This document shows positions 1 through 64,000 of a stretch of DNA of 64,000 nucleotides, piece after piece. The notes below the pieces were generated by a model. It had not been told where the DNA came from and made no database searches. It was given only the letters and a program-made list of their open reading frames with translations. The stretch's first letter is position 1. Each line of letters opens with the position of its first letter. Source of the DNA: Rhodococcus xishaensis (lineage in GTDB: Bacteria; Actinomycetota; Actinomycetes; Mycobacteriales; Mycobacteriaceae); NCBI RefSeq assembly GCF_004011825.1, contig NZ_RKLO01000006.1, positions 186,001 to 250,000 of the forward strand. The letters run 5' to 3'. The position numbers were made by a program, and so were the translations under genes.

Positions 1-6
1 TAGGCT
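1..6 (+). promoter_or_regulatory. -10 box for a leaderless mRNA
   Basis: TAGGCT lies six bases before the ATG at 13, so transcription would start at or next to the start codon. This is the arrangement typical of leaderless mycobacterial-type transcripts. No Shine-Dalgarno sequence is visible. The -35 region is outside the window. Confidence 0.55.
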
Positions 7-12
7 CGGGGA

Positions 13-732
13 ATGTCCGCACTTTCGGTCCCCGCCCCCGACGGTCCGATCGACGCCGTACTCGAAACTCCCGGCGATGCGATACCTTCGCCGTGGCCGG
101 GTGTGGTCGTGGTGCACGACGCCCTCGGCGTCGGGCGCGACATCCGAGGCATCACCTCGAGAGTCGCCTCCCACGGCTATCTGACACTGACCCCGGACCT
201 GTACTCGCGTGGAGGCCGTGCTCGGTGCGTCGTCCGGGTCTTCCGTGAACTGATCGCCCAACAAGGCCGGGCCGTCGACGACCTGCTCGCGGCTCGCGAT
301 CTGCTCGCCGCCCGTCCGGACTGCACCGGTCGGGTCGGGGTCATCGGATTCTGCATGGGCGGCGGGTTCGCACTCGTCCTCGCGCCCAAGGACTTTTCGG
401 CGTCGGCGCCCTTCTACGGGCTGCTGCCACGCAATATCGACGACGCACTGCGCGGTTCCTGTCCGATCGTCGGGAGTTACGGCCGACGGGACCCGACGTT
501 GTGGAAGGCAGGGCCACGGTTGGATGCAGCCCTGACTCGACTCGATGTCGAGCACGATGTAAAGGCCTACCCGGGTGTGGGGCACAGTTTCGCGAACCGC
601 CTCGCAACCGGGAACACGGGCAACACTCTCCTGCGGATTGTCGGTATGGGGTACGACTACGAGAAGTCCGAGGACGCGTGGCGTCGAGTCTTTACCTTCT
701 TCGACGACCACCTGTCAGGTGGGGCCGAGTGA
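13..732 (+). CDS. Dienelactone hydrolase family protein
   Basis: A 239-residue alpha/beta-hydrolase of the dienelactone hydrolase family, predicted cytoplasmic. The nucleophile elbow is GFCMGG with Cys114 in place of the usual serine, as in carboxymethylenebutenolidase. Asp160 and the histidine in GVGHSF (His191) can complete the Cys-Asp-His triad. Length fits the family (about 230-250). No aromatic-degradation genes are adjacent, so the true substrate is open and a general esterase or lactonase role is as likely as dienelactone hydrolysis. It converges on the minus-strand repeat protein, the two stop ends overlapping by 18 bases. Confidence 0.85.
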   Translation: MSALSVPAPDGPIDAVLETPGDAIPSPWPGVVVVHDALGVGRDIRGITSRVASHGYLTLTPDLYSRGGRARCVVRVFRELIAQQGRAVDDLLAARDLLAARPDCTGRVGVIGFCMGGGFALVLAPKDFSASAPFYGLLPRNIDDALRGSCPIVGSYGRRDPTLWKAGPRLDAALTRLDVEHDVKAYPGVGHSFANRLATGNTGNTLLRIVGMGYDYEKSEDAWRRVFTFFDDHLSGGAE

Positions 733-1491
733 CAGGTCGGGCCCGCGGACGCCCTTGAGCCAACGCCCGGGGAAGCGTCCGGCGAGGTCGCCGAGCGGGC
801 CCACCGCGGCATTGAGGATCCCGACGGTCTCCTGCAGGACGTCGATGCTGGCACCCATACGTTGCAGGTTCGGCGCCAGCGACGTCAGCGTTTCGGACAG
901 CGCGACGATCTGATCGAGCGGACCGCCTTCGGCGATCAGCCGTTCGAACGCGCCCTCCTCGGCAAGGATCGTGTCGAGGATGCCGTTCTCGGCAAGTGCC
1001 TTGTCGACGATGCCCCCCTTTTTCGTGAGCCGTTCGAGTGCTCCGTCGTCGGCGGTGAGCCTGTCGAGCAGACCGCCCGGCGCGAGGAGACGTTCCAGCG
1101 GCCCGTCCTCCGCGAGGACGCGATCGAGGGGCCCGTCCTCGGCGAGTACCCGCTCGAGCGGGCCACCCGGAGCGAGCACACGCTCGAGCGGGCCACCGTC
1201 GGATGTGAGGCGGTCGATGACGCCACCCGGCGCGAGTAGACGGTCCAGCGGACCCTCCGGCTGCAGCGCCTGGCCGAGCGGGCGGTCTTCGGAGGCGAGC
1301 GCTGCGAGCTGCTGGACCAGCTGGAGCGGGCCTCGCGGGTTGGCGAGCGGCACTGCACCCACGCTCGCCGCAGTGGTGCTGGACAGAGCCACCCGCGCGG
1401 TCGACAGCACGATCTCGGCGCCCTCGAGGGCCGAGACCGCGATGGTGAACCCGGCTCGGACCGGAATCGAGACGGCTGACACCAGGTTCAT
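715..1491 (-). CDS. Decapeptide-repeat protein of unknown function
   Basis: I do not recognise this 258-residue protein. The N-terminal 65 residues are apolar and Ala/Val/Ser rich (possible amphipathic or membrane-apposed helices). Residues about 70-199 are an uninterrupted array of 10-residue units of the type GPLERVLAPG: a Gly, a small or Pro residue, Leu/Ile, acidic residue, Arg, two apolar residues, Ala and two polar or Pro/Gly residues. About 13 units follow each other without a gap. The C-terminus (LNAAVGPLGDLAGRFPGRW) is apolar and basic. The ATG at 1491 is chosen because CGGGAG precedes it by 13 bases; a GTG at 1515 is the alternative. It lies 42 bases downstream of the guanidinium exporter on the same strand, so it may be cotranscribed with it. 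Confidence 0.75.
   Translation of the reverse strand: MNLVSAVSIPVRAGFTIAVSALEGAEIVLSTARVALSSTTAASVGAVPLANPRGPLQLVQQLAALASEDRPLGQALQPEGPLDRLLAPGGVIDRLTSDGGPLERVLAPGGPLERVLAEDGPLDRVLAEDGPLERLLAPGGLLDRLTADDGALERLTKKGGIVDKALAENGILDTILAEEGAFERLIAEGGPLDQIVALSETLTSLAPNLQRMGASIDVLQETVGILNAAVGPLGDLAGRFPGRWLKGVRGPDLSLGPT
895..1284 (-). repeat. 13-unit, 30-base coding tandem repeat
   Basis: The reading frame repeats every 30 bases, encoding about 13 consecutive 10-residue units (GPLDRLLAPG, GVIDRLTSDG, GPLERVLAPG, GPLERVLAED and so on). The central units are the most alike, the outer ones diverge. Units are exactly 10 residues without insertions, which points to a selected structural period rather than recent slippage alone. 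Confidence 0.9.
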
Positions 1492-1533
1492 CGGTTTACT
1501 GTAACTCCCGCGCACGGCAAAACGGGCGGTCGG

Positions 1534-1848
1534 TCAGTGCAGGACCTTGAGTCCGATGACACCGCCGATGATGGCGACGACCAGCAGCCCCTTCGCGATC
1601 GAGGCGCTCTCGCTGCCGGTGAGCATCGCGAACGCGACCGTGAGTGATGCGCCGATTCCAACCCACACCGCGTAAGAGGTGCCCGTGGGTAGGGTGCGCA
1701 TCGCGTAGCCCAGTCCAACCATGCTCAACAGCAGCGCGACCCCGAAGACGACCGTCGGCCAGAGCCTTGCGAATCCTTCGGACCTTCCGAGTGCAGTGGC
1801 CCACACCGCTTCCAGGACACCGGAGATCACGAGGACGATCCAAGCCAT
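1534..1848 (-). CDS. gdx: SMR-family guanidinium exporter (Gdx/SugE type)
   Basis: A 104-residue, four-helix small multidrug resistance protein. The essential acidic residue is Glu13 in GVLEAVWATALG, and the segment TSYAVWVGIGA matches the SugE/Gdx subgroup rather than the EmrE drug exporters. Members of this subgroup export guanidinium in exchange for protons as dual-topology dimers in the inner membrane. The guanidine-III riboswitch directly upstream independently supports guanidinium as substrate. A ribosome-binding GGGGAG sits about eight bases before the ATG. The repeat protein follows 42 bases downstream. Confidence 0.93.
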   Translation of the reverse strand: MAWIVLVISGVLEAVWATALGRSEGFARLWPTVVFGVALLLSMVGLGYAMRTLPTGTSYAVWVGIGASLTVAFAMLTGSESASIAKGLLVVAIIGGVIGLKVLH

Positions 1849-1865
1849 GATGATTCAACTCCCCA

Positions 1866-1907
1866 GACACCGTCTTGTCGCTGGCCGGGTACGGTGTGCT
1901 CGTCCGG
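1866..1907 (-). promoter_or_regulatory. Guanidine-III (ykkC-III) riboswitch
   Basis: Read on the minus strand the segment contains, in order, CCGGACGAG, CACCGTACCCGG, CCAG, GACAAGACGG and TGTC. From memory this matches the Thermobifida fusca guanidine-III aptamer almost base for base apart from paired, compensating positions and one extra base. It ends 17 bases before the gdx start codon, with the ribosome-binding site just after it, so guanidine most likely exposes the ribosome-binding site. The class is known mainly from Actinobacteria upstream of such exporters. Confidence 0.88.
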
Positions 1908-1908
1908 G

Positions 1909-1920
1909 TGTCGATCGACA
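1909..1920. other. 12-bp perfect palindrome upstream of the riboswitch
   Basis: TGTCGATCGACA is a perfect 12-bp palindrome immediately upstream of the aptamer on the gdx side. It may be an operator in the gdx promoter or chance in GC-rich DNA. No function can be assigned. Confidence 0.4.
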
Positions 1921-1992
1921 GGTTCAAAAATACCCAATCCGATCACCGATTCCCGCAATGGTTGCCCAAATCACCGCCTTCCCCCATTTCCT

Positions 1993-2047
1993 GAACGGTA
2001 GTTCACGGCACGGTTCCGGCCGCCGAGCGTGCCGTGAACTCCCGTTC
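1993..2047. promoter_or_regulatory. Long near-perfect inverted repeat between gdx and phoP
   Basis: GAACGG-T-AGTTCACGGCACG on one side and CGTGCCGTGAACT-C-CCGTTC on the other form a 20-position stem with a single T/C mismatch and a 15-base loop. Both flanking genes point away from it, so it is not a terminator of either. A large operator for divergent control, or an RNA hairpin in the phoP leader, are the options. The half-sites contain GTTCAC, a core seen in PHO-type boxes. Confidence 0.6.
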
Positions 2048-2124
2048 GGTGAGCGGCGAGCATTCACAGGAACCTCCCAGGGAATGCCCAGCCAGCCTCC
2101 AGATTGGTCGCGGACCCTGACGGG

Positions 2125-2826
2125 GTGAACGAAACGCCGGAGGCCCGTGTCCTGATAGTCGACGACGAACCGACGCTGACCGAACTGCTGTCGGTCAGTC
2201 TCCGCTTTCAGGGATTCGAGGTGGGTACCGCCACGAACGGTGCGGAGGGCCTGGACAAGGCACGGACTTTTCGGCCCGATGCGTTGATCCTCGACGTCAT
2301 GATGCCGGGTATGGACGGGTTCGGAATGCTGCGGCGTCTGCGAGCCGACGGAGTCGAGGCACCGGTCTTGTTCCTCACTGCGCGAGATGCTGTGGAGGAC
2401 AAGGTGGCCGGTCTGACGATCGGAGCCGATGACTACGTCACCAAACCGTTCAGCCTCGAGGAGGTCGTCGCCCGGCTGCGGGTGATCTTGCGCCGGGCCG
2501 GTCACGGCGACCAGGAGAAGGAGTCGTCCCGTGTCCGTTTCGCCGATATCGAACTCGACGACGAAACTCGTGAGGTGTGGAAGGCCGGCGAACTGGTGCC
2601 GCTCTCGCCAACCGAATTCACGCTGCTCCGGTACTTCATGGTCAATGCGGGAACCGTGCTGAGCAAGCCGCGGATCCTCGACCACGTGTGGAACTACGAC
2701 TTCGGTGGTGAGGTCGGGGTCGTCGAGTCGTACGTTTCATACCTGCGTCGCAAGATCGACACCACCGAGCCGCGCCTGATCCACACGCTGCGGGGCGTCG
2801 GCTACGTGATGCGTGAGCCACGGTAG
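2125..2826 (+). CDS. phoP: PhoP-type response regulator
   Basis: A 233-residue OmpR-family regulator: receiver domain with phospho-acceptor Asp57 (LILDVMMPGMDG) and Lys107 (YVTKPF), then a winged-helix DNA-binding domain from about residue 135 to the end (LSPTEFTLLRYF, HTLRGVGYV). The sequence TPEARVLIVDDE and much of the rest track Mycobacterium PhoP closely from memory. In mycobacteria PhoPR responds to acid, chloride or low magnesium and controls lipid synthesis and virulence rather than simply phosphate. I take the GTG at 2125; a TTG at 2104 extends the frame by seven codons and neither has a strong ribosome-binding site. phoR follows nine bases downstream. Confidence 0.92.
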   Translation: MNETPEARVLIVDDEPTLTELLSVSLRFQGFEVGTATNGAEGLDKARTFRPDALILDVMMPGMDGFGMLRRLRADGVEAPVLFLTARDAVEDKVAGLTIGADDYVTKPFSLEEVVARLRVILRRAGHGDQEKESSRVRFADIELDDETREVWKAGELVPLSPTEFTLLRYFMVNAGTVLSKPRILDHVWNYDFGGEVGVVESYVSYLRRKIDTTEPRLIHTLRGVGYVMREPR

Positions 2827-2835
2827 GCGGAGACG

Positions 2836-4248
2836 ATGACGCGCCTGCGTGCGTTGCCGTTGCGGATCACGCTCGTAGCGGCGTTGCTCCTACTCACCGC
2901 CACCGGACTGCTCGTATCCGGGGTCGCGGTGACCTCGGCGATGGAGCGTTCGCTCCTGGACCGCACGGACAGGCAACTGTTGGACGCCGCGCACGGTTGG
3001 GCGAAACCGCGGGATTTGCGGATGATGCCGCCGCAGTCCGCGCCCATTCTCGACCGCGCCCCCAGCCCCGATCGCCCACCCAGCCCGTTCTACGTCCGGG
3101 TCACCCAACACGACGGCACCGTGCGGCTGGAAGTCAACGACGAAAGTATCGGTACAACACCGGAAATCGTGAGCGATCCGGGCCCAGTGACGGTCGGATC
3201 CACCGACGGCAGCGATATTCGCTGGCGGGAGATCAGCGTGGCCACGCCGGTCGGCAGGACCACGTTGGCGGTCAAGTTGACCGACATCGACGCCACCGTA
3301 GAACGCTTGATCATGCTCCAGGTGGGCGTCGGGGCAGGGGTGCTGGTGGTGTTGGGGTTCGTCGGCTACCTCGTGGTGCGGCGCAGCCTTCGACCGCTGC
3401 GTGAGGTCGAGGAGACTGCCGCCAGGATCGCGGCTGGCGACCTGCACCGTCGGGTGCCCGAGCGGGATCAACGCACCGAGGTGGGCCGCCTGTCCTCGGC
3501 GTTGAACGGCATGCTCGCTCAGATCCAGTCGGCGTTCGCGTCCACCGCCGCGTCGGAAGAGTCGGCGCGACGGTCGGAGGAAAAGATGCGCCGATTCGTC
3601 GCTGATGCCAGCCACGAGCTCCGCACCCCTCTGGCGACTATCCGCGGGTTCGCCGAGTTGTATCGGCAGGGTGCGTCGACCGACAGCGAGATGGTGATGA
3701 ACCGGATCGAGAACCAGGCGAAACGCATGGGGTTGCTCGTCGAAGATCTGCTGATGCTCGCCCGCATGGACGCCCAACGTCCCATGGAATTCCATCCAGT
3801 GGATCTGTTGGCGCTGGCCACCGATGCCGTGCACGACGCGCGTGCGATCGCGCCGCAGCGGCGAATCACGCTGGAGATAATCCCCGAGTCGGGTCCGGCC
3901 GAGGTGATGGGTGACGATGCCCGGCTGCGGCAGGTAGCCGGCAATCTGGTCAACAACGCGCTCGAGCACACGCCCGACGATGCGTCGGTGACCGTACGGG
4001 TGGGAACAGACGGTGCCGATGTGATCCTCGAAGTGGCCGATACCGGACCTGGGCTTGGCGAGGACGACGCGGCTCGGGTGTTCGAGCGGTTCTACCGCGC
4101 CGACGAGTCCCGGACCAGGACGAGCGGGGGCAGTGGACTGGGCCTCTCGATCGTTGCGGCGATCGTCAAGGCGCATCAAGGAACCGTGACCGTCGACAGC
4201 ACGCCCGGGCGGGGCGCCACCTTCCGGGTGCGACTTCCGCAGGGGTGA
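2836..4248 (+). CDS. phoR: PhoR-type sensor histidine kinase
   Basis: A 470-residue membrane kinase. One membrane helix lies near residues 11-33, an extracytoplasmic sensor spans about 34-155, a second helix about 160-180, then HAMP (RRSLRPL), the dimerisation domain with phospho-acceptor His260 in SHELRTP, and the ATPase domain with NALEHTP, DTGPGLG, FYRADESR and GGSGLGLS. Domain order and many segments match mycobacterial PhoR. It sits in a two-gene operon with phoP, with GGAGA ahead of its ATG, and would phosphorylate PhoP. Confidence 0.93.
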   Translation: MTRLRALPLRITLVAALLLLTATGLLVSGVAVTSAMERSLLDRTDRQLLDAAHGWAKPRDLRMMPPQSAPILDRAPSPDRPPSPFYVRVTQHDGTVRLEVNDESIGTTPEIVSDPGPVTVGSTDGSDIRWREISVATPVGRTTLAVKLTDIDATVERLIMLQVGVGAGVLVVLGFVGYLVVRRSLRPLREVEETAARIAAGDLHRRVPERDQRTEVGRLSSALNGMLAQIQSAFASTAASEESARRSEEKMRRFVADASHELRTPLATIRGFAELYRQGASTDSEMVMNRIENQAKRMGLLVEDLLMLARMDAQRPMEFHPVDLLALATDAVHDARAIAPQRRITLEIIPESGPAEVMGDDARLRQVAGNLVNNALEHTPDDASVTVRVGTDGADVILEVADTGPGLGEDDAARVFERFYRADESRTRTSGGSGLGLSIVAAIVKAHQGTVTVDSTPGRGATFRVRLPQG

Positions 4249-4254
4249 GCCCTG

Positions 4255-4680
4255 TCAGCTGGGAACGAACTTGCCGTTGCCGAGGTCGCGCAAGGCCGAC
4301 TTGATCTTGCCGGCGGCCTCGTCCATGGATTCCGGGGATGGGTTCGGGTCGGCATTCGAGATGTCGAAGTCGCCCATGCTGTACGCCGGGAACACGTGCA
4401 TGTGCAGGTGAGGAACCTCGAGGCCGGCGATCAGGAAACCCGCGCGGGGCGCGTCGAACGCCTTGCGAACGGCCCGTGCGATTTCGCGGGAGACCCCGGT
4501 GCACTTGTCGAACAGTTCACCGTCGACGTCCTGCCAGTGGTCGACCTCCTGGCGCGGAACCACGAGCGTGTGGCCCTGTGTGATCGGCGCGATGGTAAGG
4601 AAGGCGACGACGTCCTCGTCCTCCCAGACGAACCGTCCCGGTATATCGCCGGCGATGATGGCGCTGAAGACTGAAGGCAT
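4255..4680 (-). CDS. HIT family protein (nucleotide hydrolase/transferase-like)
   Basis: A 141-residue histidine-triad protein. The triad is HLHMHVFP at residues 91-98, preceded by GHTLVVP. Such proteins hydrolyse dinucleoside polyphosphates or nucleoside phosphoramidates, but the substrate cannot be read from sequence. The gene converges on phoR with six bases between stop codons, the same arrangement as Rv0759c next to phoPR in M. tuberculosis. TATCCT on the minus strand ends six bases before the ATG, so the message is probably leaderless. Confidence 0.9.
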
Positions 4681-4686
4681 ACGGCG

Positions 4687-4692
4687 AGGATA
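4687..4692 (-). promoter_or_regulatory. -10 box for the HIT gene
   Basis: TATCCT on the minus strand, six bases before the ATG at 4680, fits a leaderless start. Confidence 0.5.
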
Positions 4693-4863
4693 GGCGGCAG
4701 CGACCCCGTGTCGGTACTGCGGCCGCGGCTGTGTCGGTTCGGCGACCTGAGACCGGGTCGTGACCTTCCAATATCACGGAACGGTATGTCTGATCAAGTT
4801 TCGTGGTCCACACTGATTGTCGATTGCCACATCCGGTCGGGGACGGTTACCCGAGGGAGTGTC

Positions 4864-5523
4864 ATGTCCAAGTTCTCGTTGCGTCCTCGTCGGCTCTTGG
4901 TACCCGCGGTCATCGCTTCGGCCGCAATCGGATTGGCGCTGCCCGGCCATGCCAGTGCCGCGTCCTCGCTCGACGTCGTCGATGCACTGTCGGCGACGAC
5001 CCTGGTCAACGGGGCACTTTCTTTGGTGGGCGGATGTCAGACATCCAACCGTGACCTGATCACGACCTGCACCCGGCTCGAGACCCTGACGACCCAGGTT
5101 CCGGTGATGTTGGCCGTCAACCCGTTCACCACGAACATCGTCGTGCTCGGTGCTGGTCTCTACCCGAATGGGACGATGCGACCAGTCCTGGTGTCCCGGC
5201 TCCAGGCGGCCCTCCAACTGGCGCAGCGGTTTCCGTTCGCGCCGATCATCGTGACCGGTGGCGTTCCACAGTCCGGGGTCACCGAGGCGCAGGCGATGCG
5301 GCAGTGGTTGGTCGCGAACGGTATCCCGGCGTTCCGGATCACCGAGGAGAACACGTCACGCTCCACCGTCGAGAACGCGATCAACACGAACGTGATTCTC
5401 CGGCAACGTGGAGCGCCCGGAGCGGTCGTGGTGACCAGCCCCGACCACTTGGAGCGGGCCATGATCGACTTCCGCGTCGCCGTCGCGGGGAGGATCCCCA
5501 TAGCGGGCGTGATCGCGCCCTGA
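4864..5523 (+). CDS. Secreted YdcF/SanA-like (DUF218) protein
   Basis: A 219-residue exported protein. Residues 1-31 look like a signal peptide (basic start, apolar core, GHASAASS). The rest is the DUF218 fold: VVLGAGLYPNGTM, a helix with SRLQAALQLAQ, PIIVTGGVPQ, EAQAMRQWLVANGIP, ENTSRSTVENA and VVVTSPDHLERAM. The family includes ElyC, SanA and YdcF, linked to envelope integrity, with no firmly known reaction. I take the ATG at 4864, preceded by GAGGGA; the reading frame is open upstream to 4708 but that part is not protein-like. Confidence 0.85.
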   Translation: MSKFSLRPRRLLVPAVIASAAIGLALPGHASAASSLDVVDALSATTLVNGALSLVGGCQTSNRDLITTCTRLETLTTQVPVMLAVNPFTTNIVVLGAGLYPNGTMRPVLVSRLQAALQLAQRFPFAPIIVTGGVPQSGVTEAQAMRQWLVANGIPAFRITEENTSRSTVENAINTNVILRQRGAPGAVVVTSPDHLERAMIDFRVAVAGRIPIAGVIAP

Positions 5524-5648
5524 CGAGATTCCGATAGGACCGGGCTACAAGAACATTCGCGACCTCCTGGACATCTCGGTCCCGGCTGACAGGAAGCTCA
5601 CAGCCCGGATTCAGCGGGTGCGGAGAGACGCTCCGCACCCTTGTGGGC

Positions 5649-6881
5649 ATGACGACCGAACCCCAGCCCACGGTTGCCCTGCAGCATCCCGAGACCGCCG
5701 CACCCGCTCTCGACATCGTGGTACCCGTGTACAACGAGCAGGCCGCGCTCGGCAAGTGCATCCGACGCCTGCGAAGCTACCTCCTTGCCGAGGTCCCGTA
5801 CTCGGCCCGGATCACCATCGCGGACAACGCGAGTGTGGACCGGACTCTGAATATTGCGCAGGCGTTGGCCGACGAGTTCCCCGACGTGCGTGTCCTGCAC
5901 CTCGACGAGAAGGGGCGGGGCCGGGCACTGCGTGCCGCGTGGGGACGATCCGACGCCAAGGTGCTGGTCTATATGGACGTCGATCTGTCGACCGGACTGG
6001 AAGCGCTGATGCCCCTCGTCGCCCCGCTGCTGTCGGGGCATTCGGATCTCGCTATCGGTTCACGCCTGGCCCGCTCGTCCCGAGTGGTGCGCGGACCGAA
6101 GCGTGAATTCATCTCCCGTGGTTACAACCTGATCCTCCGGGGGACGTTGCACGCGCACTTCTCCGACGCCCAGTGCGGGTTCAAGGCGGTGCGAGCAGAC
6201 GTGGCGCAGGCACTTCTGCCCTTGGTGGAGGACGGACATTGGTTCTTCGACACCGAACTGCTCGTGTTGGCCGAACGGGCGGGGATGCGGATCCACGAGG
6301 TCCCCGTCGACTGGATCGACGACGCGGACAGCCGGGTGAACATCGTCGCGACAGCTGTCGCCGACCTCAAGGGCATCGCACGGGTGGGGCGCGCTCTCGC
6401 GACCGGTGCGCTGCCCCTGGCGTCGCTACGGGAGAGCCTCGGTCGGGGCTCACTCGTTCCCGGATCGCAGCCCGCGATGCTGAGGCAGCTTGTACGGTTC
6501 GCGGTGGTCGGCGTCTCGAGCACGCTCGCGTACGCAGTGCTTTTCCTTGCGCTCCAGGGTGCGGTGGGGTCGCAGTGGGCGAACGCCATCGCACTCCTGA
6601 TCACCGCGATCGCGAACACCGCGGCCAACCGGGCCTTCACGTTCGGTGTGCGTGGTCGCCGAGGCGTGGGCCGCCACCAACTACAGGGGCTGATCGTGTT
6701 CGGGTTCGGCCTCGCCGTCACGAGCGGATCGCTCGCAGCTCTGCACGGCTTCGCGCCGGCAGCCTCTGCACATCTCGAGCTCGCGGTTCTGGTAGTCGCG
6801 AATCTCGTTGCCACACTTTGTCGATTCATCGGTCTGCGCTGGGTGTTCCGCCACGGCGCCGCGGAAGGAGTCACCCGATGA
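5649..6881 (+). CDS. GT2 glycosyltransferase fused to a GtrA membrane domain
   Basis: About 410 residues. The first 240 form a family-2 glycosyltransferase related to dolichol-phosphate mannose synthase and polyprenyl-phosphate glucosyltransferases: VVPVYNEQAALGKCI, IADNASVD, and YMDVDLSTGLEAL with the metal-binding acidic motif, then QCGFKAVR. The last 130 residues are a four-helix GtrA domain (RFAVVGVSSTLAY). It should charge a lipid phosphate with a sugar at the inner membrane and pass it across. The next gene, a PMT-type transferase, overlaps its stop codon by four bases (ATGA), so the pair probably works together: one makes the lipid-linked sugar, the other uses it outside. A GTG two codons upstream (5643) is an alternative start. 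Confidence 0.88.
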   Translation: MTTEPQPTVALQHPETAAPALDIVVPVYNEQAALGKCIRRLRSYLLAEVPYSARITIADNASVDRTLNIAQALADEFPDVRVLHLDEKGRGRALRAAWGRSDAKVLVYMDVDLSTGLEALMPLVAPLLSGHSDLAIGSRLARSSRVVRGPKREFISRGYNLILRGTLHAHFSDAQCGFKAVRADVAQALLPLVEDGHWFFDTELLVLAERAGMRIHEVPVDWIDDADSRVNIVATAVADLKGIARVGRALATGALPLASLRESLGRGSLVPGSQPAMLRQLVRFAVVGVSSTLAYAVLFLALQGAVGSQWANAIALLITAIANTAANRAFTFGVRGRRGVGRHQLQGLIVFGFGLAVTSGSLAALHGFAPAASAHLELAVLVVANLVATLCRFIGLRWVFRHGAAEGVTR

Positions 6882-9004
6882 GCATCACCGTCGATCGCTC
6901 GATGGAGGCCGCGCAGCCGGCTGCACCCAAGTCGAACCGCGAGTACTGGGCGCTAGCCGGGCTGCTTCTCGCTACTGCGGTCGCGTACCTGTGGAACCTC
7001 AGCGCATCCGGATGGGCCAACGTGTTCTATTCAGCTGCAGCGCAGGCAGGTTCGGAATCGTGGAAGGCATTCTTCTTCGGCTCCTCTGACGCGGCCAACT
7101 CGATCACCGTCGACAAGCCACCCGCTTCGCTGTGGGTGATGGCGCTATCGGTGCGAGTGTTCGGGCTCAACTCGTGGAGCATCCTGGTTCCACAGGCGCT
7201 CATGGGCGTGGCGTCCGTCGCGCTGCTGTGGGCTACCGTGCGTCGTTACTTCGGCGGCGCCGCGGGTCTGCTCGCGGGCCTCGTACTGGCGCTCACACCC
7301 GTTGCGGTGCTGATGTTCCGGTTCAACAATCCGGACGCCCTACTGGTTCTGCTGATGATCGCGGCGGTGTGGGCGTTGCTTCGGGGGGTCGAGGACGGCC
7401 GCACCCGGTGGCTGGTGCTGACCGGTGCGCTGGTGGGCCTGGGCTTCCTCACGAAGCAACTCGCGGCGATGTTGGTGATACCACCGCTCGCGCTGACCTA
7501 CCTGATCGCCGGCCCGCCCAAGCTGGGCAAGCGGATCTTGCAACTGTTCGCGGCCCTCGGCGCACTGGTCGTCTCGGCCGGATGGTGGGTGCTCGCCGTC
7601 GAGCTGTGGCCTGCTGACTCACGACCGTGGATCGGTGGCTCACAGAACAACTCGATCCTCGAACTTACTCTGGGCTACAACGGTTTCGGTCGGCTCAACG
7701 GTATCGAGCCGGGGAGCGTAGGGATGGGGGCGAGTATGTCCGGCGGCGAGTCCGGTGGAGGCACACCCGGCCCCGGCAGTTGGGGCGGGACCGGCATCAC
7801 GCGGCTGTTCGATTTCGAACAGGGCGGGCACATTACATGGTTGGTGCCTGCCACACTGATCCTGCTGGTGGCCGGCCTCGTGCTGCGCGGGCGCGCCGCC
7901 CGCACCGATCTGCGTCGAGCGTCCTTTGTGGTGTGGGGATCGTGGCTGCTCGTCACCGGCTTGGTGTTCAGCTACATGGAGGGCATCTTCCACGCGTACT
8001 ACACGGTGGCACTGGCCCCGGCGGTCGCGGCACTCGTCGGTGCCGGATCGGTGGCGCTCTGGCGCCACCGTGACGCGGTCGGTGCGCGGATCGTTGCGGC
8101 CGTGACGGTTGCGACGATTGCGGTGACGGCGTGGATCCTGTTGGGACGCAGCGCCGATTTCGTTCCTTGGCTGCGGTGGATGGTCGTGGTGGCAGGCGTA
8201 GTCGTGGCGGTCGCGATGCTGGTGCCCGCCGCGCTGCGCGGGCGCGGGACTGTCGTCGTGATCGGGGCGGCGCTGTTCACCGGGCTTGCCGGTCCAGCGG
8301 CCTACGCGGCCGACCAGGTTACGTCAGCGCAGACCAGTGGACTCCCGTCGGTCATGACCACGACCGCGAACACCCGTTCGGTCCCCTCGGTCAGGGCTCA
8401 GGTTGACGGTGAGACGCTGGGTGCTCCCGGTGGCGCTCCGGGTGCTCCCGGTGGGCGGCCGGGTGGCGGACCCTCGCCGGACGGGATGGGCGGCGCACCA
8501 GGTGGTCCTGGTGGGACGCCGGGTGACGGATCCCCGCGAGCCGGGATGGGCGGCGTTCCGGGTGGTCCCGGTGGGCGGCCGGGTGGCGGACCCTCGCCGG
8601 ACGGGATGGGCGGTGCCCCGGGTGGTCCCGGTGGACGGCCGGGTGGCGGAATGATGTCTGGCAGCACGCCCGGTGACGAACTGACGGCTCTGCTGCGTAC
8701 CGACGCCGACAACTTCACGTGGGTGGCCGCTACAGTCCGCTCGAATGCTGCGGCAGGCTACCAACTCGCCACCGAGAGTCCGGTCATGCCGATCGGGGGG
8801 TTCAACGGCACCGACCCGTCACCGACGCTCGAGCAGTTCCAGCAGTACGTGGCAGAAAGCAGAATCCACTACTTCATCGCCGGCGGCACAGACCAAGGCG
8901 GCGGGGGAGCACGGGGAACCGCGTCGCAGATCACCGAGTGGGTGCAGTCCGAATTCACGCCGGTCACGGTCGACGGGGTCACGATCTACGACCTGACGCA
9001 ATGA
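6878..9004 (+). CDS. PMT/ArnT-like membrane glycosyltransferase with Gly/Pro repeat loop
   Basis: A 708-residue polytopic membrane protein of the dolichyl-phosphate-mannose protein mannosyltransferase superfamily (like Bacillus YkcB). Features are the first extracytoplasmic loop with DKPPASLWV, WKAFFFGSSD, and about 11-12 helices up to residue 480. A low-complexity extracytoplasmic stretch follows (about residues 510-600, GGAPGGPGGRPGGGPSPDG), then a soluble C-terminal domain with GGFNGTDPSPTLEQF and HYFIAGG. It would move a sugar from a lipid carrier to an unknown acceptor outside the membrane. Translation is coupled to the upstream GT2-GtrA gene. Confidence 0.88.
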   Translation: MSITVDRSMEAAQPAAPKSNREYWALAGLLLATAVAYLWNLSASGWANVFYSAAAQAGSESWKAFFFGSSDAANSITVDKPPASLWVMALSVRVFGLNSWSILVPQALMGVASVALLWATVRRYFGGAAGLLAGLVLALTPVAVLMFRFNNPDALLVLLMIAAVWALLRGVEDGRTRWLVLTGALVGLGFLTKQLAAMLVIPPLALTYLIAGPPKLGKRILQLFAALGALVVSAGWWVLAVELWPADSRPWIGGSQNNSILELTLGYNGFGRLNGIEPGSVGMGASMSGGESGGGTPGPGSWGGTGITRLFDFEQGGHITWLVPATLILLVAGLVLRGRAARTDLRRASFVVWGSWLLVTGLVFSYMEGIFHAYYTVALAPAVAALVGAGSVALWRHRDAVGARIVAAVTVATIAVTAWILLGRSADFVPWLRWMVVVAGVVVAVAMLVPAALRGRGTVVVIGAALFTGLAGPAAYAADQVTSAQTSGLPSVMTTTANTRSVPSVRAQVDGETLGAPGGAPGAPGGRPGGGPSPDGMGGAPGGPGGTPGDGSPRAGMGGVPGGPGGRPGGGPSPDGMGGAPGGPGGRPGGGMMSGSTPGDELTALLRTDADNFTWVAATVRSNAAAGYQLATESPVMPIGGFNGTDPSPTLEQFQQYVAESRIHYFIAGGTDQGGGGARGTASQITEWVQSEFTPVTVDGVTIYDLTQ
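8451..8653 (+). repeat. 60-base tandem repeat inside the PMT gene
   Basis: Three complete 60-base units (8451-8510, 8511-8570, 8571-8630) and about 23 bases of a fourth. Units 1 and 3 are nearly identical, unit 2 differs more. Each encodes 20 Gly/Pro-rich residues, so copy-number change keeps the frame. Confidence 0.93.
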
Positions 9005-9084
9005 CTGGACGGCCACTGATTCGGCCCGCAGCGGCGAGGGTGGGGTCGTCGAGGCCTCGTCGCTCGGGTCGGTCGCTCGGGTCG

Positions 9085-9090
9085 TAGGCT
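9085..9090 (+). promoter_or_regulatory. -10 box for purD
   Basis: TAGGCT lies seven bases before the GTG at 9098, as expected for a leaderless transcript. Confidence 0.55.
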
Positions 9091-9097
9091 GGCACCC

Positions 9098-10351
9098 GTG
9101 CGCGTACTCGTGATCGGCTCCGGAGCCCGTGAACATGCCCTTCTGCTGGCCCTGGCCCGCGACCCGGGTGTCGACAAGCTGATGTGTGCCCCCGGCAACG
9201 CCGGGATCGCTCGGATCGCCGAGACCCATGCGGTCGACGTCGCTTCCGGTGACGCGGTCGTTGCGCTCGCGAGGACTGTGCTGGCCGACCTGGTCGTCAT
9301 CGGGCCCGAGGTGCCGCTGGTCCTGGGGGTCGCCGACGCTGTACGGGCGGCGGGTATCGCGTGCTTCGGCCCGTCCGCCGCGGCCGCGCGCATCGAGGGC
9401 TCCAAGGCGTTCGCGAAGGACGTCATGGCGGCAGCCGGCGTCCGCACCGCTCACAGCGAGGTCGTCGACAACCCGGCCGAGCTCGATGCCGCCCTCGACC
9501 GCTTCGGTCCCACCTGGGTGGTCAAGGACGACGGACTGGCGGCGGGTAAGGGCGTCGTCGTCACGCCCGATCGTCACGCCGCACGCGACCACGCCGCCGA
9601 GTGCCTCGAGAACGGCCATCCGGTGCTTCTCGAGTCGTTCCTCGACGGCCCGGAGGTGTCGCTGTTCTGCTTGGTGGACGGCGAGACCGTGGTCCCGCTG
9701 CTCCCGGCGCAGGACCACAAACGCGTCGGCGAGGGCGACACCGGCCCGAACACCGGTGGCATGGGTGCCTACACGCCGCTGCCGTGGCTGCCGGCCGAGA
9801 CGGTCTCACAGATCGTGGAGGAGGTCGTCAAGCCGGTCGCGGCCGAGATGGTGAAGCGGGGCTGCCCGTTCACTGGCTTGCTTTATGCGGGCCTGGCGAT
9901 CGGACGCGGCGGCCCTGCCGTCGTCGAGTTCAACTGCCGCTTCGGTGACCCCGAGACCCAGGCCGTCTTGGCCTTGCTCGAGAGCCCGCTCGGCGAGGCC
10001 CTCAGTGCTACTGCGACTGGCACCCTCGCGTCGATCCCGCCGCTGCAGTGGCGGGACGGTTCCGCGGTCACCGTCGTGCTGGCGGCCGAGAACTACCCGT
10101 CCACCCCGCGCACCGGCGACGCGATCACCGGCGCGGACGGGGACGGCATCCTGCACGCAGGCACCGCACTCGCCGACGAGCGGGTGGTCTCCGCTGGCGG
10201 TCGCGTCCTCAGTGTGGTCGGCGTGGGAGCCGATCTGAGCGAGGCCCGGGAGGATGCCTACGAGAAGATCTCCGGGATCAAGCTGCCCGGCAGCCACTTT
10301 CGCCGGGACATCGGCCTCGCGGCGGTCGAGGGCCGGATCGCACTGCCCTGA
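9098..10351 (+). CDS. purD: Phosphoribosylamine-glycine ligase
   Basis: A 417-residue GAR synthetase, the second step of de novo purine synthesis: phosphoribosylamine + glycine + ATP to GAR. It starts with the biotin-carboxylase-like fold [15 protein letters not shown], followed by the family signature GNAGIA and the ATP-grasp core ([58 protein letters not shown]). Length is normal. GTG start without a Shine-Dalgarno sequence but with a well-placed -10 box. The stop codon lies inside the first unit of a tandem repeat. Confidence 0.97.
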
Positions 10352-10428
10352 AAGGGCTCGACGGCTCTGCCCTGAAAAGGTTCGACGGCTCTGCCCTGAA
10401 AGGGTTCGACGCACTGCCCTGAAAGGGC
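10343..10428 (+). repeat. 24-base tandem repeat with hairpins over the purD stop
   Basis: Three units of 24, 24 and 23 bases plus a 15-base remnant, each starting CTGCCCTGAAAGGG. Each contains CCCT-GAA-AGGG (or near it), a small hairpin; the last is GCCCT-GAA-AGGGC. The first unit includes the last purD codons and the stop. The region lies between convergent purD and arsM and may serve as a serial weak terminator. Confidence 0.88.
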
Positions 10429-10429
10429 C

Positions 10430-11503
10430 TCAACAACAAGAGCTGCCCTGCGTACTCCCGTCTCGAGCATCGGCAGTGAACGGCATGTCGGTTCCACAAC
10501 CGGCGAAGATGCCGTAGTGGCGGGAGAAATCTCCCTGGAACTGAAAATGCGGAGAAAAGCGGGTCTCCGAAAGCATGCGCCAGGTGTTGCCGCAAACGGG
10601 AAACGCCCTGCCGGTCTCGATGTCGTGATGCTTGTCGAGCAGGAAGCGCCCAGGCTGGTTGGGGATGCTGCCCTGGTAGACGACCGCTTGGCCGTAGTCC
10701 TCGCAGGCGCTTTCGAGCCCCTCCAGCTTGAACAGGCGGTAGGTTGCGGAATGGAAGCGGATGTTTCCGGTCTTGGACGCCACCTCGGGGCTGCTGATTT
10801 CGAGCGGACGATCGGTCACGAGGCGGGGATCGGTGAACCCGCAGCGTTTGGCCAGCGTCAGGAAATCGTTCCAGTACAAGGCGCCGCTCAGGCACTCTCC
10901 GTACAGCACTGGGTCCTCGCGCAGCGCTTCTGGCACCCTGCGATCCGCGTAGACATCCGAGAAGTAGAACTCGCCGCCGGGCTCGAGAAGCCTGTAAACC
11001 CCGCGCAGCACTGCTTCCTTGTCGGCCGCGAGGTTCACCACGCAGTTGGAAACGATGACATCGAAACTGCTGGGCTCGAGGGGCAGAGCCTCCAGTTCCT
11101 CGATGTAGCCCTTCAGGAAGTTCGTGTTGGCGAAGCCGAAACGTTCGCTGTGCCAGTCTTGATGCTCGCGGGCCACGTCGAGCTGCTCATCGGTCATGTC
11201 GACGCCGGTCACCCGGCCCTCGCTGCCGGCAAGTTGTGCGAGGGCATACACGTCGCGCCCAGTTCCACAGCCGAGATCGAGAATTCGACAGCCATCCAGC
11301 AGAGCCGGGGACACGAGCCCGCACCCGTAGTAGCGGGCGAGCACCTCCGGATGGATAGCGGACAACACCGGCTTCAACCAGTCGGGGATGCTCTCGGCAT
11401 CACAACAGGCGCTGGTCTTGAGATCGTCACTGCTTTGTAGCTGCCGACCGTAGTAATCGCTGACTTCACGTCGCAGCTTGTCGATGGCGAGGGACTCGTT
11501 CAT
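10430..11503 (-). CDS. arsM: Arsenite S-adenosylmethionine methyltransferase
   Basis: A 357-residue class-I methyltransferase. The SAM motif is DLGCGTGRD (residues 76-84). The four cysteines known from ArsM enzymes are present with matching spacing: Cys33 or 34, Cys61, Cys154 in SNCVVNL and Cys204 in GECLSGALY. A C-terminal domain (about 270-345, VCGNTWRMLSETRF) and a Cys-Cys end follow. It methylates trivalent arsenic to volatile or less toxic species. The ATG at 11503 has GGGAG eight bases upstream. GC content looks lower than in neighbours and the protein resembles proteobacterial ArsM. No arsR, arsB or acr3 gene is near, so lateral gain as a single gene is likely. Confidence 0.88.
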   Translation of the reverse strand: MNESLAIDKLRREVSDYYGRQLQSSDDLKTSACCDAESIPDWLKPVLSAIHPEVLARYYGCGLVSPALLDGCRILDLGCGTGRDVYALAQLAGSEGRVTGVDMTDEQLDVAREHQDWHSERFGFANTNFLKGYIEELEALPLEPSSFDVIVSNCVVNLAADKEAVLRGVYRLLEPGGEFYFSDVYADRRVPEALREDPVLYGECLSGALYWNDFLTLAKRCGFTDPRLVTDRPLEISSPEVASKTGNIRFHSATYRLFKLEGLESACEDYGQAVVYQGSIPNQPGRFLLDKHHDIETGRAFPVCGNTWRMLSETRFSPHFQFQGDFSRHYGIFAGCGTDMPFTADARDGSTQGSSCC

Positions 11504-11713
11504 GGTGCTGCACTCCCGGTTGTCGGGCTCCTGGAGTTGGTGACGGATTCGCCGAGGGAGATGCGGCCAACCGTCCACGCTTCCCTGGGCACAGCCGCCG
11601 CCTCGACCCTACGCGCGAAATCGCGGTGATGCCGTGCCCGCTCAACAGCGCCGGGAGCGGCGGACGGCCGGGAGGTATCGGGGACGTGTCGCGCCTGAAC
11701 GAGTGGGCCACGA

Positions 11714-11719
11714 TAGCGT
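11714..11719 (+). promoter_or_regulatory. -10 box for the aminotransferase gene
   Basis: TAGCGT ends six bases before the GTG at 11726, fitting a leaderless start. The rest of the 222-base gap to arsM shows no gene. Confidence 0.5.
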
Positions 11720-11725
11720 CAGGGT

Positions 11726-12949
11726 GTGCGCTCCGAATCCCAGCGGTCCAACATCCAGACCTTCCACGTGATGGACGTGTTGAAGGCGGCCACCGAGCGT
11801 CAACGCACCCACGGTGACGTCTTGTCGCTCGCGGCCGGTCAGCCGTCCACGCCCGCGCCGGCGCCGGTGCTGCGTGCGGCGCGGGAGGCTCTGGACAACC
11901 AGCTGCTCGGTTACACCGAGACGTTCGGGATCGAACCGCTCCGCGAGGTCATCGCCGACTACCACAGCCGACGGTCGGGCATCTCCGTGCACGCCGACGA
12001 AGTCATCATCACCACCGGCTCGTCGGGTGCGTTCACGTTGGTCTTCCTGGCCGCGTTCGAAGCCGGGGACACGGTCGTCGTGGCCCGTCCGGGTTATCCC
12101 GCCTACCGGAACACGTTGGCGGCACTGGGCTGCAATGTCGTCGAGATCGACTGCGGCCCGGAGACCCGATTCCAGCCGACGGTCGCGATGCTCGAGGCTC
12201 TGGAGCACTCGGGCACCTCACCGGCGGGGCTGATCGTTGCGAGCCCTGCCAACCCCACCGGCACGGTGATCGACCCCGCCGAGCTCGCGGCGCTGGCCCG
12301 CTGGTGCGAGGCGCACGACACGCTGTTGATCTCCGACGAGATCTACCACGGTATCGAGTTCGGTGGTGCCGACAGTGCCGACAGTGCCGACAGTGCCGAC
12401 AGTGCCGACAAGGGCGTCCAGTCGACAGCCTGCGCGTGGGAGACGTCGCGTGAGGCTGTCGTCGTCGGGTCGGTGTCGAAGTACTTCTCGATGACCGGGT
12501 GGCGACTGGGCTGGACGCTGGTGCCCGAGTACCTCCGTCGGGCGTTGCAGCGCCTCTCGTCGAACATGACAGTGTGCCCGCCGACGATCTCGCAATATGC
12601 CGCTCTCGAGGCGTTCTCCGACGAATCCCGGGCCGAACTCGACGGCCACGTCCAGCGGTATGCGGTTAACCGGGAGCTGCTCCTGACGGGCCTGCCGAAG
12701 TTGGGACTCACCGATCTGGCACCTGCGGACGGCGCGTTCTACGTCTATGCCGACATCGCGCACCTGACCGACGACTCGACGTCGTGGTGCGCTCGGCTGC
12801 TCGCCGAGACCGGACTGGCGGTGGCGCCGGGTGTCGACTTCGACACCGCCCATGGCGACCGCACTGTGCGCCTGTCGTTCGCGGGATCTACCGCCGAGAT
12901 CCGGGACGCCCTGCGCCGGCTCGAGCGATGGCTGCCCGAGCCGAAGTAG
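11726..12949 (+). CDS. Class I/II PLP-dependent aminotransferase
   Basis: A 407-residue fold-type-I aminotransferase: PNPTG-like SPANPTGT, SDEIYHGIEF for the cofactor aspartate and tyrosine, and Lys252 in SVSKYFSMTGWRLGW as the Schiff-base lysine, then VRLSFAGS near the end. It most resembles AspC/AlaT-like enzymes; the amino donor and acceptor are not clear. Oddly, the surface loop after EIYHGIEFGG carries a perfect 15-residue ADS repeat. No Shine-Dalgarno is visible; the leaderless GTG start is inferred from the -10 box. Confidence 0.88.
   Translation: MRSESQRSNIQTFHVMDVLKAATERQRTHGDVLSLAAGQPSTPAPAPVLRAAREALDNQLLGYTETFGIEPLREVIADYHSRRSGISVHADEVIITTGSSGAFTLVFLAAFEAGDTVVVARPGYPAYRNTLAALGCNVVEIDCGPETRFQPTVAMLEALEHSGTSPAGLIVASPANPTGTVIDPAELAALARWCEAHDTLLISDEIYHGIEFGGADSADSADSADSADKGVQSTACAWETSREAVVVGSVSKYFSMTGWRLGWTLVPEYLRRALQRLSSNMTVCPPTISQYAALEAFSDESRAELDGHVQRYAVNRELLLTGLPKLGLTDLAPADGAFYVYADIAHLTDDSTSWCARLLAETGLAVAPGVDFDTAHGDRTVRLSFAGSTAEIRDALRRLERWLPEPK
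12366..12410 (+). repeat. Five perfect 9-base repeats in the aminotransferase gene
   Basis: GTGCCGACA is repeated five times without a mismatch, giving (ADS)n at residues 214-228, close to the cofactor-binding SDEIYHG motif. The unit length keeps the frame, so slippage would only change loop length. Confidence 0.96.
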
Positions 12950-13013
12950 CGGCGTGCGCGCGGCGATCCCCCAATGCGCCGTGGCACGGTTCCCGAGCTG
13001 GCACGATGAAGGG

Positions 13014-13625
13014 ATGACATCCGCCCCGACCCCTAAGGGTGAGAGGCGTCGGCAGGCACTCGTGACTGCGGCGGCGGATCTTCTGCTCGAGGGCGGTTTC
13101 GACGCCGTCCGACATCGCGCTGTGGCCTCCCGGGCGGATCTCCCCCTCGCGTCCACCACCTACTACTTCGGGTCGCTGGACGAGCTGGTGGCGCTCGCCG
13201 TCGAACACAACGGCAACCGTGAACTCGACACGATGCGTGAGCGGGTCGACGGCCTCCCTCAGCGGCGACGCGGGGGCGAGGCCACGGTCGACCTGATCGT
13301 GGAGTTGCTGGTGGGGCCGGAGGAGGTCGACGACGGCGGACGGGAGCGGTTGATCGCACGGTATGAGCGGTTCCTCGCGTCCGCCCGACATCCCGAGTTG
13401 CGGGATGTCCAACTGCGGCTGCGGGCTCAGCTCGACGATCTACTCGCCGAGGTGCTGCGGCGGTCCAGCCGTATTGTCTGGGAGACGCGCCTGCGCCGGT
13501 TGGTCGCCGTCGTCGACGGCGTTGTGGTGGGGGCGCTCAGCGAGGTCGATCCCGATCCGCGGGCGATGGTACGGGCGATGCTGCTCGACCTGATAGACGA
13601 CCTGGCGCCGTCGAGAATGCACTGA
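13014..13625 (+). CDS. TetR family transcriptional regulator
   Basis: A 203-residue regulator with an N-terminal TetR helix-turn-helix (about residues 8-55: RRQALVTAAADLLLEGGFDAVRHR and the recognition helix with LASTTYYFGS) and a helical ligand domain. It lies between the aminotransferase and purB on the same strand. Its target cannot be read from the sequence; the nearby aminotransferase is the simplest candidate. The ATG at 13014 follows AAGGG by a few bases. Confidence 0.85.
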   Translation: MTSAPTPKGERRRQALVTAAADLLLEGGFDAVRHRAVASRADLPLASTTYYFGSLDELVALAVEHNGNRELDTMRERVDGLPQRRRGGEATVDLIVELLVGPEEVDDGGRERLIARYERFLASARHPELRDVQLRLRAQLDDLLAEVLRRSSRIVWETRLRRLVAVVDGVVVGALSEVDPDPRAMVRAMLLDLIDDLAPSRMH

Positions 13626-13647
13626 CGTGAGCGTTCGGGTCCGGCCG

Positions 13648-13653
13648 TAGACT
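13648..13653 (+). promoter_or_regulatory. -10 box for purB
   Basis: TAGACT ends eight bases before the GTG at 13662, fitting a leaderless purB transcript. Confidence 0.55.
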
Positions 13654-13661
13654 GGGGTCTC

Positions 13662-15083
13662 GTGAGTCGCATCCCGAACGTCCTTGCCACCCGTTACGCC
13701 AGCCCCACCCTGAGGGAGCTGTGGTCGCCGGAGCGCAAGATCGTGCTCGAGCGTCAGCTGTGGTTGGCAGTGCTTCGGGCACAGGCTGAGCTGGGTATCG
13801 ATGTCCCACGCGAGGCCCTCGAGGACTACGAGCGCGTCCTGCGACGGGTGGATCTCGACTCGATCGCCGAGCGGGAGCGCGTGACTCGGCACGACGTGAA
13901 GGCGCGCATCGAGGAGTTCAATGCCCTCGCGGGACACGAGCACGTCCACAAGGGCATGACCAGCCGCGATCTCACCGAGAACGTCGAGCAGCTGCAGGTG
14001 CTCCGCTCGCTCGAGCACGTATACGACCACGGTGTCGCGGTCGTCGCCCGTCTGGGCGAACGGGCCGCCGAGTACACCGGCATCGTCATGGCCGGACGCT
14101 CGCACAACGTCGCCGCGCAGGCCACCACACTCGGCAAGCGTTTCGCGTCGGCCGCCGACGAACTGCTGGTCGCTCTCGCACGCGTGCGTGAGCTCATCGA
14201 CCGCTACCCGTTGCGCGGGATCAAGGGGCCGATGGGCACCGCCCAGGACATGCTGGACCTCCTCGAGGGTGACGCCGCGAAGCTCGAGCAGCTCGAGGCC
14301 AAGGTCGCCGAGCATCTCGGCTTCGCGCACGTGTTCACCAGCGTCGGTCAGGTGTACCCACGCTCGCTCGATCACGATGTGCTGTCCGCGCTCGTGCAGG
14401 TCGGTGCCGCGCCGTCCTCGCTGGCCCACACCATCCGCCTGATGGCCGGCCACGAGCTGGTCACCGAGGGCTTCCAGCCCGGTCAGGTGGGCTCGTCGGC
14501 GATGCCGCACAAGATGAACACCCGCTCGTGCGAGCGGGTCAACGGCCTGCAGGTGGTGCTGCGCGGCTACGCCTCGATGGCCGCCGAGCTGGCCGGCGCG
14601 CAGTGGAACGAGGGCGACGTGTTCTGTTCGGTCGTCCGCCGTGTTGCGCTGCCCGATGCGTTCTTCGCGATCGACGGCCAGATGGAGACGTTCCTGACGG
14701 TGCTCGCCGAGTTCGGTGCCTATCCGGCCGTCATCGAGAACGAACTGGCCCGCTACCTGCCCTTCCTCGCCACCACCAAGGTCCTCATGGCGGCCGTCCG
14801 CGCCGGGGTGGGGCGCGAGACCGCGCACGAGGTCATCAAGGAACACGCCGTCGCGGTCGCGCTCGGGATGCGTGAGGAGGGCAGGGAGCCCGACCTGCTC
14901 GACCGGCTCGCCGGCGACGAGCGTCTGGGGCTGGACCGGGCCGCACTCGACGAGGCGCTCGCGGACAGGAGCGCGTTCGTCGGCGCCGCGGGTGCGCAGG
15001 TCGATTCGGTGGTCGCCGAGGTGCAGAAGCTCGTCGACGCCAATCCCGATGCCGCTCGATACGTCCCCGGAGCGATTCTGTGA
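13662..15083 (+). CDS. purB: Adenylosuccinate lyase
   Basis: A 473-residue member of the fumarase/aspartase superfamily that acts twice in purine synthesis: SAICAR to AICAR and adenylosuccinate to AMP, each with release of fumarate. Visible motifs are HDVKARIEEF, the TSRDLTEN segment, AGRSHNVAAQ for the catalytic His, and the flexible signature loop SSAMPHKMNTRSCE near residues 276-290. Length is normal. The stop codon overlaps the start of the next hydrolase gene (GTGA), so both are cotranscribed and coupled. Confidence 0.97.
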   Translation: MSRIPNVLATRYASPTLRELWSPERKIVLERQLWLAVLRAQAELGIDVPREALEDYERVLRRVDLDSIAERERVTRHDVKARIEEFNALAGHEHVHKGMTSRDLTENVEQLQVLRSLEHVYDHGVAVVARLGERAAEYTGIVMAGRSHNVAAQATTLGKRFASAADELLVALARVRELIDRYPLRGIKGPMGTAQDMLDLLEGDAAKLEQLEAKVAEHLGFAHVFTSVGQVYPRSLDHDVLSALVQVGAAPSSLAHTIRLMAGHELVTEGFQPGQVGSSAMPHKMNTRSCERVNGLQVVLRGYASMAAELAGAQWNEGDVFCSVVRRVALPDAFFAIDGQMETFLTVLAEFGAYPAVIENELARYLPFLATTKVLMAAVRAGVGRETAHEVIKEHAVAVALGMREEGREPDLLDRLAGDERLGLDRAALDEALADRSAFVGAAGAQVDSVVAEVQKLVDANPDAARYVPGAIL

Positions 15084-15799
15084 CAACGGATTTCGAGATC
15101 GATACGCAAACGGTCGCGGTCGGCGACCTTTCCGCGCACCTGGCGCGGCCGGAGGGCGGCAGCGACGGTGTCATGCTGCTGCTGCCGATGATCACTGGGA
15201 TCGACGCGCAGGTGCGCACCTTCGCCGCCGACGTCGCCGCAACCGGGATCAACGCACTGGTGTGGGATCCGTGGCACGGACCGAGCCTCGACGACACCCC
15301 GCAGGAGCGCCTCTTCGAGCTCATGGGACAACTAGACGACGAGACGTGCCTGTCGGAGATGGGCGCGTTGCTCGACTATGCGCATGGTGACCTTGGCGCG
15401 CGTCGTGTCGGTGTGATGGGCTGGTGCCTCGGTGGCCGTTTCGCGCTACTGCTCGGTGCACGTGACGCCAGACTGGCGAATGTCGTTGCCTACCACCCGT
15501 CGATCTGGGATCCGGCGCCGGCGAACCACGCGCTCGACACCGTTGCCCTCGCTGCGACGACTACCGCACCCGTGATGGTGCTGCATGCCGGTGCAGACAC
15601 CATACTCACGACCGGAACCTTCGAAGCGTTGCAGGCGGCGCTCCAGTCGCGTGAGAGCGGGGCGACGATCGTGCACGCGTATCCCGGCGCGGAACACGGG
15701 TTCAGCGCCCCCGCTCGCCACGACAACGTCGTGAACAAGGCGGCCTGGGAGTTGTCCTGGCCGCAGGTGCTGGCGTTCGCGAAGGCGACGCTGGGCTGA
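15080..15799 (+). CDS. Dienelactone hydrolase family protein
   Basis: A 239-residue alpha/beta-hydrolase with nucleophile elbow GWCLGG (Cys116), Asp173 in HAGADT and His206 in GAEHGF. It is a second member of the family in this window and only distantly like the first. Translation is coupled to purB by a four-base overlap. This could place it with purine metabolism or be accidental; the substrate is unknown. Confidence 0.87.
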   Translation: MTTDFEIDTQTVAVGDLSAHLARPEGGSDGVMLLLPMITGIDAQVRTFAADVAATGINALVWDPWHGPSLDDTPQERLFELMGQLDDETCLSEMGALLDYAHGDLGARRVGVMGWCLGGRFALLLGARDARLANVVAYHPSIWDPAPANHALDTVALAATTTAPVMVLHAGADTILTTGTFEALQAALQSRESGATIVHAYPGAEHGFSAPARHDNVVNKAAWELSWPQVLAFAKATLG

Positions 15800-15854
15800 C
15801 AGGCGGCGACACACGCGCAGTACCTCGTCGCTCGTCACCCCGGCTAATGCCGCA

Positions 15855-15860
15855 TACCAT
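15855..15860 (+). promoter_or_regulatory. -10 box for the second HIT gene
   Basis: TACCAT ends eight bases before the ATG at 15869. Confidence 0.4.
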
Positions 15861-15868
15861 CGTCCAGC

Positions 15869-16297
15869 ATGAGTCACTGCGTCTTCTGTGCCATCATCGC
15901 GGGCCAGGCTGAGTCGAGCGTCGTGCACGACGATGCGCACACCATCGCCTTCATGGATATCCGTCCGTTTACCCGCGGGCACCTGCTCGTGGTGCCGAAG
16001 ACGCACGCGGCGAACTTGGCCGAGTTGGATGCCGCGGACGGCGGCCGCCTGTTCCAGGTGGGTCAGCGGATGGCCGCGGCGTTGCGGGGGAGTGCCGTCG
16101 CAGCGGAGGGAATCAACTTCTTCCTGGCCGATGGTGTGGTGGCCGGCCAAGAGGTCTTCCACGTGCATCTGCACGTGGTCCCGCGGAAGGCGGGTGACGG
16201 GTTCGGGCTGCGTGGTCGCCCGGCCTCGTCGTCGCGGCCGGCCCTCGACACCCTGGCCGGTTCGATCCGCGAACGGCTCGGTGCTCACCATGGATGA
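15869..16297 (+). CDS. HIT family hydrolase
   Basis: A 142-residue histidine-triad protein with HVHLHVVP (His98, 100, 102), GHLLVVPK, and a Cys4-Cys7 pair that with a histidine often binds zinc in this family. The likely reaction is hydrolysis of diadenosine polyphosphates or AMP-lysine type substrates. The last eight bases overlap the next gene, so the two are probably coexpressed. Confidence 0.9.
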   Translation: MSHCVFCAIIAGQAESSVVHDDAHTIAFMDIRPFTRGHLLVVPKTHAANLAELDAADGGRLFQVGQRMAAALRGSAVAAEGINFFLADGVVAGQEVFHVHLHVVPRKAGDGFGLRGRPASSSRPALDTLAGSIRERLGAHHG

Positions 16298-17306
16298 CGC
16301 AGCGCCGACATCACCGCGCCTGCATCGGCGGTTCCCGGAACTGGTCGAGTCGTTGCCGCACGTTCGTCTCGGCGATGTACCTACGCCGCTGCGCAAGCTC
16401 GAGGGACTGGGCACCCGAAACCGGGCCTGGCTCAAGGACGACAGCACGTTCGGATCTGGAGGCTGGGGCGGCAACAAGGTCCGTAAGCTCGAGTGGATCA
16501 TCCCGGATGTACTCGCCCACAAGTCCAAGCAGATCATCACCGTCGGCGGTATCGGTACCAACTGGGGCCTCGCGGCAGCCTTGTACGCCAAGCAGTTCGG
16601 TATCGAGACGGCGATCGCGCTGGTCGACCAGCCCGTGGACGACCATGTTCGCGCGCAGCTCGCGCGATTGCAGCGGTCCGGTGCGACGCTGCACTTCACC
16701 CATACCAAGCTGCGAACGGTCGCCGCTGCGCCGTACCTGATGTTGCGTCACGTCCGCGGCGGTAGGTTGCCGTACTACCTGCCGGCGGGCGGCTCCTCCC
16801 CGATTGGCGCGCTCGGATACGTCGAGGCGGGACTGGAGTTGGCCGCGCAGGTAGAGGCGGGGGAGATCCCGGAGCCGGCGTACGTCGTCGCCGCGGTCGG
16901 ATCCGGTGGGACCGTGGCGGGGCTGCTGCTGGGGCTGCGCCTGGCCGGTCTGCGCACGGGGGTCGTCGCGGTGGTCGTCAACGACACCTTGCCGCTCGGT
17001 CCGAAAGACCTTCGCGACCTAGCCCGTCGCACCGAGACCCTCCTGCGTCGTCGGGGCGCGAAGCTCGGAGACATCGACCTCGATTCGATGGAGCTCACCG
17101 TGACCCGCGACTACTTGGGCCCCGGATACGGGTACACCACCGCAGAGGGGCGGGCAGCTCAGCGTGTGGGTGAGGAGTTCGGAATCCCGCTCGACCCGGT
17201 CTACACCGCAAAGACCTTCGCCGGACTGCTCGAGGTCGAGGCGACGTCGCGGGGCGGCGACCGGCCCATCGTCATGCTCGACAGCTTCGGACCGCGAACG
17301 GATTGA
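16290..17306 (+). CDS. PLP-dependent D-cysteine desulfhydrase / ACC deaminase-like enzyme
   Basis: A 338-residue fold-type-II PLP enzyme. The cofactor lysine lies in GGNKVRKLEW (near residue 55), followed by VGGIGTNWGLAAALYAKQFG and the phosphate-binding GSGGTVAGLLLG. The family covers 1-aminocyclopropane-1-carboxylate deaminase and D-cysteine desulfhydrase; residues that separate these cannot be judged by eye, so either activity or another is possible. The ATG at 16290 overlaps the end of the HIT gene by eight bases. Confidence 0.82.
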   Translation: MDDAAPTSPRLHRRFPELVESLPHVRLGDVPTPLRKLEGLGTRNRAWLKDDSTFGSGGWGGNKVRKLEWIIPDVLAHKSKQIITVGGIGTNWGLAAALYAKQFGIETAIALVDQPVDDHVRAQLARLQRSGATLHFTHTKLRTVAAAPYLMLRHVRGGRLPYYLPAGGSSPIGALGYVEAGLELAAQVEAGEIPEPAYVVAAVGSGGTVAGLLLGLRLAGLRTGVVAVVVNDTLPLGPKDLRDLARRTETLLRRRGAKLGDIDLDSMELTVTRDYLGPGYGYTTAEGRAAQRVGEEFGIPLDPVYTAKTFAGLLEVEATSRGGDRPIVMLDSFGPRTD

Positions 17307-17324
17307 CCGCCCGTGCGATCCGAG

Positions 17325-17609
17325 TCAGCTCTTCCGGTCGGCGTGCCCCAAGTCACGGTCCGGGACGACGGTGTCCCGCACGAGCTTCTTGAGTGTCACG
17401 ATGTCCGGAAAACCGCCGTCGGCCTTCCGGTCCCAGATGACTGTGCCGTCGGCTGCGATCTGGAAGACGCCACCGGTCCCCGGGACGAGGGCCACCTCGC
17501 CGAGGTCGGTACCGAACGTGCTGAGCAGTTCCTGTGCCATCCATCCGGCGCGCAGTAGCCAGTTGCATTGCGTGCAGTAGGTGATGGTGACGCGAGCGGG
17601 GGAGGTCAT
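17325..17609 (-). CDS. SelT/SelW/SelH-like (Rdx) thioredoxin-fold protein
   Basis: A 94-residue protein with the redox motif YCTQCNWLLR near the N-terminus (Cys-X-X-Cys in place of Cys-X-X-Sec), then helices and a GGVFQIAADG beta segment. Rdx proteins are small thioredoxin-like oxidoreductases with unknown partners. It converges with the PLP enzyme gene (18 bases between ends) and is divergent from the lipase gene. Confidence 0.85.
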   Translation of the reverse strand: MTSPARVTITYCTQCNWLLRAGWMAQELLSTFGTDLGEVALVPGTGGVFQIAADGTVIWDRKADGGFPDIVTLKKLVRDTVVPDRDLGHADRKS

Positions 17610-17680
17610 GCCTCCAGGGTGTCAGATCTCTGCGATCGGTGCGCTCGGCGCGGCACATCAACTGCGGGCCCTCGGTGGGC

Positions 17681-17686
17681 TACTCT
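17681..17686 (+). promoter_or_regulatory. -10 box for the lipase gene
   Basis: TACTCT ends seven bases before the GTG at 17694, fitting a leaderless start. Confidence 0.45.
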
Positions 17687-17693
17687 CCGGCTC

Positions 17694-19043
17694 GTGCGCT
17701 TGTCGAACATCTCGAGGGCAGTGATGGCGTTAACGGCTCTAGCCCTCCTTTCAGCGGGCGCGGTCGCGACCCCCGGATCGGCGGTGGCCACTCCGGTGCC
17801 GGCGAGCGACGACGCCTTCTACCGTGCGCCGGACGGATTCGAGTCGACCGAGCCCGGCACGATCTTGCGGGAGCGGCCGGTGGAACTGGCGTCCTACGCC
17901 GAGCTACCGTTCAATGCACTGGCCTGGCAACTGCTCTACCGGACAACGGATCTCGCGGGCCGACCCATGGCGACAGTCACCACGGTGATCCTCCCGGAGG
18001 GCGCAGCCCCTCCCGCTGGGCGTCCGTTGCTGTCCTACCAGGTCGCCCAGGACAGCATCGATCCCGAGTGCGCTCCCTCGATCGCGATGCGGGCCGGGTC
18101 CGGCCCGGAAGGCTTCGTTACACAGGGCGAGATGACGTTCATCAGCCATGCGCTGCAACAGGGTTGGGCGGTCTCGGTTCCCGATCACGCGGGGCCCGCA
18201 GCCCGTATCGGTGCGCCCCGCGAGCCGGGATACGCAGCCCTGGATGGGGTCCGCGCCGCGGTGCAGTTCGACCCGCTCGGGCTCGCCGGATTGCAGACAC
18301 CGATCGGGCTGTGGGGCTACTCCGGCGGCGGCCTGGCGACCGGGTGGGCGGCGGAGGTGCAGCCGTCGTACGCGCCCGAGTTGAACATTCGTGGAATCGC
18401 GATGGGTTCGCCCCTTCCCGACCCGGTCGCATTGAACTCGTTGAGCGGAACCTTCTGGTCGGGACTGCAATTGATCGGTCTTGCGTCGGCACGAGAGGTC
18501 TATCCCGACGCTGCACGGGAGATCGACGCACATCTCACACCCGCGGGGCGCGAGGCCGTGAGCGCGATGGCCGATCAATGCCTCGCGCGCACCCTCGCGA
18601 CGAACGCCTTCCGCGACAACAGTCCCTACCTCACGGTTCCCTACGCTCAATTGATGCAGTTGCCGGTGGTCGCGGCGGCTGTGGACGAAACCAAATTGGG
18701 CGGCGCGTCCCCGTCGGCCCCGGTCTATCTCTACAGCGGCGTGAACGACGAGATCGTCCCGATCGCCACCGTGGATTACCTGGTCGATGCGTATTGCGCG
18801 GGCGGCACCCCGGTGACCTACCGCCGAGATGAGATGAGCTTGCACGCCAGCCTCATAGTCACCGGTGCTCCGGACGCACTCAACTGGCTCCGTGACAGGA
18901 TCGACGAAGTGCCGAGCGCGGCCGGTTGCGACGTCCAAACGGTGACGTCCACCCTGCAGGCTCCCGGAGCCGCCGAAACGTACGCGTCGACCAACCTCCG
19001 GCTCATCGAGATCCTGATGGGCGGGCCGATCGGGCCACGGTAG
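17694..19043 (+). CDS. Secreted lipase (LIP family)
   Basis: A 449-residue exported alpha/beta-hydrolase of the secretory lipase family. Residues 1-35 form a signal peptide (RLSNISRAVMALTALALL core, Ala-rich end). The catalytic serine is in GYSGGG near residue 210, the aspartate probably in YSGVNDEIVP and the histidine in SLHASL. It should hydrolyse acylglycerols or other esters outside the cell. The frame is open upstream, but the -10 box and the basic start of the signal peptide favour the GTG at 17694. Confidence 0.88.
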   Translation: MRLSNISRAVMALTALALLSAGAVATPGSAVATPVPASDDAFYRAPDGFESTEPGTILRERPVELASYAELPFNALAWQLLYRTTDLAGRPMATVTTVILPEGAAPPAGRPLLSYQVAQDSIDPECAPSIAMRAGSGPEGFVTQGEMTFISHALQQGWAVSVPDHAGPAARIGAPREPGYAALDGVRAAVQFDPLGLAGLQTPIGLWGYSGGGLATGWAAEVQPSYAPELNIRGIAMGSPLPDPVALNSLSGTFWSGLQLIGLASAREVYPDAAREIDAHLTPAGREAVSAMADQCLARTLATNAFRDNSPYLTVPYAQLMQLPVVAAAVDETKLGGASPSAPVYLYSGVNDEIVPIATVDYLVDAYCAGGTPVTYRRDEMSLHASLIVTGAPDALNWLRDRIDEVPSAAGCDVQTVTSTLQAPGAAETYASTNLRLIEILMGGPIGPR

Positions 19044-19102
19044 ATCGTTCCTCTCCCTCTGCCCGGCTCCCTCCGCCCGGCGCCGGTGCGGGTGCCGCGC
19101 GA

Positions 19103-20551
19103 TCAACCCACTGGTTGCGCGACGCGGTCCACTTTGTCTGTCTTCCCGCGCCCAGGCATAAGTGCCGACGCCACGGTCTGCAGGATCGCGACGGCGAGGA
19201 TGCCGAGGAAGACGAGGTGGATCGCACCGGAGAGCTCCGTCGGATCGGGTTCGACATTCTCGCCGACCCGCGAGTTCACGAGGGCGCCGAACACCGCAAC
19301 GCCGACCGAGCTGCCGATCGCGCGGGCGAACATGTTGGTCGAGGTGACCACCCCGCGATCGCCCCAGTCGACGCTCGACTGCGCCGCGATGAGCGTGGGC
19401 GCGGCGACCAGGCCCATGCCCAATCCGATGACGAAACAGAACGCACCGACCTGCCACACCTGCGAGCTGCCGGAAAGCAGCAGCAACAGAACGGACCCGG
19501 TGAGCGCCAGCGCGCTGCCGATGAGCGCAGTCGTCCTGAAGCCGACCCGCAGGTACACCCGACCCGCCAGCGACGCCGCGATCGGCCAGCCGATGGTGAG
19601 GAGGGCGAGGGCGAACCCTGCGACCAGAGCGCCCGTGCCGAGCACGCCCTGAACGAACGTCGGCACATACGACGTCAGCCCCAGAAGGATCGCGCCGACC
19701 GCCATCGACACCAGGCTGCTCGCCACCAAGATCCTGCGGGTGAGCATGTGGAGCGGCAGTATCGGGTCAGCGGCACGCCGTTCAACGAGCACGAATGCGA
19801 TCAGCGCGAGCGCGCCGACGACGAAGACGCCGATGCCGACCGGTGACACCCAGGCCCATGTTTGCCCGCCCTCGAGCAGGCCGAGGATCACCAGCGACGC
19901 GCCGGTCGTGAGGAGAACGGCGCCCAGGTAGTCGATGCGCTGCCGCCGCGCATGACGGTCTACCGCGTTCTCGGTGAAGTTGCGGATCAGCGTCCACGCC
20001 GCGATCGCGCACAATGGCAGGTTGATCAGGAAGATCCACCGCCACGAGAGATATTCGGAGAACAGGCCGCCGAGCGTCGGGCCCAGCACTGACGAGATGC
20101 CCCATACGCTGGCGATATAGCCCTGCACCCTGGCGCGTTCGGCCACGGTGTAGATGTCACCGGCGATCGTCAGGGCCATGGGCTGCACTGCGCCGGCTCC
20201 CAGGCCCTGCAGCGCCCGGAACATGATGAGCGCCGGCATGCTCCACGCGATGCCGCAAAGCAGTGAACCGGCCGCGAACAGCGCGATACCCAGCAGCATG
20301 ATCGGTTTGCGTCCGAAGATGTCGGCTAGCTTCCCGTAGATCGGTACGGACACGGCCTGGGCCAGCAGGTAGATCGAGAACAGCCACGGGAACTGGGCGA
20401 AGCCGCCGAGGTCGCCGACGATCGTGAGGACCGCGGTCGCGATGATCGTGCTGTCGAGCGCGACGAGTGACGTGCTGAGCATCAACGACAGCAGGATCGG
20501 GCCTCGCTCCGAGTTCAGGCCCACCGACTTCGTGCCGGTACCGATCGCCAT
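19103..20551 (-). CDS. MFS drug exporter, DHA2 (14-helix) type
   Basis: A 482-residue major facilitator protein with about 14 membrane helices. Motif A is GKLADIFGRKP, motif D1 LDSTIIATAV, and motif C-like GPTLGGLFSEYLSWRWIFLINLP, all typical of the EmrB/QacA branch. It would expel lipophilic compounds with proton exchange. The ATG at 20551 is preceded by GGGAG; the open frame extends to 20761 but crosses the promoter. A MarR/TetR-like operator candidate lies upstream. The same position near purC is taken by Rv0783c (emrB) in M. tuberculosis. Confidence 0.9.
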   Translation of the reverse strand: MAIGTGTKSVGLNSERGPILLSLMLSTSLVALDSTIIATAVLTIVGDLGGFAQFPWLFSIYLLAQAVSVPIYGKLADIFGRKPIMLLGIALFAAGSLLCGIAWSMPALIMFRALQGLGAGAVQPMALTIAGDIYTVAERARVQGYIASVWGISSVLGPTLGGLFSEYLSWRWIFLINLPLCAIAAWTLIRNFTENAVDRHARRQRIDYLGAVLLTTGASLVILGLLEGGQTWAWVSPVGIGVFVVGALALIAFVLVERRAADPILPLHMLTRRILVASSLVSMAVGAILLGLTSYVPTFVQGVLGTGALVAGFALALLTIGWPIAASLAGRVYLRVGFRTTALIGSALALTGSVLLLLLSGSSQVWQVGAFCFVIGLGMGLVAAPTLIAAQSSVDWGDRGVVTSTNMFARAIGSSVGVAVFGALVNSRVGENVEPDPTELSGAIHLVFLGILAVAILQTVASALMPGRGKTDKVDRVAQPVG

Positions 20552-20578
20552 AAATCTCCCGCCGGTCGATCGCAAAGT

Positions 20579-20589
20579 CCATAATATGG
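20579..20589. promoter_or_regulatory. Possible operator over the MFS -10 region
   Basis: CCATA-A-TATGG is a perfect 5+5 inverted repeat in an AT-rich stretch that is rare in this DNA. On the minus strand it contains TATTAT, a plausible -10 hexamer for the MFS gene, 28 bases before its ATG. A repressor bound here would block that promoter. Confidence 0.4.
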
Positions 20590-20749
20590 CTAACAATCTA
20601 TGCCAACACTCTGCGGGCCGAGATGTTCCCGGCCCATCACCGGGCCCCCGAAGAACAGCCCGACGCATCTGCGGTGTGGAGCCGCGACCGGCCGAGACGG
20701 TCACCGCACCCTCGCTCGTGGTGCCCCATGCGCTCATACGCGGGACCGA

Positions 20750-20755
20750 TAGGGT
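20750..20755 (+). promoter_or_regulatory. -10 box for purC
   Basis: TAGGGT ends six bases before the GTG at 20762, fitting a leaderless start. Confidence 0.5.
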
Positions 20756-20761
20756 GGCCAC

Positions 20762-21646
20762 GTGCGTCCTTCACTCGACTCCTACACCCATCTGACCGGC
20801 GGCAAGGTCCGCGATCTGTACACGATCGACGACGAGCACCTGCTGCTGGTCGCGAGTGACCGGATCTCGGCCTACGACCACGTGCTCTCCACCCCCATCC
20901 CGGACAAGGGTCGGGTGCTCACCGCGATGAGCGTGTTCTTCTTCGAGAAACTCGGCGGCAACAACCACCTCGCCGGAGATCCGCTGGACGAGCGCATCCC
21001 AGCCGAGGTCCTCGGTCGCGCGCTGGTGGTTCGCAAGTTGAAGATGGTCCCGGTCGAGTGCGTGGCCCGTGGTTACCTGACCGGCTCGGGTCTGCTGGAC
21101 TACCAGCGCACCGGCGCGGTCTGCGGCGTCGCGCTGCCTGAGGGCCTGACCGAAGCCAGCAAGCTGCCGGAGCCGATCTTCACGCCGGCCAGCAAGGCTG
21201 AGATCGGAGACCACGACGAGAACATCGACTTCCAGGCGGTCATCGACATCGTCGGTCAGGATCTCGCAGTGAAGCTGCGCGAGGACACTCTCGAGATCTA
21301 CACCCGGGCAGCCAACTTCGCCGAGGATCGTGGAATCATCCTCGCCGACACAAAATTCGAGTTCGGTCTCGACTCCGACGACAACCTGGTCCTCGCCGAC
21401 GAGGTTCTGACCCCGGATTCGTCACGCTACTGGCCGGCCGAGGGCTACGCGCCCGGCAAGGTGCAGCCGAGTTTCGACAAGCAGTTCGTCCGCAACTGGC
21501 TCACCGGGCCCGAATCCGGTTGGGATCGTTCGTCGGACACCCCGCCACCACCGTTGCCCAGGGAGATCATCGACGCGACCCGTACCCGATACATCGAGGC
21601 GTACGAGCGTATCTCGGGCCTGTCGTTCGAGGAGTGGGTGGGCTGA
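20762..21646 (+). CDS. purC: Phosphoribosylaminoimidazole-succinocarboxamide synthase
   Basis: A 294-residue SAICAR synthetase joining CAIR and aspartate with ATP. Motifs: [26 protein letters not shown] at the start, [13 protein letters not shown], and LADTKFEFG with [12 protein letters not shown] further on. Length is that of the actinobacterial enzyme. One base separates its stop from the ATG of the oligopeptidase gene, so both form an operon, as purC-ptrB in M. tuberculosis. Confidence 0.97.
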
Positions 21647-21647
21647 C

Positions 21648-23801
21648 ATGACAATGCCCCTGATGCCAACTCCGCCTCCGGTCGCCAAGCGGGTGCCGTT
21701 CGAGCGCACCCATCACGGGGACACGTTCGTCGATCACTACGAGTGGCTGCGGGACAAGGAGAACCCCGAGGTCATCGAGTACCTCGAGGCGGAGAACGCT
21801 TACACCACGCAGCAACTCGAGCACCTGGAGCCGTTGCGCGAGAAGATCTTCCAAGAGATCAAGGCACGCACACAAGAAACGGACATGTCGGTGCCGACTC
21901 GGTTCGGCGACTGGTGGTACTACTCCCGCACGGTCGAGGGCAAGCAGTACGGCGTCCACTGCCGTTGCCCGATCGCGGCTCCCGACGACTGGACCCCACC
22001 GGAGCTGTCCGCGGACGTCGCCATCGAGGGCGAGCAGGTACTGCTCGACGGCAACGCGGAAGCCGAGGGGCACGAGTTCTTCGCGCTCGGTGCGTTCTCG
22101 GTAAGCCACGACGGGACGCTGCTCGCGTACTCGGTGGACGTGGTCGGCGACGAGCGGTACACGCTGCGTTTCAAGGATCTGGGCACCGGCGAACTGCTCG
22201 TCGACGAGATCTCCAACACCGCTCCCGGAGCGACGTGGGCAATCGATCACCGGCACGTCTTCTACCAGACGGTCGACGAGTCGTGGCGGCCGGACACGGT
22301 GTGGCGGCACAAGCTCGGGACCCCCCAGGACGAAGACTTCCGGGTATTCCACGAGCCCGACGAACGCTACTGGGTATCAATCGGATCGACCCGCAGCCAG
22401 AAGTACCTGATGATCTGGCTCGGATCGAAGGTGACGACGGAGGGCTGGATTCTCGAGTCGGCCGATCCCGAAGGCGAGTTCCGGGTGATCCTGCCGCGGC
22501 GCGAGGGTGTCGAGTACACCGCCGAGCACGTCGTGATCGGCGGTGAGGACCGGTTCCTCATCCTGCACAACGACGTCGTCGACGGCGAGAAGGCCGAGAA
22601 CTTCGTCCTGGCGCAGGCTCCGATCGCCGATGCAGGCGCGATGGAGATCCTGATCCCGCACAGGCACGATGTGCGACTCGAGGAGGTCGACACGTTCTCC
22701 GACCACGTCGTCCTCAGCTACCGGCGGGATGTGCTGACGCGGCTGGCGATCTGGCCGCTCACCGCGGACGGCTACGGCGAGCTGACCGAGATCGCGTTCG
22801 ACGAGGAACTGTTCTCGGTGGGGCTCGGGTCGAACCCCGAGTGGGAACAGCCCACGCTGCGCTTCGGCTACGGTTCGTTCATCACACCGTCGCGGGTCTA
22901 CGACTACCGACTGGCGACCGGCGACCTGCTACTGCGCAAGGCTCAGCCGGTGCTGGGCGACTTCGACCCCGCGGACTACGAGCAGCACCGTGCGTGGGCC
23001 ACTGCGGAGGACGGCACCCGCATTCCGCTGTCGGTGGTGCGGCGCAAGGGAATCGGCGCCCACCCAGCGCCCACCCTGCTGTATGGCTACGGTTCGTACG
23101 AGGCCAGCATGGATCCGGCGTTCTCGGTGGCGCGGCTGTCGCTGCTCGACCGGGGCATGGTGTTCGCGGTCGCGCACGTCCGCGGCGGCGGCGAGATGGG
23201 CCGGTACTGGTACGAGAACGGTAAGACCCTCACCAAGAAGAACACCTTTACCGACTTCGTGGCGTGTGCGCGGCATCTCATCGACGAGGGGCGGACGACG
23301 GCCGAGCAGTTGGTCGCCGACGGCGGCAGCGCGGGCGGACTGCTCATGGGGGCAGTCGCGAACCTCGCGCCAGAGTTGTTCGCGGGCATCCTTGCGAACG
23401 TGCCGTTCGTCGACCCGCTCACCTCGATCCTGGATCCGTCGCTGCCGCTGACGGTGATCGAGTGGGACGAGTGGGGCAACCCGCTGGAGGATCCGCAGGT
23501 GTACGAGTACATGCGGTCCTACAGCCCGTACGAGAACGTCGAGGCCAAGGACTACCCGGCGATCCTCGCGATCACGAGTATCAACGACACCCGGGTGTTG
23601 TACGTCGAACCGGCGAAATGGGTTGCGGCACTCCGTTCTACGAAGAAGGGTGACGAGCCGCTGCTGCTCAAGACCGAAATGAGCGCCGGCCACGGTGGCG
23701 TCAGCGGCCGCTACGAGAAGTGGAAGGAAGTGGCGTTCGAGTACGCCTGGGTACTCGACACAGCGGGTACGGTCCCGTCCGTCGCCGCCCGCGGCAACTG
23801 A
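21648..23801 (+). CDS. ptrB: Oligopeptidase B (S9A prolyl oligopeptidase family)
   Basis: A 717-residue serine peptidase. The N-terminal two thirds form a beta-propeller gate; the C-terminal hydrolase domain holds the triad: Ser near 561 in DGGSAGGLLMG, Asp near 646 in INDTRV and His near 682 in SAGHGG. The family cleaves small peptides after Arg or Lys. There is no signal peptide, so it is cytoplasmic. In M. tuberculosis the corresponding ptrB is annotated as two pieces next to purC; here it is intact. Confidence 0.93.
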   Translation: MTMPLMPTPPPVAKRVPFERTHHGDTFVDHYEWLRDKENPEVIEYLEAENAYTTQQLEHLEPLREKIFQEIKARTQETDMSVPTRFGDWWYYSRTVEGKQYGVHCRCPIAAPDDWTPPELSADVAIEGEQVLLDGNAEAEGHEFFALGAFSVSHDGTLLAYSVDVVGDERYTLRFKDLGTGELLVDEISNTAPGATWAIDHRHVFYQTVDESWRPDTVWRHKLGTPQDEDFRVFHEPDERYWVSIGSTRSQKYLMIWLGSKVTTEGWILESADPEGEFRVILPRREGVEYTAEHVVIGGEDRFLILHNDVVDGEKAENFVLAQAPIADAGAMEILIPHRHDVRLEEVDTFSDHVVLSYRRDVLTRLAIWPLTADGYGELTEIAFDEELFSVGLGSNPEWEQPTLRFGYGSFITPSRVYDYRLATGDLLLRKAQPVLGDFDPADYEQHRAWATAEDGTRIPLSVVRRKGIGAHPAPTLLYGYGSYEASMDPAFSVARLSLLDRGMVFAVAHVRGGGEMGRYWYENGKTLTKKNTFTDFVACARHLIDEGRTTAEQLVADGGSAGGLLMGAVANLAPELFAGILANVPFVDPLTSILDPSLPLTVIEWDEWGNPLEDPQVYEYMRSYSPYENVEAKDYPAILAITSINDTRVLYVEPAKWVAALRSTKKGDEPLLLKTEMSAGHGGVSGRYEKWKEVAFEYAWVLDTAGTVPSVAARGN

Positions 23802-23831
23802 TCCCGCGCCGCGCGAGTGCACTCGATGCAC

Positions 23832-24533
23832 TCAACGTGACGCCGCCGACCAGGTGTAACGAACCTGCGGGCGTCCGGTCCGACCGTACGTCGTCTCTCG
23901 GGTGAGTACGGAGTCGTCCGCGAGCTGTTCGAGGTACCGCCACGCGGTCACCCGCGAGACCCCGACGGCGGCCGCGACCTCGGCGGCCGTCAGCGGCCGG
24001 TCCGCGTCCCGCACACACGCACCGATCAGGTCCGCCGTTCGCGGGGCAATGCCTTTCGGCGCTGAGGCGCGCAGGTCGGCGGTGCGTAGCACGGCCATCG
24101 CACGATCGATGTCGCGCTGGCTCGCGGCCGTCCCGCCCTCTCGCAGCGCTGCGCGGAACTCCCGGTAGTGCCCGAGTTTGTCGCGCAGTGCCGCGAAGGT
24201 GAACGGCTTGAGAAGATAGAGCAGCACGCCGCGGGTGACAGCCGTCCGCACGACGTCGAGGTCGCGGGCCGACGTCACCGCGATGATGTCCGGGCTGGGC
24301 CGAAGGCTGCTGAGCGCGCTCGCGAGGTCGAGTCCGCTCGCGTCCGGCAGGCCGATGTCGAGCAGGACCAGGCCGATCGGGTCGCCGGACGCGGCCGCAT
24401 CGGCAACCGCCCGCATCGCGGCGGTGGCGGTATGTGCGACGCTGTGAACCGAGAAACCTTCGATGCGTCCGACATACGAGCGATGTGCCTCGGCGATCAA
24501 CGGTTCGTCCTCGACGATGAGAACACGGATCAT
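23832..24533 (-). CDS. CitB/DpiA-type response regulator
   Basis: A 233-residue regulator: receiver domain with Asp59 (LVLLDIGLPDASG) and a lysine in LLKPFTF, and a C-terminal helix-turn-helix (TAAEVAAAVGVSRVTAWRYLEQL) of the CitB class. It should bind near the divergent dicarboxylate transporter gene. Its start codon overlaps the kinase stop by four bases (ATGA), giving strict operon coupling. Confidence 0.92.
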   Translation of the reverse strand: MIRVLIVEDEPLIAEAHRSYVGRIEGFSVHSVAHTATAAMRAVADAAASGDPIGLVLLDIGLPDASGLDLASALSSLRPSPDIIAVTSARDLDVVRTAVTRGVLLYLLKPFTFAALRDKLGHYREFRAALREGGTAASQRDIDRAMAVLRTADLRASAPKGIAPRTADLIGACVRDADRPLTAAEVAAAVGVSRVTAWRYLEQLADDSVLTRETTYGRTGRPQVRYTWSAASR

Positions 24534-26140
24534 CTCTCAGAGTCCTCCCCGGCGTCGATCTCTCCAGGCTCTTTCGGCAGCGGAATCTCCACAACGAGCA
24601 TGCCAGCCAACGAGGGCTCGGTGCGCAGCCGTCCGCCGTGCCGCGCCACTACCTGGGCGACCAGAGCCAGACCCAGTCCTCGCTGGCGTGCCGGCCGTCC
24701 GTCCACCTGTTTGGTGGAGTATCCGCGGGTCGTTGCCAGCTCGAGCGTGTCGGGGTCCATGCCCGGCCCGCTGTCGGCTACGCGGACTACGAGCATCGAA
24801 GCCTCCTCCGCTACAGTAACTTCCACCCACGGATTCTCATCGGGTCCGGACCTCGCGGCATCGATCGCGTTGTCGATCAGATTGCCGACCACGGTCACGA
24901 TCTCGAGCGGACTGAGGACGCGGACAGGGCCGAGCGCGGTGTCCTCGGTGACCGTGAACTCCACGCCCTGCTGCGCAGCCTCGGTCACCTTGCCCAGCAA
25001 CAGGGCTGCAAGCGCCGGCTCATGGACCGCCGCCGTCAAACGGTCGATCAGCTGCTGGGACGTCGTCAGCTCGGCCGCGGCGAATGAGACCGCGTCATCG
25101 CCCCGGCCCAACTCGACCATCGTCACGATCGTGTGCAGTCGGTTGGCGTACTCGTGGGCTTGTGCGCGCAGGGAGTCGGCGACGCTGCGCGCGGAATCGA
25201 GTTCGCCCAAGGCCCTCTGCAACTCGGTGTGATCGCGCAGCGTCACGACGGTGCCGATCCTCCTGCCCTCCCACAGGACCGGTGCGTGCCTGACCATCAG
25301 CACCCGGTCGGCCGTCACGTGCACCTCGTCCCGTTCCTCGTCCGAGTCCGGGGCGATCCGTTGCAGCGTCTCGGGCAACTGGTAGAGCGTGATCGGACCG
25401 TCCGGCAGCCACAGCAGTCGGCGCGCTTCGTCGTTGACGACATCGACGCGCACGCGTCCGTCACGGCTCCGGCCGAACACGATCAGACCCTCGCCGATCG
25501 ACCGCAACACGGCGTCGTTGTGCTCGTACAACCGACGTAGCTCCTCGGGGTCCAGGCCCAGTGTCTGCCGCCGCAGGTGTCTGCTCACCAGGAGCGATCC
25601 GAGGGTCGCGACGGCGACCCCCACCGCCAAGATTCCGAGCAGCGCCGGCCACCCTTCGGCGAACTCCTCGCCGATCCGTTCACGGGTCACCCCTACCGAC
25701 ACGAGCCCGAGTAGCTGCCCGTCGGCCTGGACCGGTGCCACCGCGCGGATGGACGGACCGAGTGATCCCGTGAATGTCTCCGTGAACGTCTCCCCGGCCA
25801 ACGCCCGTTCGGTGTGCCCCTCGAATTGCTGGCCGATCAGCGTCGGATTGGGGTGGGTGTAGCGCGTCCCGTCGGGCGCCATGACGACGACGAAATCGGT
25901 GTCGGTCGCCACCCGGATCTGTTCGGCCTCCGGCTGCAGCACTGCGGAAGGGTCCGGGCTGCGCAACGCGGTGACCGTCGACTCCGACAGTGCGACCGCC
26001 TCTGCGATGCTGCTTACGTTGCGACGGGTTGCGGCGTCCGAATCGCGTCGCTCGTCCAGGATCGTGAGCACCGAGAGGGCGGCAACCACCACGCCCAGCA
26101 CGACCATCTGCAGGATCAGTAGCCGCCGCGCGAGGCTCAT
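24530..26140 (-). CDS. CitA/DcuS-type sensor histidine kinase
   Basis: A 536-residue membrane kinase: helix at about residues 5-25, an extracytoplasmic PAS (CitA-like) sensor domain around 30-160 (FVVVMAPDGTRYTHPNP is the family signature), second helix about 165-188, a cytoplasmic PAS, the SpoB-like phospho-acceptor His329 in AQAHEYANRLHTI, and an ATPase domain with NLIDNAIDAA and DSGPGM. Such kinases sense citrate or C4-dicarboxylates outside the cell. The start at 26140 gives a standard short cytoplasmic tail; the frame is open to 26227. It is divergent from dctA. Confidence 0.9.
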   Translation of the reverse strand: MSLARRLLILQMVVLGVVVAALSVLTILDERRDSDAATRRNVSSIAEAVALSESTVTALRSPDPSAVLQPEAEQIRVATDTDFVVVMAPDGTRYTHPNPTLIGQQFEGHTERALAGETFTETFTGSLGPSIRAVAPVQADGQLLGLVSVGVTRERIGEEFAEGWPALLGILAVGVAVATLGSLLVSRHLRRQTLGLDPEELRRLYEHNDAVLRSIGEGLIVFGRSRDGRVRVDVVNDEARRLLWLPDGPITLYQLPETLQRIAPDSDEERDEVHVTADRVLMVRHAPVLWEGRRIGTVVTLRDHTELQRALGELDSARSVADSLRAQAHEYANRLHTIVTMVELGRGDDAVSFAAAELTTSQQLIDRLTAAVHEPALAALLLGKVTEAAQQGVEFTVTEDTALGPVRVLSPLEIVTVVGNLIDNAIDAARSGPDENPWVEVTVAEEASMLVVRVADSGPGMDPDTLELATTRGYSTKQVDGRPARQRGLGLALVAQVVARHGGRLRTEPSLAGMLVVEIPLPKEPGEIDAGEDSER

Positions 26141-26177
26141 CGGCCGACGGGCAGTGCCGCGGGACGTCGATCCACTC

Positions 26178-26203
26178 GTGAAACTAATGAACACAAACTT
26201 CAC
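26178..26203. promoter_or_regulatory. Weak inverted repeat in the kinase/dctA intergenic region
   Basis: GTGAA and TTCAC arms are 16 bases apart inside an AT-rich stretch between the divergent genes. It may be the binding site of the response regulator. Arms are short, so chance is possible. Confidence 0.25.
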
Positions 26204-26243
26204 CGGTGCCGCGGGTGGGTCCAGCATTCATTCTCGGGTTGGC

Positions 26244-26257
26244 GTGATCCCGATCAC
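26244..26257. promoter_or_regulatory. CRP-like site upstream of dctA
   Basis: GTGATCCCGATCAC is a perfect GTGA-N6-TCAC palindrome, 56 bases before the dctA ATG. It matches the core of CRP-family sites used by actinobacterial GlxR/Crp regulators. cAMP-dependent control of dicarboxylate uptake would make sense. Confidence 0.45.
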
Positions 26258-26313
26258 TCTCGGGGATCATCCGCCCGACTCTCCGAGTATCCATCCAATC
26301 AAGAGGACACCGC

Positions 26314-27753
26314 ATGAGCACGAGTGGAACAGGGAATGCGGCATCGGTGCAACCCTCCGAAGGAGCAAAGCAACCCGCCGAAGGCGCGAGGAAGCGTGAC
26401 CGTACGCACTGGCTCTACGTCGGCGTCGGTATCGCCGTCGTGGCTGGTGTGCTCGTCGGGTGGCTAGCCCCGGAAGCCGGGAAGTCTCTCGGTGTGCTCG
26501 GCACGATGTTTGTGAACCTGATCAAGATGATGATCAGCCCCGTTATCTTCTGCACCATAGTCCTCGGCATCGGATCGGTGCGGGCGGCCGCGAGTGTGGG
26601 CAGGGTCGGCGGGATTGCGCTGGCGTACTTCCTCGGCATGTCGACCGTCGCGCTCGGGATCGGCCTCGTCGTCGGCAACCTGCTCAAGCCAGGCAGTGGA
26701 CTGGACGTCTCCGGCACCATGAACAGCGGTGTGGCACTTGCCGAGCAGGCCCATGCCGCCGGAGGAACGATGGACTTCATCGGGTCGATCATCCCGATGT
26801 CGATGCTGTCCTCGCTCACCGCGGGCAGCGTGCTGCAGACGTTGTTCGTGGCACTGCTCGTCGGGTTCGGACTGCAGTCGATGGGCAGGCAGGGCGAACC
26901 AATCCTGCGTGGCGTCGGCTACGTACAGAAGCTCGTGTTCAGGGTGCTCTCGATGATTCTGTGGCTTGCGCCGATCGGTGCCTTCGGCGCGATCGCCAAC
27001 GTCGTCGGACAGACCGGACTCAGAGCCGTCGCCCAGCTCGGCACGCTCATGCTCGGCTTCTACCTGACCTGCCTGATCTTCGTGTTCGGCGTGCTCGGCA
27101 CCCTTCTGCGGGTGGTCTCCGGGGTCTCGATCTTCAAGCTCGTGCGGTATCTCGCTCGCGAATACCTGTTGATCGTCGCTACGTCGTCGTCCGAGTCGGC
27201 CCTACCGCGGCTCATCGCAAAGATGGAGCACGTAGGCGTCGAGCGCTCCACGGTCGGCGTGGTAGTGCCCACCGGCTACTCGTTCAACCTCGACGGCACC
27301 GCGATCTACCTGACGATGGCGGCGATCTTCATCGCCGACGCCCTGGGGCAGCCACTGTCGCTGCCGGAACAGCTGTCGCTGCTGATCTTCATGATCATCG
27401 CGTCGAAGGGCGCGGCCGGCGTGAGCGGCGCCGGACTCGCCACCCTCGCGGGCGGTTTGCAGAGCCACCGTCCCGAACTACTCGACGGTGTCGGTCTGAT
27501 CGTCGGTATCGACCGATTCATGTCCGAGGCCCGCGCGGTCACCAATTTCTCCGGCAACGCGGTTGCGACGCTGCTGGTCGGAACCTGGACCAATTCTGTG
27601 GACCACGAGCAGGTGCGCGTCGTCCTCGACGGCGGGCTGCCGTTCGACGAGGCGACCATGGTCGACGACCACGGCGTCTCGGATACCGAGACGACCACGG
27701 AACCGCCGGGCGCATCCGACGCGGCCGCGGAGCGACACATGGCACGTACCTGA
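26314..27753 (+). CDS. dctA: C4-dicarboxylate:cation symporter
   Basis: A 479-residue dicarboxylate/amino acid:cation symporter. Recognisable parts are the substrate-site hairpin loop ATSSSESALPRLI, the PTGYSFNLDGTAIY cation-binding segment, SKGAAGVSGAG and the motif RFMSEARAVTNFSGNAVATL. It would import succinate, fumarate or malate. GAGGA precedes the ATG. The acidic C-terminal tail after residue 430 is variable in the family. Being divergent from a CitA/CitB pair, it is the likely target of that system. Confidence 0.92.
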   Translation: MSTSGTGNAASVQPSEGAKQPAEGARKRDRTHWLYVGVGIAVVAGVLVGWLAPEAGKSLGVLGTMFVNLIKMMISPVIFCTIVLGIGSVRAAASVGRVGGIALAYFLGMSTVALGIGLVVGNLLKPGSGLDVSGTMNSGVALAEQAHAAGGTMDFIGSIIPMSMLSSLTAGSVLQTLFVALLVGFGLQSMGRQGEPILRGVGYVQKLVFRVLSMILWLAPIGAFGAIANVVGQTGLRAVAQLGTLMLGFYLTCLIFVFGVLGTLLRVVSGVSIFKLVRYLAREYLLIVATSSSESALPRLIAKMEHVGVERSTVGVVVPTGYSFNLDGTAIYLTMAAIFIADALGQPLSLPEQLSLLIFMIIASKGAAGVSGAGLATLAGGLQSHRPELLDGVGLIVGIDRFMSEARAVTNFSGNAVATLLVGTWTNSVDHEQVRVVLDGGLPFDEATMVDDHGVSDTETTTEPPGASDAAAERHMART

Positions 27754-27855
27754 TGTTCGTGGCCCAATGTTGGTGGCCCCGATGTCATGGCACAGAAGGA
27801 TTCTCCTGGGCGCGGGGTCGACCCGTAAGAGAAGCGCGAGCCCTAAGCGGTTGGC

Positions 27856-27861
27856 TAGGTT
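27856..27861 (+). promoter_or_regulatory. -10 box for the glutathione-peroxidase-like gene
   Basis: TAGGTT ends seven bases before the ATG at 27869. Confidence 0.5.
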
Positions 27862-27868
27862 GATACAT

Positions 27869-28363
27869 ATGACGACTCGATTGCAGGACATCACGATCAA
27901 CACCCTCGGCGGTGAGCCGACAAGCCTCGGTGAGTACGGCGGACGCGCCGTCCTTGTGGTCAACGTGGCCTCGAAATGTGGCCTGACGCCTCAGTACTCA
28001 GCTCTCGAGAAGTTGGCTGGCGAGTACGCCGACCGTGGCCTGACGGTCATCGGTATTCCGTGCAACCAGTTCATGGGTCAGGAGCCGGGTACACCCGAGG
28101 AGATCCAGACCTTCTGTTCCACTACGTACGGCGTCACGTTTCCGCTGATGGAGAAGATCGAGGTCAATGGGGAGAATCGGCACCCGCTGTACGCCGAGCT
28201 CACCAAGACCGCGGACATCGACGGCGAGGCGGGCGATATCCAGTGGAACTTCGAGAAGTTCCTGATCGCACCCAACGGCACTGTCGCGAACCGCTTCCGT
28301 CCGCGCACCGAGCCCGACGGTCCCGAGGTGATCGCGGCGATCGAGGCCATGTTGCCGCGCTAG
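27869..28363 (+). CDS. Glutathione peroxidase family thiol peroxidase
   Basis: A 164-residue peroxidase with catalytic Cys37 in ASKCGLTPQY, Gln in CNQFMGQEPG, and Trp126 in QWNFEKFL, the usual Cys-Gln-Trp set. A second cysteine (TFCSTTYG) may act as resolving residue, which would make it thioredoxin-dependent. That is plausible because mycothiol replaces glutathione in these bacteria. It reduces hydrogen or lipid peroxides in the cytoplasm. Confidence 0.92.
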   Translation: MTTRLQDITINTLGGEPTSLGEYGGRAVLVVNVASKCGLTPQYSALEKLAGEYADRGLTVIGIPCNQFMGQEPGTPEEIQTFCSTTYGVTFPLMEKIEVNGENRHPLYAELTKTADIDGEAGDIQWNFEKFLIAPNGTVANRFRPRTEPDGPEVIAAIEAMLPR

Positions 28364-28373
28364 ACCGATAGCG

Positions 28374-28409
28374 CCCGCACACGAAATCGTCCACGAATGT
28401 GTGTGCGGG
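28374..28409 (+). terminator. Hairpin terminator after the peroxidase gene
   Basis: CCCGCACAC and GTGTGCGGG form a perfect nine-base stem with an 18-base loop, ten bases after the stop codon. No U-run follows, as is common in high-GC actinobacteria. Confidence 0.5.
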
Positions 28410-28449
28410 TGCCGTCTGGTGTTCACCTCCGACTGGAACGCTTGAACGC

Positions 28450-29154
28450 ATGACCGGACAGGTGATCGTGTCGGTGTCGGGAATCACCGACGATACGCGC
28501 GACCTCGTCGCTGGGTTCGCTGCGGAGATGGATCGAAGATCCGTTCCGCTGTCGCTGTTCGTCGCGCCCCGGCTAGAGGAAAAGTACCGACTGGCAGCGG
28601 ATCCGGGCACCCAGGAGTGGTTGCGCGAGCGCCGCGATCGCGGCGACGCAATCGTCTTGCACGGCTTCGACCAGGCCGCCACCAAGGGGCGCCGCGCCGA
28701 GTTCGCGATCCTGCCGGAACATGAGGCCCGACTGCGTCTGTTGGCCGCCGACCGCGTACTCGAGGAGACGGGCCTGCGCACGCGGCTGTTCGCTCCGCCC
28801 CGATGGGTCGCATCCCCGGGTGCCGTGGCGGTGTTGCCGACCGTCGGCTTTCGCCTGATCGCGGGGCTGACTGCGATCCGTGACCTCACGCGCGGGGTGA
28901 GCATCCGCGGCCACCTCATCGGGCTGGGCGACGGCTTCCGCACCGAGCCGTGGCGGTGCCGGGCGATGGTGCTGAACGCGTCCCGAGGAGCGCGGCGCGG
29001 GCGCCTGGTGCGCTTGGCTGTCTCGGCGAAGCAACTCGGCACGTCCGGGCCCCGGCAGGCAGTGCTCGACGCGGTCGATCTCACGATGCACCACGGCGCC
29101 GAGCCCACCGTCTACCGGTGGCCGCTGCCGGACCGGGCGCACGAGGCGGCGTGA
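28450..29154 (+). CDS. DUF2334-type polysaccharide-deacetylase-fold protein
   Basis: A 234-residue protein that starts with a beta strand and metal-site-like segment (VIVSVSGITDDTRDL), then PLSLFVAPRLEE, IVLHGFDQA, and RLFAPPRWV, the pattern of DUF2334 members of the NodB-like deacetylase superfamily. The substrate is unknown. Its position before the MBL gene and purS matches Rv0787 in M. tuberculosis from memory. It converges on the MBL-fold gene. Confidence 0.75.
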   Translation: MTGQVIVSVSGITDDTRDLVAGFAAEMDRRSVPLSLFVAPRLEEKYRLAADPGTQEWLRERRDRGDAIVLHGFDQAATKGRRAEFAILPEHEARLRLLAADRVLEETGLRTRLFAPPRWVASPGAVAVLPTVGFRLIAGLTAIRDLTRGVSIRGHLIGLGDGFRTEPWRCRAMVLNASRGARRGRLVRLAVSAKQLGTSGPRQAVLDAVDLTMHHGAEPTVYRWPLPDRAHEAA

Positions 29155-29196
29155 GACGCGGCCCCGCCGCTCGCACCTCTCGTTGCCCGATGTCGT

Positions 29197-29844
29197 TCAG
29201 GACACCTCGACGCTCGACTCCTCGGGCAGAACGCGCAATTCCGTTCCGCCCGGGCCCATTTCGGTGAGACGCCCGTAGTAGATTCCCCGAGCTTCCCTCG
29301 CGACGACGCCCTGGTGGATCGGCACCGCGACCCGCGGATGCACCGCCCGCAGGTAGTCGATCGACTCGGAGATCTTCAGCCACGGAGCCGCCGCGGGGAT
29401 CGCGAGGACGTCGACCTTCTGCTCCGGCACGAACAGCGAGTCCCCCGGGTGCATCAGCTTGGCTGGACTCTCGGCGTCACCGAGCAGGTAGGCAGTGTTG
29501 TCGATCAGCGGGACCTCCGGGTGGATCACCGCATGGGTGCCGCCAGTGCCTGTCACCTGCACCTCGCCGACGTTGAACACGTCGCCCGGATACACCGCAG
29601 TCCACGCCTCGCCCAGCAGCGCCGTCGTCTGCGGATCCGCGTACAACCCTGCTCCAGGGTTGGCCTCGACAAGTGCGGGCAGGCGCTCCGGATCGGCGTG
29701 GTCGGGGTGCTGGTGGGTGATGAGGATGGCGTCGAGACCGGTGATTCCCTCGAACCCGTGCGAGAAGTTTCCGGGGTCGAACAGGATCTTTGCGCCGTCG
29801 AGTTCCACCAGGACACAGCTATGGCCGAAGTGCGTCAGTCGCAT
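29197..29844 (-). CDS. MBL-fold metallo-hydrolase
   Basis: A 215-residue metallo-beta-lactamase-fold protein with the metal motif ITHQHPDHAD, a start of RLTHFGHSCVLVELDGAKILFDPG, GGTHAVIHPEVP and VPIHQGV for the later ligands. UlaG-like members cleave lactones or phosphoesters; the actual substrate is not known. The ATG at 29844 aligns with relatives; the frame is open seven codons further. Confidence 0.88.
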   Translation of the reverse strand: MRLTHFGHSCVLVELDGAKILFDPGNFSHGFEGITGLDAILITHQHPDHADPERLPALVEANPGAGLYADPQTTALLGEAWTAVYPGDVFNVGEVQVTGTGGTHAVIHPEVPLIDNTAYLLGDAESPAKLMHPGDSLFVPEQKVDVLAIPAAAPWLKISESIDYLRAVHPRVAVPIHQGVVAREARGIYYGRLTEMGPGGTELRVLPEESSVEVS

Positions 29845-29985
29845 GAGTCGAGTATGCGCGATCACAACCGTCAGCGCGCGGCTGTAAGGCGCTCACTCGG
29901 TTCGGGTGCGCACCGGGCAGCCCGGTAAACTCCCGCATGCCCGGTGCGATCCCGGGCGGAAGCCAGCCATAGCGAGGAGCAGCAC

Positions 29986-30222
29986 GTGGCCCGTGTCGTT
30001 GTCGATGTCATGCCCAAGGCCGAAATTCTCGACCCGCAAGGGCAGGCCATTGTCGGGGCTCTTTCCCGACTCGGTCACGACGGTGTGGCGGACGTCCGCC
30101 AGGGTAAGCGGTTCGAGCTCGAGGTCGACGACACCGTCAGCGACGACGAGCTCGCCAGGATCGCCGAGTCGCTGCTGGCGAACACCGTGATCGAGGACTG
30201 GAAGGTAACCCGAGTCCAGTGA
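29986..30222 (+). CDS. purS: FGAM synthase subunit PurS
   Basis: A 78-residue PurS, the dimeric scaffold that links PurQ and PurL in the formylglycinamidine ribonucleotide synthase complex. It shows [18 protein letters not shown] and [10 protein letters not shown]. The GTG at 29986 has CGAGGAG just upstream; the open frame before it is not PurS-like. Its last bases overlap the purQ start (GTGA), so stoichiometric expression is likely. Confidence 0.95.
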
Positions 30223-30899
30223 GCGCCGCACGCATCGGAGTCATCACCTTCCCAGGCACGCTCGACGACGTCGACGCGTCTCGTGCCGTACGCCTCGCCG
30301 GCGGTGAGGCCGTCAGCCTCTGGCACGGCGACGCCGACCTGCGCGGTGTGGACGCGGTCATCGTCCCCGGGGGCTTCTCCTACGGCGACTATCTGCGCTG
30401 CGGTGCCATCGCCCGCTTCGCGCCCGTCATGGGCGAGGTCGTCAAGGCGGCCGCCGGCGGGATGCCCGTGCTCGGTATATGCAACGGCTTCCAGGTTTTG
30501 TGCGAGGCCGGTCTGCTGCCGGGTGCGCTGACCCGCAATGAGGGCCTGCACTTCATCTGCCGCGACCAGTGGCTCGAGGTTGCCTCGAACACCACCGCAT
30601 GGTCGTCGCGCTACGAGGTCGGCGCCGAGATCCTGGTCCCGCTCAAGTCCGGTGAGGGCCGCTACCAGGCGTCCGAGCAGGTGCTCGACGAGCTCGAGGG
30701 CGAGGGGCGCGTGGTGTTCCGGTATGCCGGCGACAACCCGAACGGCTCGCAGCGGGGCATCGCCGGCATCGCGTCGGCCAACGGCCGGGTGGTCGGCCTC
30801 ATGCCGCACCCCGAGCACGCCACCGAGCCGCTCACCGGGCCGAGTGACGACGGACTGGGCATGTTCTACTCCGTCCTCGATGGAGTCCTGACAGCCTGA
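30219..30899 (+). CDS. purQ: FGAM synthase glutaminase subunit PurQ
   Basis: A 226-residue class-I glutamine amidotransferase that delivers ammonia to PurL. Motifs: [27 protein letters not shown], the nucleophile Cys in GICNGFQVL, and His-Glu in MPHPEHA. It overlaps purS by four bases. purL is about 2 kb downstream, separated by a VOC protein and an aminopeptidase. Confidence 0.96.
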
Positions 30900-30934
30900 C
30901 CCCGCGGTTCCCCCGGGTTGTCGGACCCCCGCGA

Positions 30935-30940
30935 TAGCGT
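30935..30940 (+). promoter_or_regulatory. -10 box for the VOC gene
   Basis: TAGCGT ends six bases before the ATG at 30947, fitting a leaderless start. Confidence 0.45.
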
Positions 30941-30946
30941 GCTGCC

Positions 30947-31297
30947 ATGACACTTGGACTAGGCATGATCACAATCGATTCGGCCGACCCGGGCCCGCTC
31001 GCGAAGTGGTGGTCCGATCTGACGGGCGGCACGATCGAGGAGGAGAACGAAGGCTGGTTCTACGTCGTCGGGGTTCCCGGCTGGGGCCACAAGCTCGGCT
31101 TCCAGAAGGTGAGCGACCCCACCTCGGGAAAGAACCGACAGCACATGGATCTAGGGTCGTCCGACCTGGATGCTGAGGTCGAGCGAATTCTGGCTGCCGG
31201 TGCCACCGAGGTTCATCGACAGAGCATGGACAGCTTCCGCTGGGTCGTGTTCGCGGACCCGCAGGGCAACCAGTTCTGCGTGGCCGGAGGGCACTGA
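30947..31297 (+). CDS. VOC (glyoxalase-like) family protein
   Basis: A 116-residue vicinal-oxygen-chelate fold protein: [46 protein letters not shown] and [13 protein letters not shown] are the family pattern (paired beta-alpha-beta modules). Members include antibiotic-binding proteins, dioxygenases and isomerases; no activity can be assigned. Confidence 0.85.
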
Positions 31298-31320
31298 GCC
31301 CGTACTGCATGATTGTCGGT

Positions 31321-32658
31321 ATGCCATCGATGACGCAGGCCGACGCCCAGGGATTGTGTTCGTTCGTCGACGCATCGCCGTCGCCGTTCCACGTGTGTGC
31401 GACGGTGGCGGCGCAGCTCGCCGAAAACGGATTCACCGAACTGCGCGAGACCGACGCATGGCCCGCCGTGTCCGGCCGGTACTACCTGACCCGCGGCGGA
31501 TCGCTGATCGCCTGGAGCACGGAGAGCGCCGGGAAGGGGGGCACCGGGGAGTCCGGGCCGGCATCGCCGTTCCGGATTGTCGGCGGGCACACCGACAGCC
31601 CGAACCTGCGGGTCAAGCAGCACCCCGACCTGGTCCAGGCCGGCTGGCAGCTCGTCGGTCTCGAGCCCTACGGGGGTGCGTGGCTCAACTCTTGGCTCGA
31701 CCGTGACCTCGGCATCTCCGGGCGGCTCAGTGTTCGGTCGGGTGGCGGGCGGTCGGGTGGCGGGCGGTCGGGCGATGCGGTCGAAGAGGTGCTGGTCCGG
31801 GTCGACCGTCCGATCCTGCGGGTGCCCCAGTTGGCGATCCACCTCTCCGAGGACCGCAAGGGTGTGCAGCTCGACCCGCAGCGGCATGTGAACGCGGTGT
31901 GGGGCATCGGCGGCGAGCCGCGCTCGTTCATCGGGTTTCTCGCCGGTGAGGCCGGAGTCGACGCGGACGCCGTCCTCGGCTGGGAACTGATGACGCACGA
32001 CCTGGCTCCGTCGGCCGTGGTCGGGGAGGACTCGTCGTTGGTGAGTGCGCCGCGCCTCGACAACCAGGGCACCTGTTACGCCGGCACGCGGGCGCTGCTC
32101 GCCGCGGTCGCCGAGCCCGGTGACTGCACACCGGTACTCGCGTTGTTCGACCACGAGGAGGTTGGCAGCATGTCCGATCGCGGTGCTTTCTCGGACCTGC
32201 TCAACTCGGTGCTCGAGCGCATCGTGCTCCTCCGTGGCGGCGGGCGTGAGGACTTCCTGCGGGCGATGTCCGGGTCGGTATGCGCGTCGGGCGACATGGC
32301 GCACGCGACCCACCCGAACTACCCGGATCGTCACGAACCAGCCCACCGCATCCAGGTGGGCGGCGGACCGGTGCTCAAGGTCAACCAGAACCTGCGCTAT
32401 GCATCCGACGCCGCCGGCGCCGCCGAGTTCGCACTCGCGTGCGACCGCGCCGGGGTTCCGCTACAGAGGTACGTACACCGCGCCGATCTCCCGTGCGGAT
32501 CGACGATCGGACCGATCACCGCATCCCGGACCGGACTGTCGACCGTCGACGTCGGGGCACCGCAGCTGGCGATGCACTCCGCCCGAGAGTTGATGGCTGC
32601 GAGAGACGTTCGAATGTACGCCGACGCGCTCGCGGCCTTCCTCACACCGGTGCGCTAG
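31321..32658 (+). CDS. M18 family aminopeptidase
   Basis: A 445-residue zinc aminopeptidase (aspartyl aminopeptidase family; called pepC in mycobacteria). Metal-site segments: [30 protein letters not shown] and [14 protein letters not shown]. It removes N-terminal residues from peptides in the cytoplasm. In-frame starts at 31309, 31321 and 31330 are all possible; I take 31321, eight bases after an AT-rich CATGAT. A GGGRS repeat inserts into the region after LSVRSG. Confidence 0.92.
31736..31772 (+). repeat. 15-base repeat in the aminopeptidase gene
   Basis: GGTCGGGTGGCGGGC occurs twice in direct succession plus the first seven bases of a third copy, encoding [12 protein letters not shown] in a surface loop. 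Confidence 0.9.
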
Positions 32659-32834
32659 TTGGATACGGTGTTCCGTTCCTGTTCGGACGGCGTGGTGATC
32701 TCGACCGCGCGGTGATCGCATCGAGGCTGTCGATGTCGTCCCCCGACCGGCGCAGCGCGAAGCGGGGCCAGCCCAACCCGCGAGCCAGGATCGGGCTCAT
32801 GGCGCGCGGTGCGCGGTGCGTCGGCGACCGCCGC

Positions 32835-32840
32835 TAGACT
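32835..32840 (+). promoter_or_regulatory. -10 box for purL
   Basis: TAGACT would start transcription near 32847, leaving a leader of about 57 bases before the GTG at 32904. The 176 bases between the aminopeptidase stop and this box show no gene I can support. Confidence 0.5.
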
Positions 32841-32903
32841 TTGGCCTGGCAGCCCGCTGCCCGGCTCGCCGATTCATCTCAGAGGGAAGGGACCGCACGC
32901 CCC

Positions 32904-35183
32904 GTGTCTCCGCAGGTAGATACCGTCACTCACGCTTCCTCGACTCCTGAGGTCGCTCAGCCGTACAAGGAGCTGGGCCTCAAGGACGACGAGTACGCCC
33001 GCATCAAGGAGATCCTCGGTCGCCGGCCCACCGATGCAGAGCTCGCGATGTATTCGGTGATGTGGAGCGAGCACTGCTCTTACAAGTCGTCGAAGGTCCA
33101 CCTCCGCTACTTCGGTGAGACCACGACCGACGAGATGCGGGCCTCGATGCTCGCGGGCATCGGCGAGAACGCCGGTGTCGTCGACATCGGCGACGGTTGG
33201 GCCGTCACCTTCAAGGTCGAGTCGCACAATCACCCGTCGTACATCGAGCCCTATCAGGGTGCGGCGACCGGTGTCGGCGGCATCGTCCGCGACATCATGG
33301 CGATGGGCGCACGCCCGATCGCGGTCATGGACCAGCTCCGTTTCGGGGCCGCCGACCACGTTGACACCCGCCGCGTCGTCGACGGTGTCGTGCGTGGCAT
33401 CGGCGGCTACGGCAACTCCCTCGGCCTGCCCAACGTCGGCGGCGAGACCGTGTTCGACGAGTCCTACCAGGGCAACCCGCTGGTGAACGCGCTGTGCGCG
33501 GGCGCGATGCGCGTAGAGGACCTGCACCTGGCGTTCGCGTCCGGCGCCGGCAACAAGATCATCTTGTTCGGTGCACGCACCGGTCTCGACGGCATCGGCG
33601 GTGTGTCGGTGCTCGCCTCGGAGACCTTCGACGACAGTGCAGGCGGTCGCCCCAAGAAGCTGCCGAGCGTCCAGGTCGGTGACCCCTTCACCGAGAAGGT
33701 GCTCATCGAGTGCTGCCTCGAGCTGTACCGGGCCAAGCTCGTCGTCGGTATTCAGGACCTTGGTGGAGCCGGACTGTCCTGCGCGACGTCGGAGCTGGCC
33801 GCAGCCGGAGACGGCGGCATGCACATCGACCTCGACAGGGTCCCTATGCGGGCCACCGGCATGACCGCGGCAGAGGTGCTGTCGAGCGAGTCGCAGGAGC
33901 GCATGTGCGCGGTTGTCACCCCCGAGAATGTCGACGCGTTCATGGAGGTGTGCGAGAAGTGGGACGTGCTGGCCACCGTCATCGGTGAAGTCACCGACGG
34001 TGAGCGCCTCGTCATCGACTGGCACGGCGAGACCGTCGTCGATGTCCCGCCGCGCACCGTCGCGCACGAGGGGCCGGTGTACGAGCGCCCGGTTGAGCGG
34101 CCGGACACCCAGGACGCGCTGATCGCCGACACGACCGCGAACCTGAAGCGTCCGGAGGCTGCCGAGGAGCTCAAGGCGACGCTGCTCGAGATGATCGCGT
34201 CGCCGGCGTTGTGCAGCCGCAAGTGGATCACCGAGCAGTACGACCGCTACGTCCGTGGCAATACGGTGCTCGCGGAGAACGCTGACGGCGGAGTGGTCCG
34301 CATCGACGAGCAGACCGGTCGCGGGATCGCGCTGGCCACCGACGCGTCCGGCCGCTACACGATGCTCGACCCATACGCCGGAGCGCAGCTCGCGCTCGCC
34401 GAGGCGTACCGCAACGTGGCCGTCACCGGAGCCACACCGAAGGCGGTCTCCAACTGCCTCAACTTCGGTTCGCCGGAGGATCCGGGTGTGATGTGGCAGT
34501 TCCAGCAGGCCGTACGCGGCCTGGCCGACGGCTGCGCCGAGCTGGGCATCCCGGTCACCGGCGGCAACGTCAGCTTCTACAACCAGACCGGATCCACCGC
34601 GATCCTGCCGACACCGGTCGTCGCCGTGCTCGGCGTCATCGACGATGTGCAGCGTCGCATCCCGACTGGCATCGGCCTCGAGCCGGGCGAGACCCTGATC
34701 CTGCTGGGGGAGACCCGTGATGAGTTCGACGGCTCCATCTGGGCGCAGGTCGAGCACGGTCACCTCGGCGGTGTCCCGCCGAAGGTCGATCTAGAGCGTG
34801 AGCGACTGCTGGCAGACATCCTGCTGGCCGGCTCCCGGGACGGCCTGATCTCCGCCGCCCACGACCTGTCCGAGGGAGGTCTCGCGCAGGCCGTCGTGGA
34901 GGCCGCGCTGTCCGGCGAGACCGGGTGCCGAATCCTGCTGCCGGAGGACACGGACCCATTCGTGACCCTGTTCTCCGAGTCGGCCGGTCGCGTGCTGGTC
35001 GCGGTACCGCGTACCGAGGAGAGCCGCTTCACCGGTATGTGCTCGGCCCGTGGGCTGCCCTGGGTTCGCATCGGCGTCGTCGACGAGGGCTCGGACTCGA
35101 TCGAGGTCCAGGGTCAGTTCTCGGTCACTATGGCCGAGTTGCGTGCGGCGTTCGAATCGACCCTCCCGGCGATGTTTGGATGA
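32904..35183 (+). CDS. purL: FGAM synthase large subunit PurL (small form)
   Basis: A 759-residue PurL of the small type that needs PurS and PurQ. It converts FGAR, glutamine and ATP to FGAM. Two AIR-synthase-like halves are visible: [33 protein letters not shown], the ATP-site [16 protein letters not shown], then [21 protein letters not shown] and [13 protein letters not shown]. The GTG at 32904 follows GAGGGAAGGG; the frame upstream has no PurL-like sequence and overlaps the promoter. Confidence 0.96.
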
Positions 35184-35186
35184 TGC

Positions 35187-36968
35187 GTGACGGACTCGGG
35201 GGTCGAACGAGAGGGGCTCACTGAGCTGCGGGAGAGCCCGCAGCCAGTGCCCCCTGCCCGCCCCAGTTTCCAGCAGCGACATCCGTTCGTCGTCTGGGCG
35301 TGGAGCCTGCTCAGTCTGGACTTCACGGGAATCGCGTTCGGAACGCTGTTCTTCTGCTGGTCGCTGACGCCGTCGCTGCTGCCGCGCGACTGGCTGTACC
35401 AGGGACTGATCGGTGGCATCAGCGCCGCCATCGGCTATGCGGTCGGCACGGCGATCGGCTGGCTGGTCTACGAGTTCGGCCTTGCGCGCCGGTCCTGGTG
35501 GCCGTTGTCCGACCGGATCATCCGGCCCGTCAAGGTGGCCGTGCCGATCCTCTCGCTGCTCGCGGCGATCATCATGCTGGTCTACTCGGCCGGCTGGCAG
35601 CGGGAGTTGTCCGCGCTGATGAACGCGGAGGGCACGACCACTACCGGATACATCCGTACCCTTGGCCTGAGCATGCTCGTCGCGGCCGCGCTCATCGCCG
35701 TGTGGCGGGTGTTGCGCGACCTCGTCCGGTGGGTGGCACGCCAGCTCAACCGTTGGCTCAAGATCCCGAGCCCGGCCGCGTCGGCAGCTGGGTTCGCCGT
35801 CGTGCTCGTGTTGGTGTTCATGCTGGTCGACGGCATACTCCTGCGGGTCGGCTACGACGCGGTGAACTCGGCGTTCAGCCTCCAGAACAACGAGACCCGC
35901 CCCGGCGTGGTGCAGCCGCTACTGCCAGAGAAATCGGGCAGCCCGGTGTCGTTGGCGCCGTGGGACACCCTCGGATTCGAAGGCCGCAACTTCGTCTCCG
36001 GCGGCATCAGCGCCGCCGAACTGACTGCAGCCAACGGAGAACCCGCCCAGGAGCCCATCCGGGTCTACGCGGGGCTCGAAACGGCGCAGGACACCGATGC
36101 CCGCATGGACATCGTCCTCGACGAACTGGAGCGGACCGGCGCCTTCGAACGCAAGACGCTGGTGATCATCCCCACCACCGGGACCGGTTGGGTCAACCCG
36201 ACCGCGGCACAGGCGATCGAACTCGTCGAGAACGGCGACAGCGCGCTCGTCGCCGCCCAGTACTCGTACCTGCCCAGCTGGATCTCGTTCCTCGCCGACC
36301 GCAGCAAGGCGGCGGCCGCCGGCAATGCGCTGATCAGCGCAGTCCACGATCGGTGGCTCACCAAACCGGAGGCGACCCGGCCCAAGCTGTACGTGTACGG
36401 CGAGAGCCTCGGAACGCAGGCCGGTGAGGGTGCCTTCGATGGACTCGCGGACATTCGTGAGACCGTCGACGGCGTGCTCTGGGTTGGGCCGCCCAACTCG
36501 AACCCGCTGTGGCGGTCACTCACCGACCGACGGGATCCCGGCACGCCGGAAATCCAGCCGGTGTATGCAGACGGTCTGATCGTGCGGTTCGCCGACGACG
36601 CCGCCGCGATACCTGGGGGGCCGGGGCCCTGGCTCGAGCCGCGCGTGCTCTATATCCAGCACCCGTCCGATCCCGTGGTGTGGTGGTCCACCGACCTCAT
36701 CTTCAGACGTCCGGGCTGGCTGTCGGAGCCACCCGGGTTCGATCGGCTCCCGTCGATGAGGTGGTTCCCGTTCGTGACCTTCTGGCAGGTCAGTGCCGAC
36801 CTGGCGAACGCGGCCGGAGTCCCCGACGGGCACGGCCACAACTACGGAACCACCATCCTCGATGGTTGGGTCGCGGTCACCACGCCCGACGGCTGGACGC
36901 AGGCAGACACCGAACGGGTCCGCGACGTGCTCGAGTCGCTCCGGGGGCGGGACGGTCCGGAGAAGTGA
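35187..36968 (+). CDS. Membrane alpha/beta-hydrolase (Abhydrolase_9 type)
   Basis: A 593-residue protein. The N-terminal half has about five membrane helices (residues 35-230); the C-terminal half, from about residue 240, is an alpha/beta-hydrolase with the elbow YGESLG (Ser near 406). The architecture is that of the actinobacterial family that includes Rv1069c, of unknown substrate. It follows purL by three bases, so it is transcribed with it. The active domain probably faces the outside, as the helices end before it. Confidence 0.85.
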   Translation: MTDSGVEREGLTELRESPQPVPPARPSFQQRHPFVVWAWSLLSLDFTGIAFGTLFFCWSLTPSLLPRDWLYQGLIGGISAAIGYAVGTAIGWLVYEFGLARRSWWPLSDRIIRPVKVAVPILSLLAAIIMLVYSAGWQRELSALMNAEGTTTTGYIRTLGLSMLVAAALIAVWRVLRDLVRWVARQLNRWLKIPSPAASAAGFAVVLVLVFMLVDGILLRVGYDAVNSAFSLQNNETRPGVVQPLLPEKSGSPVSLAPWDTLGFEGRNFVSGGISAAELTAANGEPAQEPIRVYAGLETAQDTDARMDIVLDELERTGAFERKTLVIIPTTGTGWVNPTAAQAIELVENGDSALVAAQYSYLPSWISFLADRSKAAAAGNALISAVHDRWLTKPEATRPKLYVYGESLGTQAGEGAFDGLADIRETVDGVLWVGPPNSNPLWRSLTDRRDPGTPEIQPVYADGLIVRFADDAAAIPGGPGPWLEPRVLYIQHPSDPVVWWSTDLIFRRPGWLSEPPGFDRLPSMRWFPFVTFWQVSADLANAAGVPDGHGHNYGTTILDGWVAVTTPDGWTQADTERVRDVLESLRGRDGPEK

Positions 36969-36977
36969 GGGAAGCGG

Positions 36978-37439
36978 TTAGGCCATCCCGTAGATGCGTC
37001 CGGTGTTGATCCGCAGAACCAAACGTTGCTCGTCGACCATCGCGCGCCGGAACTGGTCCCAGTCCTCGTGCTCGCCTCCGGTGGCGCTGCGGTAGACCTC
37101 GACGAGTTCGCCGACGGTCGAGTCCAGCGGGTCTGCGGCAACGGGCGAGAGCTCCGCGTCGCCCTCGACGACTGCGTAGCTCCAGAAGTCGGGAGCGCTC
37201 ACGTGCAGGGAAACCCGGGGGTCCCGCGACGCATTGCGGGTCTTTGCCCGGTCCGCGGTCACCGACACCCGCGCAGTCCGGGTGTCCGGATCCCACGCGT
37301 ACATGACATTCGACAGCTGCGGCCTACCGTCACGCTTGACGGTTACGAGAATCGCCTTGTTCTGCGACGCAACGAGATCGAGAAGCGGACGCGGCGTGCT
37401 GACCTCGGTGCTCATGACCTGTGCAACGGCTTCGTCCAC
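36978..37439 (-). CDS. PPOX-class F420/FMN-dependent oxidoreductase
   Basis: A 153-residue split-barrel flavoprotein: ILVTVKRDGRPQLSNVMYAWD, KTRNASRDPRVSLHV and a C-terminal VLRINTGRIYGM, the usual features of the PPOX family of actinobacteria that uses coenzyme F420 or FMN. The substrate is unknown. The GTG at 37439 has CGAGGA eight bases upstream; an ATG at 37415 is an alternative start. It converges with the hydrolase gene, nine bases apart. Confidence 0.85.
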   Translation of the reverse strand: MDEAVAQVMSTEVSTPRPLLDLVASQNKAILVTVKRDGRPQLSNVMYAWDPDTRTARVSVTADRAKTRNASRDPRVSLHVSAPDFWSYAVVEGDAELSPVAADPLDSTVGELVEVYRSATGGEHEDWDQFRRAMVDEQRLVLRINTGRIYGMA

Positions 37440-37470
37440 GGGCTTGTTCCTCGAGGACGGTAGGTTCGGT

Positions 37471-37476
37471 TAGATT
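37471..37476 (+). promoter_or_regulatory. -10 box for the sterol-carrier-like gene
   Basis: TAGATT lies eight bases before the ATG at 37485 and only two before the ATG at 37479, which favours the later start. Confidence 0.45.
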
Positions 37477-37484
37477 CCATGCCC

Positions 37485-37871
37485 ATGCCAGCTCGTCGCG
37501 CCGTCGATCCAGCCGAACTTCGCAGCGCTCTGCTCGCCGTCGGACCGTGGCTGCGGGGCGAGGAAGAGGCGGCGCCGGCGCGCACTCAACTGGCCGCTGC
37601 CGTCCGGCTCAGTGCCCGCACCCTCGAACAGGTCGCCCCCGGCTCGAGCGTGGAGGTACGGGTGCCGCCGTTCGTCGTTGTGCAGTGCATCGAGGGTCCG
37701 CGGCACACCCGCGGCACACCACCGAACGTCGTCGAGACCGACCCGCGAACCTGGCTGCTGATGGTGATCGGACGGCTCGGTTTCGACGACGCTGCCGCGG
37801 CCGGTTCGCTGGACGTGTCGGGCAGCCGGGCCGGAGAGGTCAGCCACTGGCTGCCGCTGTTGCGTCTGTGA
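37485..37871 (+). CDS. Sterol carrier family protein, Rv0807-like
   Basis: A 128-residue protein with ELRSALLAVGPWLRG, VEVRVPPFVVVQCIEGPRHTRGTPPNVVETDP and a C-terminal GEVSHWLPLL. It belongs to a small actinobacterial family annotated as sterol-carrier-like and, from memory, located just before purF in mycobacteria as here. No function is proven. An ATG two codons earlier (37479) is possible but conflicts with the promoter position. Confidence 0.78.
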   Translation: MPARRAVDPAELRSALLAVGPWLRGEEEAAPARTQLAAAVRLSARTLEQVAPGSSVEVRVPPFVVVQCIEGPRHTRGTPPNVVETDPRTWLLMVIGRLGFDDAAAAGSLDVSGSRAGEVSHWLPLLRL

Positions 37872-37968
37872 CAACTGCCTGCGACCACCGCGACCTGTGA
37901 CAACCGTTGCGTTGCGCGACTCACCGAAAGTCAGGCCACCGAAAGTCAACCGATGTGCCCGCGGTAGT

Positions 37969-37974
37969 TAGAAT
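37969..37974 (+). promoter_or_regulatory. -10 box for purF
   Basis: TAGAAT predicts a transcript start near 37981 and a leader of about 35 bases. It overlaps the ATG at 37973, which therefore cannot be the purF start. Confidence 0.55.
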
Positions 37975-38014
37975 GGGCACGCCCCGCACCGAAGCCCCTA
38001 AGGGAGCGCCTGTA

Positions 38015-39595
38015 GTGACTCGTGCCGACCTGTCGGTCAACAGCCGGAACCTTCTCGCTACGACCACGCCGGAGGCGGACGAGAACGAACCTCGTGAGGA
38101 GTGTGGCGTCTTCGGAGTCTGGGCTCCAGGCGAGGAAGTCGCCAAGCTTTCCTACTACGGGCTCTACGCCCTCCAGCACCGCGGTCAGGAGGCGGCCGGC
38201 ATCGCGGTCGCCGACGGCTCGCAGGTGCTGGTCTTCAAGGACCTCGGACTGGTCAGTCAGGTGTTCGACGAGCAGACCCTCGGCGCGATGCCTGGGCACG
38301 TCGCCGTCGGCCACTGCCGCTACTCGACCACGGGCTCGACGACGTGGGAGAACGCGCAGCCCATCTTCCGCACCACGGCCGCGGGCACCGGCGTCGCGCT
38401 GGGCCACAACGGCAACCTCGTGAACACGGCCGAGCTCGCGCAGCGCGCCCGGGAACTCGGACTGATCGACGACAAGCGCCCGGGTGCGGCGACATCGGAC
38501 TCCGACGTAGTCGGCGCCCTCCTTGCGCACGAGGCCGCCGACAGCACGCTCGAGCAGGCCGCGTTGATGCTGCTGCCGACGCTGCGTGGCGCGTTCTGCC
38601 TGACTTTCATGGACGAGCACACGCTGTATGCGGCGCGCGACCCGTACGGTATTCGTCCACTGTGCTTGGGCCGCCTCGACCGCGGCTGGGTGGTCGCGAG
38701 CGAGACCGCAGCCCTCGACATCGTCGGTGCCTCGTTCGTCCGCGAGATCGAGCCCGGTGAACTGCTCGCGATCGATGCCGACGGCGTCCGATCATCGCGG
38801 TTCGCCAACCCGGAACCCAAGGGCTGTGTGTTCGAGTACGTGTATCTGGCTCGTCCCGACAGCGTGATCTCGGGACGTTCCGTGCACTCGACTCGCGTCG
38901 AGATCGGCCGCCGCCTTGCCAAGGAGCACCCGGCCGACGCCGACCTGGTGATCCCGGTCCCGGAGTCCGGCACGCCCGCTGCGGTTGGATACGCGCAGGG
39001 CTCCGGTATCCCGTATGGCCAGGGTCTGATGAAGAACGCCTATGTGGGGCGCACCTTCATCCAGCCGTCACAGACCATCCGTCAGTTGGGTATTCGGCTC
39101 AAGCTCAACCCGTTGCGGGAAGTTATCCGCGGCAAGCGTCTCGTTGTCGTCGACGACTCGATTGTGCGCGGCAACACCCAGCGAGCGCTGATCCGCATGC
39201 TGCGCGAGTCCGGTGCGCTCGAGATCCACGTGCGGATCGCATCTCCACCGGTCAAGTGGCCGTGCTTCTACGGCATCGACTTCGCCTCGCCCGCCGAGCT
39301 GATCGCGAACGGCGCCGAGGGCAGCGGTGTGAACGACACGCTCGACGACATGCTCGAGGGAGTACGTCGCTCGATCGGTGCCGACTCGCTCGGATACATC
39401 TCGATCGACGGCATGGTTGCCGCGACCGAGCAGCCCTCGACTCGCCTTTGTAAGGCGTGCTTCGACGGGACCTACCCGATCGCGCTGCCGAGCGAGGGGA
39501 TGGGCAAGAACGTCCTCGAGGGCATGCTGGAGTCGGCCGCGGGCACCCCGATCTCGCACGACAACGACAACGCGAACGCGCTGTCCCGCCCCTAG
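38015..39595 (+). CDS. purF: Amidophosphoribosyltransferase
   Basis: A 526-residue PurF, the committed purine step: PRPP + glutamine to phosphoribosylamine. The N-terminal nucleophile is the Cys of EECGVFGVW; about 30 residues before it form a propeptide that must be removed, as in Bacillus and mycobacteria. The PRPP site is VVVDDSIVRGNTQ. Cysteines in SRLCKACFDGTYP fit an iron-sulfur cluster of the Bacillus type. GTG at 38015 has AAGGGAG upstream and lies after the -10 box. Confidence 0.95.
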   Translation: MTRADLSVNSRNLLATTTPEADENEPREECGVFGVWAPGEEVAKLSYYGLYALQHRGQEAAGIAVADGSQVLVFKDLGLVSQVFDEQTLGAMPGHVAVGHCRYSTTGSTTWENAQPIFRTTAAGTGVALGHNGNLVNTAELAQRARELGLIDDKRPGAATSDSDVVGALLAHEAADSTLEQAALMLLPTLRGAFCLTFMDEHTLYAARDPYGIRPLCLGRLDRGWVVASETAALDIVGASFVREIEPGELLAIDADGVRSSRFANPEPKGCVFEYVYLARPDSVISGRSVHSTRVEIGRRLAKEHPADADLVIPVPESGTPAAVGYAQGSGIPYGQGLMKNAYVGRTFIQPSQTIRQLGIRLKLNPLREVIRGKRLVVVDDSIVRGNTQRALIRMLRESGALEIHVRIASPPVKWPCFYGIDFASPAELIANGAEGSGVNDTLDDMLEGVRRSIGADSLGYISIDGMVAATEQPSTRLCKACFDGTYPIALPSEGMGKNVLEGMLESAAGTPISHDNDNANALSRP

Positions 39596-39630
39596 AGCAA
39601 GGACGATTCCGCGTGCCTCGCGCACTCCGG

Positions 39631-39636
39631 TAGCGT
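39631..39636 (+). promoter_or_regulatory. -10 box for purM
   Basis: TAGCGT lies 110 bases before the purM ATG and could give it an own transcript with a leader of about 100 bases. Confidence 0.4.
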
Positions 39637-39746
39637 AAGGGCGCAATCGAGGTGATTGCCGTGTACGCGCATGCATGCGTATGCATGACTTCCGTGATTG
39701 CGTCAGTGGAGACGTTCACCGAAATCAAGGCTGGAGCCAGAACCCA

Positions 39747-40826
39747 ATGACCGAGGACAGTACCCGCACGCAGGGCGCTTCGTACGCCGCCGCCGGAGTG
39801 GACATCGAAGCGGGCGACCGGGCAGTCGAGCTGTTTGCTCCGCTGGCGAAGAGGGCCAGCCGCCCCGAGGTCATGGGGGGTCTCGGTGGGTTTGCCGGTC
39901 TGTTCTCGCTCAAGGGTCACTATAAGGAGCCGCTGCTCGCGGCCTCGACCGATGGTGTCGGCACGAAGCTCGCCGTCGCACAGGCGATGGACAAGCACGA
40001 CACGGTCGGTCTCGATCTCGTCGCGATGGTGGTCGACGACCTCGTCGTGTGTGGGGCCGAGCCACTGTTCCTCCAGGACTACATCGCCGTCGGCCGCGTC
40101 GTTCCGGAGCGGGTCGCGGAGATCGTCGGCGGTATCGCCGAGGGTTGCATCCAGGCCGGCTGCGCGCTGCTCGGCGGTGAGACGGCCGAGCATCCGGGCG
40201 TGATGGCGGACGGCGACTACGACATCTCGGCAACAGGTGTCGGTGTCGTCGAGGCCGATGCGGTGCTGGGACCGGACCGGGTCCGCCCGGGTGACGTCGT
40301 GATCGGTATGGGTTCGTCGGGCCTGCACTCCAACGGCTACTCACTCGCCCGCAAGGTGCTGCTCGAGATCGACCGGATGTCGCTGACTGGTCACGTCGAC
40401 GAGTTCGGCCGCACGCTTGGTGAGGAACTGCTCGAGCCCACCCGTATCTACGCGAAGGACTGCCTGGCGCTCGCTGCCGAGGCTGACGTGCGGACCTTCT
40501 GTCACGTCACCGGTGGTGGCCTGGTCAACAATCTCGCCCGCGTGATGCCCAAGGGCTTGGTCGCCGAACTCGACCGTGGCACCTGGAGTCCGGCGCCGGT
40601 GTTCACGCTGATCGCGCAGCGCGGTCGCGTCGAGCGTGCCGAAATGGAGCAGACGTTCAACATGGGCGTCGGGATGGTCGCGATCGTCGCGCCGGAGGAC
40701 GTGGATCGGGCCATGGCGGTTCTCACGGCCCGCCATATCGACTGCTGGACGCTCGGTACCGTCAGGAAGGCGTCTGACGCCGACTCGGTTCGCGCCGCTT
40801 TGGTCGGCGATCATCCGCGCTTCTGA
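39747..40826 (+). CDS. purM: Phosphoribosylformylglycinamidine cyclo-ligase
   Basis: A 359-residue AIR synthetase (FGAM + ATP to AIR). It shows SYAAAGVDIEAGDRAVE, GTKLAVAQAMDKHDTVGLDLVAM, GGETAEHPGVM, and GSSGLHSNGYSL, and near the end GVGMVAIV. The ATG at 39747 has GGAG upstream. It follows purF by about 150 bases, probably in one transcription unit with a second promoter. Confidence 0.96.
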   Translation: MTEDSTRTQGASYAAAGVDIEAGDRAVELFAPLAKRASRPEVMGGLGGFAGLFSLKGHYKEPLLAASTDGVGTKLAVAQAMDKHDTVGLDLVAMVVDDLVVCGAEPLFLQDYIAVGRVVPERVAEIVGGIAEGCIQAGCALLGGETAEHPGVMADGDYDISATGVGVVEADAVLGPDRVRPGDVVIGMGSSGLHSNGYSLARKVLLEIDRMSLTGHVDEFGRTLGEELLEPTRIYAKDCLALAAEADVRTFCHVTGGGLVNNLARVMPKGLVAELDRGTWSPAPVFTLIAQRGRVERAEMEQTFNMGVGMVAIVAPEDVDRAMAVLTARHIDCWTLGTVRKASDADSVRAALVGDHPRF

Positions 40827-40941
40827 AACGCCGCTCTGAACCACCCGCGCCGTCTGGCTCGTCCAGCGGGAGTCCAGCACTAGATTGCACGTCGAGGTAG
40901 CTGGCACGTAGCGGACGTCCCCGGACGGTGGTGCTGAGAGC

Positions 40942-40958
40942 GTCCACGACGCGTGGAC
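40942..40958 (+). terminator. First hairpin after purM
   Basis: GTCCACG-ACG-CGTGGAC is a perfect seven-base stem with a three-base loop, 115 bases after the purM stop. It is one of four inverted repeats in this gap and may be a weak terminator or a protein site. Confidence 0.4.
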
Positions 40959-40969
40959 AACCGGTTGTC
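40956..40969. other. 14-bp perfect palindrome
   Basis: GACAACCGGTTGTC is a perfect 14-bp palindrome that overlaps the end of the preceding hairpin. Its role is unknown. Confidence 0.45.
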
Positions 40970-40976
40970 GTCGATC

Positions 40977-40999
40977 GTGTTCGGGATGATCACGAACAC
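40977..40999. other. Inverted repeat GTGTTCG/CGAACAC
   Basis: Seven-base perfect arms with a nine-base spacer, between the 14-bp palindrome and the main terminator. The GTTCG core resembles operator half-sites, but no regulator can be named. Confidence 0.35.
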
Positions 41000-41013
41000 C
41001 CACGCAAGTACCA

Positions 41014-41050
41014 CGAATGAGGGGGAGCCCAGGTGGCTCCCCCTCATTCG
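41014..41050. terminator. Strong bidirectional terminator
   Basis: A perfect 16-bp stem (5' arm 41014-41029, 3' arm 41035-41050, starting CGAATGAGGGGGAGCC) closes on a five-base loop. It lies between convergent purM and the DUF3073 gene and can stop transcripts from both sides. Confidence 0.85.
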
Positions 41051-41078
41051 TGTGCTTTGAGGCGTATCGGTTCGACGC

Positions 41079-41279
41079 TCAGCGACGCCAATCCTCGTAG
41101 TCGTCCTCTTCCCATTGGGAGCGACCATCCTGATCGGAGCGCTGATCCGCGAGGATGCCGTTTCGCGACGAGTTGCCCGAGAGCTCTCGTTGCAGGCTGT
41201 CGAAATCCGTGGCCGGAGAACTGTATTTGAGTTCCCGTGCAACCTTGGTCTGCTTTGCCTTAGCCCGGCCGCGGCCCAT
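41079..41279 (-). CDS. DUF3073 protein, Rv0810c-like
   Basis: A 66-residue, highly charged protein: MGRGRAKAKQTKVAREL, KYSSPATDFDSLQREL and an acidic end (EEDDYEDW). It matches the DUF3073 family, conserved in actinobacteria at this place next to purM, of unknown function. The ATG at 41279 is preceded by GAGGGGG. The longer open frame upstream has no family sequence. Confidence 0.88.
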   Translation of the reverse strand: MGRGRAKAKQTKVARELKYSSPATDFDSLQRELSGNSSRNGILADQRSDQDGRSQWEEDDYEDWRR

Positions 41280-41466
41280 GGCTGACCCCCTCGCGCTTTT
41301 CGCGGGGCGGCCTGGGGAATTTGGCGGCCCCGCGTTGAGTGTTGAATGTTTTCCTGACCAACACTCTAGCGTGGAAAAGTCCGTTCCGCCTCCAGGTCCC
41401 GCTACTGGCTGTGTCTGGTTTGTCTCAGCAGGCCCGTGAACTGGTGTGATGTCAGAACTCTGCAGG

Positions 41467-42420
41467 CTAGAACACACCGGGGATAGCTCGAATTGTGCCT
41501 ACACGGGCGCCGCCACCGAAGACCGGCTGCGACGCCAGTGCGGCGTGGTCCTCCGACCACGTCACACCTAGCCGGTGCAACAGGGCTGCGGTCAAGGGCA
41601 ATCGGGCACGTTCGTGGCCGTCGTCGATCTTGAGTGCGAAAGCGGTGCCGTCCGGCAATGCACCGGCATGAACGCCGTCGGCCCCGGCCTTGCACAGCAG
41701 TCCCGGCACCGCAGGCATCAGTCGCGCGTCGTCGCGGCCGGTCCCGGAGATCAGGTGGGGGTGCGTGCGGATCGCTTCGGCGACTCGATGTTCGGGTGTG
41801 CCGGGAGCGGCGGTGACGAGCGTCGAGAACGCACGTGCCAGGTTCGTGAGCGAGAGCGGGATGATCGGCAGCCCACAGCCGTCGATGCCGAGTTCGGACT
41901 CGGGTTCGCCGCTGAGTTCGGCGATCGTCTCGATGACCACCTGCTGCAGCGGGTGGGTCGGGTCGAGGTACGAGTCCAGGGGCCAATCGTTGGCCACGCA
42001 TGCAGCGAGCATCGCTGCGTGTTTGCCGGAGCAGTTCATGTAGACGGTGCGCCGAGGCTTGTCGGTCGCGATTACCGCCGCACGGGCCAGCTCGTTGGCC
42101 GGCAGCTCCGGCGGACACAGGAGGTGGGTCTCGTCGAGGCCGATCCGGCGCAGGAGCTTCTCGACGAGCGCGACGTGTTCGGGCTCGCCGTCGTGCGAAG
42201 CTGACGCGATCGCCAATTCCTCGGTCGAGCCGGGCGTGAATCCACTGCGGAGCACCGCCACCGCCTGCATCGGCTTGTTCGACGACCTCGGGTAGATGGG
42301 GGTGTGAACCTCGCCGAGCGAGAGTGTCGTCGTACCGTCCGGCGCCAGCACCACGAGCGACCCGCGATGAACACATTCCCGGAACCCGGACCGAACGACC
42401 TCCACCAGTTCGACGCTCAC
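41467..42420 (-). CDS. Asparaginase (L-asparaginase II, rhizobial type)
   Basis: A 317-residue enzyme of the asparaginase family distinct from E. coli AnsA/B. Segments: VELVEVVRSGFRECVHRGS, IYPRSSNKPMQAVAVL, SASHDGEPEHV, MNCSGKHAAMLA and DGCGLPIIPLSL, with conserved serines, lysine and cysteines of this fold. It splits asparagine to aspartate and ammonia. GTG start three bases after the MOSC stop, so the three minus-strand genes ygfZ-MOSC-asparaginase form an operon. Confidence 0.88.
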   Translation of the reverse strand: MSVELVEVVRSGFRECVHRGSLVVLAPDGTTTLSLGEVHTPIYPRSSNKPMQAVAVLRSGFTPGSTEELAIASASHDGEPEHVALVEKLLRRIGLDETHLLCPPELPANELARAAVIATDKPRRTVYMNCSGKHAAMLAACVANDWPLDSYLDPTHPLQQVVIETIAELSGEPESELGIDGCGLPIIPLSLTNLARAFSTLVTAAPGTPEHRVAEAIRTHPHLISGTGRDDARLMPAVPGLLCKAGADGVHAGALPDGTAFALKIDDGHERARLPLTAALLHRLGVTWSEDHAALASQPVFGGGARVGTIRAIPGVF

Positions 42421-42422
42421 GA

Positions 42423-43067
42423 CTACACCCGCTCTCCCGCACGATTCAGGAATTTCCGGACGCGCGCTTCAGTCACGGCCGCGAGATTCGGTTGCTGAGC
42501 AAGGAGGACCCGCAGCCTGTCCGGGTCGTCGCCGACGAACACGTCTCGGACCGTCACGCCGTGCGCCGGAACCGACAAGATCTCCACCGGGTCACCGGCC
42601 CGAAGATGCCCGGGTGCCAGCACCCGTAGGTAGGCGCCGACGTCGGCGCGGTCGGTGAAACGCTCGATCCACCGGGGTTCGCCTGTCCAGTGCGCGAATG
42701 TCGCGCACGGCACCCGCGGATGGGTGATCTCGAGTTCGGTGGTCCCGATCCGCCAGCGGGTGCCGATCACCGCGTCCGTCGTGGCCACCCCGGCCAGTCG
42801 GAGGTTCTCCCCGAACCAGCCAGGTGCCAGCGCTCGGCCCAGTTCGCGGCCCCAGCGGTCGGCCTCCGCCGCAGAGTAGGCGTAGACCGCCTTGTCCCGC
42901 CCACCGTGGAACTTGGTGTCACACACGTGGTCACCGGTGAGGCCGTCCGGCGTGACGAGCACGGGGCCGTCGACAGGCCGTTTGTCTATGGCGGTACGGG
43001 GCGCACGCTTGCTCGGTGTGTCGCGTTCGGCGAACACGACACACACCGCCTCTACCCGGCCGGTCAC
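42423..43067 (-). CDS. MOSC domain protein
   Basis: A 214-residue molybdenum-cofactor sulfurase C-terminal-type protein (YiiM-like): RPVDGPVLVTPDGLTGDHVCDTKFHGGRDKAVYAY and GWFGENLRLAG, ITHPRVPC with the conserved cysteine. MOSC proteins handle sulfur on molybdenum cofactor or related thiol chemistry. The GTG at 43067 overlaps the ygfZ stop (GTGA), so translation is coupled. The frame is open to 43226 but lies inside ygfZ. Confidence 0.87.
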   Translation of the reverse strand: MTGRVEAVCVVFAERDTPSKRAPRTAIDKRPVDGPVLVTPDGLTGDHVCDTKFHGGRDKAVYAYSAAEADRWGRELGRALAPGWFGENLRLAGVATTDAVIGTRWRIGTTELEITHPRVPCATFAHWTGEPRWIERFTDRADVGAYLRVLAPGHLRAGDPVEILSVPAHGVTVRDVFVGDDPDRLRVLLAQQPNLAAVTEARVRKFLNRAGERV

Positions 43068-44194
43068 CGTCGGCCACGCAACCGGTCGACGGCCTCCCGC
43101 CCCGGCTGCACCTCGTCGTGTGCAGGCACCGAGTCCTCGTCGATCGACGCGGCACATGGTCCGGTTGCCAGCGCAGTGTCGGCGGGCACGGTCCGCTTCA
43201 TCAGCGCGAGCGCGATGGGTCCCCATTCGAAGTGGTCGACGACGGTGCCGAGACGTCCGACGGTGCGGCCGTCCGCGGTCACCGCCTCACCCACCTCCGG
43301 GCGTCCCTCGGCGGAGCCGTCCAGGTGCAGCATCACGAGGTGTCGTGGGGGCTTGCCGAGGTTGTGCACGCGTGCGACGGTCTCCTGACCGCGGTAGCAG
43401 CCCTTGTCGAGGTGGACGGCACCGTGCTCGTCGGGGCCGCCGATCCAGCCGGCCTCATGGGGAATGGTCCGCTCGTCGGTGTCGACGCCGATCCGTGGCC
43501 GGAGGCTTGCCACCCGCAGAGCCTCGAAGGCCCACGACCCAGCCGGACGTGCCCCCGCTTCGGTGAGTGTGGCCCACCACCGCGTCAGGTCGGCGCGCGG
43601 TACCAGCAGGTCGAACGAGTCCGTTGTGGGCCACGGCATGCGGCGCACGAATCCGCCGCCGGCCAGTGGCGTCACCGCGTAGGTGGCCGGCAGCTCGGCA
43701 ATGCCCAGCGCCGCGAGGATCGCGGGGGAGTTGGCATCGGGACCGATCAGGCTCAGTACCGCCATGTCGCTGCCGTCGCGGGGTTCGGCCTTGGCCCAGA
43801 ACACCATCTTCGTCAGGAAACTCAGCAGTGAAGCGCCCCGATCGGCTTCGGTATCGATCCACGTCACCCCGTCGACGTCGGTCTGTACCCAGTGGTGCTC
43901 GATCCGACCGTTGACGTCCAGAGACAGGTTCTCGGCGCTCGTACGGTCGGGCAGCGCGGCGACATGCTGGCTCGAGATGGTGTGCAGCCACGTCAGGCGC
44001 TCGTCGCCGGAGATCGCGATGACGAATCGGTGGGAGCGGTCGACGACCGCAACCGACCCGGTCGCGGTGCGCTGCTCGGCGAACGGGTCGCCGTAGTGCC
44101 AGGCCACGCCGGCGTCGGGCGAACCTTCGGGAGGCGGCACGGCGCCGGGTACGGACAGCAGGGGACTGGGTGCAACGCGCGGGGTGTCAGCCAC
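43064..44194 (-). CDS. ygfZ: Folate-binding YgfZ-like protein (iron-sulfur cluster repair)
   Basis: A 376-residue GcvT-fold protein with the YgfZ signature KGCYRGQE near residue 270 and the N-terminal SHRFVIAISGDERLTWLHTISSQ. YgfZ proteins use folate to help make or repair certain iron-sulfur proteins. The gene is divergent from pabC, a folate gene, which fits. TAGAAT lies six bases before its GTG, so the message is probably leaderless. Confidence 0.9.
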   Translation of the reverse strand: MADTPRVAPSPLLSVPGAVPPPEGSPDAGVAWHYGDPFAEQRTATGSVAVVDRSHRFVIAISGDERLTWLHTISSQHVAALPDRTSAENLSLDVNGRIEHHWVQTDVDGVTWIDTEADRGASLLSFLTKMVFWAKAEPRDGSDMAVLSLIGPDANSPAILAALGIAELPATYAVTPLAGGGFVRRMPWPTTDSFDLLVPRADLTRWWATLTEAGARPAGSWAFEALRVASLRPRIGVDTDERTIPHEAGWIGGPDEHGAVHLDKGCYRGQETVARVHNLGKPPRHLVMLHLDGSAEGRPEVGEAVTADGRTVGRLGTVVDHFEWGPIALALMKRTVPADTALATGPCAASIDEDSVPAHDEVQPGREAVDRLRGRR

Positions 44195-44200
44195 GGTCCC

Positions 44201-44206
44201 ATTCTA
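44201..44206 (-). promoter_or_regulatory. -10 box for ygfZ
   Basis: TAGAAT on the minus strand ends six bases before the GTG at 44194. Confidence 0.5.
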
Positions 44207-44268
44207 TGAGCGGGGTTCGGGCATGCCTGACGATGCATCGTCCAAATACGGGTTATGCCAGTTCTGGC

Positions 44269-44274
44269 TAAGGT
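44269..44274 (+). promoter_or_regulatory. -10 box for pabC
   Basis: TAAGGT ends seven bases before the ATG at 44282. Together with the ygfZ box it leaves 62 bases for two divergent promoters. Confidence 0.5.
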
Positions 44275-44281
44275 GGGGCGC

Positions 44282-45142
44282 ATGGCTGATCAGGTGCTGG
44301 TTACGTTGGACGGCCAGGTGCGCGACGCCGACGCGCCGTTCCTGTACGCAGACGACCTCGCCGTGGTTCGCGGTGATGGCGTGTTCGAAACGTTGCTGGT
44401 GCGCAACGGTAGACCGTGCAAGGCCGAGTTGCACCTGGCTCGGCTGGAGTCGTCGGCGCGCGCCCTAGAACTGCCGTGGACCGGGCGCGGACCGTGGACG
44501 CACGCTGCCCGGGTGGCGGTTCGGGAGTGGGGAGGCGACCGTGACGGATGGATGCGCCTGGTCCTGAGCCGCGGACGCGAGATGGGCGGACCACCGACAG
44601 CGTTCGTGACGGTGGGCCCTGTGGCTGAACGGGTACTGCGCGCCCGGAGAGACGGGATCTCGGCAATGACGTTGCCGCGGGGCATCTCGGTGGATCTGTC
44701 TGCCGCCGCGCCGTGGGAGCTGGCGGGTGCGAAGACGTTGTCGTACGCCACGAACATGGCAGCGCTGCGGTACGCGCAGGCAAGGGGCGTGGACGACGTC
44801 GTCTTCACGAGCAGCGAGGGCAGGATTCTCGAGGGTCCGCGGTCGACGGTCGTGATCGCTCGGGGTAAGAGATTGATCACTCCACCGCCCGAGCAGGGCA
44901 TCCTCGCCGGCACCACGCAGAAGGCGCTTTTCGAGGTGGCACCGGACAAAGGGTACGTATGCGAGTACGCACCCCTGTACCCCGATGATCTCCTTGCAGC
45001 GGAAGGGGTTTGGATGATGTCCAGCGTCACTCTCGCCGCTCGGGTGCATACCCTCGACGGCACCGCGCTGGCGCCCTCGGCGGCGGCCGAGGATGTGGCC
45101 TCGATGGTCGAGTTGGCGGTCGAGGCGGTCGGGGCGGGCTGA
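44282..45142 (+). CDS. pabC: Aminodeoxychorismate lyase
   Basis: A 286-residue fold-type-IV PLP enzyme that releases pyruvate from aminodeoxychorismate to give p-aminobenzoate for folate. Motifs: ADDLAVVRGDGVFETLLV, Lys in AGAKTLSYATNMAALR for the cofactor, SSEGRILEGPRSTVV, and GILAGTTQKAL. Branched-chain or D-amino-acid aminotransferases share the fold, but position (Rv0812-like) and sequence favour PabC. ATG at 44282 rather than 44255, which precedes the -10 box. Confidence 0.88.
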   Translation: MADQVLVTLDGQVRDADAPFLYADDLAVVRGDGVFETLLVRNGRPCKAELHLARLESSARALELPWTGRGPWTHAARVAVREWGGDRDGWMRLVLSRGREMGGPPTAFVTVGPVAERVLRARRDGISAMTLPRGISVDLSAAAPWELAGAKTLSYATNMAALRYAQARGVDDVVFTSSEGRILEGPRSTVVIARGKRLITPPPEQGILAGTTQKALFEVAPDKGYVCEYAPLYPDDLLAAEGVWMMSSVTLAARVHTLDGTALAPSAAAEDVASMVELAVEAVGAG

Positions 45143-45168
45143 CTCCAGTTGGGCTTGAACCGGACGGT

Positions 45169-45187
45169 CTACTACATTTCGTAGTAG
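45169..45187. promoter_or_regulatory. BlaI/CopY-like operator upstream of cydA
   Basis: CTACTAC-ATTTC-GTAGTAG has perfect seven-base arms, 112 bases before the cydA ATG. The TACTAC/GTAGTA half-sites are those of BlaI-MecI-type repressors. TTGGGC at 45149 could serve as -35, with a -10 inside the repeat, so binding would block transcription. Which regulator uses it is not shown by the sequence. Confidence 0.55.
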
Positions 45188-45298
45188 CAAGGAACTGCGG
45201 GTACCTCCGTCCCGCAGTAGCTTTGTGAACAGGGATCGAGCGGCCACCCACGTCTCGATCCCGAAGCCTGTCGTACGGGTCGAGTTTTCGGAGTAGCC

Positions 45299-46804
45299 AT
45301 GGACGTCCTGGATGTCTCCCGGTGGCAGTTCGGCATCACCACCGTCTATCACTTCATCTTCGTTCCACTCACGATCGGACTGGCCCCGTTGGTCGCGATC
45401 ATGCAGACCATGTGGGTGGTGACGAAGAAGGACCACTGGTACCGCCTCACCAAGTTCTTCGGCAAGTTCTTCCTCATCAACTTCGCGATCGGCGTCGCGA
45501 CAGGCATCGTGCAGGAGTTCCAGTTCGGCATGAACTGGAGCGAGTACTCCCGATTCGTCGGTGACGTCTTCGGAGCACCCCTCGCGCTCGAAGGTCTCAT
45601 CGCATTCTTCCTGGAATCGACGTTCCTCGGCCTGTGGATCTTCGGCTGGACGCGTCTGCCCAAGGGTGTTCACCTCGCGACGATCTGGCTGGCCGCGATC
45701 GGTGTGAACGCGTCTGCATACTTCATCATCGTCGCGAACTCGTTCATGCAGCATCCAGTCGGTGCGCGCTTCAATCCGGAGACCGGGCGCGCAGAGCTCG
45801 AGAGCATCTGGGCGCTGCTGAGCAACAACACCGCAGTCGCGGCGTACCTCCACGCGGTCGCCGGCGGCTTCCTGACCGCGGCGACGTTCGTGGTCGGCAT
45901 CGCCGGGTGGTGGATGGTGCGCAACATGCGCAGGTCCAAGACTGCACCACCTGCGGAATCCGAAGTCCTGGTGCGGGATGCGCGTGAGATGTTCCGTCCG
46001 GCAGCACGACTCGGCATGCTCGTGATGATCATCGCCGGTGTCTCGATCATCTACACCGGTGACATGCAGGGCAAGCTCATGTTCGAGCAGCAGCCGATGA
46101 AGATGGCGTCGGCGGAGTCGTTGTGCAACACCGAGACCGATCCGGACTTCTCGATCCTGACTGTCGGTACGCACAACAACTGCGACAGCGTCACGCACGT
46201 TCTCCAAGTGCCCGGTGTACTGCCATGGCTGGCAGAGGGCAAGTTCAGCGGCGTCACGCTGCAAGGCGTCGAGGACCTCCAGGTGCAGTACGAACAGCAG
46301 TTCGGTCCCGGAAACTACCGTCCGAACCTGTTCGTCACCTACTGGTCGTTCCGCGCGATGATCGGCCTCGGTGTCGGCGCGCTCACACTCGCGCTGGCCG
46401 GTCTGTGGGTCACCCGCAGGGGCCGCGTCCCGGACCAGAATTGGTTCAAGTGGTTGTGCCTCATCGCGATTCCGACACCGTTCCTCGCCAACAGTGCCGG
46501 CTGGATCTTCACGGAGATGGGTCGCCAGCCGTGGGTGGTGCATCCGAACCCAACCGGAGTCGACCTGATCCGGCTCACCGTGGACCAAGGCGTCTCCGAC
46601 CATCCGGCCGGACTCGTCCTGACGTCACTGATCGTGTTCACTCTGCTGTACGGCGCGCTCGGGGTCGTGTGGTTCTACCTGATCCGGCGGTACGCGATCG
46701 AAGGCCCGTCGCCGCACGACGAGCATCCGCCGGGCGAGGGACCGAAGGGCGGCGGACCGGGGGAACCGGAGTCCGAAGAAGAGCAACTGTCGTTCGCGTA
46801 CTAG
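45299..46804 (+). CDS. cydA: Cytochrome bd quinol oxidase subunit I
   Basis: A 501-residue membrane protein with about nine helices. The heme ligand His is in FGITTVYHFIFVPLTIGL near residue 20, the GRQPW signature lies near residues 408-412 (FTEMGRQPWVVHPNP), and a shorter quinol loop than in E. coli is apparent. It oxidises quinol and reduces oxygen with high affinity. CGGAG precedes the ATG. First gene of cydABDC. A Pro/Glu-rich soluble tail ends the protein. Confidence 0.96.
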   Translation: MDVLDVSRWQFGITTVYHFIFVPLTIGLAPLVAIMQTMWVVTKKDHWYRLTKFFGKFFLINFAIGVATGIVQEFQFGMNWSEYSRFVGDVFGAPLALEGLIAFFLESTFLGLWIFGWTRLPKGVHLATIWLAAIGVNASAYFIIVANSFMQHPVGARFNPETGRAELESIWALLSNNTAVAAYLHAVAGGFLTAATFVVGIAGWWMVRNMRRSKTAPPAESEVLVRDAREMFRPAARLGMLVMIIAGVSIIYTGDMQGKLMFEQQPMKMASAESLCNTETDPDFSILTVGTHNNCDSVTHVLQVPGVLPWLAEGKFSGVTLQGVEDLQVQYEQQFGPGNYRPNLFVTYWSFRAMIGLGVGALTLALAGLWVTRRGRVPDQNWFKWLCLIAIPTPFLANSAGWIFTEMGRQPWVVHPNPTGVDLIRLTVDQGVSDHPAGLVLTSLIVFTLLYGALGVVWFYLIRRYAIEGPSPHDEHPPGEGPKGGGPGEPESEEEQLSFAY

Positions 46805-46813
46805 GAGAGCGTC

Positions 46814-47851
46814 ATGGGACTGCAAGAATTCTGGTTCATTCTCATCGCGGTGCTCTTCACGGGCTACTTCGTGTTGGAGGGCTTCGACTTCGGCGTCGGC
46901 ATGCTGATGTCGGTCCTGGGCAAGACGGACAACCGTCGCCGCGTGCTCATCAACACGATCGGGCCGGTATGGGACGGCAACGAGGTGTGGCTGATCGTCG
47001 GTGGCGGCGCGCTGTTCGCGGCCTTCCCGGACTGGTACGCAACGCTGTTCTCCGGTTTCTATCTACCGTTGCTGATCATCCTGGTCGCACTCATCTTGCG
47101 GATCTGTGCGATCGAGTGGAGAGGCAAGATCGACGACGACAGATGGCGTCGGCGAGCGGATCTCGGGATCATGATCGGCTCTTGGGTGCCGGCGGTGCTG
47201 TGGGGCGTCGCGTTCGCGAACATCGTGCGCGGCGTTGCGATCGACGCCGACAAGAAGGTCACGTCGAGTTTCTTCGACCTGCTCAACCCGTACGCGTTGC
47301 TCGGTGGGATCACCACCGCGCTGGTGTTCGCGTTGCACGGCGCGGTGTTCATCGCTCTCAAGACAGCCGACGACGTCCGAATCGACGCCGCGGACCTGGC
47401 GAAGAAGCTCGCGATCCCTACCGTGCCGATCGCAGGTGGGTTCGTGCTTTGGACCCAGTTGGCCTACGGCAAGGGTTGGACTTGGATCCTCGTGGCCATC
47501 GCCGCCGTCGCCGTCATCGCCATCGCGCTCTTGACCCGGTCCGAGCGCGAAGGGTGGGCCTTCGCATTCACGACGCTCGCGGTGATCGCGACGAGCGTGC
47601 TGCTGTTCGCATCGCTGTACCCGAACGTGATGCCGTCGACGACCGACCCGGCGTTCAGTCTCACCATCGAGAACGCGTCGTCGAGCCATTACACCCTTAT
47701 GGTGATGAGTTGGGCCGCAGTGGTTCTCACCCCGATCGTGCTCATCTACCAGGGTTGGACGTACTGGGTGTTCCGCAAGCGGATCTCCACCAAGCACATC
47801 CCGCCGTCGATCGGACTGCCACCCAAGGCCGGATCCACGAAGGCCGGATGA
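46814..47851 (+). CDS. cydB: Cytochrome bd quinol oxidase subunit II
   Basis: A 345-residue partner of CydA with eight or more helices: LQEFWFILIAVLFTGYFVLEGFDFGVGML, IGPVWDGNEVWLIVGGGALFAAFP and the periplasmic SLYPNVMPSTTDPAFSLTIENASSS are family landmarks. AGGAGA lies just before the ATG, nine bases after cydA. Confidence 0.96.
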   Translation: MGLQEFWFILIAVLFTGYFVLEGFDFGVGMLMSVLGKTDNRRRVLINTIGPVWDGNEVWLIVGGGALFAAFPDWYATLFSGFYLPLLIILVALILRICAIEWRGKIDDDRWRRRADLGIMIGSWVPAVLWGVAFANIVRGVAIDADKKVTSSFFDLLNPYALLGGITTALVFALHGAVFIALKTADDVRIDAADLAKKLAIPTVPIAGGFVLWTQLAYGKGWTWILVAIAAVAVIAIALLTRSEREGWAFAFTTLAVIATSVLLFASLYPNVMPSTTDPAFSLTIENASSSHYTLMVMSWAAVVLTPIVLIYQGWTYWVFRKRISTKHIPPSIGLPPKAGSTKAG

Positions 47852-47864
47852 GAACCGTGGTCCG

Positions 47865-49604
47865 ATGAGTACCTGGACCGATCGCCCCGCCCCGTCGCGA
47901 CGACGGGCGGGGAACGAGGAGGCGGGACGACGGAGGGGTCCCGTCGATCCCCGCCTGTGGAAGTACTCCGCGTCGGCGCGCGGCTACCTGGTTCTCACCG
48001 TGGTGCTGTCCGTCGTGAACGTCGCGATGGTGATCGTCTCGGCGGTGCTGATCGGCACGATCCTCGCCGGGGTCATCACATCGGACCGGCGAACCGTCGC
48101 GGACTGGCGCACCGATCTGATTTTGCTGGCCGCCGCCGTAGCTGTGAGGGTGCTGGTGGCATGGCTGCACGCGCGCTACACCCACCGGGCCGCCAACCGG
48201 GTGGTCTCGGAACTCGAGGTCGAGGTGCTACGGGCGGCGGTGCGGATGCCGCCGCGGGACCTCGACCCGCGCCGCGACGAGATCGCGACGGTCCTGACGC
48301 GGGGAGTGCGGGCACTCGCGCCGTATTTGACCGGCTACGTTCCCGCGCTGATCCTGGCGGCGACGCTGACGCCGGCGACGTTCGTGGTGATCCTCTTCCA
48401 GGATGTGACCTCGGCGATGATCGTCGTCGTCACACTGCCGCTGATCCCGGTGTTCATGATCCTCATCGGGCTTCTCACCAGGGGGAAGTCCGAGCAAACG
48501 CTGGCCGCGCTGACTCGGCTGTCGGCCCAGTTGTTGGATCTGATCGCAGGGCTGCCAACGTTGCGGGCGCTCGGACGGGAGCACGGGCCGGCGGCCCGCA
48601 TTCGGGAGCTCGGCGACGCGCATCGCAAGACCACGATGTCGTCGCTGCGGGTAGCGTTCCTGTCGTCGATGGTGCTCGAGCTGCTCGCGACGCTGTCGGT
48701 GGCGCTGATTGCGGTCAGCATCGGCCTGCGCCTGGTCTTCGGCGACATGGACCTGGAACCGGGCATCGTCGCGCTGATTCTCGCTCCCGAGGTGTATTTG
48801 CCGCTCCGCGTGGTCGGTGCGCAGTTCCATGCTGCCGAGGACGGTCTCGCGGCCGCCACCAGGGCATTCGGTGTGCTCGACCGATCGCCGCGGCACGTGG
48901 AGTCCGGCACCGTCATGGTCGACGCGAGCGGTGCCGTCGTCGAACTCGCTGGGCTGACCGTACGGTCGCGATCGGGCACCGCCCCCAACCGGTTGAATGC
49001 ACGATGCGCTCCTGGCGAGGTGACGGTGCTCACCGGCGCCAACGGGTCCGGCAAGTCGACCGCATTGCAGACGGTTCTCGGGCTCACCTCCCCCGACGAC
49101 GGTTCGGTCCGGGTTGGCGGTGTCGACGTAGCCGAACTCGACCCAGCGCAGTGGTGGGCGCAGATCGCCTGGCTGCCACAGCATCCGGTGATCGTTCCGG
49201 GGACGCTCGCGGAGAACCTCGCACTGGTCGGTGACGTCGACCTCAAGTCGGATGTTCTCCAACAGGCGTGTCGCGCAACGGGGTTCGATTCGGTGCTGCT
49301 CGAACTGCCGCGCCGATGGGACACGGTGGTCGGGGCCGGTGGGCTGGGACTGTCCCTCGGTCAGCGTCAGAGGTTGGCCCTGACGCGACTGCTGGTGTCG
49401 CCGCGGTCGGTGCTACTGCTGGACGAGCCCACCGCACACCTCGACGACGACACCGAACGGACGGTGCTGACGTCGTTGCGTGAACTCGCCCGAGCCGGAC
49501 GCACAGTCGTCGTGGTCGGCCACCGGCCCAGCGTGTTGGCCATCGGGGACCGGGTGATCGAAGTCGAAGCCAGGAAGGAGAGCGGCGCGACTCATGAATC
49601 GTGA
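47865..49604 (+). CDS. cydD: ABC exporter subunit CydD
   Basis: A 579-residue half-transporter: six-helix membrane domain (about residues 30-320) and ATPase domain with Walker A GANGSGKST, signature LSLGQRQRLAL and Walker B VLLLDEPTAHLD. With CydC it forms the heterodimer needed to assemble cytochrome bd; in E. coli the complex was linked to thiol export and heme binding. It follows cydB by 13 bases and overlaps cydC by 11. Confidence 0.94.
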   Translation: MSTWTDRPAPSRRRAGNEEAGRRRGPVDPRLWKYSASARGYLVLTVVLSVVNVAMVIVSAVLIGTILAGVITSDRRTVADWRTDLILLAAAVAVRVLVAWLHARYTHRAANRVVSELEVEVLRAAVRMPPRDLDPRRDEIATVLTRGVRALAPYLTGYVPALILAATLTPATFVVILFQDVTSAMIVVVTLPLIPVFMILIGLLTRGKSEQTLAALTRLSAQLLDLIAGLPTLRALGREHGPAARIRELGDAHRKTTMSSLRVAFLSSMVLELLATLSVALIAVSIGLRLVFGDMDLEPGIVALILAPEVYLPLRVVGAQFHAAEDGLAAATRAFGVLDRSPRHVESGTVMVDASGAVVELAGLTVRSRSGTAPNRLNARCAPGEVTVLTGANGSGKSTALQTVLGLTSPDDGSVRVGGVDVAELDPAQWWAQIAWLPQHPVIVPGTLAENLALVGDVDLKSDVLQQACRATGFDSVLLELPRRWDTVVGAGGLGLSLGQRQRLALTRLLVSPRSVLLLDEPTAHLDDDTERTVLTSLRELARAGRTVVVVGHRPSVLAIGDRVIEVEARKESGATHES

Positions 49605-51321
49605 TCTGCTGCGGGCGATCCGCCTGCTCGACCTGTCACCGCGTAGGATTCTGGCTGCCGTCGCCGCGGGTGTCGCGACCCTGGGCAGCGCCCTCGCCCT
49701 CGCCGCTCTGTCGGCCTGGCTGATCACCCGGGCGTGGCAGATGCCGCCAGTGCTCGACCTGACGGTGGCGGTGGTCGCCGTGCGCGCCCTCGGTATCTCC
49801 CGTGGCCTCTTCCGCTACCTCGAGCGTCTTGCGACACACGACGCTGCGCTCCGTGGCACGACATCGGCGCGGACGATGATCTATCGACGTCTCGCCGACG
49901 GTGACCCCGCCGCCGCGGCGGGTCTTCGACGCGGAGACCTGTTGGCCCGCACCGGTGCCGACGTCGATGCGCTCGGGGACGTGGTGGTGCGAGCACTGAT
50001 CCCGATCGCGGTTGCCTGCGTCTTGGCGCTGAGCGCGGTCATGCTGCTCGGGCTCATCTCGCCGGACGCCGCGCTCGTCCTGGCGGCATCGCTCCTGGTG
50101 TCCGGCGTACTCGCACCGTGGTTGTCAGCGCGTGCGGCCCGTCTGGCCGAGTCGGAGAGCGCGGCTGCGTCGGCAGTGTTCAGCGAGACCGCGGTAACCG
50201 CGCTCGATCACGCCGCCGAGCTACGGGTGGCCGGTCGCCTCGGCGATGTCCTCGGACGCGCCGAGACCACGAACCGGGCGGCCGTCCGCGCCACTGATCG
50301 CGCGACGATGCAGGCGGCGTTCGCTGCTGCCGCGACGCCGCTCGCGATCGGGGCGAGTGTCCTGGGTGCGCTGCTCATCGGCATCACGCTCTACGGACCC
50401 GACGGCGGCACACCCGGCGGGATGACGCCGATGGCGCTCGCGATCCTGGTGCTCGTGCCGCTTGCCGCTTTCGAGGCGACCGGCGCGTTGCCGGCGGCTG
50501 CCGTCGCGCTGACCCGGGCCCGGATCGCGTCGGGGCGGATTCTCGCTCTCGTCGACCGCGCCGGTGAGCCGCGGCCGGAAGGGACGGAGGTGCCGTCCGG
50601 GCCGGGCCACCTTCGTGCCCGCGAGCTGCGCTGTGGGTGGCCGGGGAGCGAACGCGCGACCGCACCAGTCAGCCTGGACATCGCTCCGGGAAGCCGTATC
50701 GCGGTCGTCGGTGCCAGCGGAGCCGGTAAGACCACGCTCCTCATGACGCTGGCCGGACTGCTGCCGCCCTGCGGTGGGACCGTGTCGAGTGACGGAACAC
50801 CGCTCGAGCGCTACCGGCTGGACGACCTGCATCGCATGATCGGCTTCTTCGCGGAAGACGCCCACATCTTCGACACGTCTGTCCTCGAGAATCTCCGGGT
50901 GGCCCGGGGTGACCTGACCGACGCCGCCGCCCTCGGGGCGTTGCATGCCGTCGGCCTGGGGGAGTGGGTCGACCAGCTCCCACGCGGCGTGCACACGCCG
51001 CTCGGTGGTGGTGCCCGAGCGATCTCGGGGGGCCAGCGCCGACGACTGCTGCTCGCGCGGGCACTGGTGTCGCCGGCCCGGGTGCTGCTGCTCGACGAGC
51101 CCACCGAACATCTCGACGCCGCGGACGGCGCGGCGATCCTTCATTCCCTCCTCGACCGGGAGTCCTCCCTGGTCGAGGAGGATCGCACGGTGGTCCTCGT
51201 CACGCATCAGCTGCCCCCCGAAACGCGGGTGGACCGAGTCGTGACAGTTGGCAGCGACCGGGGTGACGTGGGGGACCGTGCCGACGATCCGGTCGGGTTC
51301 GATCCTGCTCACCATGCTTGA
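49594..51321 (+). CDS. cydC: ABC exporter subunit CydC
   Basis: A 575-residue half-transporter with six helices and ATPase motifs GASGAGKTT, ISGGQRRRLLLARAL and VLLLDEPTEHLD. It pairs with CydD. The ATG lies inside the end of cydD, 11 bases after AAGGAGAG, so translation is coupled. It ends the cyd operon. Confidence 0.94.
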   Translation: MNRDLLRAIRLLDLSPRRILAAVAAGVATLGSALALAALSAWLITRAWQMPPVLDLTVAVVAVRALGISRGLFRYLERLATHDAALRGTTSARTMIYRRLADGDPAAAAGLRRGDLLARTGADVDALGDVVVRALIPIAVACVLALSAVMLLGLISPDAALVLAASLLVSGVLAPWLSARAARLAESESAAASAVFSETAVTALDHAAELRVAGRLGDVLGRAETTNRAAVRATDRATMQAAFAAAATPLAIGASVLGALLIGITLYGPDGGTPGGMTPMALAILVLVPLAAFEATGALPAAAVALTRARIASGRILALVDRAGEPRPEGTEVPSGPGHLRARELRCGWPGSERATAPVSLDIAPGSRIAVVGASGAGKTTLLMTLAGLLPPCGGTVSSDGTPLERYRLDDLHRMIGFFAEDAHIFDTSVLENLRVARGDLTDAAALGALHAVGLGEWVDQLPRGVHTPLGGGARAISGGQRRRLLLARALVSPARVLLLDEPTEHLDAADGAAILHSLLDRESSLVEEDRTVVLVTHQLPPETRVDRVVTVGSDRGDVGDRADDPVGFDPAHHA

Positions 51322-51388
51322 CCACCGCCTCGGCTCCGCCGACATGATCGGTTCGCCTGTCCCCGATCCCCTTTGACCGAAAAAGTCA

Positions 51389-51418
51389 TTGCCGACAGTT
51401 CGGGTGAGGGCGTACTTT
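51389..51418 (+). promoter_or_regulatory. Promoter candidate of the structured leader
   Basis: TTGCCG (51389-51394), 18 bases, TACTTT (51413-51418) form a reasonable promoter that would start just before the strong ribosome-binding site at 51431. It makes a separate transcript downstream of cydC plausible. Confidence 0.4.
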
Positions 51419-51450
51419 CTTCCGTACACGAGGAAGGAGGTGGTCTGAAG

Positions 51451-51514
51451 TTGAATGACAAACGGACACGTGAGGTGGCTGCCAGCTAGCCGCGGAGCTC
51501 TCGGAATTCACTGA
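51451..51514 (+). CDS. Short leader-like ORF(s) behind a strong ribosome-binding site
   Basis: AGGAAGGAGG (51431-51440) is the best ribosome-binding site in the window, yet no long gene follows. Ten bases after it a TTG opens 12 codons (51451-51489; LNDKRTREVAAS). An ATG at 51455 in another frame opens 19 codons (51455-51514), ending SRGALGIH. One of them is probably translated as a leader peptide. The TAG of the first frame lies in the 5' arm of an RNA stem (51485-51493 with 51522-51530), so a translating ribosome would keep that stem open. I do not recognise either peptide family. Confidence 0.4.
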
Positions 51515-51633
51515 CCGCCTTGCGGCTGGCGAATCCCAGGCAGTTACCCGACCCCCGAACCCTCCGGCCATGTCCAGGCCGGAATCCCATGTACGACGCG
51601 CCTAGCGTCGCCAATGGACGGGTTCGGGGGTCG
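51479..51633 (+). ncRNA. Structured RNA candidate: leader stem and Y-shaped junction
   Basis: In the 417 bases between cydC and the monooxygenase gene, two nested elements stand out. A first stem pairs 51479-51493 with 51522-51543 (CTGCC with GGCAG; GCTAGCCGC with GCGGCTGGC, one G-U). Then 51549-51562 (CGACCCCCGAACCC) pairs perfectly over 14 bp with 51620-51633, enclosing two hairpins: CCGGCC/GGCCGG (51564-51582) and CGACGC/GCGTCG (51594-51610). This gives a three-way junction. It cannot be matched from memory to a known riboswitch class. The rest of the gap (51634-51738) holds G-rich runs only. Confidence 0.55.
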
Positions 51634-51738
51634 CTGCATCTCGGGGGTCTCAGCTTCTCGGGGGCCGCGCGCGGCAGGGGCCGATATGCTTCTTCTCAGA
51701 CCGGCCCGCGGGTGGCTGGGCTACGTGAGGGGTGGCCG

Positions 51739-52032
51739 ATGTCCGATCTGCATGTCGTCGCAACCGTTCAAGCCAAGCCGGGCTCCGAGGAAATGGTGCG
51801 AGACGGGTTCCCGCCACTGGAGGTGGCGACGCGCAAGGAAGAGGGCTGTGTGTCGTACCAGATTTTCGAATCCACAACCGCCGTCAGAACCTTCGTCGTG
51901 CTCGAGGTATTCGAGAGTCAAGAGGCATTTGACGCTCACCTGCAGACGCCGCACTTTCAAGCGTGGATGAACACCTTCGGCGAGCACCTGACGGGCGCCC
52001 CAGTGGTGCACATTCTGAAGGCGCTTCCTTGA
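51739..52032 (+). CDS. Antibiotic biosynthesis monooxygenase (ABM) domain protein
   Basis: A 97-residue ferredoxin-fold protein: SDLHVVATVQAKPGSEEMV, EEGCVSYQIFES, FVVLEVFESQEAFDAHLQTPHFQAW. Such proteins are putative quinol or heme-independent monooxygenases (YgiN-like) of mostly unknown substrate. The ATG at 51739 follows GAGGGG. Located behind the structured region described above, which may regulate it. Confidence 0.87.
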   Translation: MSDLHVVATVQAKPGSEEMVRDGFPPLEVATRKEEGCVSYQIFESTTAVRTFVVLEVFESQEAFDAHLQTPHFQAWMNTFGEHLTGAPVVHILKALP

Positions 52033-52102
52033 TCCACGTAGGTCGGCTCGGTGACTACATCAACCGGGACCGCATCGGCTACACGGTCGCGACCGCGGTC
52101 TC

Positions 52103-52807
52103 TCAGCCGATGTAGCGCTGCAGACGCGCGGAGAAACGAGGTTCGAGCGCTCCGTCGGCGATGACACGCTCCTCGACGTAGGCCAGGTCACCGTCCTCGA
52201 CGATGCCGTACAGGCGCTTGGCACCACCGATCAGCTCACCGGATTGGCTACGGATCACCACGTCAGTCGCCAGCTCCCACGACGACTGCGTCAGGGCCTC
52301 ACCGTAGAACAGTTCGACGACCCCGGACGCGTGCGCGAGCAAGAGCTCGAGCGCTTCCTCGTTTTCGCTACCAGGCGCACCGTCACCGGAGACCCTCCAG
52401 AAGCCGGTCTCGCGCTGATCCGGGCCCGCGTAGCCGCCCGTGTCGTCGAGACGCCACGAACGCGACTCCCACGACAGGTAGTTGCCACCGTCGTGTGAGA
52501 CGACGATCTGCTGACCGAAGCGGTAGTCGCCAGTCTCGGGATCGCGACCCTCCCCCTCGCCACGCCACACGCCGACCATCGGCAGCAATGCGAGCATTCC
52601 GGGATGCAGGTCCGGCCCCAAGCGCAGGTTGGCAGTGTCTGGCAACGGGAGATCGGGCAGGTTCGCGATGTTGCGCCCCGCAGTCTCCTTCGCACGCTCC
52701 GCCGCACCTGCGACCGCGCGGTCACCGCTACCTCGGACGACGTCCGAATCGGCGCCGTCACGGTGCGGAGGCGTCGACTCGGGGTCCGTTTCCCGGCCCT
52801 GACTCAC
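52103..52807 (-). CDS. Nitrobindin-type heme protein (peroxynitrite isomerase)
   Basis: A 234-residue protein. The first 55 residues are polar and probably disordered; the rest is the THAP4/nitrobindin ten-strand barrel with the family motif GVWRGEGEG and later a C-terminal LQRYIG. Homologues such as Rv0813c bind ferric heme and isomerise peroxynitrite to nitrate. The ligand histidine would be expected near the C-terminus; I cannot see an obvious one in the last 60 residues, so heme binding should be checked. GTG start overlaps the stop of a tiny membrane protein gene. Confidence 0.85.
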
Positions 52808-52902
52808 GGCTTGTCAGTGACCAGCCGGTACACGACGTAAAGCGAGAACCAGGTGATCAGGAGCGCGGCAAGAACAAGCAGAACCTCGAAGAAAATGACC
52901 AC
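52804..52902 (-). CDS. 32-residue single-helix membrane protein
   Basis: A very small protein, mostly one membrane helix ([22 protein letters not shown]) with a polar RLVTDKP tail. TAAGAT lies seven bases before a GTG at 52902, which suggests a leaderless start there; an ATG at 52911 overlaps the -10 box. Its TGA overlaps the nitrobindin GTG (GTGA), so its translation leads into nitrobindin. It may anchor or simply couple translation; no family is recognised. Confidence 0.6.
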
Positions 52903-52936
52903 GGCGCCCATCTTAGACCGGGTCCCAAGGGCCAAA

Positions 52937-52980
52937 CCGAAGAGGGGCGCCGTTCCTGTTGGAACGACGCCCCTCTTCGG
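52937..52980 (-). terminator. Strong hairpin terminator of the sulfurtransferase operon
   Basis: Arms of 20 bases (5' arm 52937-52956, 3' arm 52961-52980, one C/A mismatch) with a TGTT loop. It lies 18 bases after the stop of the minus-strand DUF1416 gene and before the small membrane gene, so it separates the two units. Confidence 0.85.
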
Positions 52981-52997
52981 TTGCGGCAAGGATCGAT

Positions 52998-53303
52998 CTA
53001 CTTGGCGACCGTCACATCGACGTTGTGGACGCCTGCGCCGGACGGGCTTAGCCGTACGTCGCCGTTGCCGGAGCTGGACAGCGCACGCACCTTCCAGTCC
53101 CCAGGGGCAGCGAAGAATCGGAAGTCGCCGGTCGCGGAGGCGACGACCTCGGCGGTGAACTCGTCGGTGCCGTCGAGTAGACGGACGAACGCGCCACCGA
53201 CCGGCTGGCCATCAGCGGACAGCACACGGCCGGTGATGACCGTCTCCGTCTCGACGTTCACGCCAGCGGGCAGGGTCTGGGTCTGAACAGGTGCTCCGCA
53301 CAT
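52998..53303 (-). CDS. sseC: DUF1416 protein, SseC-like
   Basis: A 101-residue protein starting MCGAP, with a carboxypeptidase-regulatory-like beta-sandwich (GRVLSADGQPVGGAFVRLLDG, GDFRFFAAPGDWKVRAL). It matches SseC of mycobacteria, always found after a thiosulfate sulfurtransferase and linked to sulfur metabolism without proven activity. Five bases separate it from the sulfurtransferase gene. Confidence 0.9.
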   Translation of the reverse strand: MCGAPVQTQTLPAGVNVETETVITGRVLSADGQPVGGAFVRLLDGTDEFTAEVVASATGDFRFFAAPGDWKVRALSSSGNGDVRLSPSGAGVHNVDVTVAK

Positions 53304-53308
53304 ATCTC

Positions 53309-54142
53309 TTATGCTCCCAACTCGATTGGTGCGCCGACCAGCGAGCCGTACTCGACCCAGCTGCCGTCGTAGTTCTTCACGTTCTTCTTGCCGAGGATCT
53401 CCTGCAGCACGAACCAGGTGTGGCTCGAGCGCTCACCGATGCGGCAATAAGCGATGGTCTCCTTGGAATCGTCGAATCCCTTGTCCGCATACAACTTTGC
53501 GAGGTCCTCGTCGGACTTGAACGTGCCGTCCTCGTTGGCGGTGGTGCTCCACGGGATGTTGATGGCACCCGGGACGTGGCCGCGCTGTTGAGCCTGCTCC
53601 TGCGGCAGATGTGCCGGAGCGAGAATCTTGCCCGAGTACTCGTCCGGGGAGCGGACGTCGACCAGGTTCGCCGCGCCGATCGCCGCGATCACGTCGTCAC
53701 GGAACGCGCGGATCGAGGTGTCGGGCGCGGAGGCCTTGTACTCGGTGGCCGGACGGGTGACCGTCTCCTTCGACAGCGCACGGCCGTCGAGTTCCCACTT
53801 CTTGCGGCCGCCGTCGATCAGCTTGACGTCGTTGTGGCCGTACAGCTTGAAGTACCAGTAGGCGTACGCCGCGAACCAGTTGTTGTTGCCGCCGTAGAGC
53901 ACCACGGTGTCGTCGTTGGCGACACCCTTCGCGGACAGGAGGGCGGAGAACTGCTCCTGGTTCAGGAAGTCGCGGCGCACGCCGTCCTGCAGGTCCTTCC
54001 GCCAGTCGAGTTTGATCGCGCCCTCGATGTGGCCGCCGTCGTACGCGGCGGTGTCCTCGTCGACCTCGATGAAGACGGTCTTGGGGGCGCTGAGGTTCTG
54101 CTCGGCCCAGTCTGCGGAGACCAGGACGTCGGAGCGAGCCAT
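53309..54142 (-). CDS. Thiosulfate sulfurtransferase (rhodanese)
   Basis: A 277-residue two-domain rhodanese of the mycobacterial CysA2/CysA3 type. The inactive N-terminal domain has VFIEVDEDTAAYDGGHIEGA; the C-terminal one has LVDVRSPDEYSG and the active loop YCRIGERSSHTWF with Cys near residue 233. It moves sulfane sulfur from thiosulfate to acceptors. GAAAGGA precedes the ATG. A poly-cysteine leader peptide gene upstream suggests cysteine-dependent attenuation. Confidence 0.93.
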   Translation of the reverse strand: MARSDVLVSADWAEQNLSAPKTVFIEVDEDTAAYDGGHIEGAIKLDWRKDLQDGVRRDFLNQEQFSALLSAKGVANDDTVVLYGGNNNWFAAYAYWYFKLYGHNDVKLIDGGRKKWELDGRALSKETVTRPATEYKASAPDTSIRAFRDDVIAAIGAANLVDVRSPDEYSGKILAPAHLPQEQAQQRGHVPGAINIPWSTTANEDGTFKSDEDLAKLYADKGFDDSKETIAYCRIGERSSHTWFVLQEILGKKNVKNYDGSWVEYGSLVGAPIELGA

Positions 54143-54338
54143 GGATTGTCCTTTCGGTTCGTTACGGCGTGTGGTGAATTCGTGAACAGGCTGCGCGAGC
54201 ACGGCTCGTGCGGTCTTGAGGGGGGTGGTCCCGGGAATCAGGCCGTTTGCGGCGGATTCGGCAGGTCACCGATCACGGACGGGAACGTCGGTCAGCGATG
54301 GAGACGCTGGTTACGGGACGAGGAGTCGACCGTCGTGA
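54143..54338 (-). promoter_or_regulatory. Leader region between the Cys-rich peptide and the rhodanese gene
   Basis: No gene is visible. By analogy with mycobacterial sORF-sulfurtransferase operons, this region should fold differently depending on ribosome stalling at cysteine codons and so expose or hide the ribosome-binding site. I did not resolve a unique pair of alternative structures by eye. Confidence 0.4.
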
Positions 54339-54425
54339 TCAACAGCAGGGACAGCAACAACCACCGAGGCGGCACAGATCGACTGCGCGGCGACGGGTGA
54401 GCATCAGCTCGTGGTTGGCGAACAC
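54339..54425 (-). CDS. Poly-cysteine leader peptide (cysteine-responsive attenuator)
   Basis: A 28-codon reading frame with LTRRRAVDLCRLGG followed by a CCCPCC end: six of the last thirteen codons with one more in VDLC are cysteine. TACGCT (54433-54438) ends seven bases before the GTG at 54425, so it should be translated leaderless; an internal ATG at 54404 gives 21 residues. It matches the actinobacterial RRR-VDLCR leader peptides upstream of sulfur genes, shown in mycobacteria to act as cysteine-responsive attenuators. When cysteine is scarce, ribosomes pause here and the sulfurtransferase operon is expressed. Confidence 0.85.
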   Translation of the reverse strand: MFANHELMLTRRRAVDLCRLGGCCCPCC

Positions 54426-54432
54426 GTGGTGC

Positions 54433-54438
54433 AGCGTA
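54433..54438 (-). promoter_or_regulatory. -10 box for the leader peptide
   Basis: TACGCT on the minus strand, seven bases before the GTG at 54425. Confidence 0.5.
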
Positions 54439-54487
54439 CCCAATTCTCGAGGACTTGGGTCGTCGGGGGCTGAGAAGACGCGTCGGG

Positions 54488-55270
54488 TCACACCTTCGTC
54501 TGCAGATTGTCGAGGTTGATGATCAGGTCGTCGCCCGATCCTTCGATCACGATCTGGGAGCCTTGCGCGTAGACGTCGGTGGGAATCACGCCGAATGGCA
54601 GGGACTGCGGGTCGATCGTCTTGGTGAAGCGGTCGAGCACGCCCTGCCGAAGCGGAGTAGGCACCGAAAAGTCTTCCTGACCCTCCGGCCCGAAATAGAA
54701 GTCGGTGGCGACGATCATCAACTGCTCGCCGCGCAGTACCAGGTCGGCCTGCACGCTGACCGACTCTTGCAGCGGGCCCACCGGCACGGTTCCCGTGAAC
54801 ACGATGCCGCCGGTGGTCGGGGAGCCGGAGCCGCCCGAGCCCCCGGTGCCGTCGGACCTGTCTGCCGGTGGCGCAGACACCTGCAGGTCGGGAATGCCGA
54901 GGAACTTTCCCAGATCGGTGGGGTCGATCATCATCCGACCTTCCAGGTGGTCGACCGGTACCTCGCGAACCGACCCTTCGACGATCGCGGAAGCCGGGAC
55001 CGACACCCCGTTCAGCGTCGCCTCGATCGTCACGTCCCCGATCATCTCGTTCGGCACCTGGCGTGCCCGCACCTCGACGTCGTCGTATTTGCCCTTCCAC
55101 GCCTGGGTGAGGAACGGGAAGCCGTGGATGGTGACCTCTGGGTCGGCGGTGAGGGAGCCGCCCTCGCGCAGGGCACGCGAGACCTGGTACTCGGAGTAGG
55201 CGGCCGCGCCGAAGTCGACGACCACAACGAGTCCGATAAGGCACGCCAGTCCGATTATCAGTTTCCGCAC
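54488..55270 (-). CDS. lmeA: LmeA-like DUF2993 envelope protein
   Basis: A 260-residue protein with an N-terminal signal anchor (KLIIGLACLIGLVVVVDFGAAAYSEYQVSRAL) and a DUF2993 body with repeats of beta structure (HGFPFLTQAWKGKYDDVEVRA). In mycobacteria LmeA (Rv0817c) is a periplasmic phospholipid-binding protein needed for normal lipomannan/lipoarabinomannan mannan length. A Gly/Ser-rich linker (residues 141-152) is an addition. AAGAAT six bases before the GTG suggests a leaderless start. Confidence 0.87.
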   Translation of the reverse strand: MRKLIIGLACLIGLVVVVDFGAAAYSEYQVSRALREGGSLTADPEVTIHGFPFLTQAWKGKYDDVEVRARQVPNEMIGDVTIEATLNGVSVPASAIVEGSVREVPVDHLEGRMMIDPTDLGKFLGIPDLQVSAPPADRSDGTGGSGGSGSPTTGGIVFTGTVPVGPLQESVSVQADLVLRGEQLMIVATDFYFGPEGQEDFSVPTPLRQGVLDRFTKTIDPQSLPFGVIPTDVYAQGSQIVIEGSGDDLIINLDNLQTKV

Positions 55271-55410
55271 TGCACCATTCTTACCGGCGATGCCAGGTAC
55301 CGGTGGGACGGTAAGCTGCGAAGTCGCGCTAATCTGTGCGCGAACAAGAACGTCGGTCCACTCGGTGTCGGCCCTTCGCCGGCACCCGCGCCGCGAGAGA
55401 GGGAGGTTGA

Positions 55411-56181
55411 GTGGAGCTACTTCTTCTGACCTCCGACCCCAATCCGGAGACGGTGCTGCCCTCGTTGGCTCTGCTGTCGCATTCCGTGCGCCCCGCTCCG
55501 ACAGAAGTGTCGTCCCTGCTCGAGGCGGGTTCTGCGGACGTGGCGATCGTCGATGCGCGGACCGACCTCGCCGCTGCTCGCGGGTTGTGTCGGCTGCTCG
55601 GTAGTACGGGATCGGCAGTCCCCGTGGTCGCGGTGCTCACCGAGGGCGGCCTCGTCGCGGTCAATTCGGACTGGGGTCTCGACGACATCCTTCTCCCGAC
55701 GACGGGACCGGCCGAGCTCGATGCGCGGCTGCGCCTGCTCGTCGGCCGTAACGGCGGTCCGGAAAGTCCCGAATCGGCGGGAAGGATCACCCTCGGCGAA
55801 CTGGTGATCGACGAGGGTACGTACACCGCACGGCTGCGGGGTCGTCCCCTGGACCTGACCTACAAGGAGTTCGAGCTCCTCAAGTACCTGGCCCAGCACG
55901 CGGGACGGGTGTTCACCCGGGCCCAGCTGCTGCAGGAGGTGTGGGGTTACGACTTCTTCGGCGGCACCCGTACCGTCGACGTTCACGTCCGACGCCTGCG
56001 CGCCAAACTCGGTTCCGAGTACGAGTCCCTCATCGGTACCGTCCGCAACGTCGGATACAAGGCGGTGCGGCCGGCGCGTACCCCGAACCGTCCCGGCTCC
56101 CAGGGCGAATCCCCCGACTCGGATTCGGACTCGGATTCGGAGGCCCAGGACCTGACCCCTACCAACGAATCGGCGTACTAG
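55411..56181 (+). CDS. glnR: GlnR-type nitrogen regulator
   Basis: A 256-residue OmpR-family protein. The receiver-like domain ([28 protein letters not shown]) has the aspartate but departs from the usual acidic pocket, as known for GlnR, which works without a kinase. The winged helix runs about 135-225 ([41 protein letters not shown]). It controls nitrogen assimilation genes. A repetitive acidic tail ([10 protein letters not shown]) follows. GTG start after GGGAGG; mshD starts at the next base after its stop. Confidence 0.9.
56116..56139 (+). repeat. 12-base repeat in the glnR tail
   Basis: GACTCGGATTCG occurs twice in succession, encoding the DSDS repeat of the C-terminal tail. Confidence 0.85.
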
Positions 56182-57105
56182 ATGAAGCGTCACCAACTCG
56201 ACTGGATCGATTCACCAGTGGTCGAGGTGGTGCGCCGTCTCATCGACCGAGCCACGGTGGAGGACGGGACCGCACCGGTGTCCGAGCAGGCGGTGCACGC
56301 CCTCGAAGGATCGGGCGACGCCCGGCACCTGGTGAGCACTGTCGACGGTGCGGTTGTCGGCTACGCCCAGCTCGAGCCCGGCCACGGTGACCATCCGCCG
56401 ATGGCCGAGGTTGTCGTGGATCCCTCGGACCGCGGTGCCGGTATCGGCGGACGGCTGGTCGCGGAGGTGCTGCGGGCGGGCGGGCCGGGCACCCGGGTGT
56501 GGGCGCACGGCAATCTGCCGGCCGCGATCGCCGTCGCGCGGCGACTCGGCCTCGTCGGTGCCCGCGAACTGCTGCAGCTGCGGCGTTCACTGACGACGCC
56601 CCAATTGCCCGACGTCGTCGTTCCCGAGGGAGTCACGCTACGGACCTACCGTGGCCACGAGGACGACGCCGAATTGCTGCGGGTCAACGCGGAGGCGTTC
56701 GCCTGGCATCCGGAGCAGGGGACGTGGACACAACGCGAGATCGATGAGCGTCGCGCGGAGGCGTGGTTCGACCCGGAGGGGCTGTTCCTCGCCTTCCCGA
56801 GCGGCGGAGACTCCGCAGTCGACGCGACCCGCCTGCTCGGCTTCCACTGGACCAAGGTTCACCCGCCGGAGAACGGCAGCCCGGCGCTCGGCGAGGTCTA
56901 CGTCGTCGGTATCGATCCGGCGGCGCAGGGGCGCGGCCTGGGCCGTGTGCTGACTCTGGCGGGCTTGCACCACCTGCGGGACCGAGGTCTCGGCACGGTG
57001 CTCCTGTACGTCGAGGGCGACAACACCGCGGCGCTGCACACGTACGAACGGCTCGGGTTCGAGCAGTTCCACATCGACGTCGCGTACGCGTCGCGGCACG
57101 ACTGA
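56182..57105 (+). CDS. mshD: Mycothiol synthase
   Basis: A 307-residue protein with two GNAT acetyltransferase domains (second one with [25 protein letters not shown] and a C-terminal [16 protein letters not shown]). MshD acetylates Cys-GlcN-inositol to give mycothiol, the main thiol of these bacteria. Directly after glnR, as Rv0818-Rv0819 in M. tuberculosis. Confidence 0.94.
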
Positions 57106-57179
57106 CGCGGACACGTCGCGGCCTGACTGATCGATGCGACCGCCAGTGTGACCCACGCCTCGCGAGATTCCCCTAGGGT

Positions 57180-57201
57180 GTTCATCTCCCGTTCACCGAA
57201 G
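57180..57201 (+). promoter_or_regulatory. PHO-box-like direct repeat upstream of pstS
   Basis: GTTCATCTCCC and GTTCACCGAAG are two adjacent 11-base direct repeats with GTTCA(C/T)C cores. This is the layout of actinobacterial PHO boxes bound by PhoP (Streptomyces) or RegX3 (mycobacteria). It lies 134 bases before the pstS start and should induce pst under phosphate limitation. Confidence 0.7.
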
Positions 57202-57276
57202 GAGGGCCATCTGGCTACCGCGGTTCCTTAGTTTCTGGGCTGGGTAGCGCAGGGCTGCCCGGTGCGGACCTGTACA

Positions 57277-57309
57277 GGCCCGTGCCACCATGCCGCCCGA
57301 TTACGGGCC
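57277..57309 (+). other. Hairpin in the pstS leader
   Basis: GGCCCGT and ACGGGCC form a seven-base stem with a 19-base loop, ending 26 bases before the pstS GTG and a few bases before its GGAGGA. It could influence translation or be accidental. Confidence 0.3.
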
Positions 57310-57335
57310 AGACGCTAGAACAGCGGAGGACAAGG

Positions 57336-58454
57336 GTGAACCTCAAGCGAAACGGCGCATTGCTCGGAGTGGTGGCCGTCGGCGCCATGACCCTGGCGGC
57401 CTGCGGCAGCGACAACAACGCTGGATCGTCGACCGTCGACACGTCGGCATCGGAGGCGTCGTGCGAGGGCAAGGAAAGGCTTTCCGGCGCAGGCTCGTCC
57501 GCGCAAAAGAACGCGATGGACCAGTTCACCTCCAGCTACATCGCGGCCTGCCAGCAGAAGGGTGTGTCCGTCAACGTCGCGTACAACCCCAGCGGCTCCG
57601 GTGACGGCCGCACGCAGTTCATTGCGGACCAGGTCGACTTCGCGGGCTCTGACTCGGCCATCAACGGGGAGCAGGCCGATCTGGCCAGGGAGCGCTGCGC
57701 GGGCAATGACCCGTGGAACCTGCCCCTGGTGTTCGGTCCGGTCGCGCTCGCGTACAACCTCGACGGCGTCGACGACCTGGTGCTCAGCGGCGAGACCATT
57801 GCGAAGATCTTCAACGGGGGAATCACGCGATGGAATGATCCGGCCATCGCCGAACTCAACCCCGATGCCGCGCTGCCGGACGAGGAGATCAGCCCGATCT
57901 CCCGTTCCGACTCCTCGGGCACCACCGACAACTTCCAGAAGTACCTGATGGCCGCATCCAACGGTGCCTGGACCGCCGGCGCGGGCTCGGACTTCATGGG
58001 TGGCGTCGGTGAGGGCGCCAAGGGCTCGGCCGGTGTCGCGCAGGCCGTCTCCTCCGATCCCGGTTCGATCACCTACGTCGAGATATCGTTCGCCGATCAG
58101 CAGAACCTGCCGGCCGCGCAGATCGACACCGGATCCGGCCCGGTGGCGCTGACGCTGGAGACGGCGTCGAAGGCCATCGAGGACGCGGCGTTCGCGGGCT
58201 CGGGCACGGGTGACATGACGCTCGACCTGACGTCGATCTACGGCACCAACGAGGCCGGCGCCTACCCGCTGGTCCTCGCGACCTACGAGATCGTGTGCTC
58301 CGGCGGCTACGACGCAGAGACCGCCGCCGCGGTGAAGTCGTTCCTGACCAGTGCCGCGAACGAGGGCCAGCAGACCCTGGGTGAGCAGGGGTACGTGCCG
58401 CTGCCGGAATCGTTCCGCGAAAAGCTCGACGAATCGATCGCGGCCATCGGCTGA
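57336..58454 (+). CDS. pstS: Phosphate-binding lipoprotein PstS
   Basis: A 372-residue lipoprotein: signal peptide with lipobox TLAAC (Cys23), then a periplasmic-binding fold of the PstS type with GAGSSAQKNAMDQF, YNPSGSGDGRTQF, FAGSDSAING and SRSDSSGTTDNFQ, which bind phosphate. It feeds the PstCAB importer. GTG start with GGAGGA upstream; an earlier in-frame ATG at 57282 lies outside the lipoprotein pattern. Confidence 0.95.
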   Translation: MNLKRNGALLGVVAVGAMTLAACGSDNNAGSSTVDTSASEASCEGKERLSGAGSSAQKNAMDQFTSSYIAACQQKGVSVNVAYNPSGSGDGRTQFIADQVDFAGSDSAINGEQADLARERCAGNDPWNLPLVFGPVALAYNLDGVDDLVLSGETIAKIFNGGITRWNDPAIAELNPDAALPDEEISPISRSDSSGTTDNFQKYLMAASNGAWTAGAGSDFMGGVGEGAKGSAGVAQAVSSDPGSITYVEISFADQQNLPAAQIDTGSGPVALTLETASKAIEDAAFAGSGTGDMTLDLTSIYGTNEAGAYPLVLATYEIVCSGGYDAETAAAVKSFLTSAANEGQQTLGEQGYVPLPESFREKLDESIAAIG

Positions 58455-58504
58455 TCGCGAATTATCAACCCTCGGACCGCCCGTCTATATTCGGACAGAG
58501 AAAC

Positions 58505-58522
58505 ATGAGCGCAGATGACTGA
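58505..58522 (+). CDS. Five-codon upstream ORF coupled to pstC
   Basis: ATG at 58505 opens MSADD and a TGA (58520-58522) that lies just past the pstC ATG at 58515. The ribosome finishing it would be placed at the pstC start, which has no clear ribosome-binding site of its own. It may well be chance. Confidence 0.25.
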   Translation: MSADD

Positions 58523-59567
58523 CGCGAGCACACAGTCGACACCACGCGCCACAGGCCCCGCGGGCAGCGGGGCCGAGGTGGGCGGTCCGAGCGGCACTCC
58601 GGAGGCCCCGATCACTTCTTCACAGGCAACGAAGACCAAGACGGTCACCCGTCCAGCCGATCGGATCTTCGGGTCACTAGCGTCGGGGTCTGCGGTCTTC
58701 GTCACGCTGCTCGTCGCGGCCGTCGGCATCTTCTTGGTCTGGCGCGCGGTTCCCGCGCTCCAGCGCAACGAGGCCAGCTTCCTCACCAGTCGGGTATGGG
58801 AAACCACGAACATCGACGACATGGCGTTCGGCGTCATGGACCTGTTCATCACGACGGTGAAGGTTTCGGTGTTTGCGCTCATCCTCGCGATGCCGGTCGC
58901 GCTGGGTATCGCGATCTTCCTCACGGAGTACGCGCCGGCGCGCCTCGCGCGACCTCTCGCATACGCGATCGATCTGCTCGCCGCGGTGCCGTCCATCGTC
59001 TACGGCCTGTGGGGTCTACTGGTGTTTGCTCCGGCCGCCGCGCCGGTCGCGATGTGGCTCAACGAACATCTCGGCTGGATCCCCTTCTTCGCGGACGGTT
59101 CCGGTTCGATCGACGCCGGTGGAACTGTCTTCACGGCCGGCATCGTGTTGGCGGTGATGATCCTGCCGGTCATCACAGCGGTCACTCGAGAGGTGTTCGC
59201 ACAAACTCCGAAGTCGCACATCGAGGCGGCGCTCGCGCTCGGAGCCACCCGCTGGGAAGTGGTGCGCACCACGATCATTCCGTTCGGTAAGTCCGGCTAC
59301 ATCAGCGGCTCGATGCTGGGCCTAGGGCGCGCGTTGGGTGAGACGATGGCGCTGTACATGATCCTGCGGACCACCTCGATACCGGCGACATGGCTCTCGC
59401 TCAATGATTCCGGTTCGACGATCGCCTCCAAGATCGCGCTCGGATACGCCGAGTTCAACAACAACATCCAGGCGGGCGCCTACATCGCCGCCGGTCTGGT
59501 CCTCTTCGTGCTCACCTTCGTGGTCAATGCGGCTGCTCGCGCCGCGATCGCCGGAAAGCGAGACTGA
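58515..59567 (+). CDS. pstC: Phosphate ABC permease PstC
   Basis: A 350-residue permease with six core helices and the binding-protein-dependent signature EAALALGATRWEVVRTTIIPFGKSG near residue 240. The first 45 residues are polar and cytoplasmic. It forms the channel with PstA. It follows pstS by 60 bases. Confidence 0.94.
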   Translation: MTDASTQSTPRATGPAGSGAEVGGPSGTPEAPITSSQATKTKTVTRPADRIFGSLASGSAVFVTLLVAAVGIFLVWRAVPALQRNEASFLTSRVWETTNIDDMAFGVMDLFITTVKVSVFALILAMPVALGIAIFLTEYAPARLARPLAYAIDLLAAVPSIVYGLWGLLVFAPAAAPVAMWLNEHLGWIPFFADGSGSIDAGGTVFTAGIVLAVMILPVITAVTREVFAQTPKSHIEAALALGATRWEVVRTTIIPFGKSGYISGSMLGLGRALGETMALYMILRTTSIPATWLSLNDSGSTIASKIALGYAEFNNNIQAGAYIAAGLVLFVLTFVVNAAARAAIAGKRD

Positions 59568-59570
59568 CCG

Positions 59571-60476
59571 ATGACCAGCGTTCTCGACAGGCCGATCAAG
59601 GCGCCCGCGTTCCAGGGCGTCGGATTCCGGCGACGTCTCACCGATCTCACCGCGACGATCCTGGTAACCCTGTCTGTCATCGTTGCACTCGTGCCGCTCG
59701 TGTGGGTGCTGTGGACAGTCGTCGTCGAGGGCTTGCCGGCCATCACGTCGCAGACGTGGTTCACGAATTCGTTCAGCGGACTGTCCGCCTCCGCGATGGG
59801 TGGCGGCGTCTACCACGCCCTCGTCGGCACCCTCATGCAGGGACTCGTGTGCGCAATCCTGGCGGTTCCGCTCGGCCTGTTCGTAGCCGTCTACCTCGTC
59901 GAGTATGCGGGCAACTCGCGGCTCGGCAAGCTCACGACGTTCATGGTCGACATCCTCTCGGGTGTCCCGTCGATCGTCGCGGCCCTGTTCATCTACGCGC
60001 TGTGGATCGCGACTTTCGGCTTCCCCAAGTCGGCGTTCGCGGTGTCCCTCGCCCTGGTGTTGCTGATGGTTCCGGTGGTGGTCCGCAGCACCGAGGAGAT
60101 GCTGCGGGTCGTGCCGACCGACCTGCGGGAGGCGTCTTACGCGCTGGGCGTGCCGAAGTGGAAGACCATTGCGCGCATTGTCGTTCCCACCGCGCTGCCG
60201 GGCATCATCACCGGCGTCATGCTGGCCCTCGCCCGTGTTCTCGGTGAGACCGCTCCGCTCTTGATCCTGGTCGGCTACGCGCCATTCATCAACTTCGACC
60301 TGTTCGGCGGGGAGATGGGCACCCTGCCCGGTGTGATGGTCGCGGAGATGAACAATCCGACCGATGCCGGGTCCAACCGGATCTGGGGCGCGGCGCTGAC
60401 CCTGATCCTGCTGATCGCGATCCTCAACGTCGTCGCGAAGGTAATCGGTCACTTCACGTCGGTGCGTAAACAGTGA
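59571..60476 (+). CDS. pstA: Phosphate ABC permease PstA
   Basis: A 301-residue permease with six helices and the EAA loop REASYALGVPKWKTIARIVVPTALPG. Pairs with PstC. Three bases after pstC. Confidence 0.94.
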   Translation: MTSVLDRPIKAPAFQGVGFRRRLTDLTATILVTLSVIVALVPLVWVLWTVVVEGLPAITSQTWFTNSFSGLSASAMGGGVYHALVGTLMQGLVCAILAVPLGLFVAVYLVEYAGNSRLGKLTTFMVDILSGVPSIVAALFIYALWIATFGFPKSAFAVSLALVLLMVPVVVRSTEEMLRVVPTDLREASYALGVPKWKTIARIVVPTALPGIITGVMLALARVLGETAPLLILVGYAPFINFDLFGGEMGTLPGVMVAEMNNPTDAGSNRIWGAALTLILLIAILNVVAKVIGHFTSVRKQ

Positions 60477-60571
60477 GTACCGCAACCGCGTCGATCAGCC
60501 CGATCGGCTCACGCCGCGGGCCTTGTCAGTTGATACTCGAGCTAACGCTCACACCACTAGGGAGCCGTTGA

Positions 60572-61348
60572 ATGGCCAAGCGTCTGGATCTCAAGGACGT
60601 CAACATCTATTACGGCAAGTTCCACGCCGTCGCCGATGTCGGGCTGTCGGTCCCCCCGCGCAGTGTCACCGCGTTCATCGGCCCGTCGGGCTGCGGCAAG
60701 TCGACGGTGCTGCGGTCGCTCAACCGCATGCACGAGGTGACGCCAGGTGCCCGAGTAGAGGGCTCGGTCCTGCTCGACGGAGAGGACATCTACGCCTCCA
60801 GCGTCGACCCGGTCGGTGTGCGCAAGACGATCGGCATGGTGTTTCAGCGTCCCAACCCGTTTCCGACGATGTCCATCCGTGACAACGTGGTGGCGGGGCT
60901 CAAGCTGCAGGGCGTGCGCGACAAGCGGAAGCTCGACGAGATCGCCGAGCAGTCGCTGCGCGGCGCGAACCTGTGGAACGAGGTAAAGGATCGTCTGGAC
61001 AAGCCGGGCGGTGGCCTGTCGGGCGGTCAGCAGCAGCGTTTGTGCATTGCCCGTGCGACCGCGGTCTCTCCCGACGTGCTGCTGATGGACGAGCCGTGTT
61101 CGGCGCTGGACCCGATCTCGACGATCGCGATCGAGGACCTCATCACCGAACTCAAACAGGACTTCACGATCGTCATCGTCACGCACAACATGCAGCAGGC
61201 TGCCCGTGTGAGTGACCAGACGGCGTTCTTCAACCTCGAGGCCACCGGCAAGCCGGGCCGACTGGTCGAGATCGACGACACCGAGAAGATCTTCTCGAAC
61301 CCCGCACAGAAGGCGACCGAGGACTACATCTCGGGCCGATTCGGCTGA
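60572..61348 (+). CDS. pstB: Phosphate ABC transporter ATPase PstB
   Basis: A 258-residue ATPase: Walker [11 protein letters not shown]-loop [13 protein letters not shown], signature [14 protein letters not shown], Walker [14 protein letters not shown] and the switch [12 protein letters not shown], typical of PstB. It powers phosphate import. The 95-base gap after pstA, with GGGAG before the ATG, leaves room for an own promoter. No phoU follows; the next gene is convergent. Confidence 0.95.
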
Positions 61349-62370
61349 GCGGCCGCCCGATCGCCGGGCGGTGCCACGGCGGTGGGATCACCGGGGCCAC
61401 GTAATCGGATGTCGGCCACCAAGCCGTGATGATCCGATCCGACGATCTCGATGCGGTCGAGGCTGGTTGCGACGGCGCCCTTGGTGATGATCCGGTCGAT
61501 GCCGGTGACGGCGGGAAACCACCTGTTGGCCGGCATGGTCGGCACCAGTCCGGCGCCCACCTGGTCGGCAGCGTCGGCGTAGCCGTTGGCGAGCAGGTCC
61601 CGATACTGGCGCTGCGGGTAGCTCGCGTTGAAGTCTCCGCTTACGACGACGTTGTCACGCAAGGTGTTCGCCGCCATCTCGTCGCGCACACCGCGTAGTT
61701 CCTCGGCCCACATCTTCGCGGGGAACAGGAAGGCGGGCGCGGGATGGACAGCGACGAGGGCAAGCGGTTCCTCGAGGCCAACGTCGACGTCCGCAGTGAG
61801 ATTGGCCGAAAGGTATCCCGCGAGATGGCGGGTGTTCGACAGCGGGAAGCGACTGTAGATTGCGCCACCCAACCCGTCGGGGCTGTCGGAGACGACGAAC
61901 TGATGTGGCAGCAACTCACCGAGTCCGGCTGCGCGCAACGCCTCGGCCGACTCGTCGGTGATCTCTTGCACCGTGAGAATGTCAACCTCACGGTCACGAA
62001 CCGTTTCAACCAGGTTGACGGGATCTGCTTGTCCCACTTTGATATTGGCTTGCATGAGACGAACCGTGGGACCCGTGGCGTCGGCGGGATCGATGCCGCT
62101 GGCGCCGGGGATGTAGAGGGGGGCGAGCACTGCCGCGCCGACCGCGCAGACGGTGAGACATGCCGCCTGGACGGCCCACTCCCTGGCCACTGCGGCGACA
62201 ACGGCGCCGCCGAGAGCGATGACGAGCAGTGTCGGGGTCATCGCAGCCAGCAGGACAGGGATACGTCGGTCCACTGCGATCATCGACGCGACCAGCCCGG
62301 CGGCGCCCAGCGCGCCGCAGGCTGCCGCGAAGACCCGGGCCATGTTGCGGGCGGTGCGGTGGTCGATCAT
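61324..62370 (-). CDS. Membrane-anchored endonuclease/exonuclease/phosphatase family protein
   Basis: A 348-residue protein. Residues about 8-100 hold three membrane helices; from about residue 105 the EEP fold appears: [37 protein letters not shown] and the final [11 protein letters not shown] with the catalytic His-His/Asp. Such proteins cleave phosphodiesters of nucleic acids or lipids; an extracytoplasmic phosphoesterase fits the helices and the pst neighbourhood. Its end overlaps the end of pstB by 25 bases. ATG at 62370 chosen; the frame is open to 62481. Confidence 0.85.
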
Positions 62371-62647
62371 CTTTCGATCATGCCCGCTTCCACGGTGCTC
62401 GGCCGCTACGACCGGTTGCTTCTCGAGTGATAACCATAGGTGAGCTGGGCATAGTGGGAGGCTCGAGGTCCTCTTGGGCACCGGTGATTTGCAGGCAATT
62501 GTCCGAATCGCCCAAAAATTGCTCGATGTTTAACTACGCTCCTGCGGCAAGTCGGAAGGGCACCAGGCGGCGCCAAGGGGGACGGCGTGTGGTTCGAGTA
62601 GGGGTGCCCGGTTCCGGAAGTGCAGTGCCCACCGGGAAGGACATCAC

Positions 62648-63868
62648 GTGAAACTGAAGACCTTTGCTCCGTCCATCGCAGCCCTCGCAGCCGTCGGCCT
62701 CGTGGCCTCGGCTTGCGCCAGCGACGACTCCGAGGCAACGCCCATGAACGCCGCGACCGGCGAGCCCATCAAGGTCGGCCAGATCCTCTCGATCGAGGCC
62801 GGGGGCCTGTCGGTCGCGAGCCAGGCTGCCGGGATGACGGCGTCGATCGAGGCGTTCAATTCCCGCGGCGGCGTATCCGGACGCCCGCTCGAGTTGATCC
62901 AGTGTGACTCGATGGGTGATCCGAACAAGGAAGTCGACTGTGCGAACAAGATGGTCAGCGAGGGCGTGACTGCGACGCTCGCAGACTTCACACCGGCCTC
63001 GCCGGATTCGGTGTCCGAGATCCTCGCGACGGCCGGAATCCCGCGAATCGGCATGAACCCCATGGCCATCGCGGACTTCACCGCGGCCAATGTGTTCACA
63101 CCGTTCGCGGGATCGCTGCTGACCCTCTACGCGAACATCGATGCGCTGGTGTCCGACGGCAAGACCAAGCTGACATTGATGCGTCCCGACTCGCCGGTCG
63201 CGGCGATGCTGAGCCAGATGCTGGCCCCGGCGGTCCAGGCCAAGGGCGCTGAGATCGTCAACGAGGTGGCGGTCGGTGCGGGAGCGACCGACTACACACA
63301 GTTCATTGCCGCGGCCGAACGCAACGACGCGCAGGGCGTGATCATGGCGCTCCCAGCCACCGAGGCCAACCAGATCGCCGATGCGTTCGAGCAGCTGAGC
63401 TCCGATCTCGGATTCGCATTGGCGGCAACCGGCTTCACCGAGGAAGACCTCCAGAACCTTGGATCCTTCGCGACGTCGGCGATCTACACGAGTCCGGTTC
63501 CCGCACCCTCGTCGAGCACCGACGACTTCCCTGGTCTGGAGCCGTTTCTCGACGACATGCGCGCCGCAGGTAGCGAGGATCTCGAACGGCAGAACCTGAA
63601 CGGCACGGAGATATTCTCGTGGCTTTCGGTCCGCGCATTCGGTGAGGTCGCCTCGACACTGGACACCATCGACTCGGCCACGGTCATGCAAGGGTTCGAG
63701 AACGCACAGGACATTGACATGCTCGGTCTTGTGCCGACCTGGACGCCGAATGATGTGGAGCCGCTCGGCATCTTCGAGAGGGTGTCCAACACGATGATGT
63801 ACAAGATGGCCTTCGACGGTGACGTCGTGGTCACCGACCCGAACATGTTCGACCTGCGTATCCAGTAG
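62648..63868 (+). CDS. Branched-chain-amino-acid/amide-type ABC binding lipoprotein
   Basis: A 406-residue lipoprotein: signal peptide with lipobox LVASAC (Cys23), then a LivJ-like binding fold (IKVGQILSIEAGGLSVASQAAGMTASIEAFNSRGG, PLELIQCDSMGDPNKEVDCANKMV, EVAVGAGATDYTQFIAAA). Ligands in this group include branched-chain amino acids, urea and short amides; which one applies is unclear. A permease gene follows 61 bases downstream. The 277 bases upstream of it, to the nuclease gene, contain an AT-rich stretch (62495-62535) that likely holds its promoter. Confidence 0.88.
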   Translation: MKLKTFAPSIAALAAVGLVASACASDDSEATPMNAATGEPIKVGQILSIEAGGLSVASQAAGMTASIEAFNSRGGVSGRPLELIQCDSMGDPNKEVDCANKMVSEGVTATLADFTPASPDSVSEILATAGIPRIGMNPMAIADFTAANVFTPFAGSLLTLYANIDALVSDGKTKLTLMRPDSPVAAMLSQMLAPAVQAKGAEIVNEVAVGAGATDYTQFIAAAERNDAQGVIMALPATEANQIADAFEQLSSDLGFALAATGFTEEDLQNLGSFATSAIYTSPVPAPSSSTDDFPGLEPFLDDMRAAGSEDLERQNLNGTEIFSWLSVRAFGEVASTLDTIDSATVMQGFENAQDIDMLGLVPTWTPNDVEPLGIFERVSNTMMYKMAFDGDVVVTDPNMFDLRIQ

Positions 63869-63929
63869 CCCTGATGGTGCGGGTCCGGCCCAGCGAACCG
63901 GACCCGCACCGGTCTCCCCGGAGGTTCGC

Positions 63930-64000
63930 ATGACGGAACTGCTGCAGTTCGCCATCCTCGGGCTCGGCGCCGGCTCGGCCTATGCCCTGCTCGCGCACGG
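63930..64000 (+). CDS. LivH-like ABC permease, cut by the window end
   Basis: Only the first 23 codons are present: TELLQFAILGLGAGSAYAL is the start of a LivH/UrtB-type permease. GGAGG lies six bases before the ATG. It belongs to the operon started by the binding lipoprotein. Confidence 0.75.
   Translation, partial: MTELLQFAILGLGAGSAYALLAH

Follow-up and report, generated by a model that had tools for sequence, protein, structure and literature searches.

A structured RNA of 214 nt lies on the forward strand of the 64,000-nucleotide stretch of the Rhodococcus xishaensis genome that was analysed (the window), at positions 51426-51639. It is a member of the Rfam family RF02471 (Ms_IGR-5, 'Actinobacteria sRNA'), which is already catalogued and has no function assigned to it. 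Comparison with relatives suggests that this is an independent RNA that carries a very strong ribosome-binding site and a mini-ORF whose codons take part in the fold. There appears to be an even chance that the fold is opened by the RNA's own translation, making it either a ribosome-gated sensor or a trap for 30S subunits.

The match to the Rfam covariance model (143.4 bits, E 1.3e-32, gathering score 45) runs end to end, from model position 1 to 184 of 184. The genome has no other copy of Ms_IGR-5, and the RNA probably starts near 51426. A sequence-only reading of the window had matched the region to no known riboswitch or sRNA family, which the score for RF02471 corrects. The covariance search that it recommended gave this full-length match and relatives across the actinobacteria. 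Its named elements, a promoter-like pair, a Shine-Dalgarno (SD) sequence, short frames, a stem, a 14-bp pairing, and two hairpins, were checked letter by letter and are all located as described. It considered such a set unlikely by chance, and this agrees with the folding energy of the RNA, which is -107.8 kcal/mol where shuffled sequences average -81.6 (z -5.43; 0 of 200 shuffles equally stable), and with an SD duplex that was the best of a window scan. Elsewhere in the window, a Guanidine-III riboswitch (RF01763) was identified at 1864-1924 on the reverse strand, with 55.2 bits against a gathering score of 36.

Of 14 genomes of the genus, 13 carry RF02471, as do 107 of 118 from a second genus of the family. 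In larger samples, scored with stricter filters that lose weak matches, it was present in 192 of 296 class genomes, representing 74 of 115 genera, and in 70 of 396 genomes from a draw on the phylum; the score passes the family cut-off in 191 of the former and 35 of the latter. There were no matches in 14 control genomes. Mycobacterium, Mycolicibacterium, Rhodococcus, Nocardia, Amycolatopsis, Micromonospora, Nocardioides, Cellulomonas, Blastococcus, and others are represented among the matches listed from a pattern scan. With 104 class genomes and 326 phylum genomes lacking it, the family is widespread and not universal. It is also dispensable, since it is missing from those 104 class genomes and from 11 of the 118 genomes of the neighbouring genus. 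A phage or plasmid origin was rejected, as 50,697 phage records held no match to the RNA and 72,556 plasmid records held one, in a 2.66-Mb Nocardia farcinica record.

The loci compared below were collected in two ways. L103-L221 come from a search with a DNA pattern in which GGAGGTGGTC and most of the core are fixed, so invariance at those positions is built in. The scripts required GAGGTG. The main counts were repeated on loci found by the Rfam model, where the scripts still required the SD and GAGGTG motifs and a pattern used did not fit L038 and L096.

The RNA has been observed in other actinobacteria. In the accessible parts of the published texts, RNA-seq of M. smegmatis gives an sRNA overlapping IGR-5, with earlier northern blots referred to (PMC10454040), S. 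lividans carries Ms_IGR-5 with RNA-seq validation (PMC8079986), and in S. avermitilis it is listed among the sRNA transcription units (PMC8780764). Ribosome-protected reads fall on the homologues of M. abscessus and M. smegmatis, according to the part of PMC4974804 that is available; its authors warn that classical non-coding RNAs give footprints too. These partial texts, the original paper aside, hold no description of a frame, of the helix called P1 below, or of a pseudoknot in Ms_IGR-5, and one may exist.

Helices, 3' domain and pseudoknot

The minimum-energy fold of 51426-51639 includes two helices, P1 and P2, and a 3' domain. P1 pairs GGTGGCTGCC (51474-51483), which forms codons 8-11 of the mini-ORF, with GGCAGTTACC (51539-51548), which lies directly before the outer helix of the 3' domain. 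In the test of P1, the outer 3' helix was located first and the P1 pairing was not used to place the 3' strand. Across 46 loci, 92.8% of cells were paired and five pairs had changes on both sides. There were 26 cells with two-sided changes against 7.2 in shuffles, and 0 of 300 shuffles reached this number. Across 96 of 97 loci (L162 left out), 92.7% of cells were paired, with 37 two-sided cells against 4.1 in shuffles. When the strands were slid by 1 or 2, pairing fell to 26.7-43.5% and there was no covariation.

P2 is formed by arms at 51485-51493 and 51522-51530 and holds the stop codon of the mini-ORF, so the stop does lie inside the 5' arm of a stem, as the sequence-only reading had it. 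In 94 loci, from a set of 97 in which L080, L081, and L120 were dropped from a P1 count, the seven inner pairs of P2 were paired in 75.1% of cells, with 26 two-sided cells against 11.1 in shuffles.

The 3' domain (51549-51633) consists of an outer helix of 14 bp around hairpins at 51564-51582 and 51594-51610. CGACCCCCGAACCC (51549-51562) pairs perfectly with GGGTTCGGGGGTCG (51620-51633), and each hairpin has 6 bp; the letters confirm that all of these pairings are perfect, as had been claimed. The outer helix has at least 9 bp in 46 of 46 and in 96 of 97 diverse Actinomycetes loci. Compensatory changes in this helix, which had been proposed as a check, were found between lineages by inspection, the quantified covariation being that of P1 and the pseudoknot. 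The 3' domain would be a probable intrinsic terminator without a U run.

Codons 5-6 of the mini-ORF appear to form a pseudoknot with the 3' domain. In the window, GGACA (51464-51468) can pair with TGTCC (51571-51575) in the apical loop of hairpin 51564-51582. Relatives have GGACN in codons 5-6 and, opposite it, N'GTCC in the first of the apical loops of the 3' domain. A full match of 5 bp was found in 80 of 122 diverse loci (apical loops found by folding; L162 left out), where 500 shuffles had a mean of 50 and a maximum of 66. The fifth pair, a position that was not used in finding the loop, was standard in 68.2% of 44 loci and in 41.3% in shuffles; 0 of 1000 shuffles reached this. All of the shuffle tests overstate significance, because they ignore relatedness; that the changes are spread over several families speaks against a single inherited event. 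The fifth pair was G-C in 12 of these loci, T-A in 11, and A-T in 6, and the position was unpaired in 14. L050 and L051 have GGAT with ATCC, and L073 has GGAT with GTCC. Most of the diverse distant loci have matches of 5-6 bp, such as GGGACC/GGTCCC, or TCGACC/GGTCGA in L259. No match was found in 8 of 29 diverse distant loci within the stretch searched, and the few matches at other distances may be chance. In the window, the first base of the start codon is followed after 14 nt by the pseudoknot, close to where the front of an initiating ribosome would be expected.

P1 and the pseudoknot were not part of the earlier reading and are new from the comparison. The SD, the core, and the 3' hairpin domain are identical in kind in RF02471 and in the window RNA. 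However, the Rfam drawing pairs the SD (model 14-19) with the end of the frame (model 55-60), and the relatives support P1 and the pseudoknot instead. The Rfam record line names the family an sRNA and mentions no frame. In the 94 loci, 97.3% of cells can pair in the Rfam helix, largely as G-U, with few changes and no clear two-sided covariation. The SD can alternatively pair with the 3' strand of P1 (98.0% of cells), and its last bases can pair with GGAC in the frame (98.7% of cells), a pairing that is present in the minimum-energy fold. By these predictions the P1 strands, the SD, and the frame compete for pairing; since the SD and much of the frame core are invariant, covariation does not rank the competing pairings.

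Ribosome-binding site and mini-ORF

The extended SD, AGGAAGGAGGTGGTCT (51431-51446), can pair over 16 of 16 bases with 5'-GGAUCACCUCCUUUCU-3' of the 16S rRNA tail, three of them as G-U. This tail sequence was found in 11 of 14 genus genomes and not in the genome's own assembly. The duplex, at -26.7 kcal/mol, is the best in the window (both strands, in steps of 4 bases), and the site had been rightly called the strongest ribosome-binding site there. The next-best unrelated duplex (-23.8 kcal/mol; 54209-54233, forward strand) lies opposite the start region of a rhodanese gene and is probably incidental. The Rfam model found 114 unique loci; pairing can extend over the full 16 bases in 109 of them and over 15 in the other five. 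Where the SD faces an rRNA U, A and G are almost the only bases to occur. The first position is less strict, with C or T in 15 of 126 loci.

The SD pattern occurs twice in the organism's own genome, once at this RNA, and its reversed control does not occur. In 118 class genomes, the matches listed show it recurring at this RNA and antisense of 16S genes, with scattered others. The core of the RNA is absent at the other 16-nt SD-like sites that were inspected, L272-L275, and L276 is the antisense of 16S rRNA.

Two frames had been proposed downstream of the SD, one of 12 codons and one of 19. The 12-codon mini-ORF with a TTG start and a TAG stop (MNDKRTREVAAS, 51451-51489) is kept in relatives. 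The 19-codon frame from ATG to TGA (51455-51514) is present in the window and was rejected, as relatives do not keep it. In 207 of 222 unique loci, an open frame that ends at the P2 stop begins with ATG, GTG, or TTG at a distance of 8-14 nt from GGAGG, so the idea of a short translated frame appears to have been a good guess. With openness ignored, starts in the three frames number 207, 16, and 58 of 222. Open starts number 113, 0, and 17 in 126 diverse loci, and 63, 0, and 17 in 75 loci found by the Rfam model only.

TTG is the most common start, with 133 of the 207 loci (ATG 51, GTG 23) and 46 of 97 diverse Actinomycetes loci. The mini-ORF has 10-14 codons, 12 of them in 182 loci, and in the 222 loci it ends in TAG (208), TGA (9), or TAA (5). 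The 15 loci without ATG, GTG, or TTG (L027, L187, L239, L241, L242, L246, L248, L250, L253, L254, L256, L262, L263, L265, and L270) have ATT, ATC, CTG, or ACG nearby, as read by eye. A canonical start was found in no more than 18 of the 29 diverse distant loci.

The peptide shows no sign of selection; what relatives keep is the frame. In 97 diverse Actinomycetes loci, codon 5 is AGG, CGG, TGG, or GGG, codon 7 is mostly CGT or TGT, and codon 12 is mostly CGC or AGC. Codon-position entropies indicate that codons 5, 7, and 12 vary most at the first base and codons 2-4 at all positions. Four distant relatives, L255, L262, L267, and L269, read the GAGGTG core in another frame, with start and stop still in frame with each other, in L262 only by way of ATT. 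These four loci also have a shortened 3' domain and no pseudoknot match, and the 16S-tail match and a start-to-stop frame are present in them. With these entropies and this change of frame, the sign of a small-protein mRNA, a peptide under selection, was not found.

Three other accounts of the RNA bear on this site and this frame. 6S RNA is an RNA polymerase-binding sRNA, and Ms1 is described as one in the accessible text of PMC9130861. The main job of the window RNA could be the capture and retention of free 30S subunits, much as RNA polymerase is held by 6S RNA and Ms1, with translation of the frame serving only for ejection. The computed complementarity to the whole 16S tail at the strongest site of the window, the weak start codons, and the near uniqueness of the site (essentially the only recurrent non-rRNA site among the matches listed in the 118-genome search) are consistent with this, and 30S binding is putative. 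The position of the pseudoknot, close to the presumed front of an initiating ribosome, also fits. However, a pure decoy needs neither an in-frame stop nor an open frame, and both are kept; holding 30S subunits is unlikely to be the main job. It is rather improbable that this is an ordinary trans-acting antisense RNA with a short frame that is a by-product of a G-rich 5' end. The family is catalogued as an sRNA and, by the title of a reference, was found in a screen with heterologous Hfq, but the start, frame, and stop are kept across classes though codons 2-4 vary freely. An mRNA for a functional peptide of 10-14 residues would fit the very strong ribosome site and the conserved frame; it is made very improbable by a pattern of variation unlike that of a selected peptide and by the four relatives that encode unrelated sequence from the same core.

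Promoter and neighbouring genes

The RNA has its own conserved predicted promoter (51389-51418), with a -35-like TTGCCG (51389-51394), a spacer of 18 nt, and a -10-like TACTTT (51413-51418). In 112 of 126 diverse loci, TANNNT stands at -16 to -9 relative to the RNA start; a control stretch has it in 2 of 126. TTG is present 15-20 nt further upstream in 82 of these 112.

The genes next to the RNA vary. In the window, cydC lies upstream and a monooxygenase gene (Pfam ABM) begins at 51739, 3' of the RNA and co-directional with it. In 241 loci, whose unequal flanks make all counts lower bounds, a monooxygenase gene is beside the RNA in two (the window and one close relative), cydC-like genes are present in 36 (33 upstream on the strand of the RNA), and a THAP4/nitrobindin-like gene is present in 72, downstream and convergent in 72 of 72. 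The last two patterns indicate that the position of the RNA is old in part of the phylum. In the window, genes for THAP4/nitrobindin-like, DUF1416, and rhodanese proteins (Pfam) occupy 52103-54202 on the reverse strand, convergent to the RNA. In 60 loci examined with a simple gene caller, the downstream gene was on the same strand in 30, on the opposite strand in 28, and missing in two. Over the 241 and the 60 loci no gene is regularly 3' of the RNA on its own strand, and the conserved co-directional downstream gene of a cis-regulatory leader was not found. By this comparison it is a stand-alone RNA, independent of neighbouring genes, and the suggestion of an independent small RNA fits both its promoter and its variable neighbours.

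It had also been suggested that the RNA controls the monooxygenase gene or is made from the tail of the cyd operon, which the gene order of the window and the upstream cydC-like genes would allow; a cis-acting leader or attenuator is rejected by the rarity of that neighbour, the evenly split downstream strands, and the convergent THAP4/nitrobindin-like gene, a cyd tail by the RNA's own conserved promoter, and the two together are scarcely credible.

Possible function of the RNA

The opening of the fold by translation, the reading preferred here, could proceed as follows. An RNA of about 214 nt would be made from its own promoter and ended by the 3' hairpin domain. A 30S subunit would be captured by the SD that matches the whole free tail of 16S rRNA, and initiation would take place at a mostly weak start codon (TTG, GTG, sometimes ATT, ATC, or CTG). 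In the ribosome-free state, codons 5-6 would be in the pseudoknot, codons 8-11 in P1, and the stop codon in P2. Translating the 10-14 codons would force a ribosome to open all three. The RNA would therefore have two states, a closed one that is ribosome-free and an open one that is ribosome-bound, and its state could report the capacity for initiation or hold a 30S subunit. The output would be in trans, possibly through the stability of the RNA, exposed 3' strands, or a sequestered 30S subunit. Comparison shows the frame, the SD match, P1, the pseudoknot, the promoter, and the independence from neighbours; the switching and the output are what we infer. A translation-sensitive fold had been guessed from the window, and this appears to have been a good guess.

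Relatives keep the frame open even as its letters are used by the fold, and often weak starts are combined with a maximal SD. The simplest reading would be that being occupied or translated by a ribosome is what the RNA is for, and that the fold is the responder.

Translation-sensing leaders (uORF attenuators) have a short frame, a strong SD, and a frame end and stop codon in a helix, as the window RNA does. A paper on the topAI uORF reportedly deals with leaders of this kind. Unlike them, the window RNA has no conserved downstream gene, and with a promoter and a 3' end of its own it could act only in trans. Its codons are also not conserved as the sensor codon of an attenuator would be. It resembles 6S RNA and Ms1 in being small, structured, and stand-alone, and in that it may hold a core expression machine. 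The presumed partner differs, being the 30S ribosome, reached by pairing with rRNA.

A wider view is held more tentatively. Across the phylum, these RNAs may form a ribosome-gated class in which the mini-ORF is kept for its translation and not for its content. A 30S subunit would dock where the RNA matches the full length of the 16S tail, at a start codon that is poor by design, and meet a pseudoknot with the RNA's own 3' domain. The class would measure or tie up initiating ribosomes and could be the ribosome's counterpart of 6S RNA. If the ribosome-gated reading holds, the drawn structure of the Ms_IGR-5 family would need revision, and the actinobacteria, antibiotic producers included, would possess a widespread RNA that couples the availability of ribosomes to the fold of an RNA.
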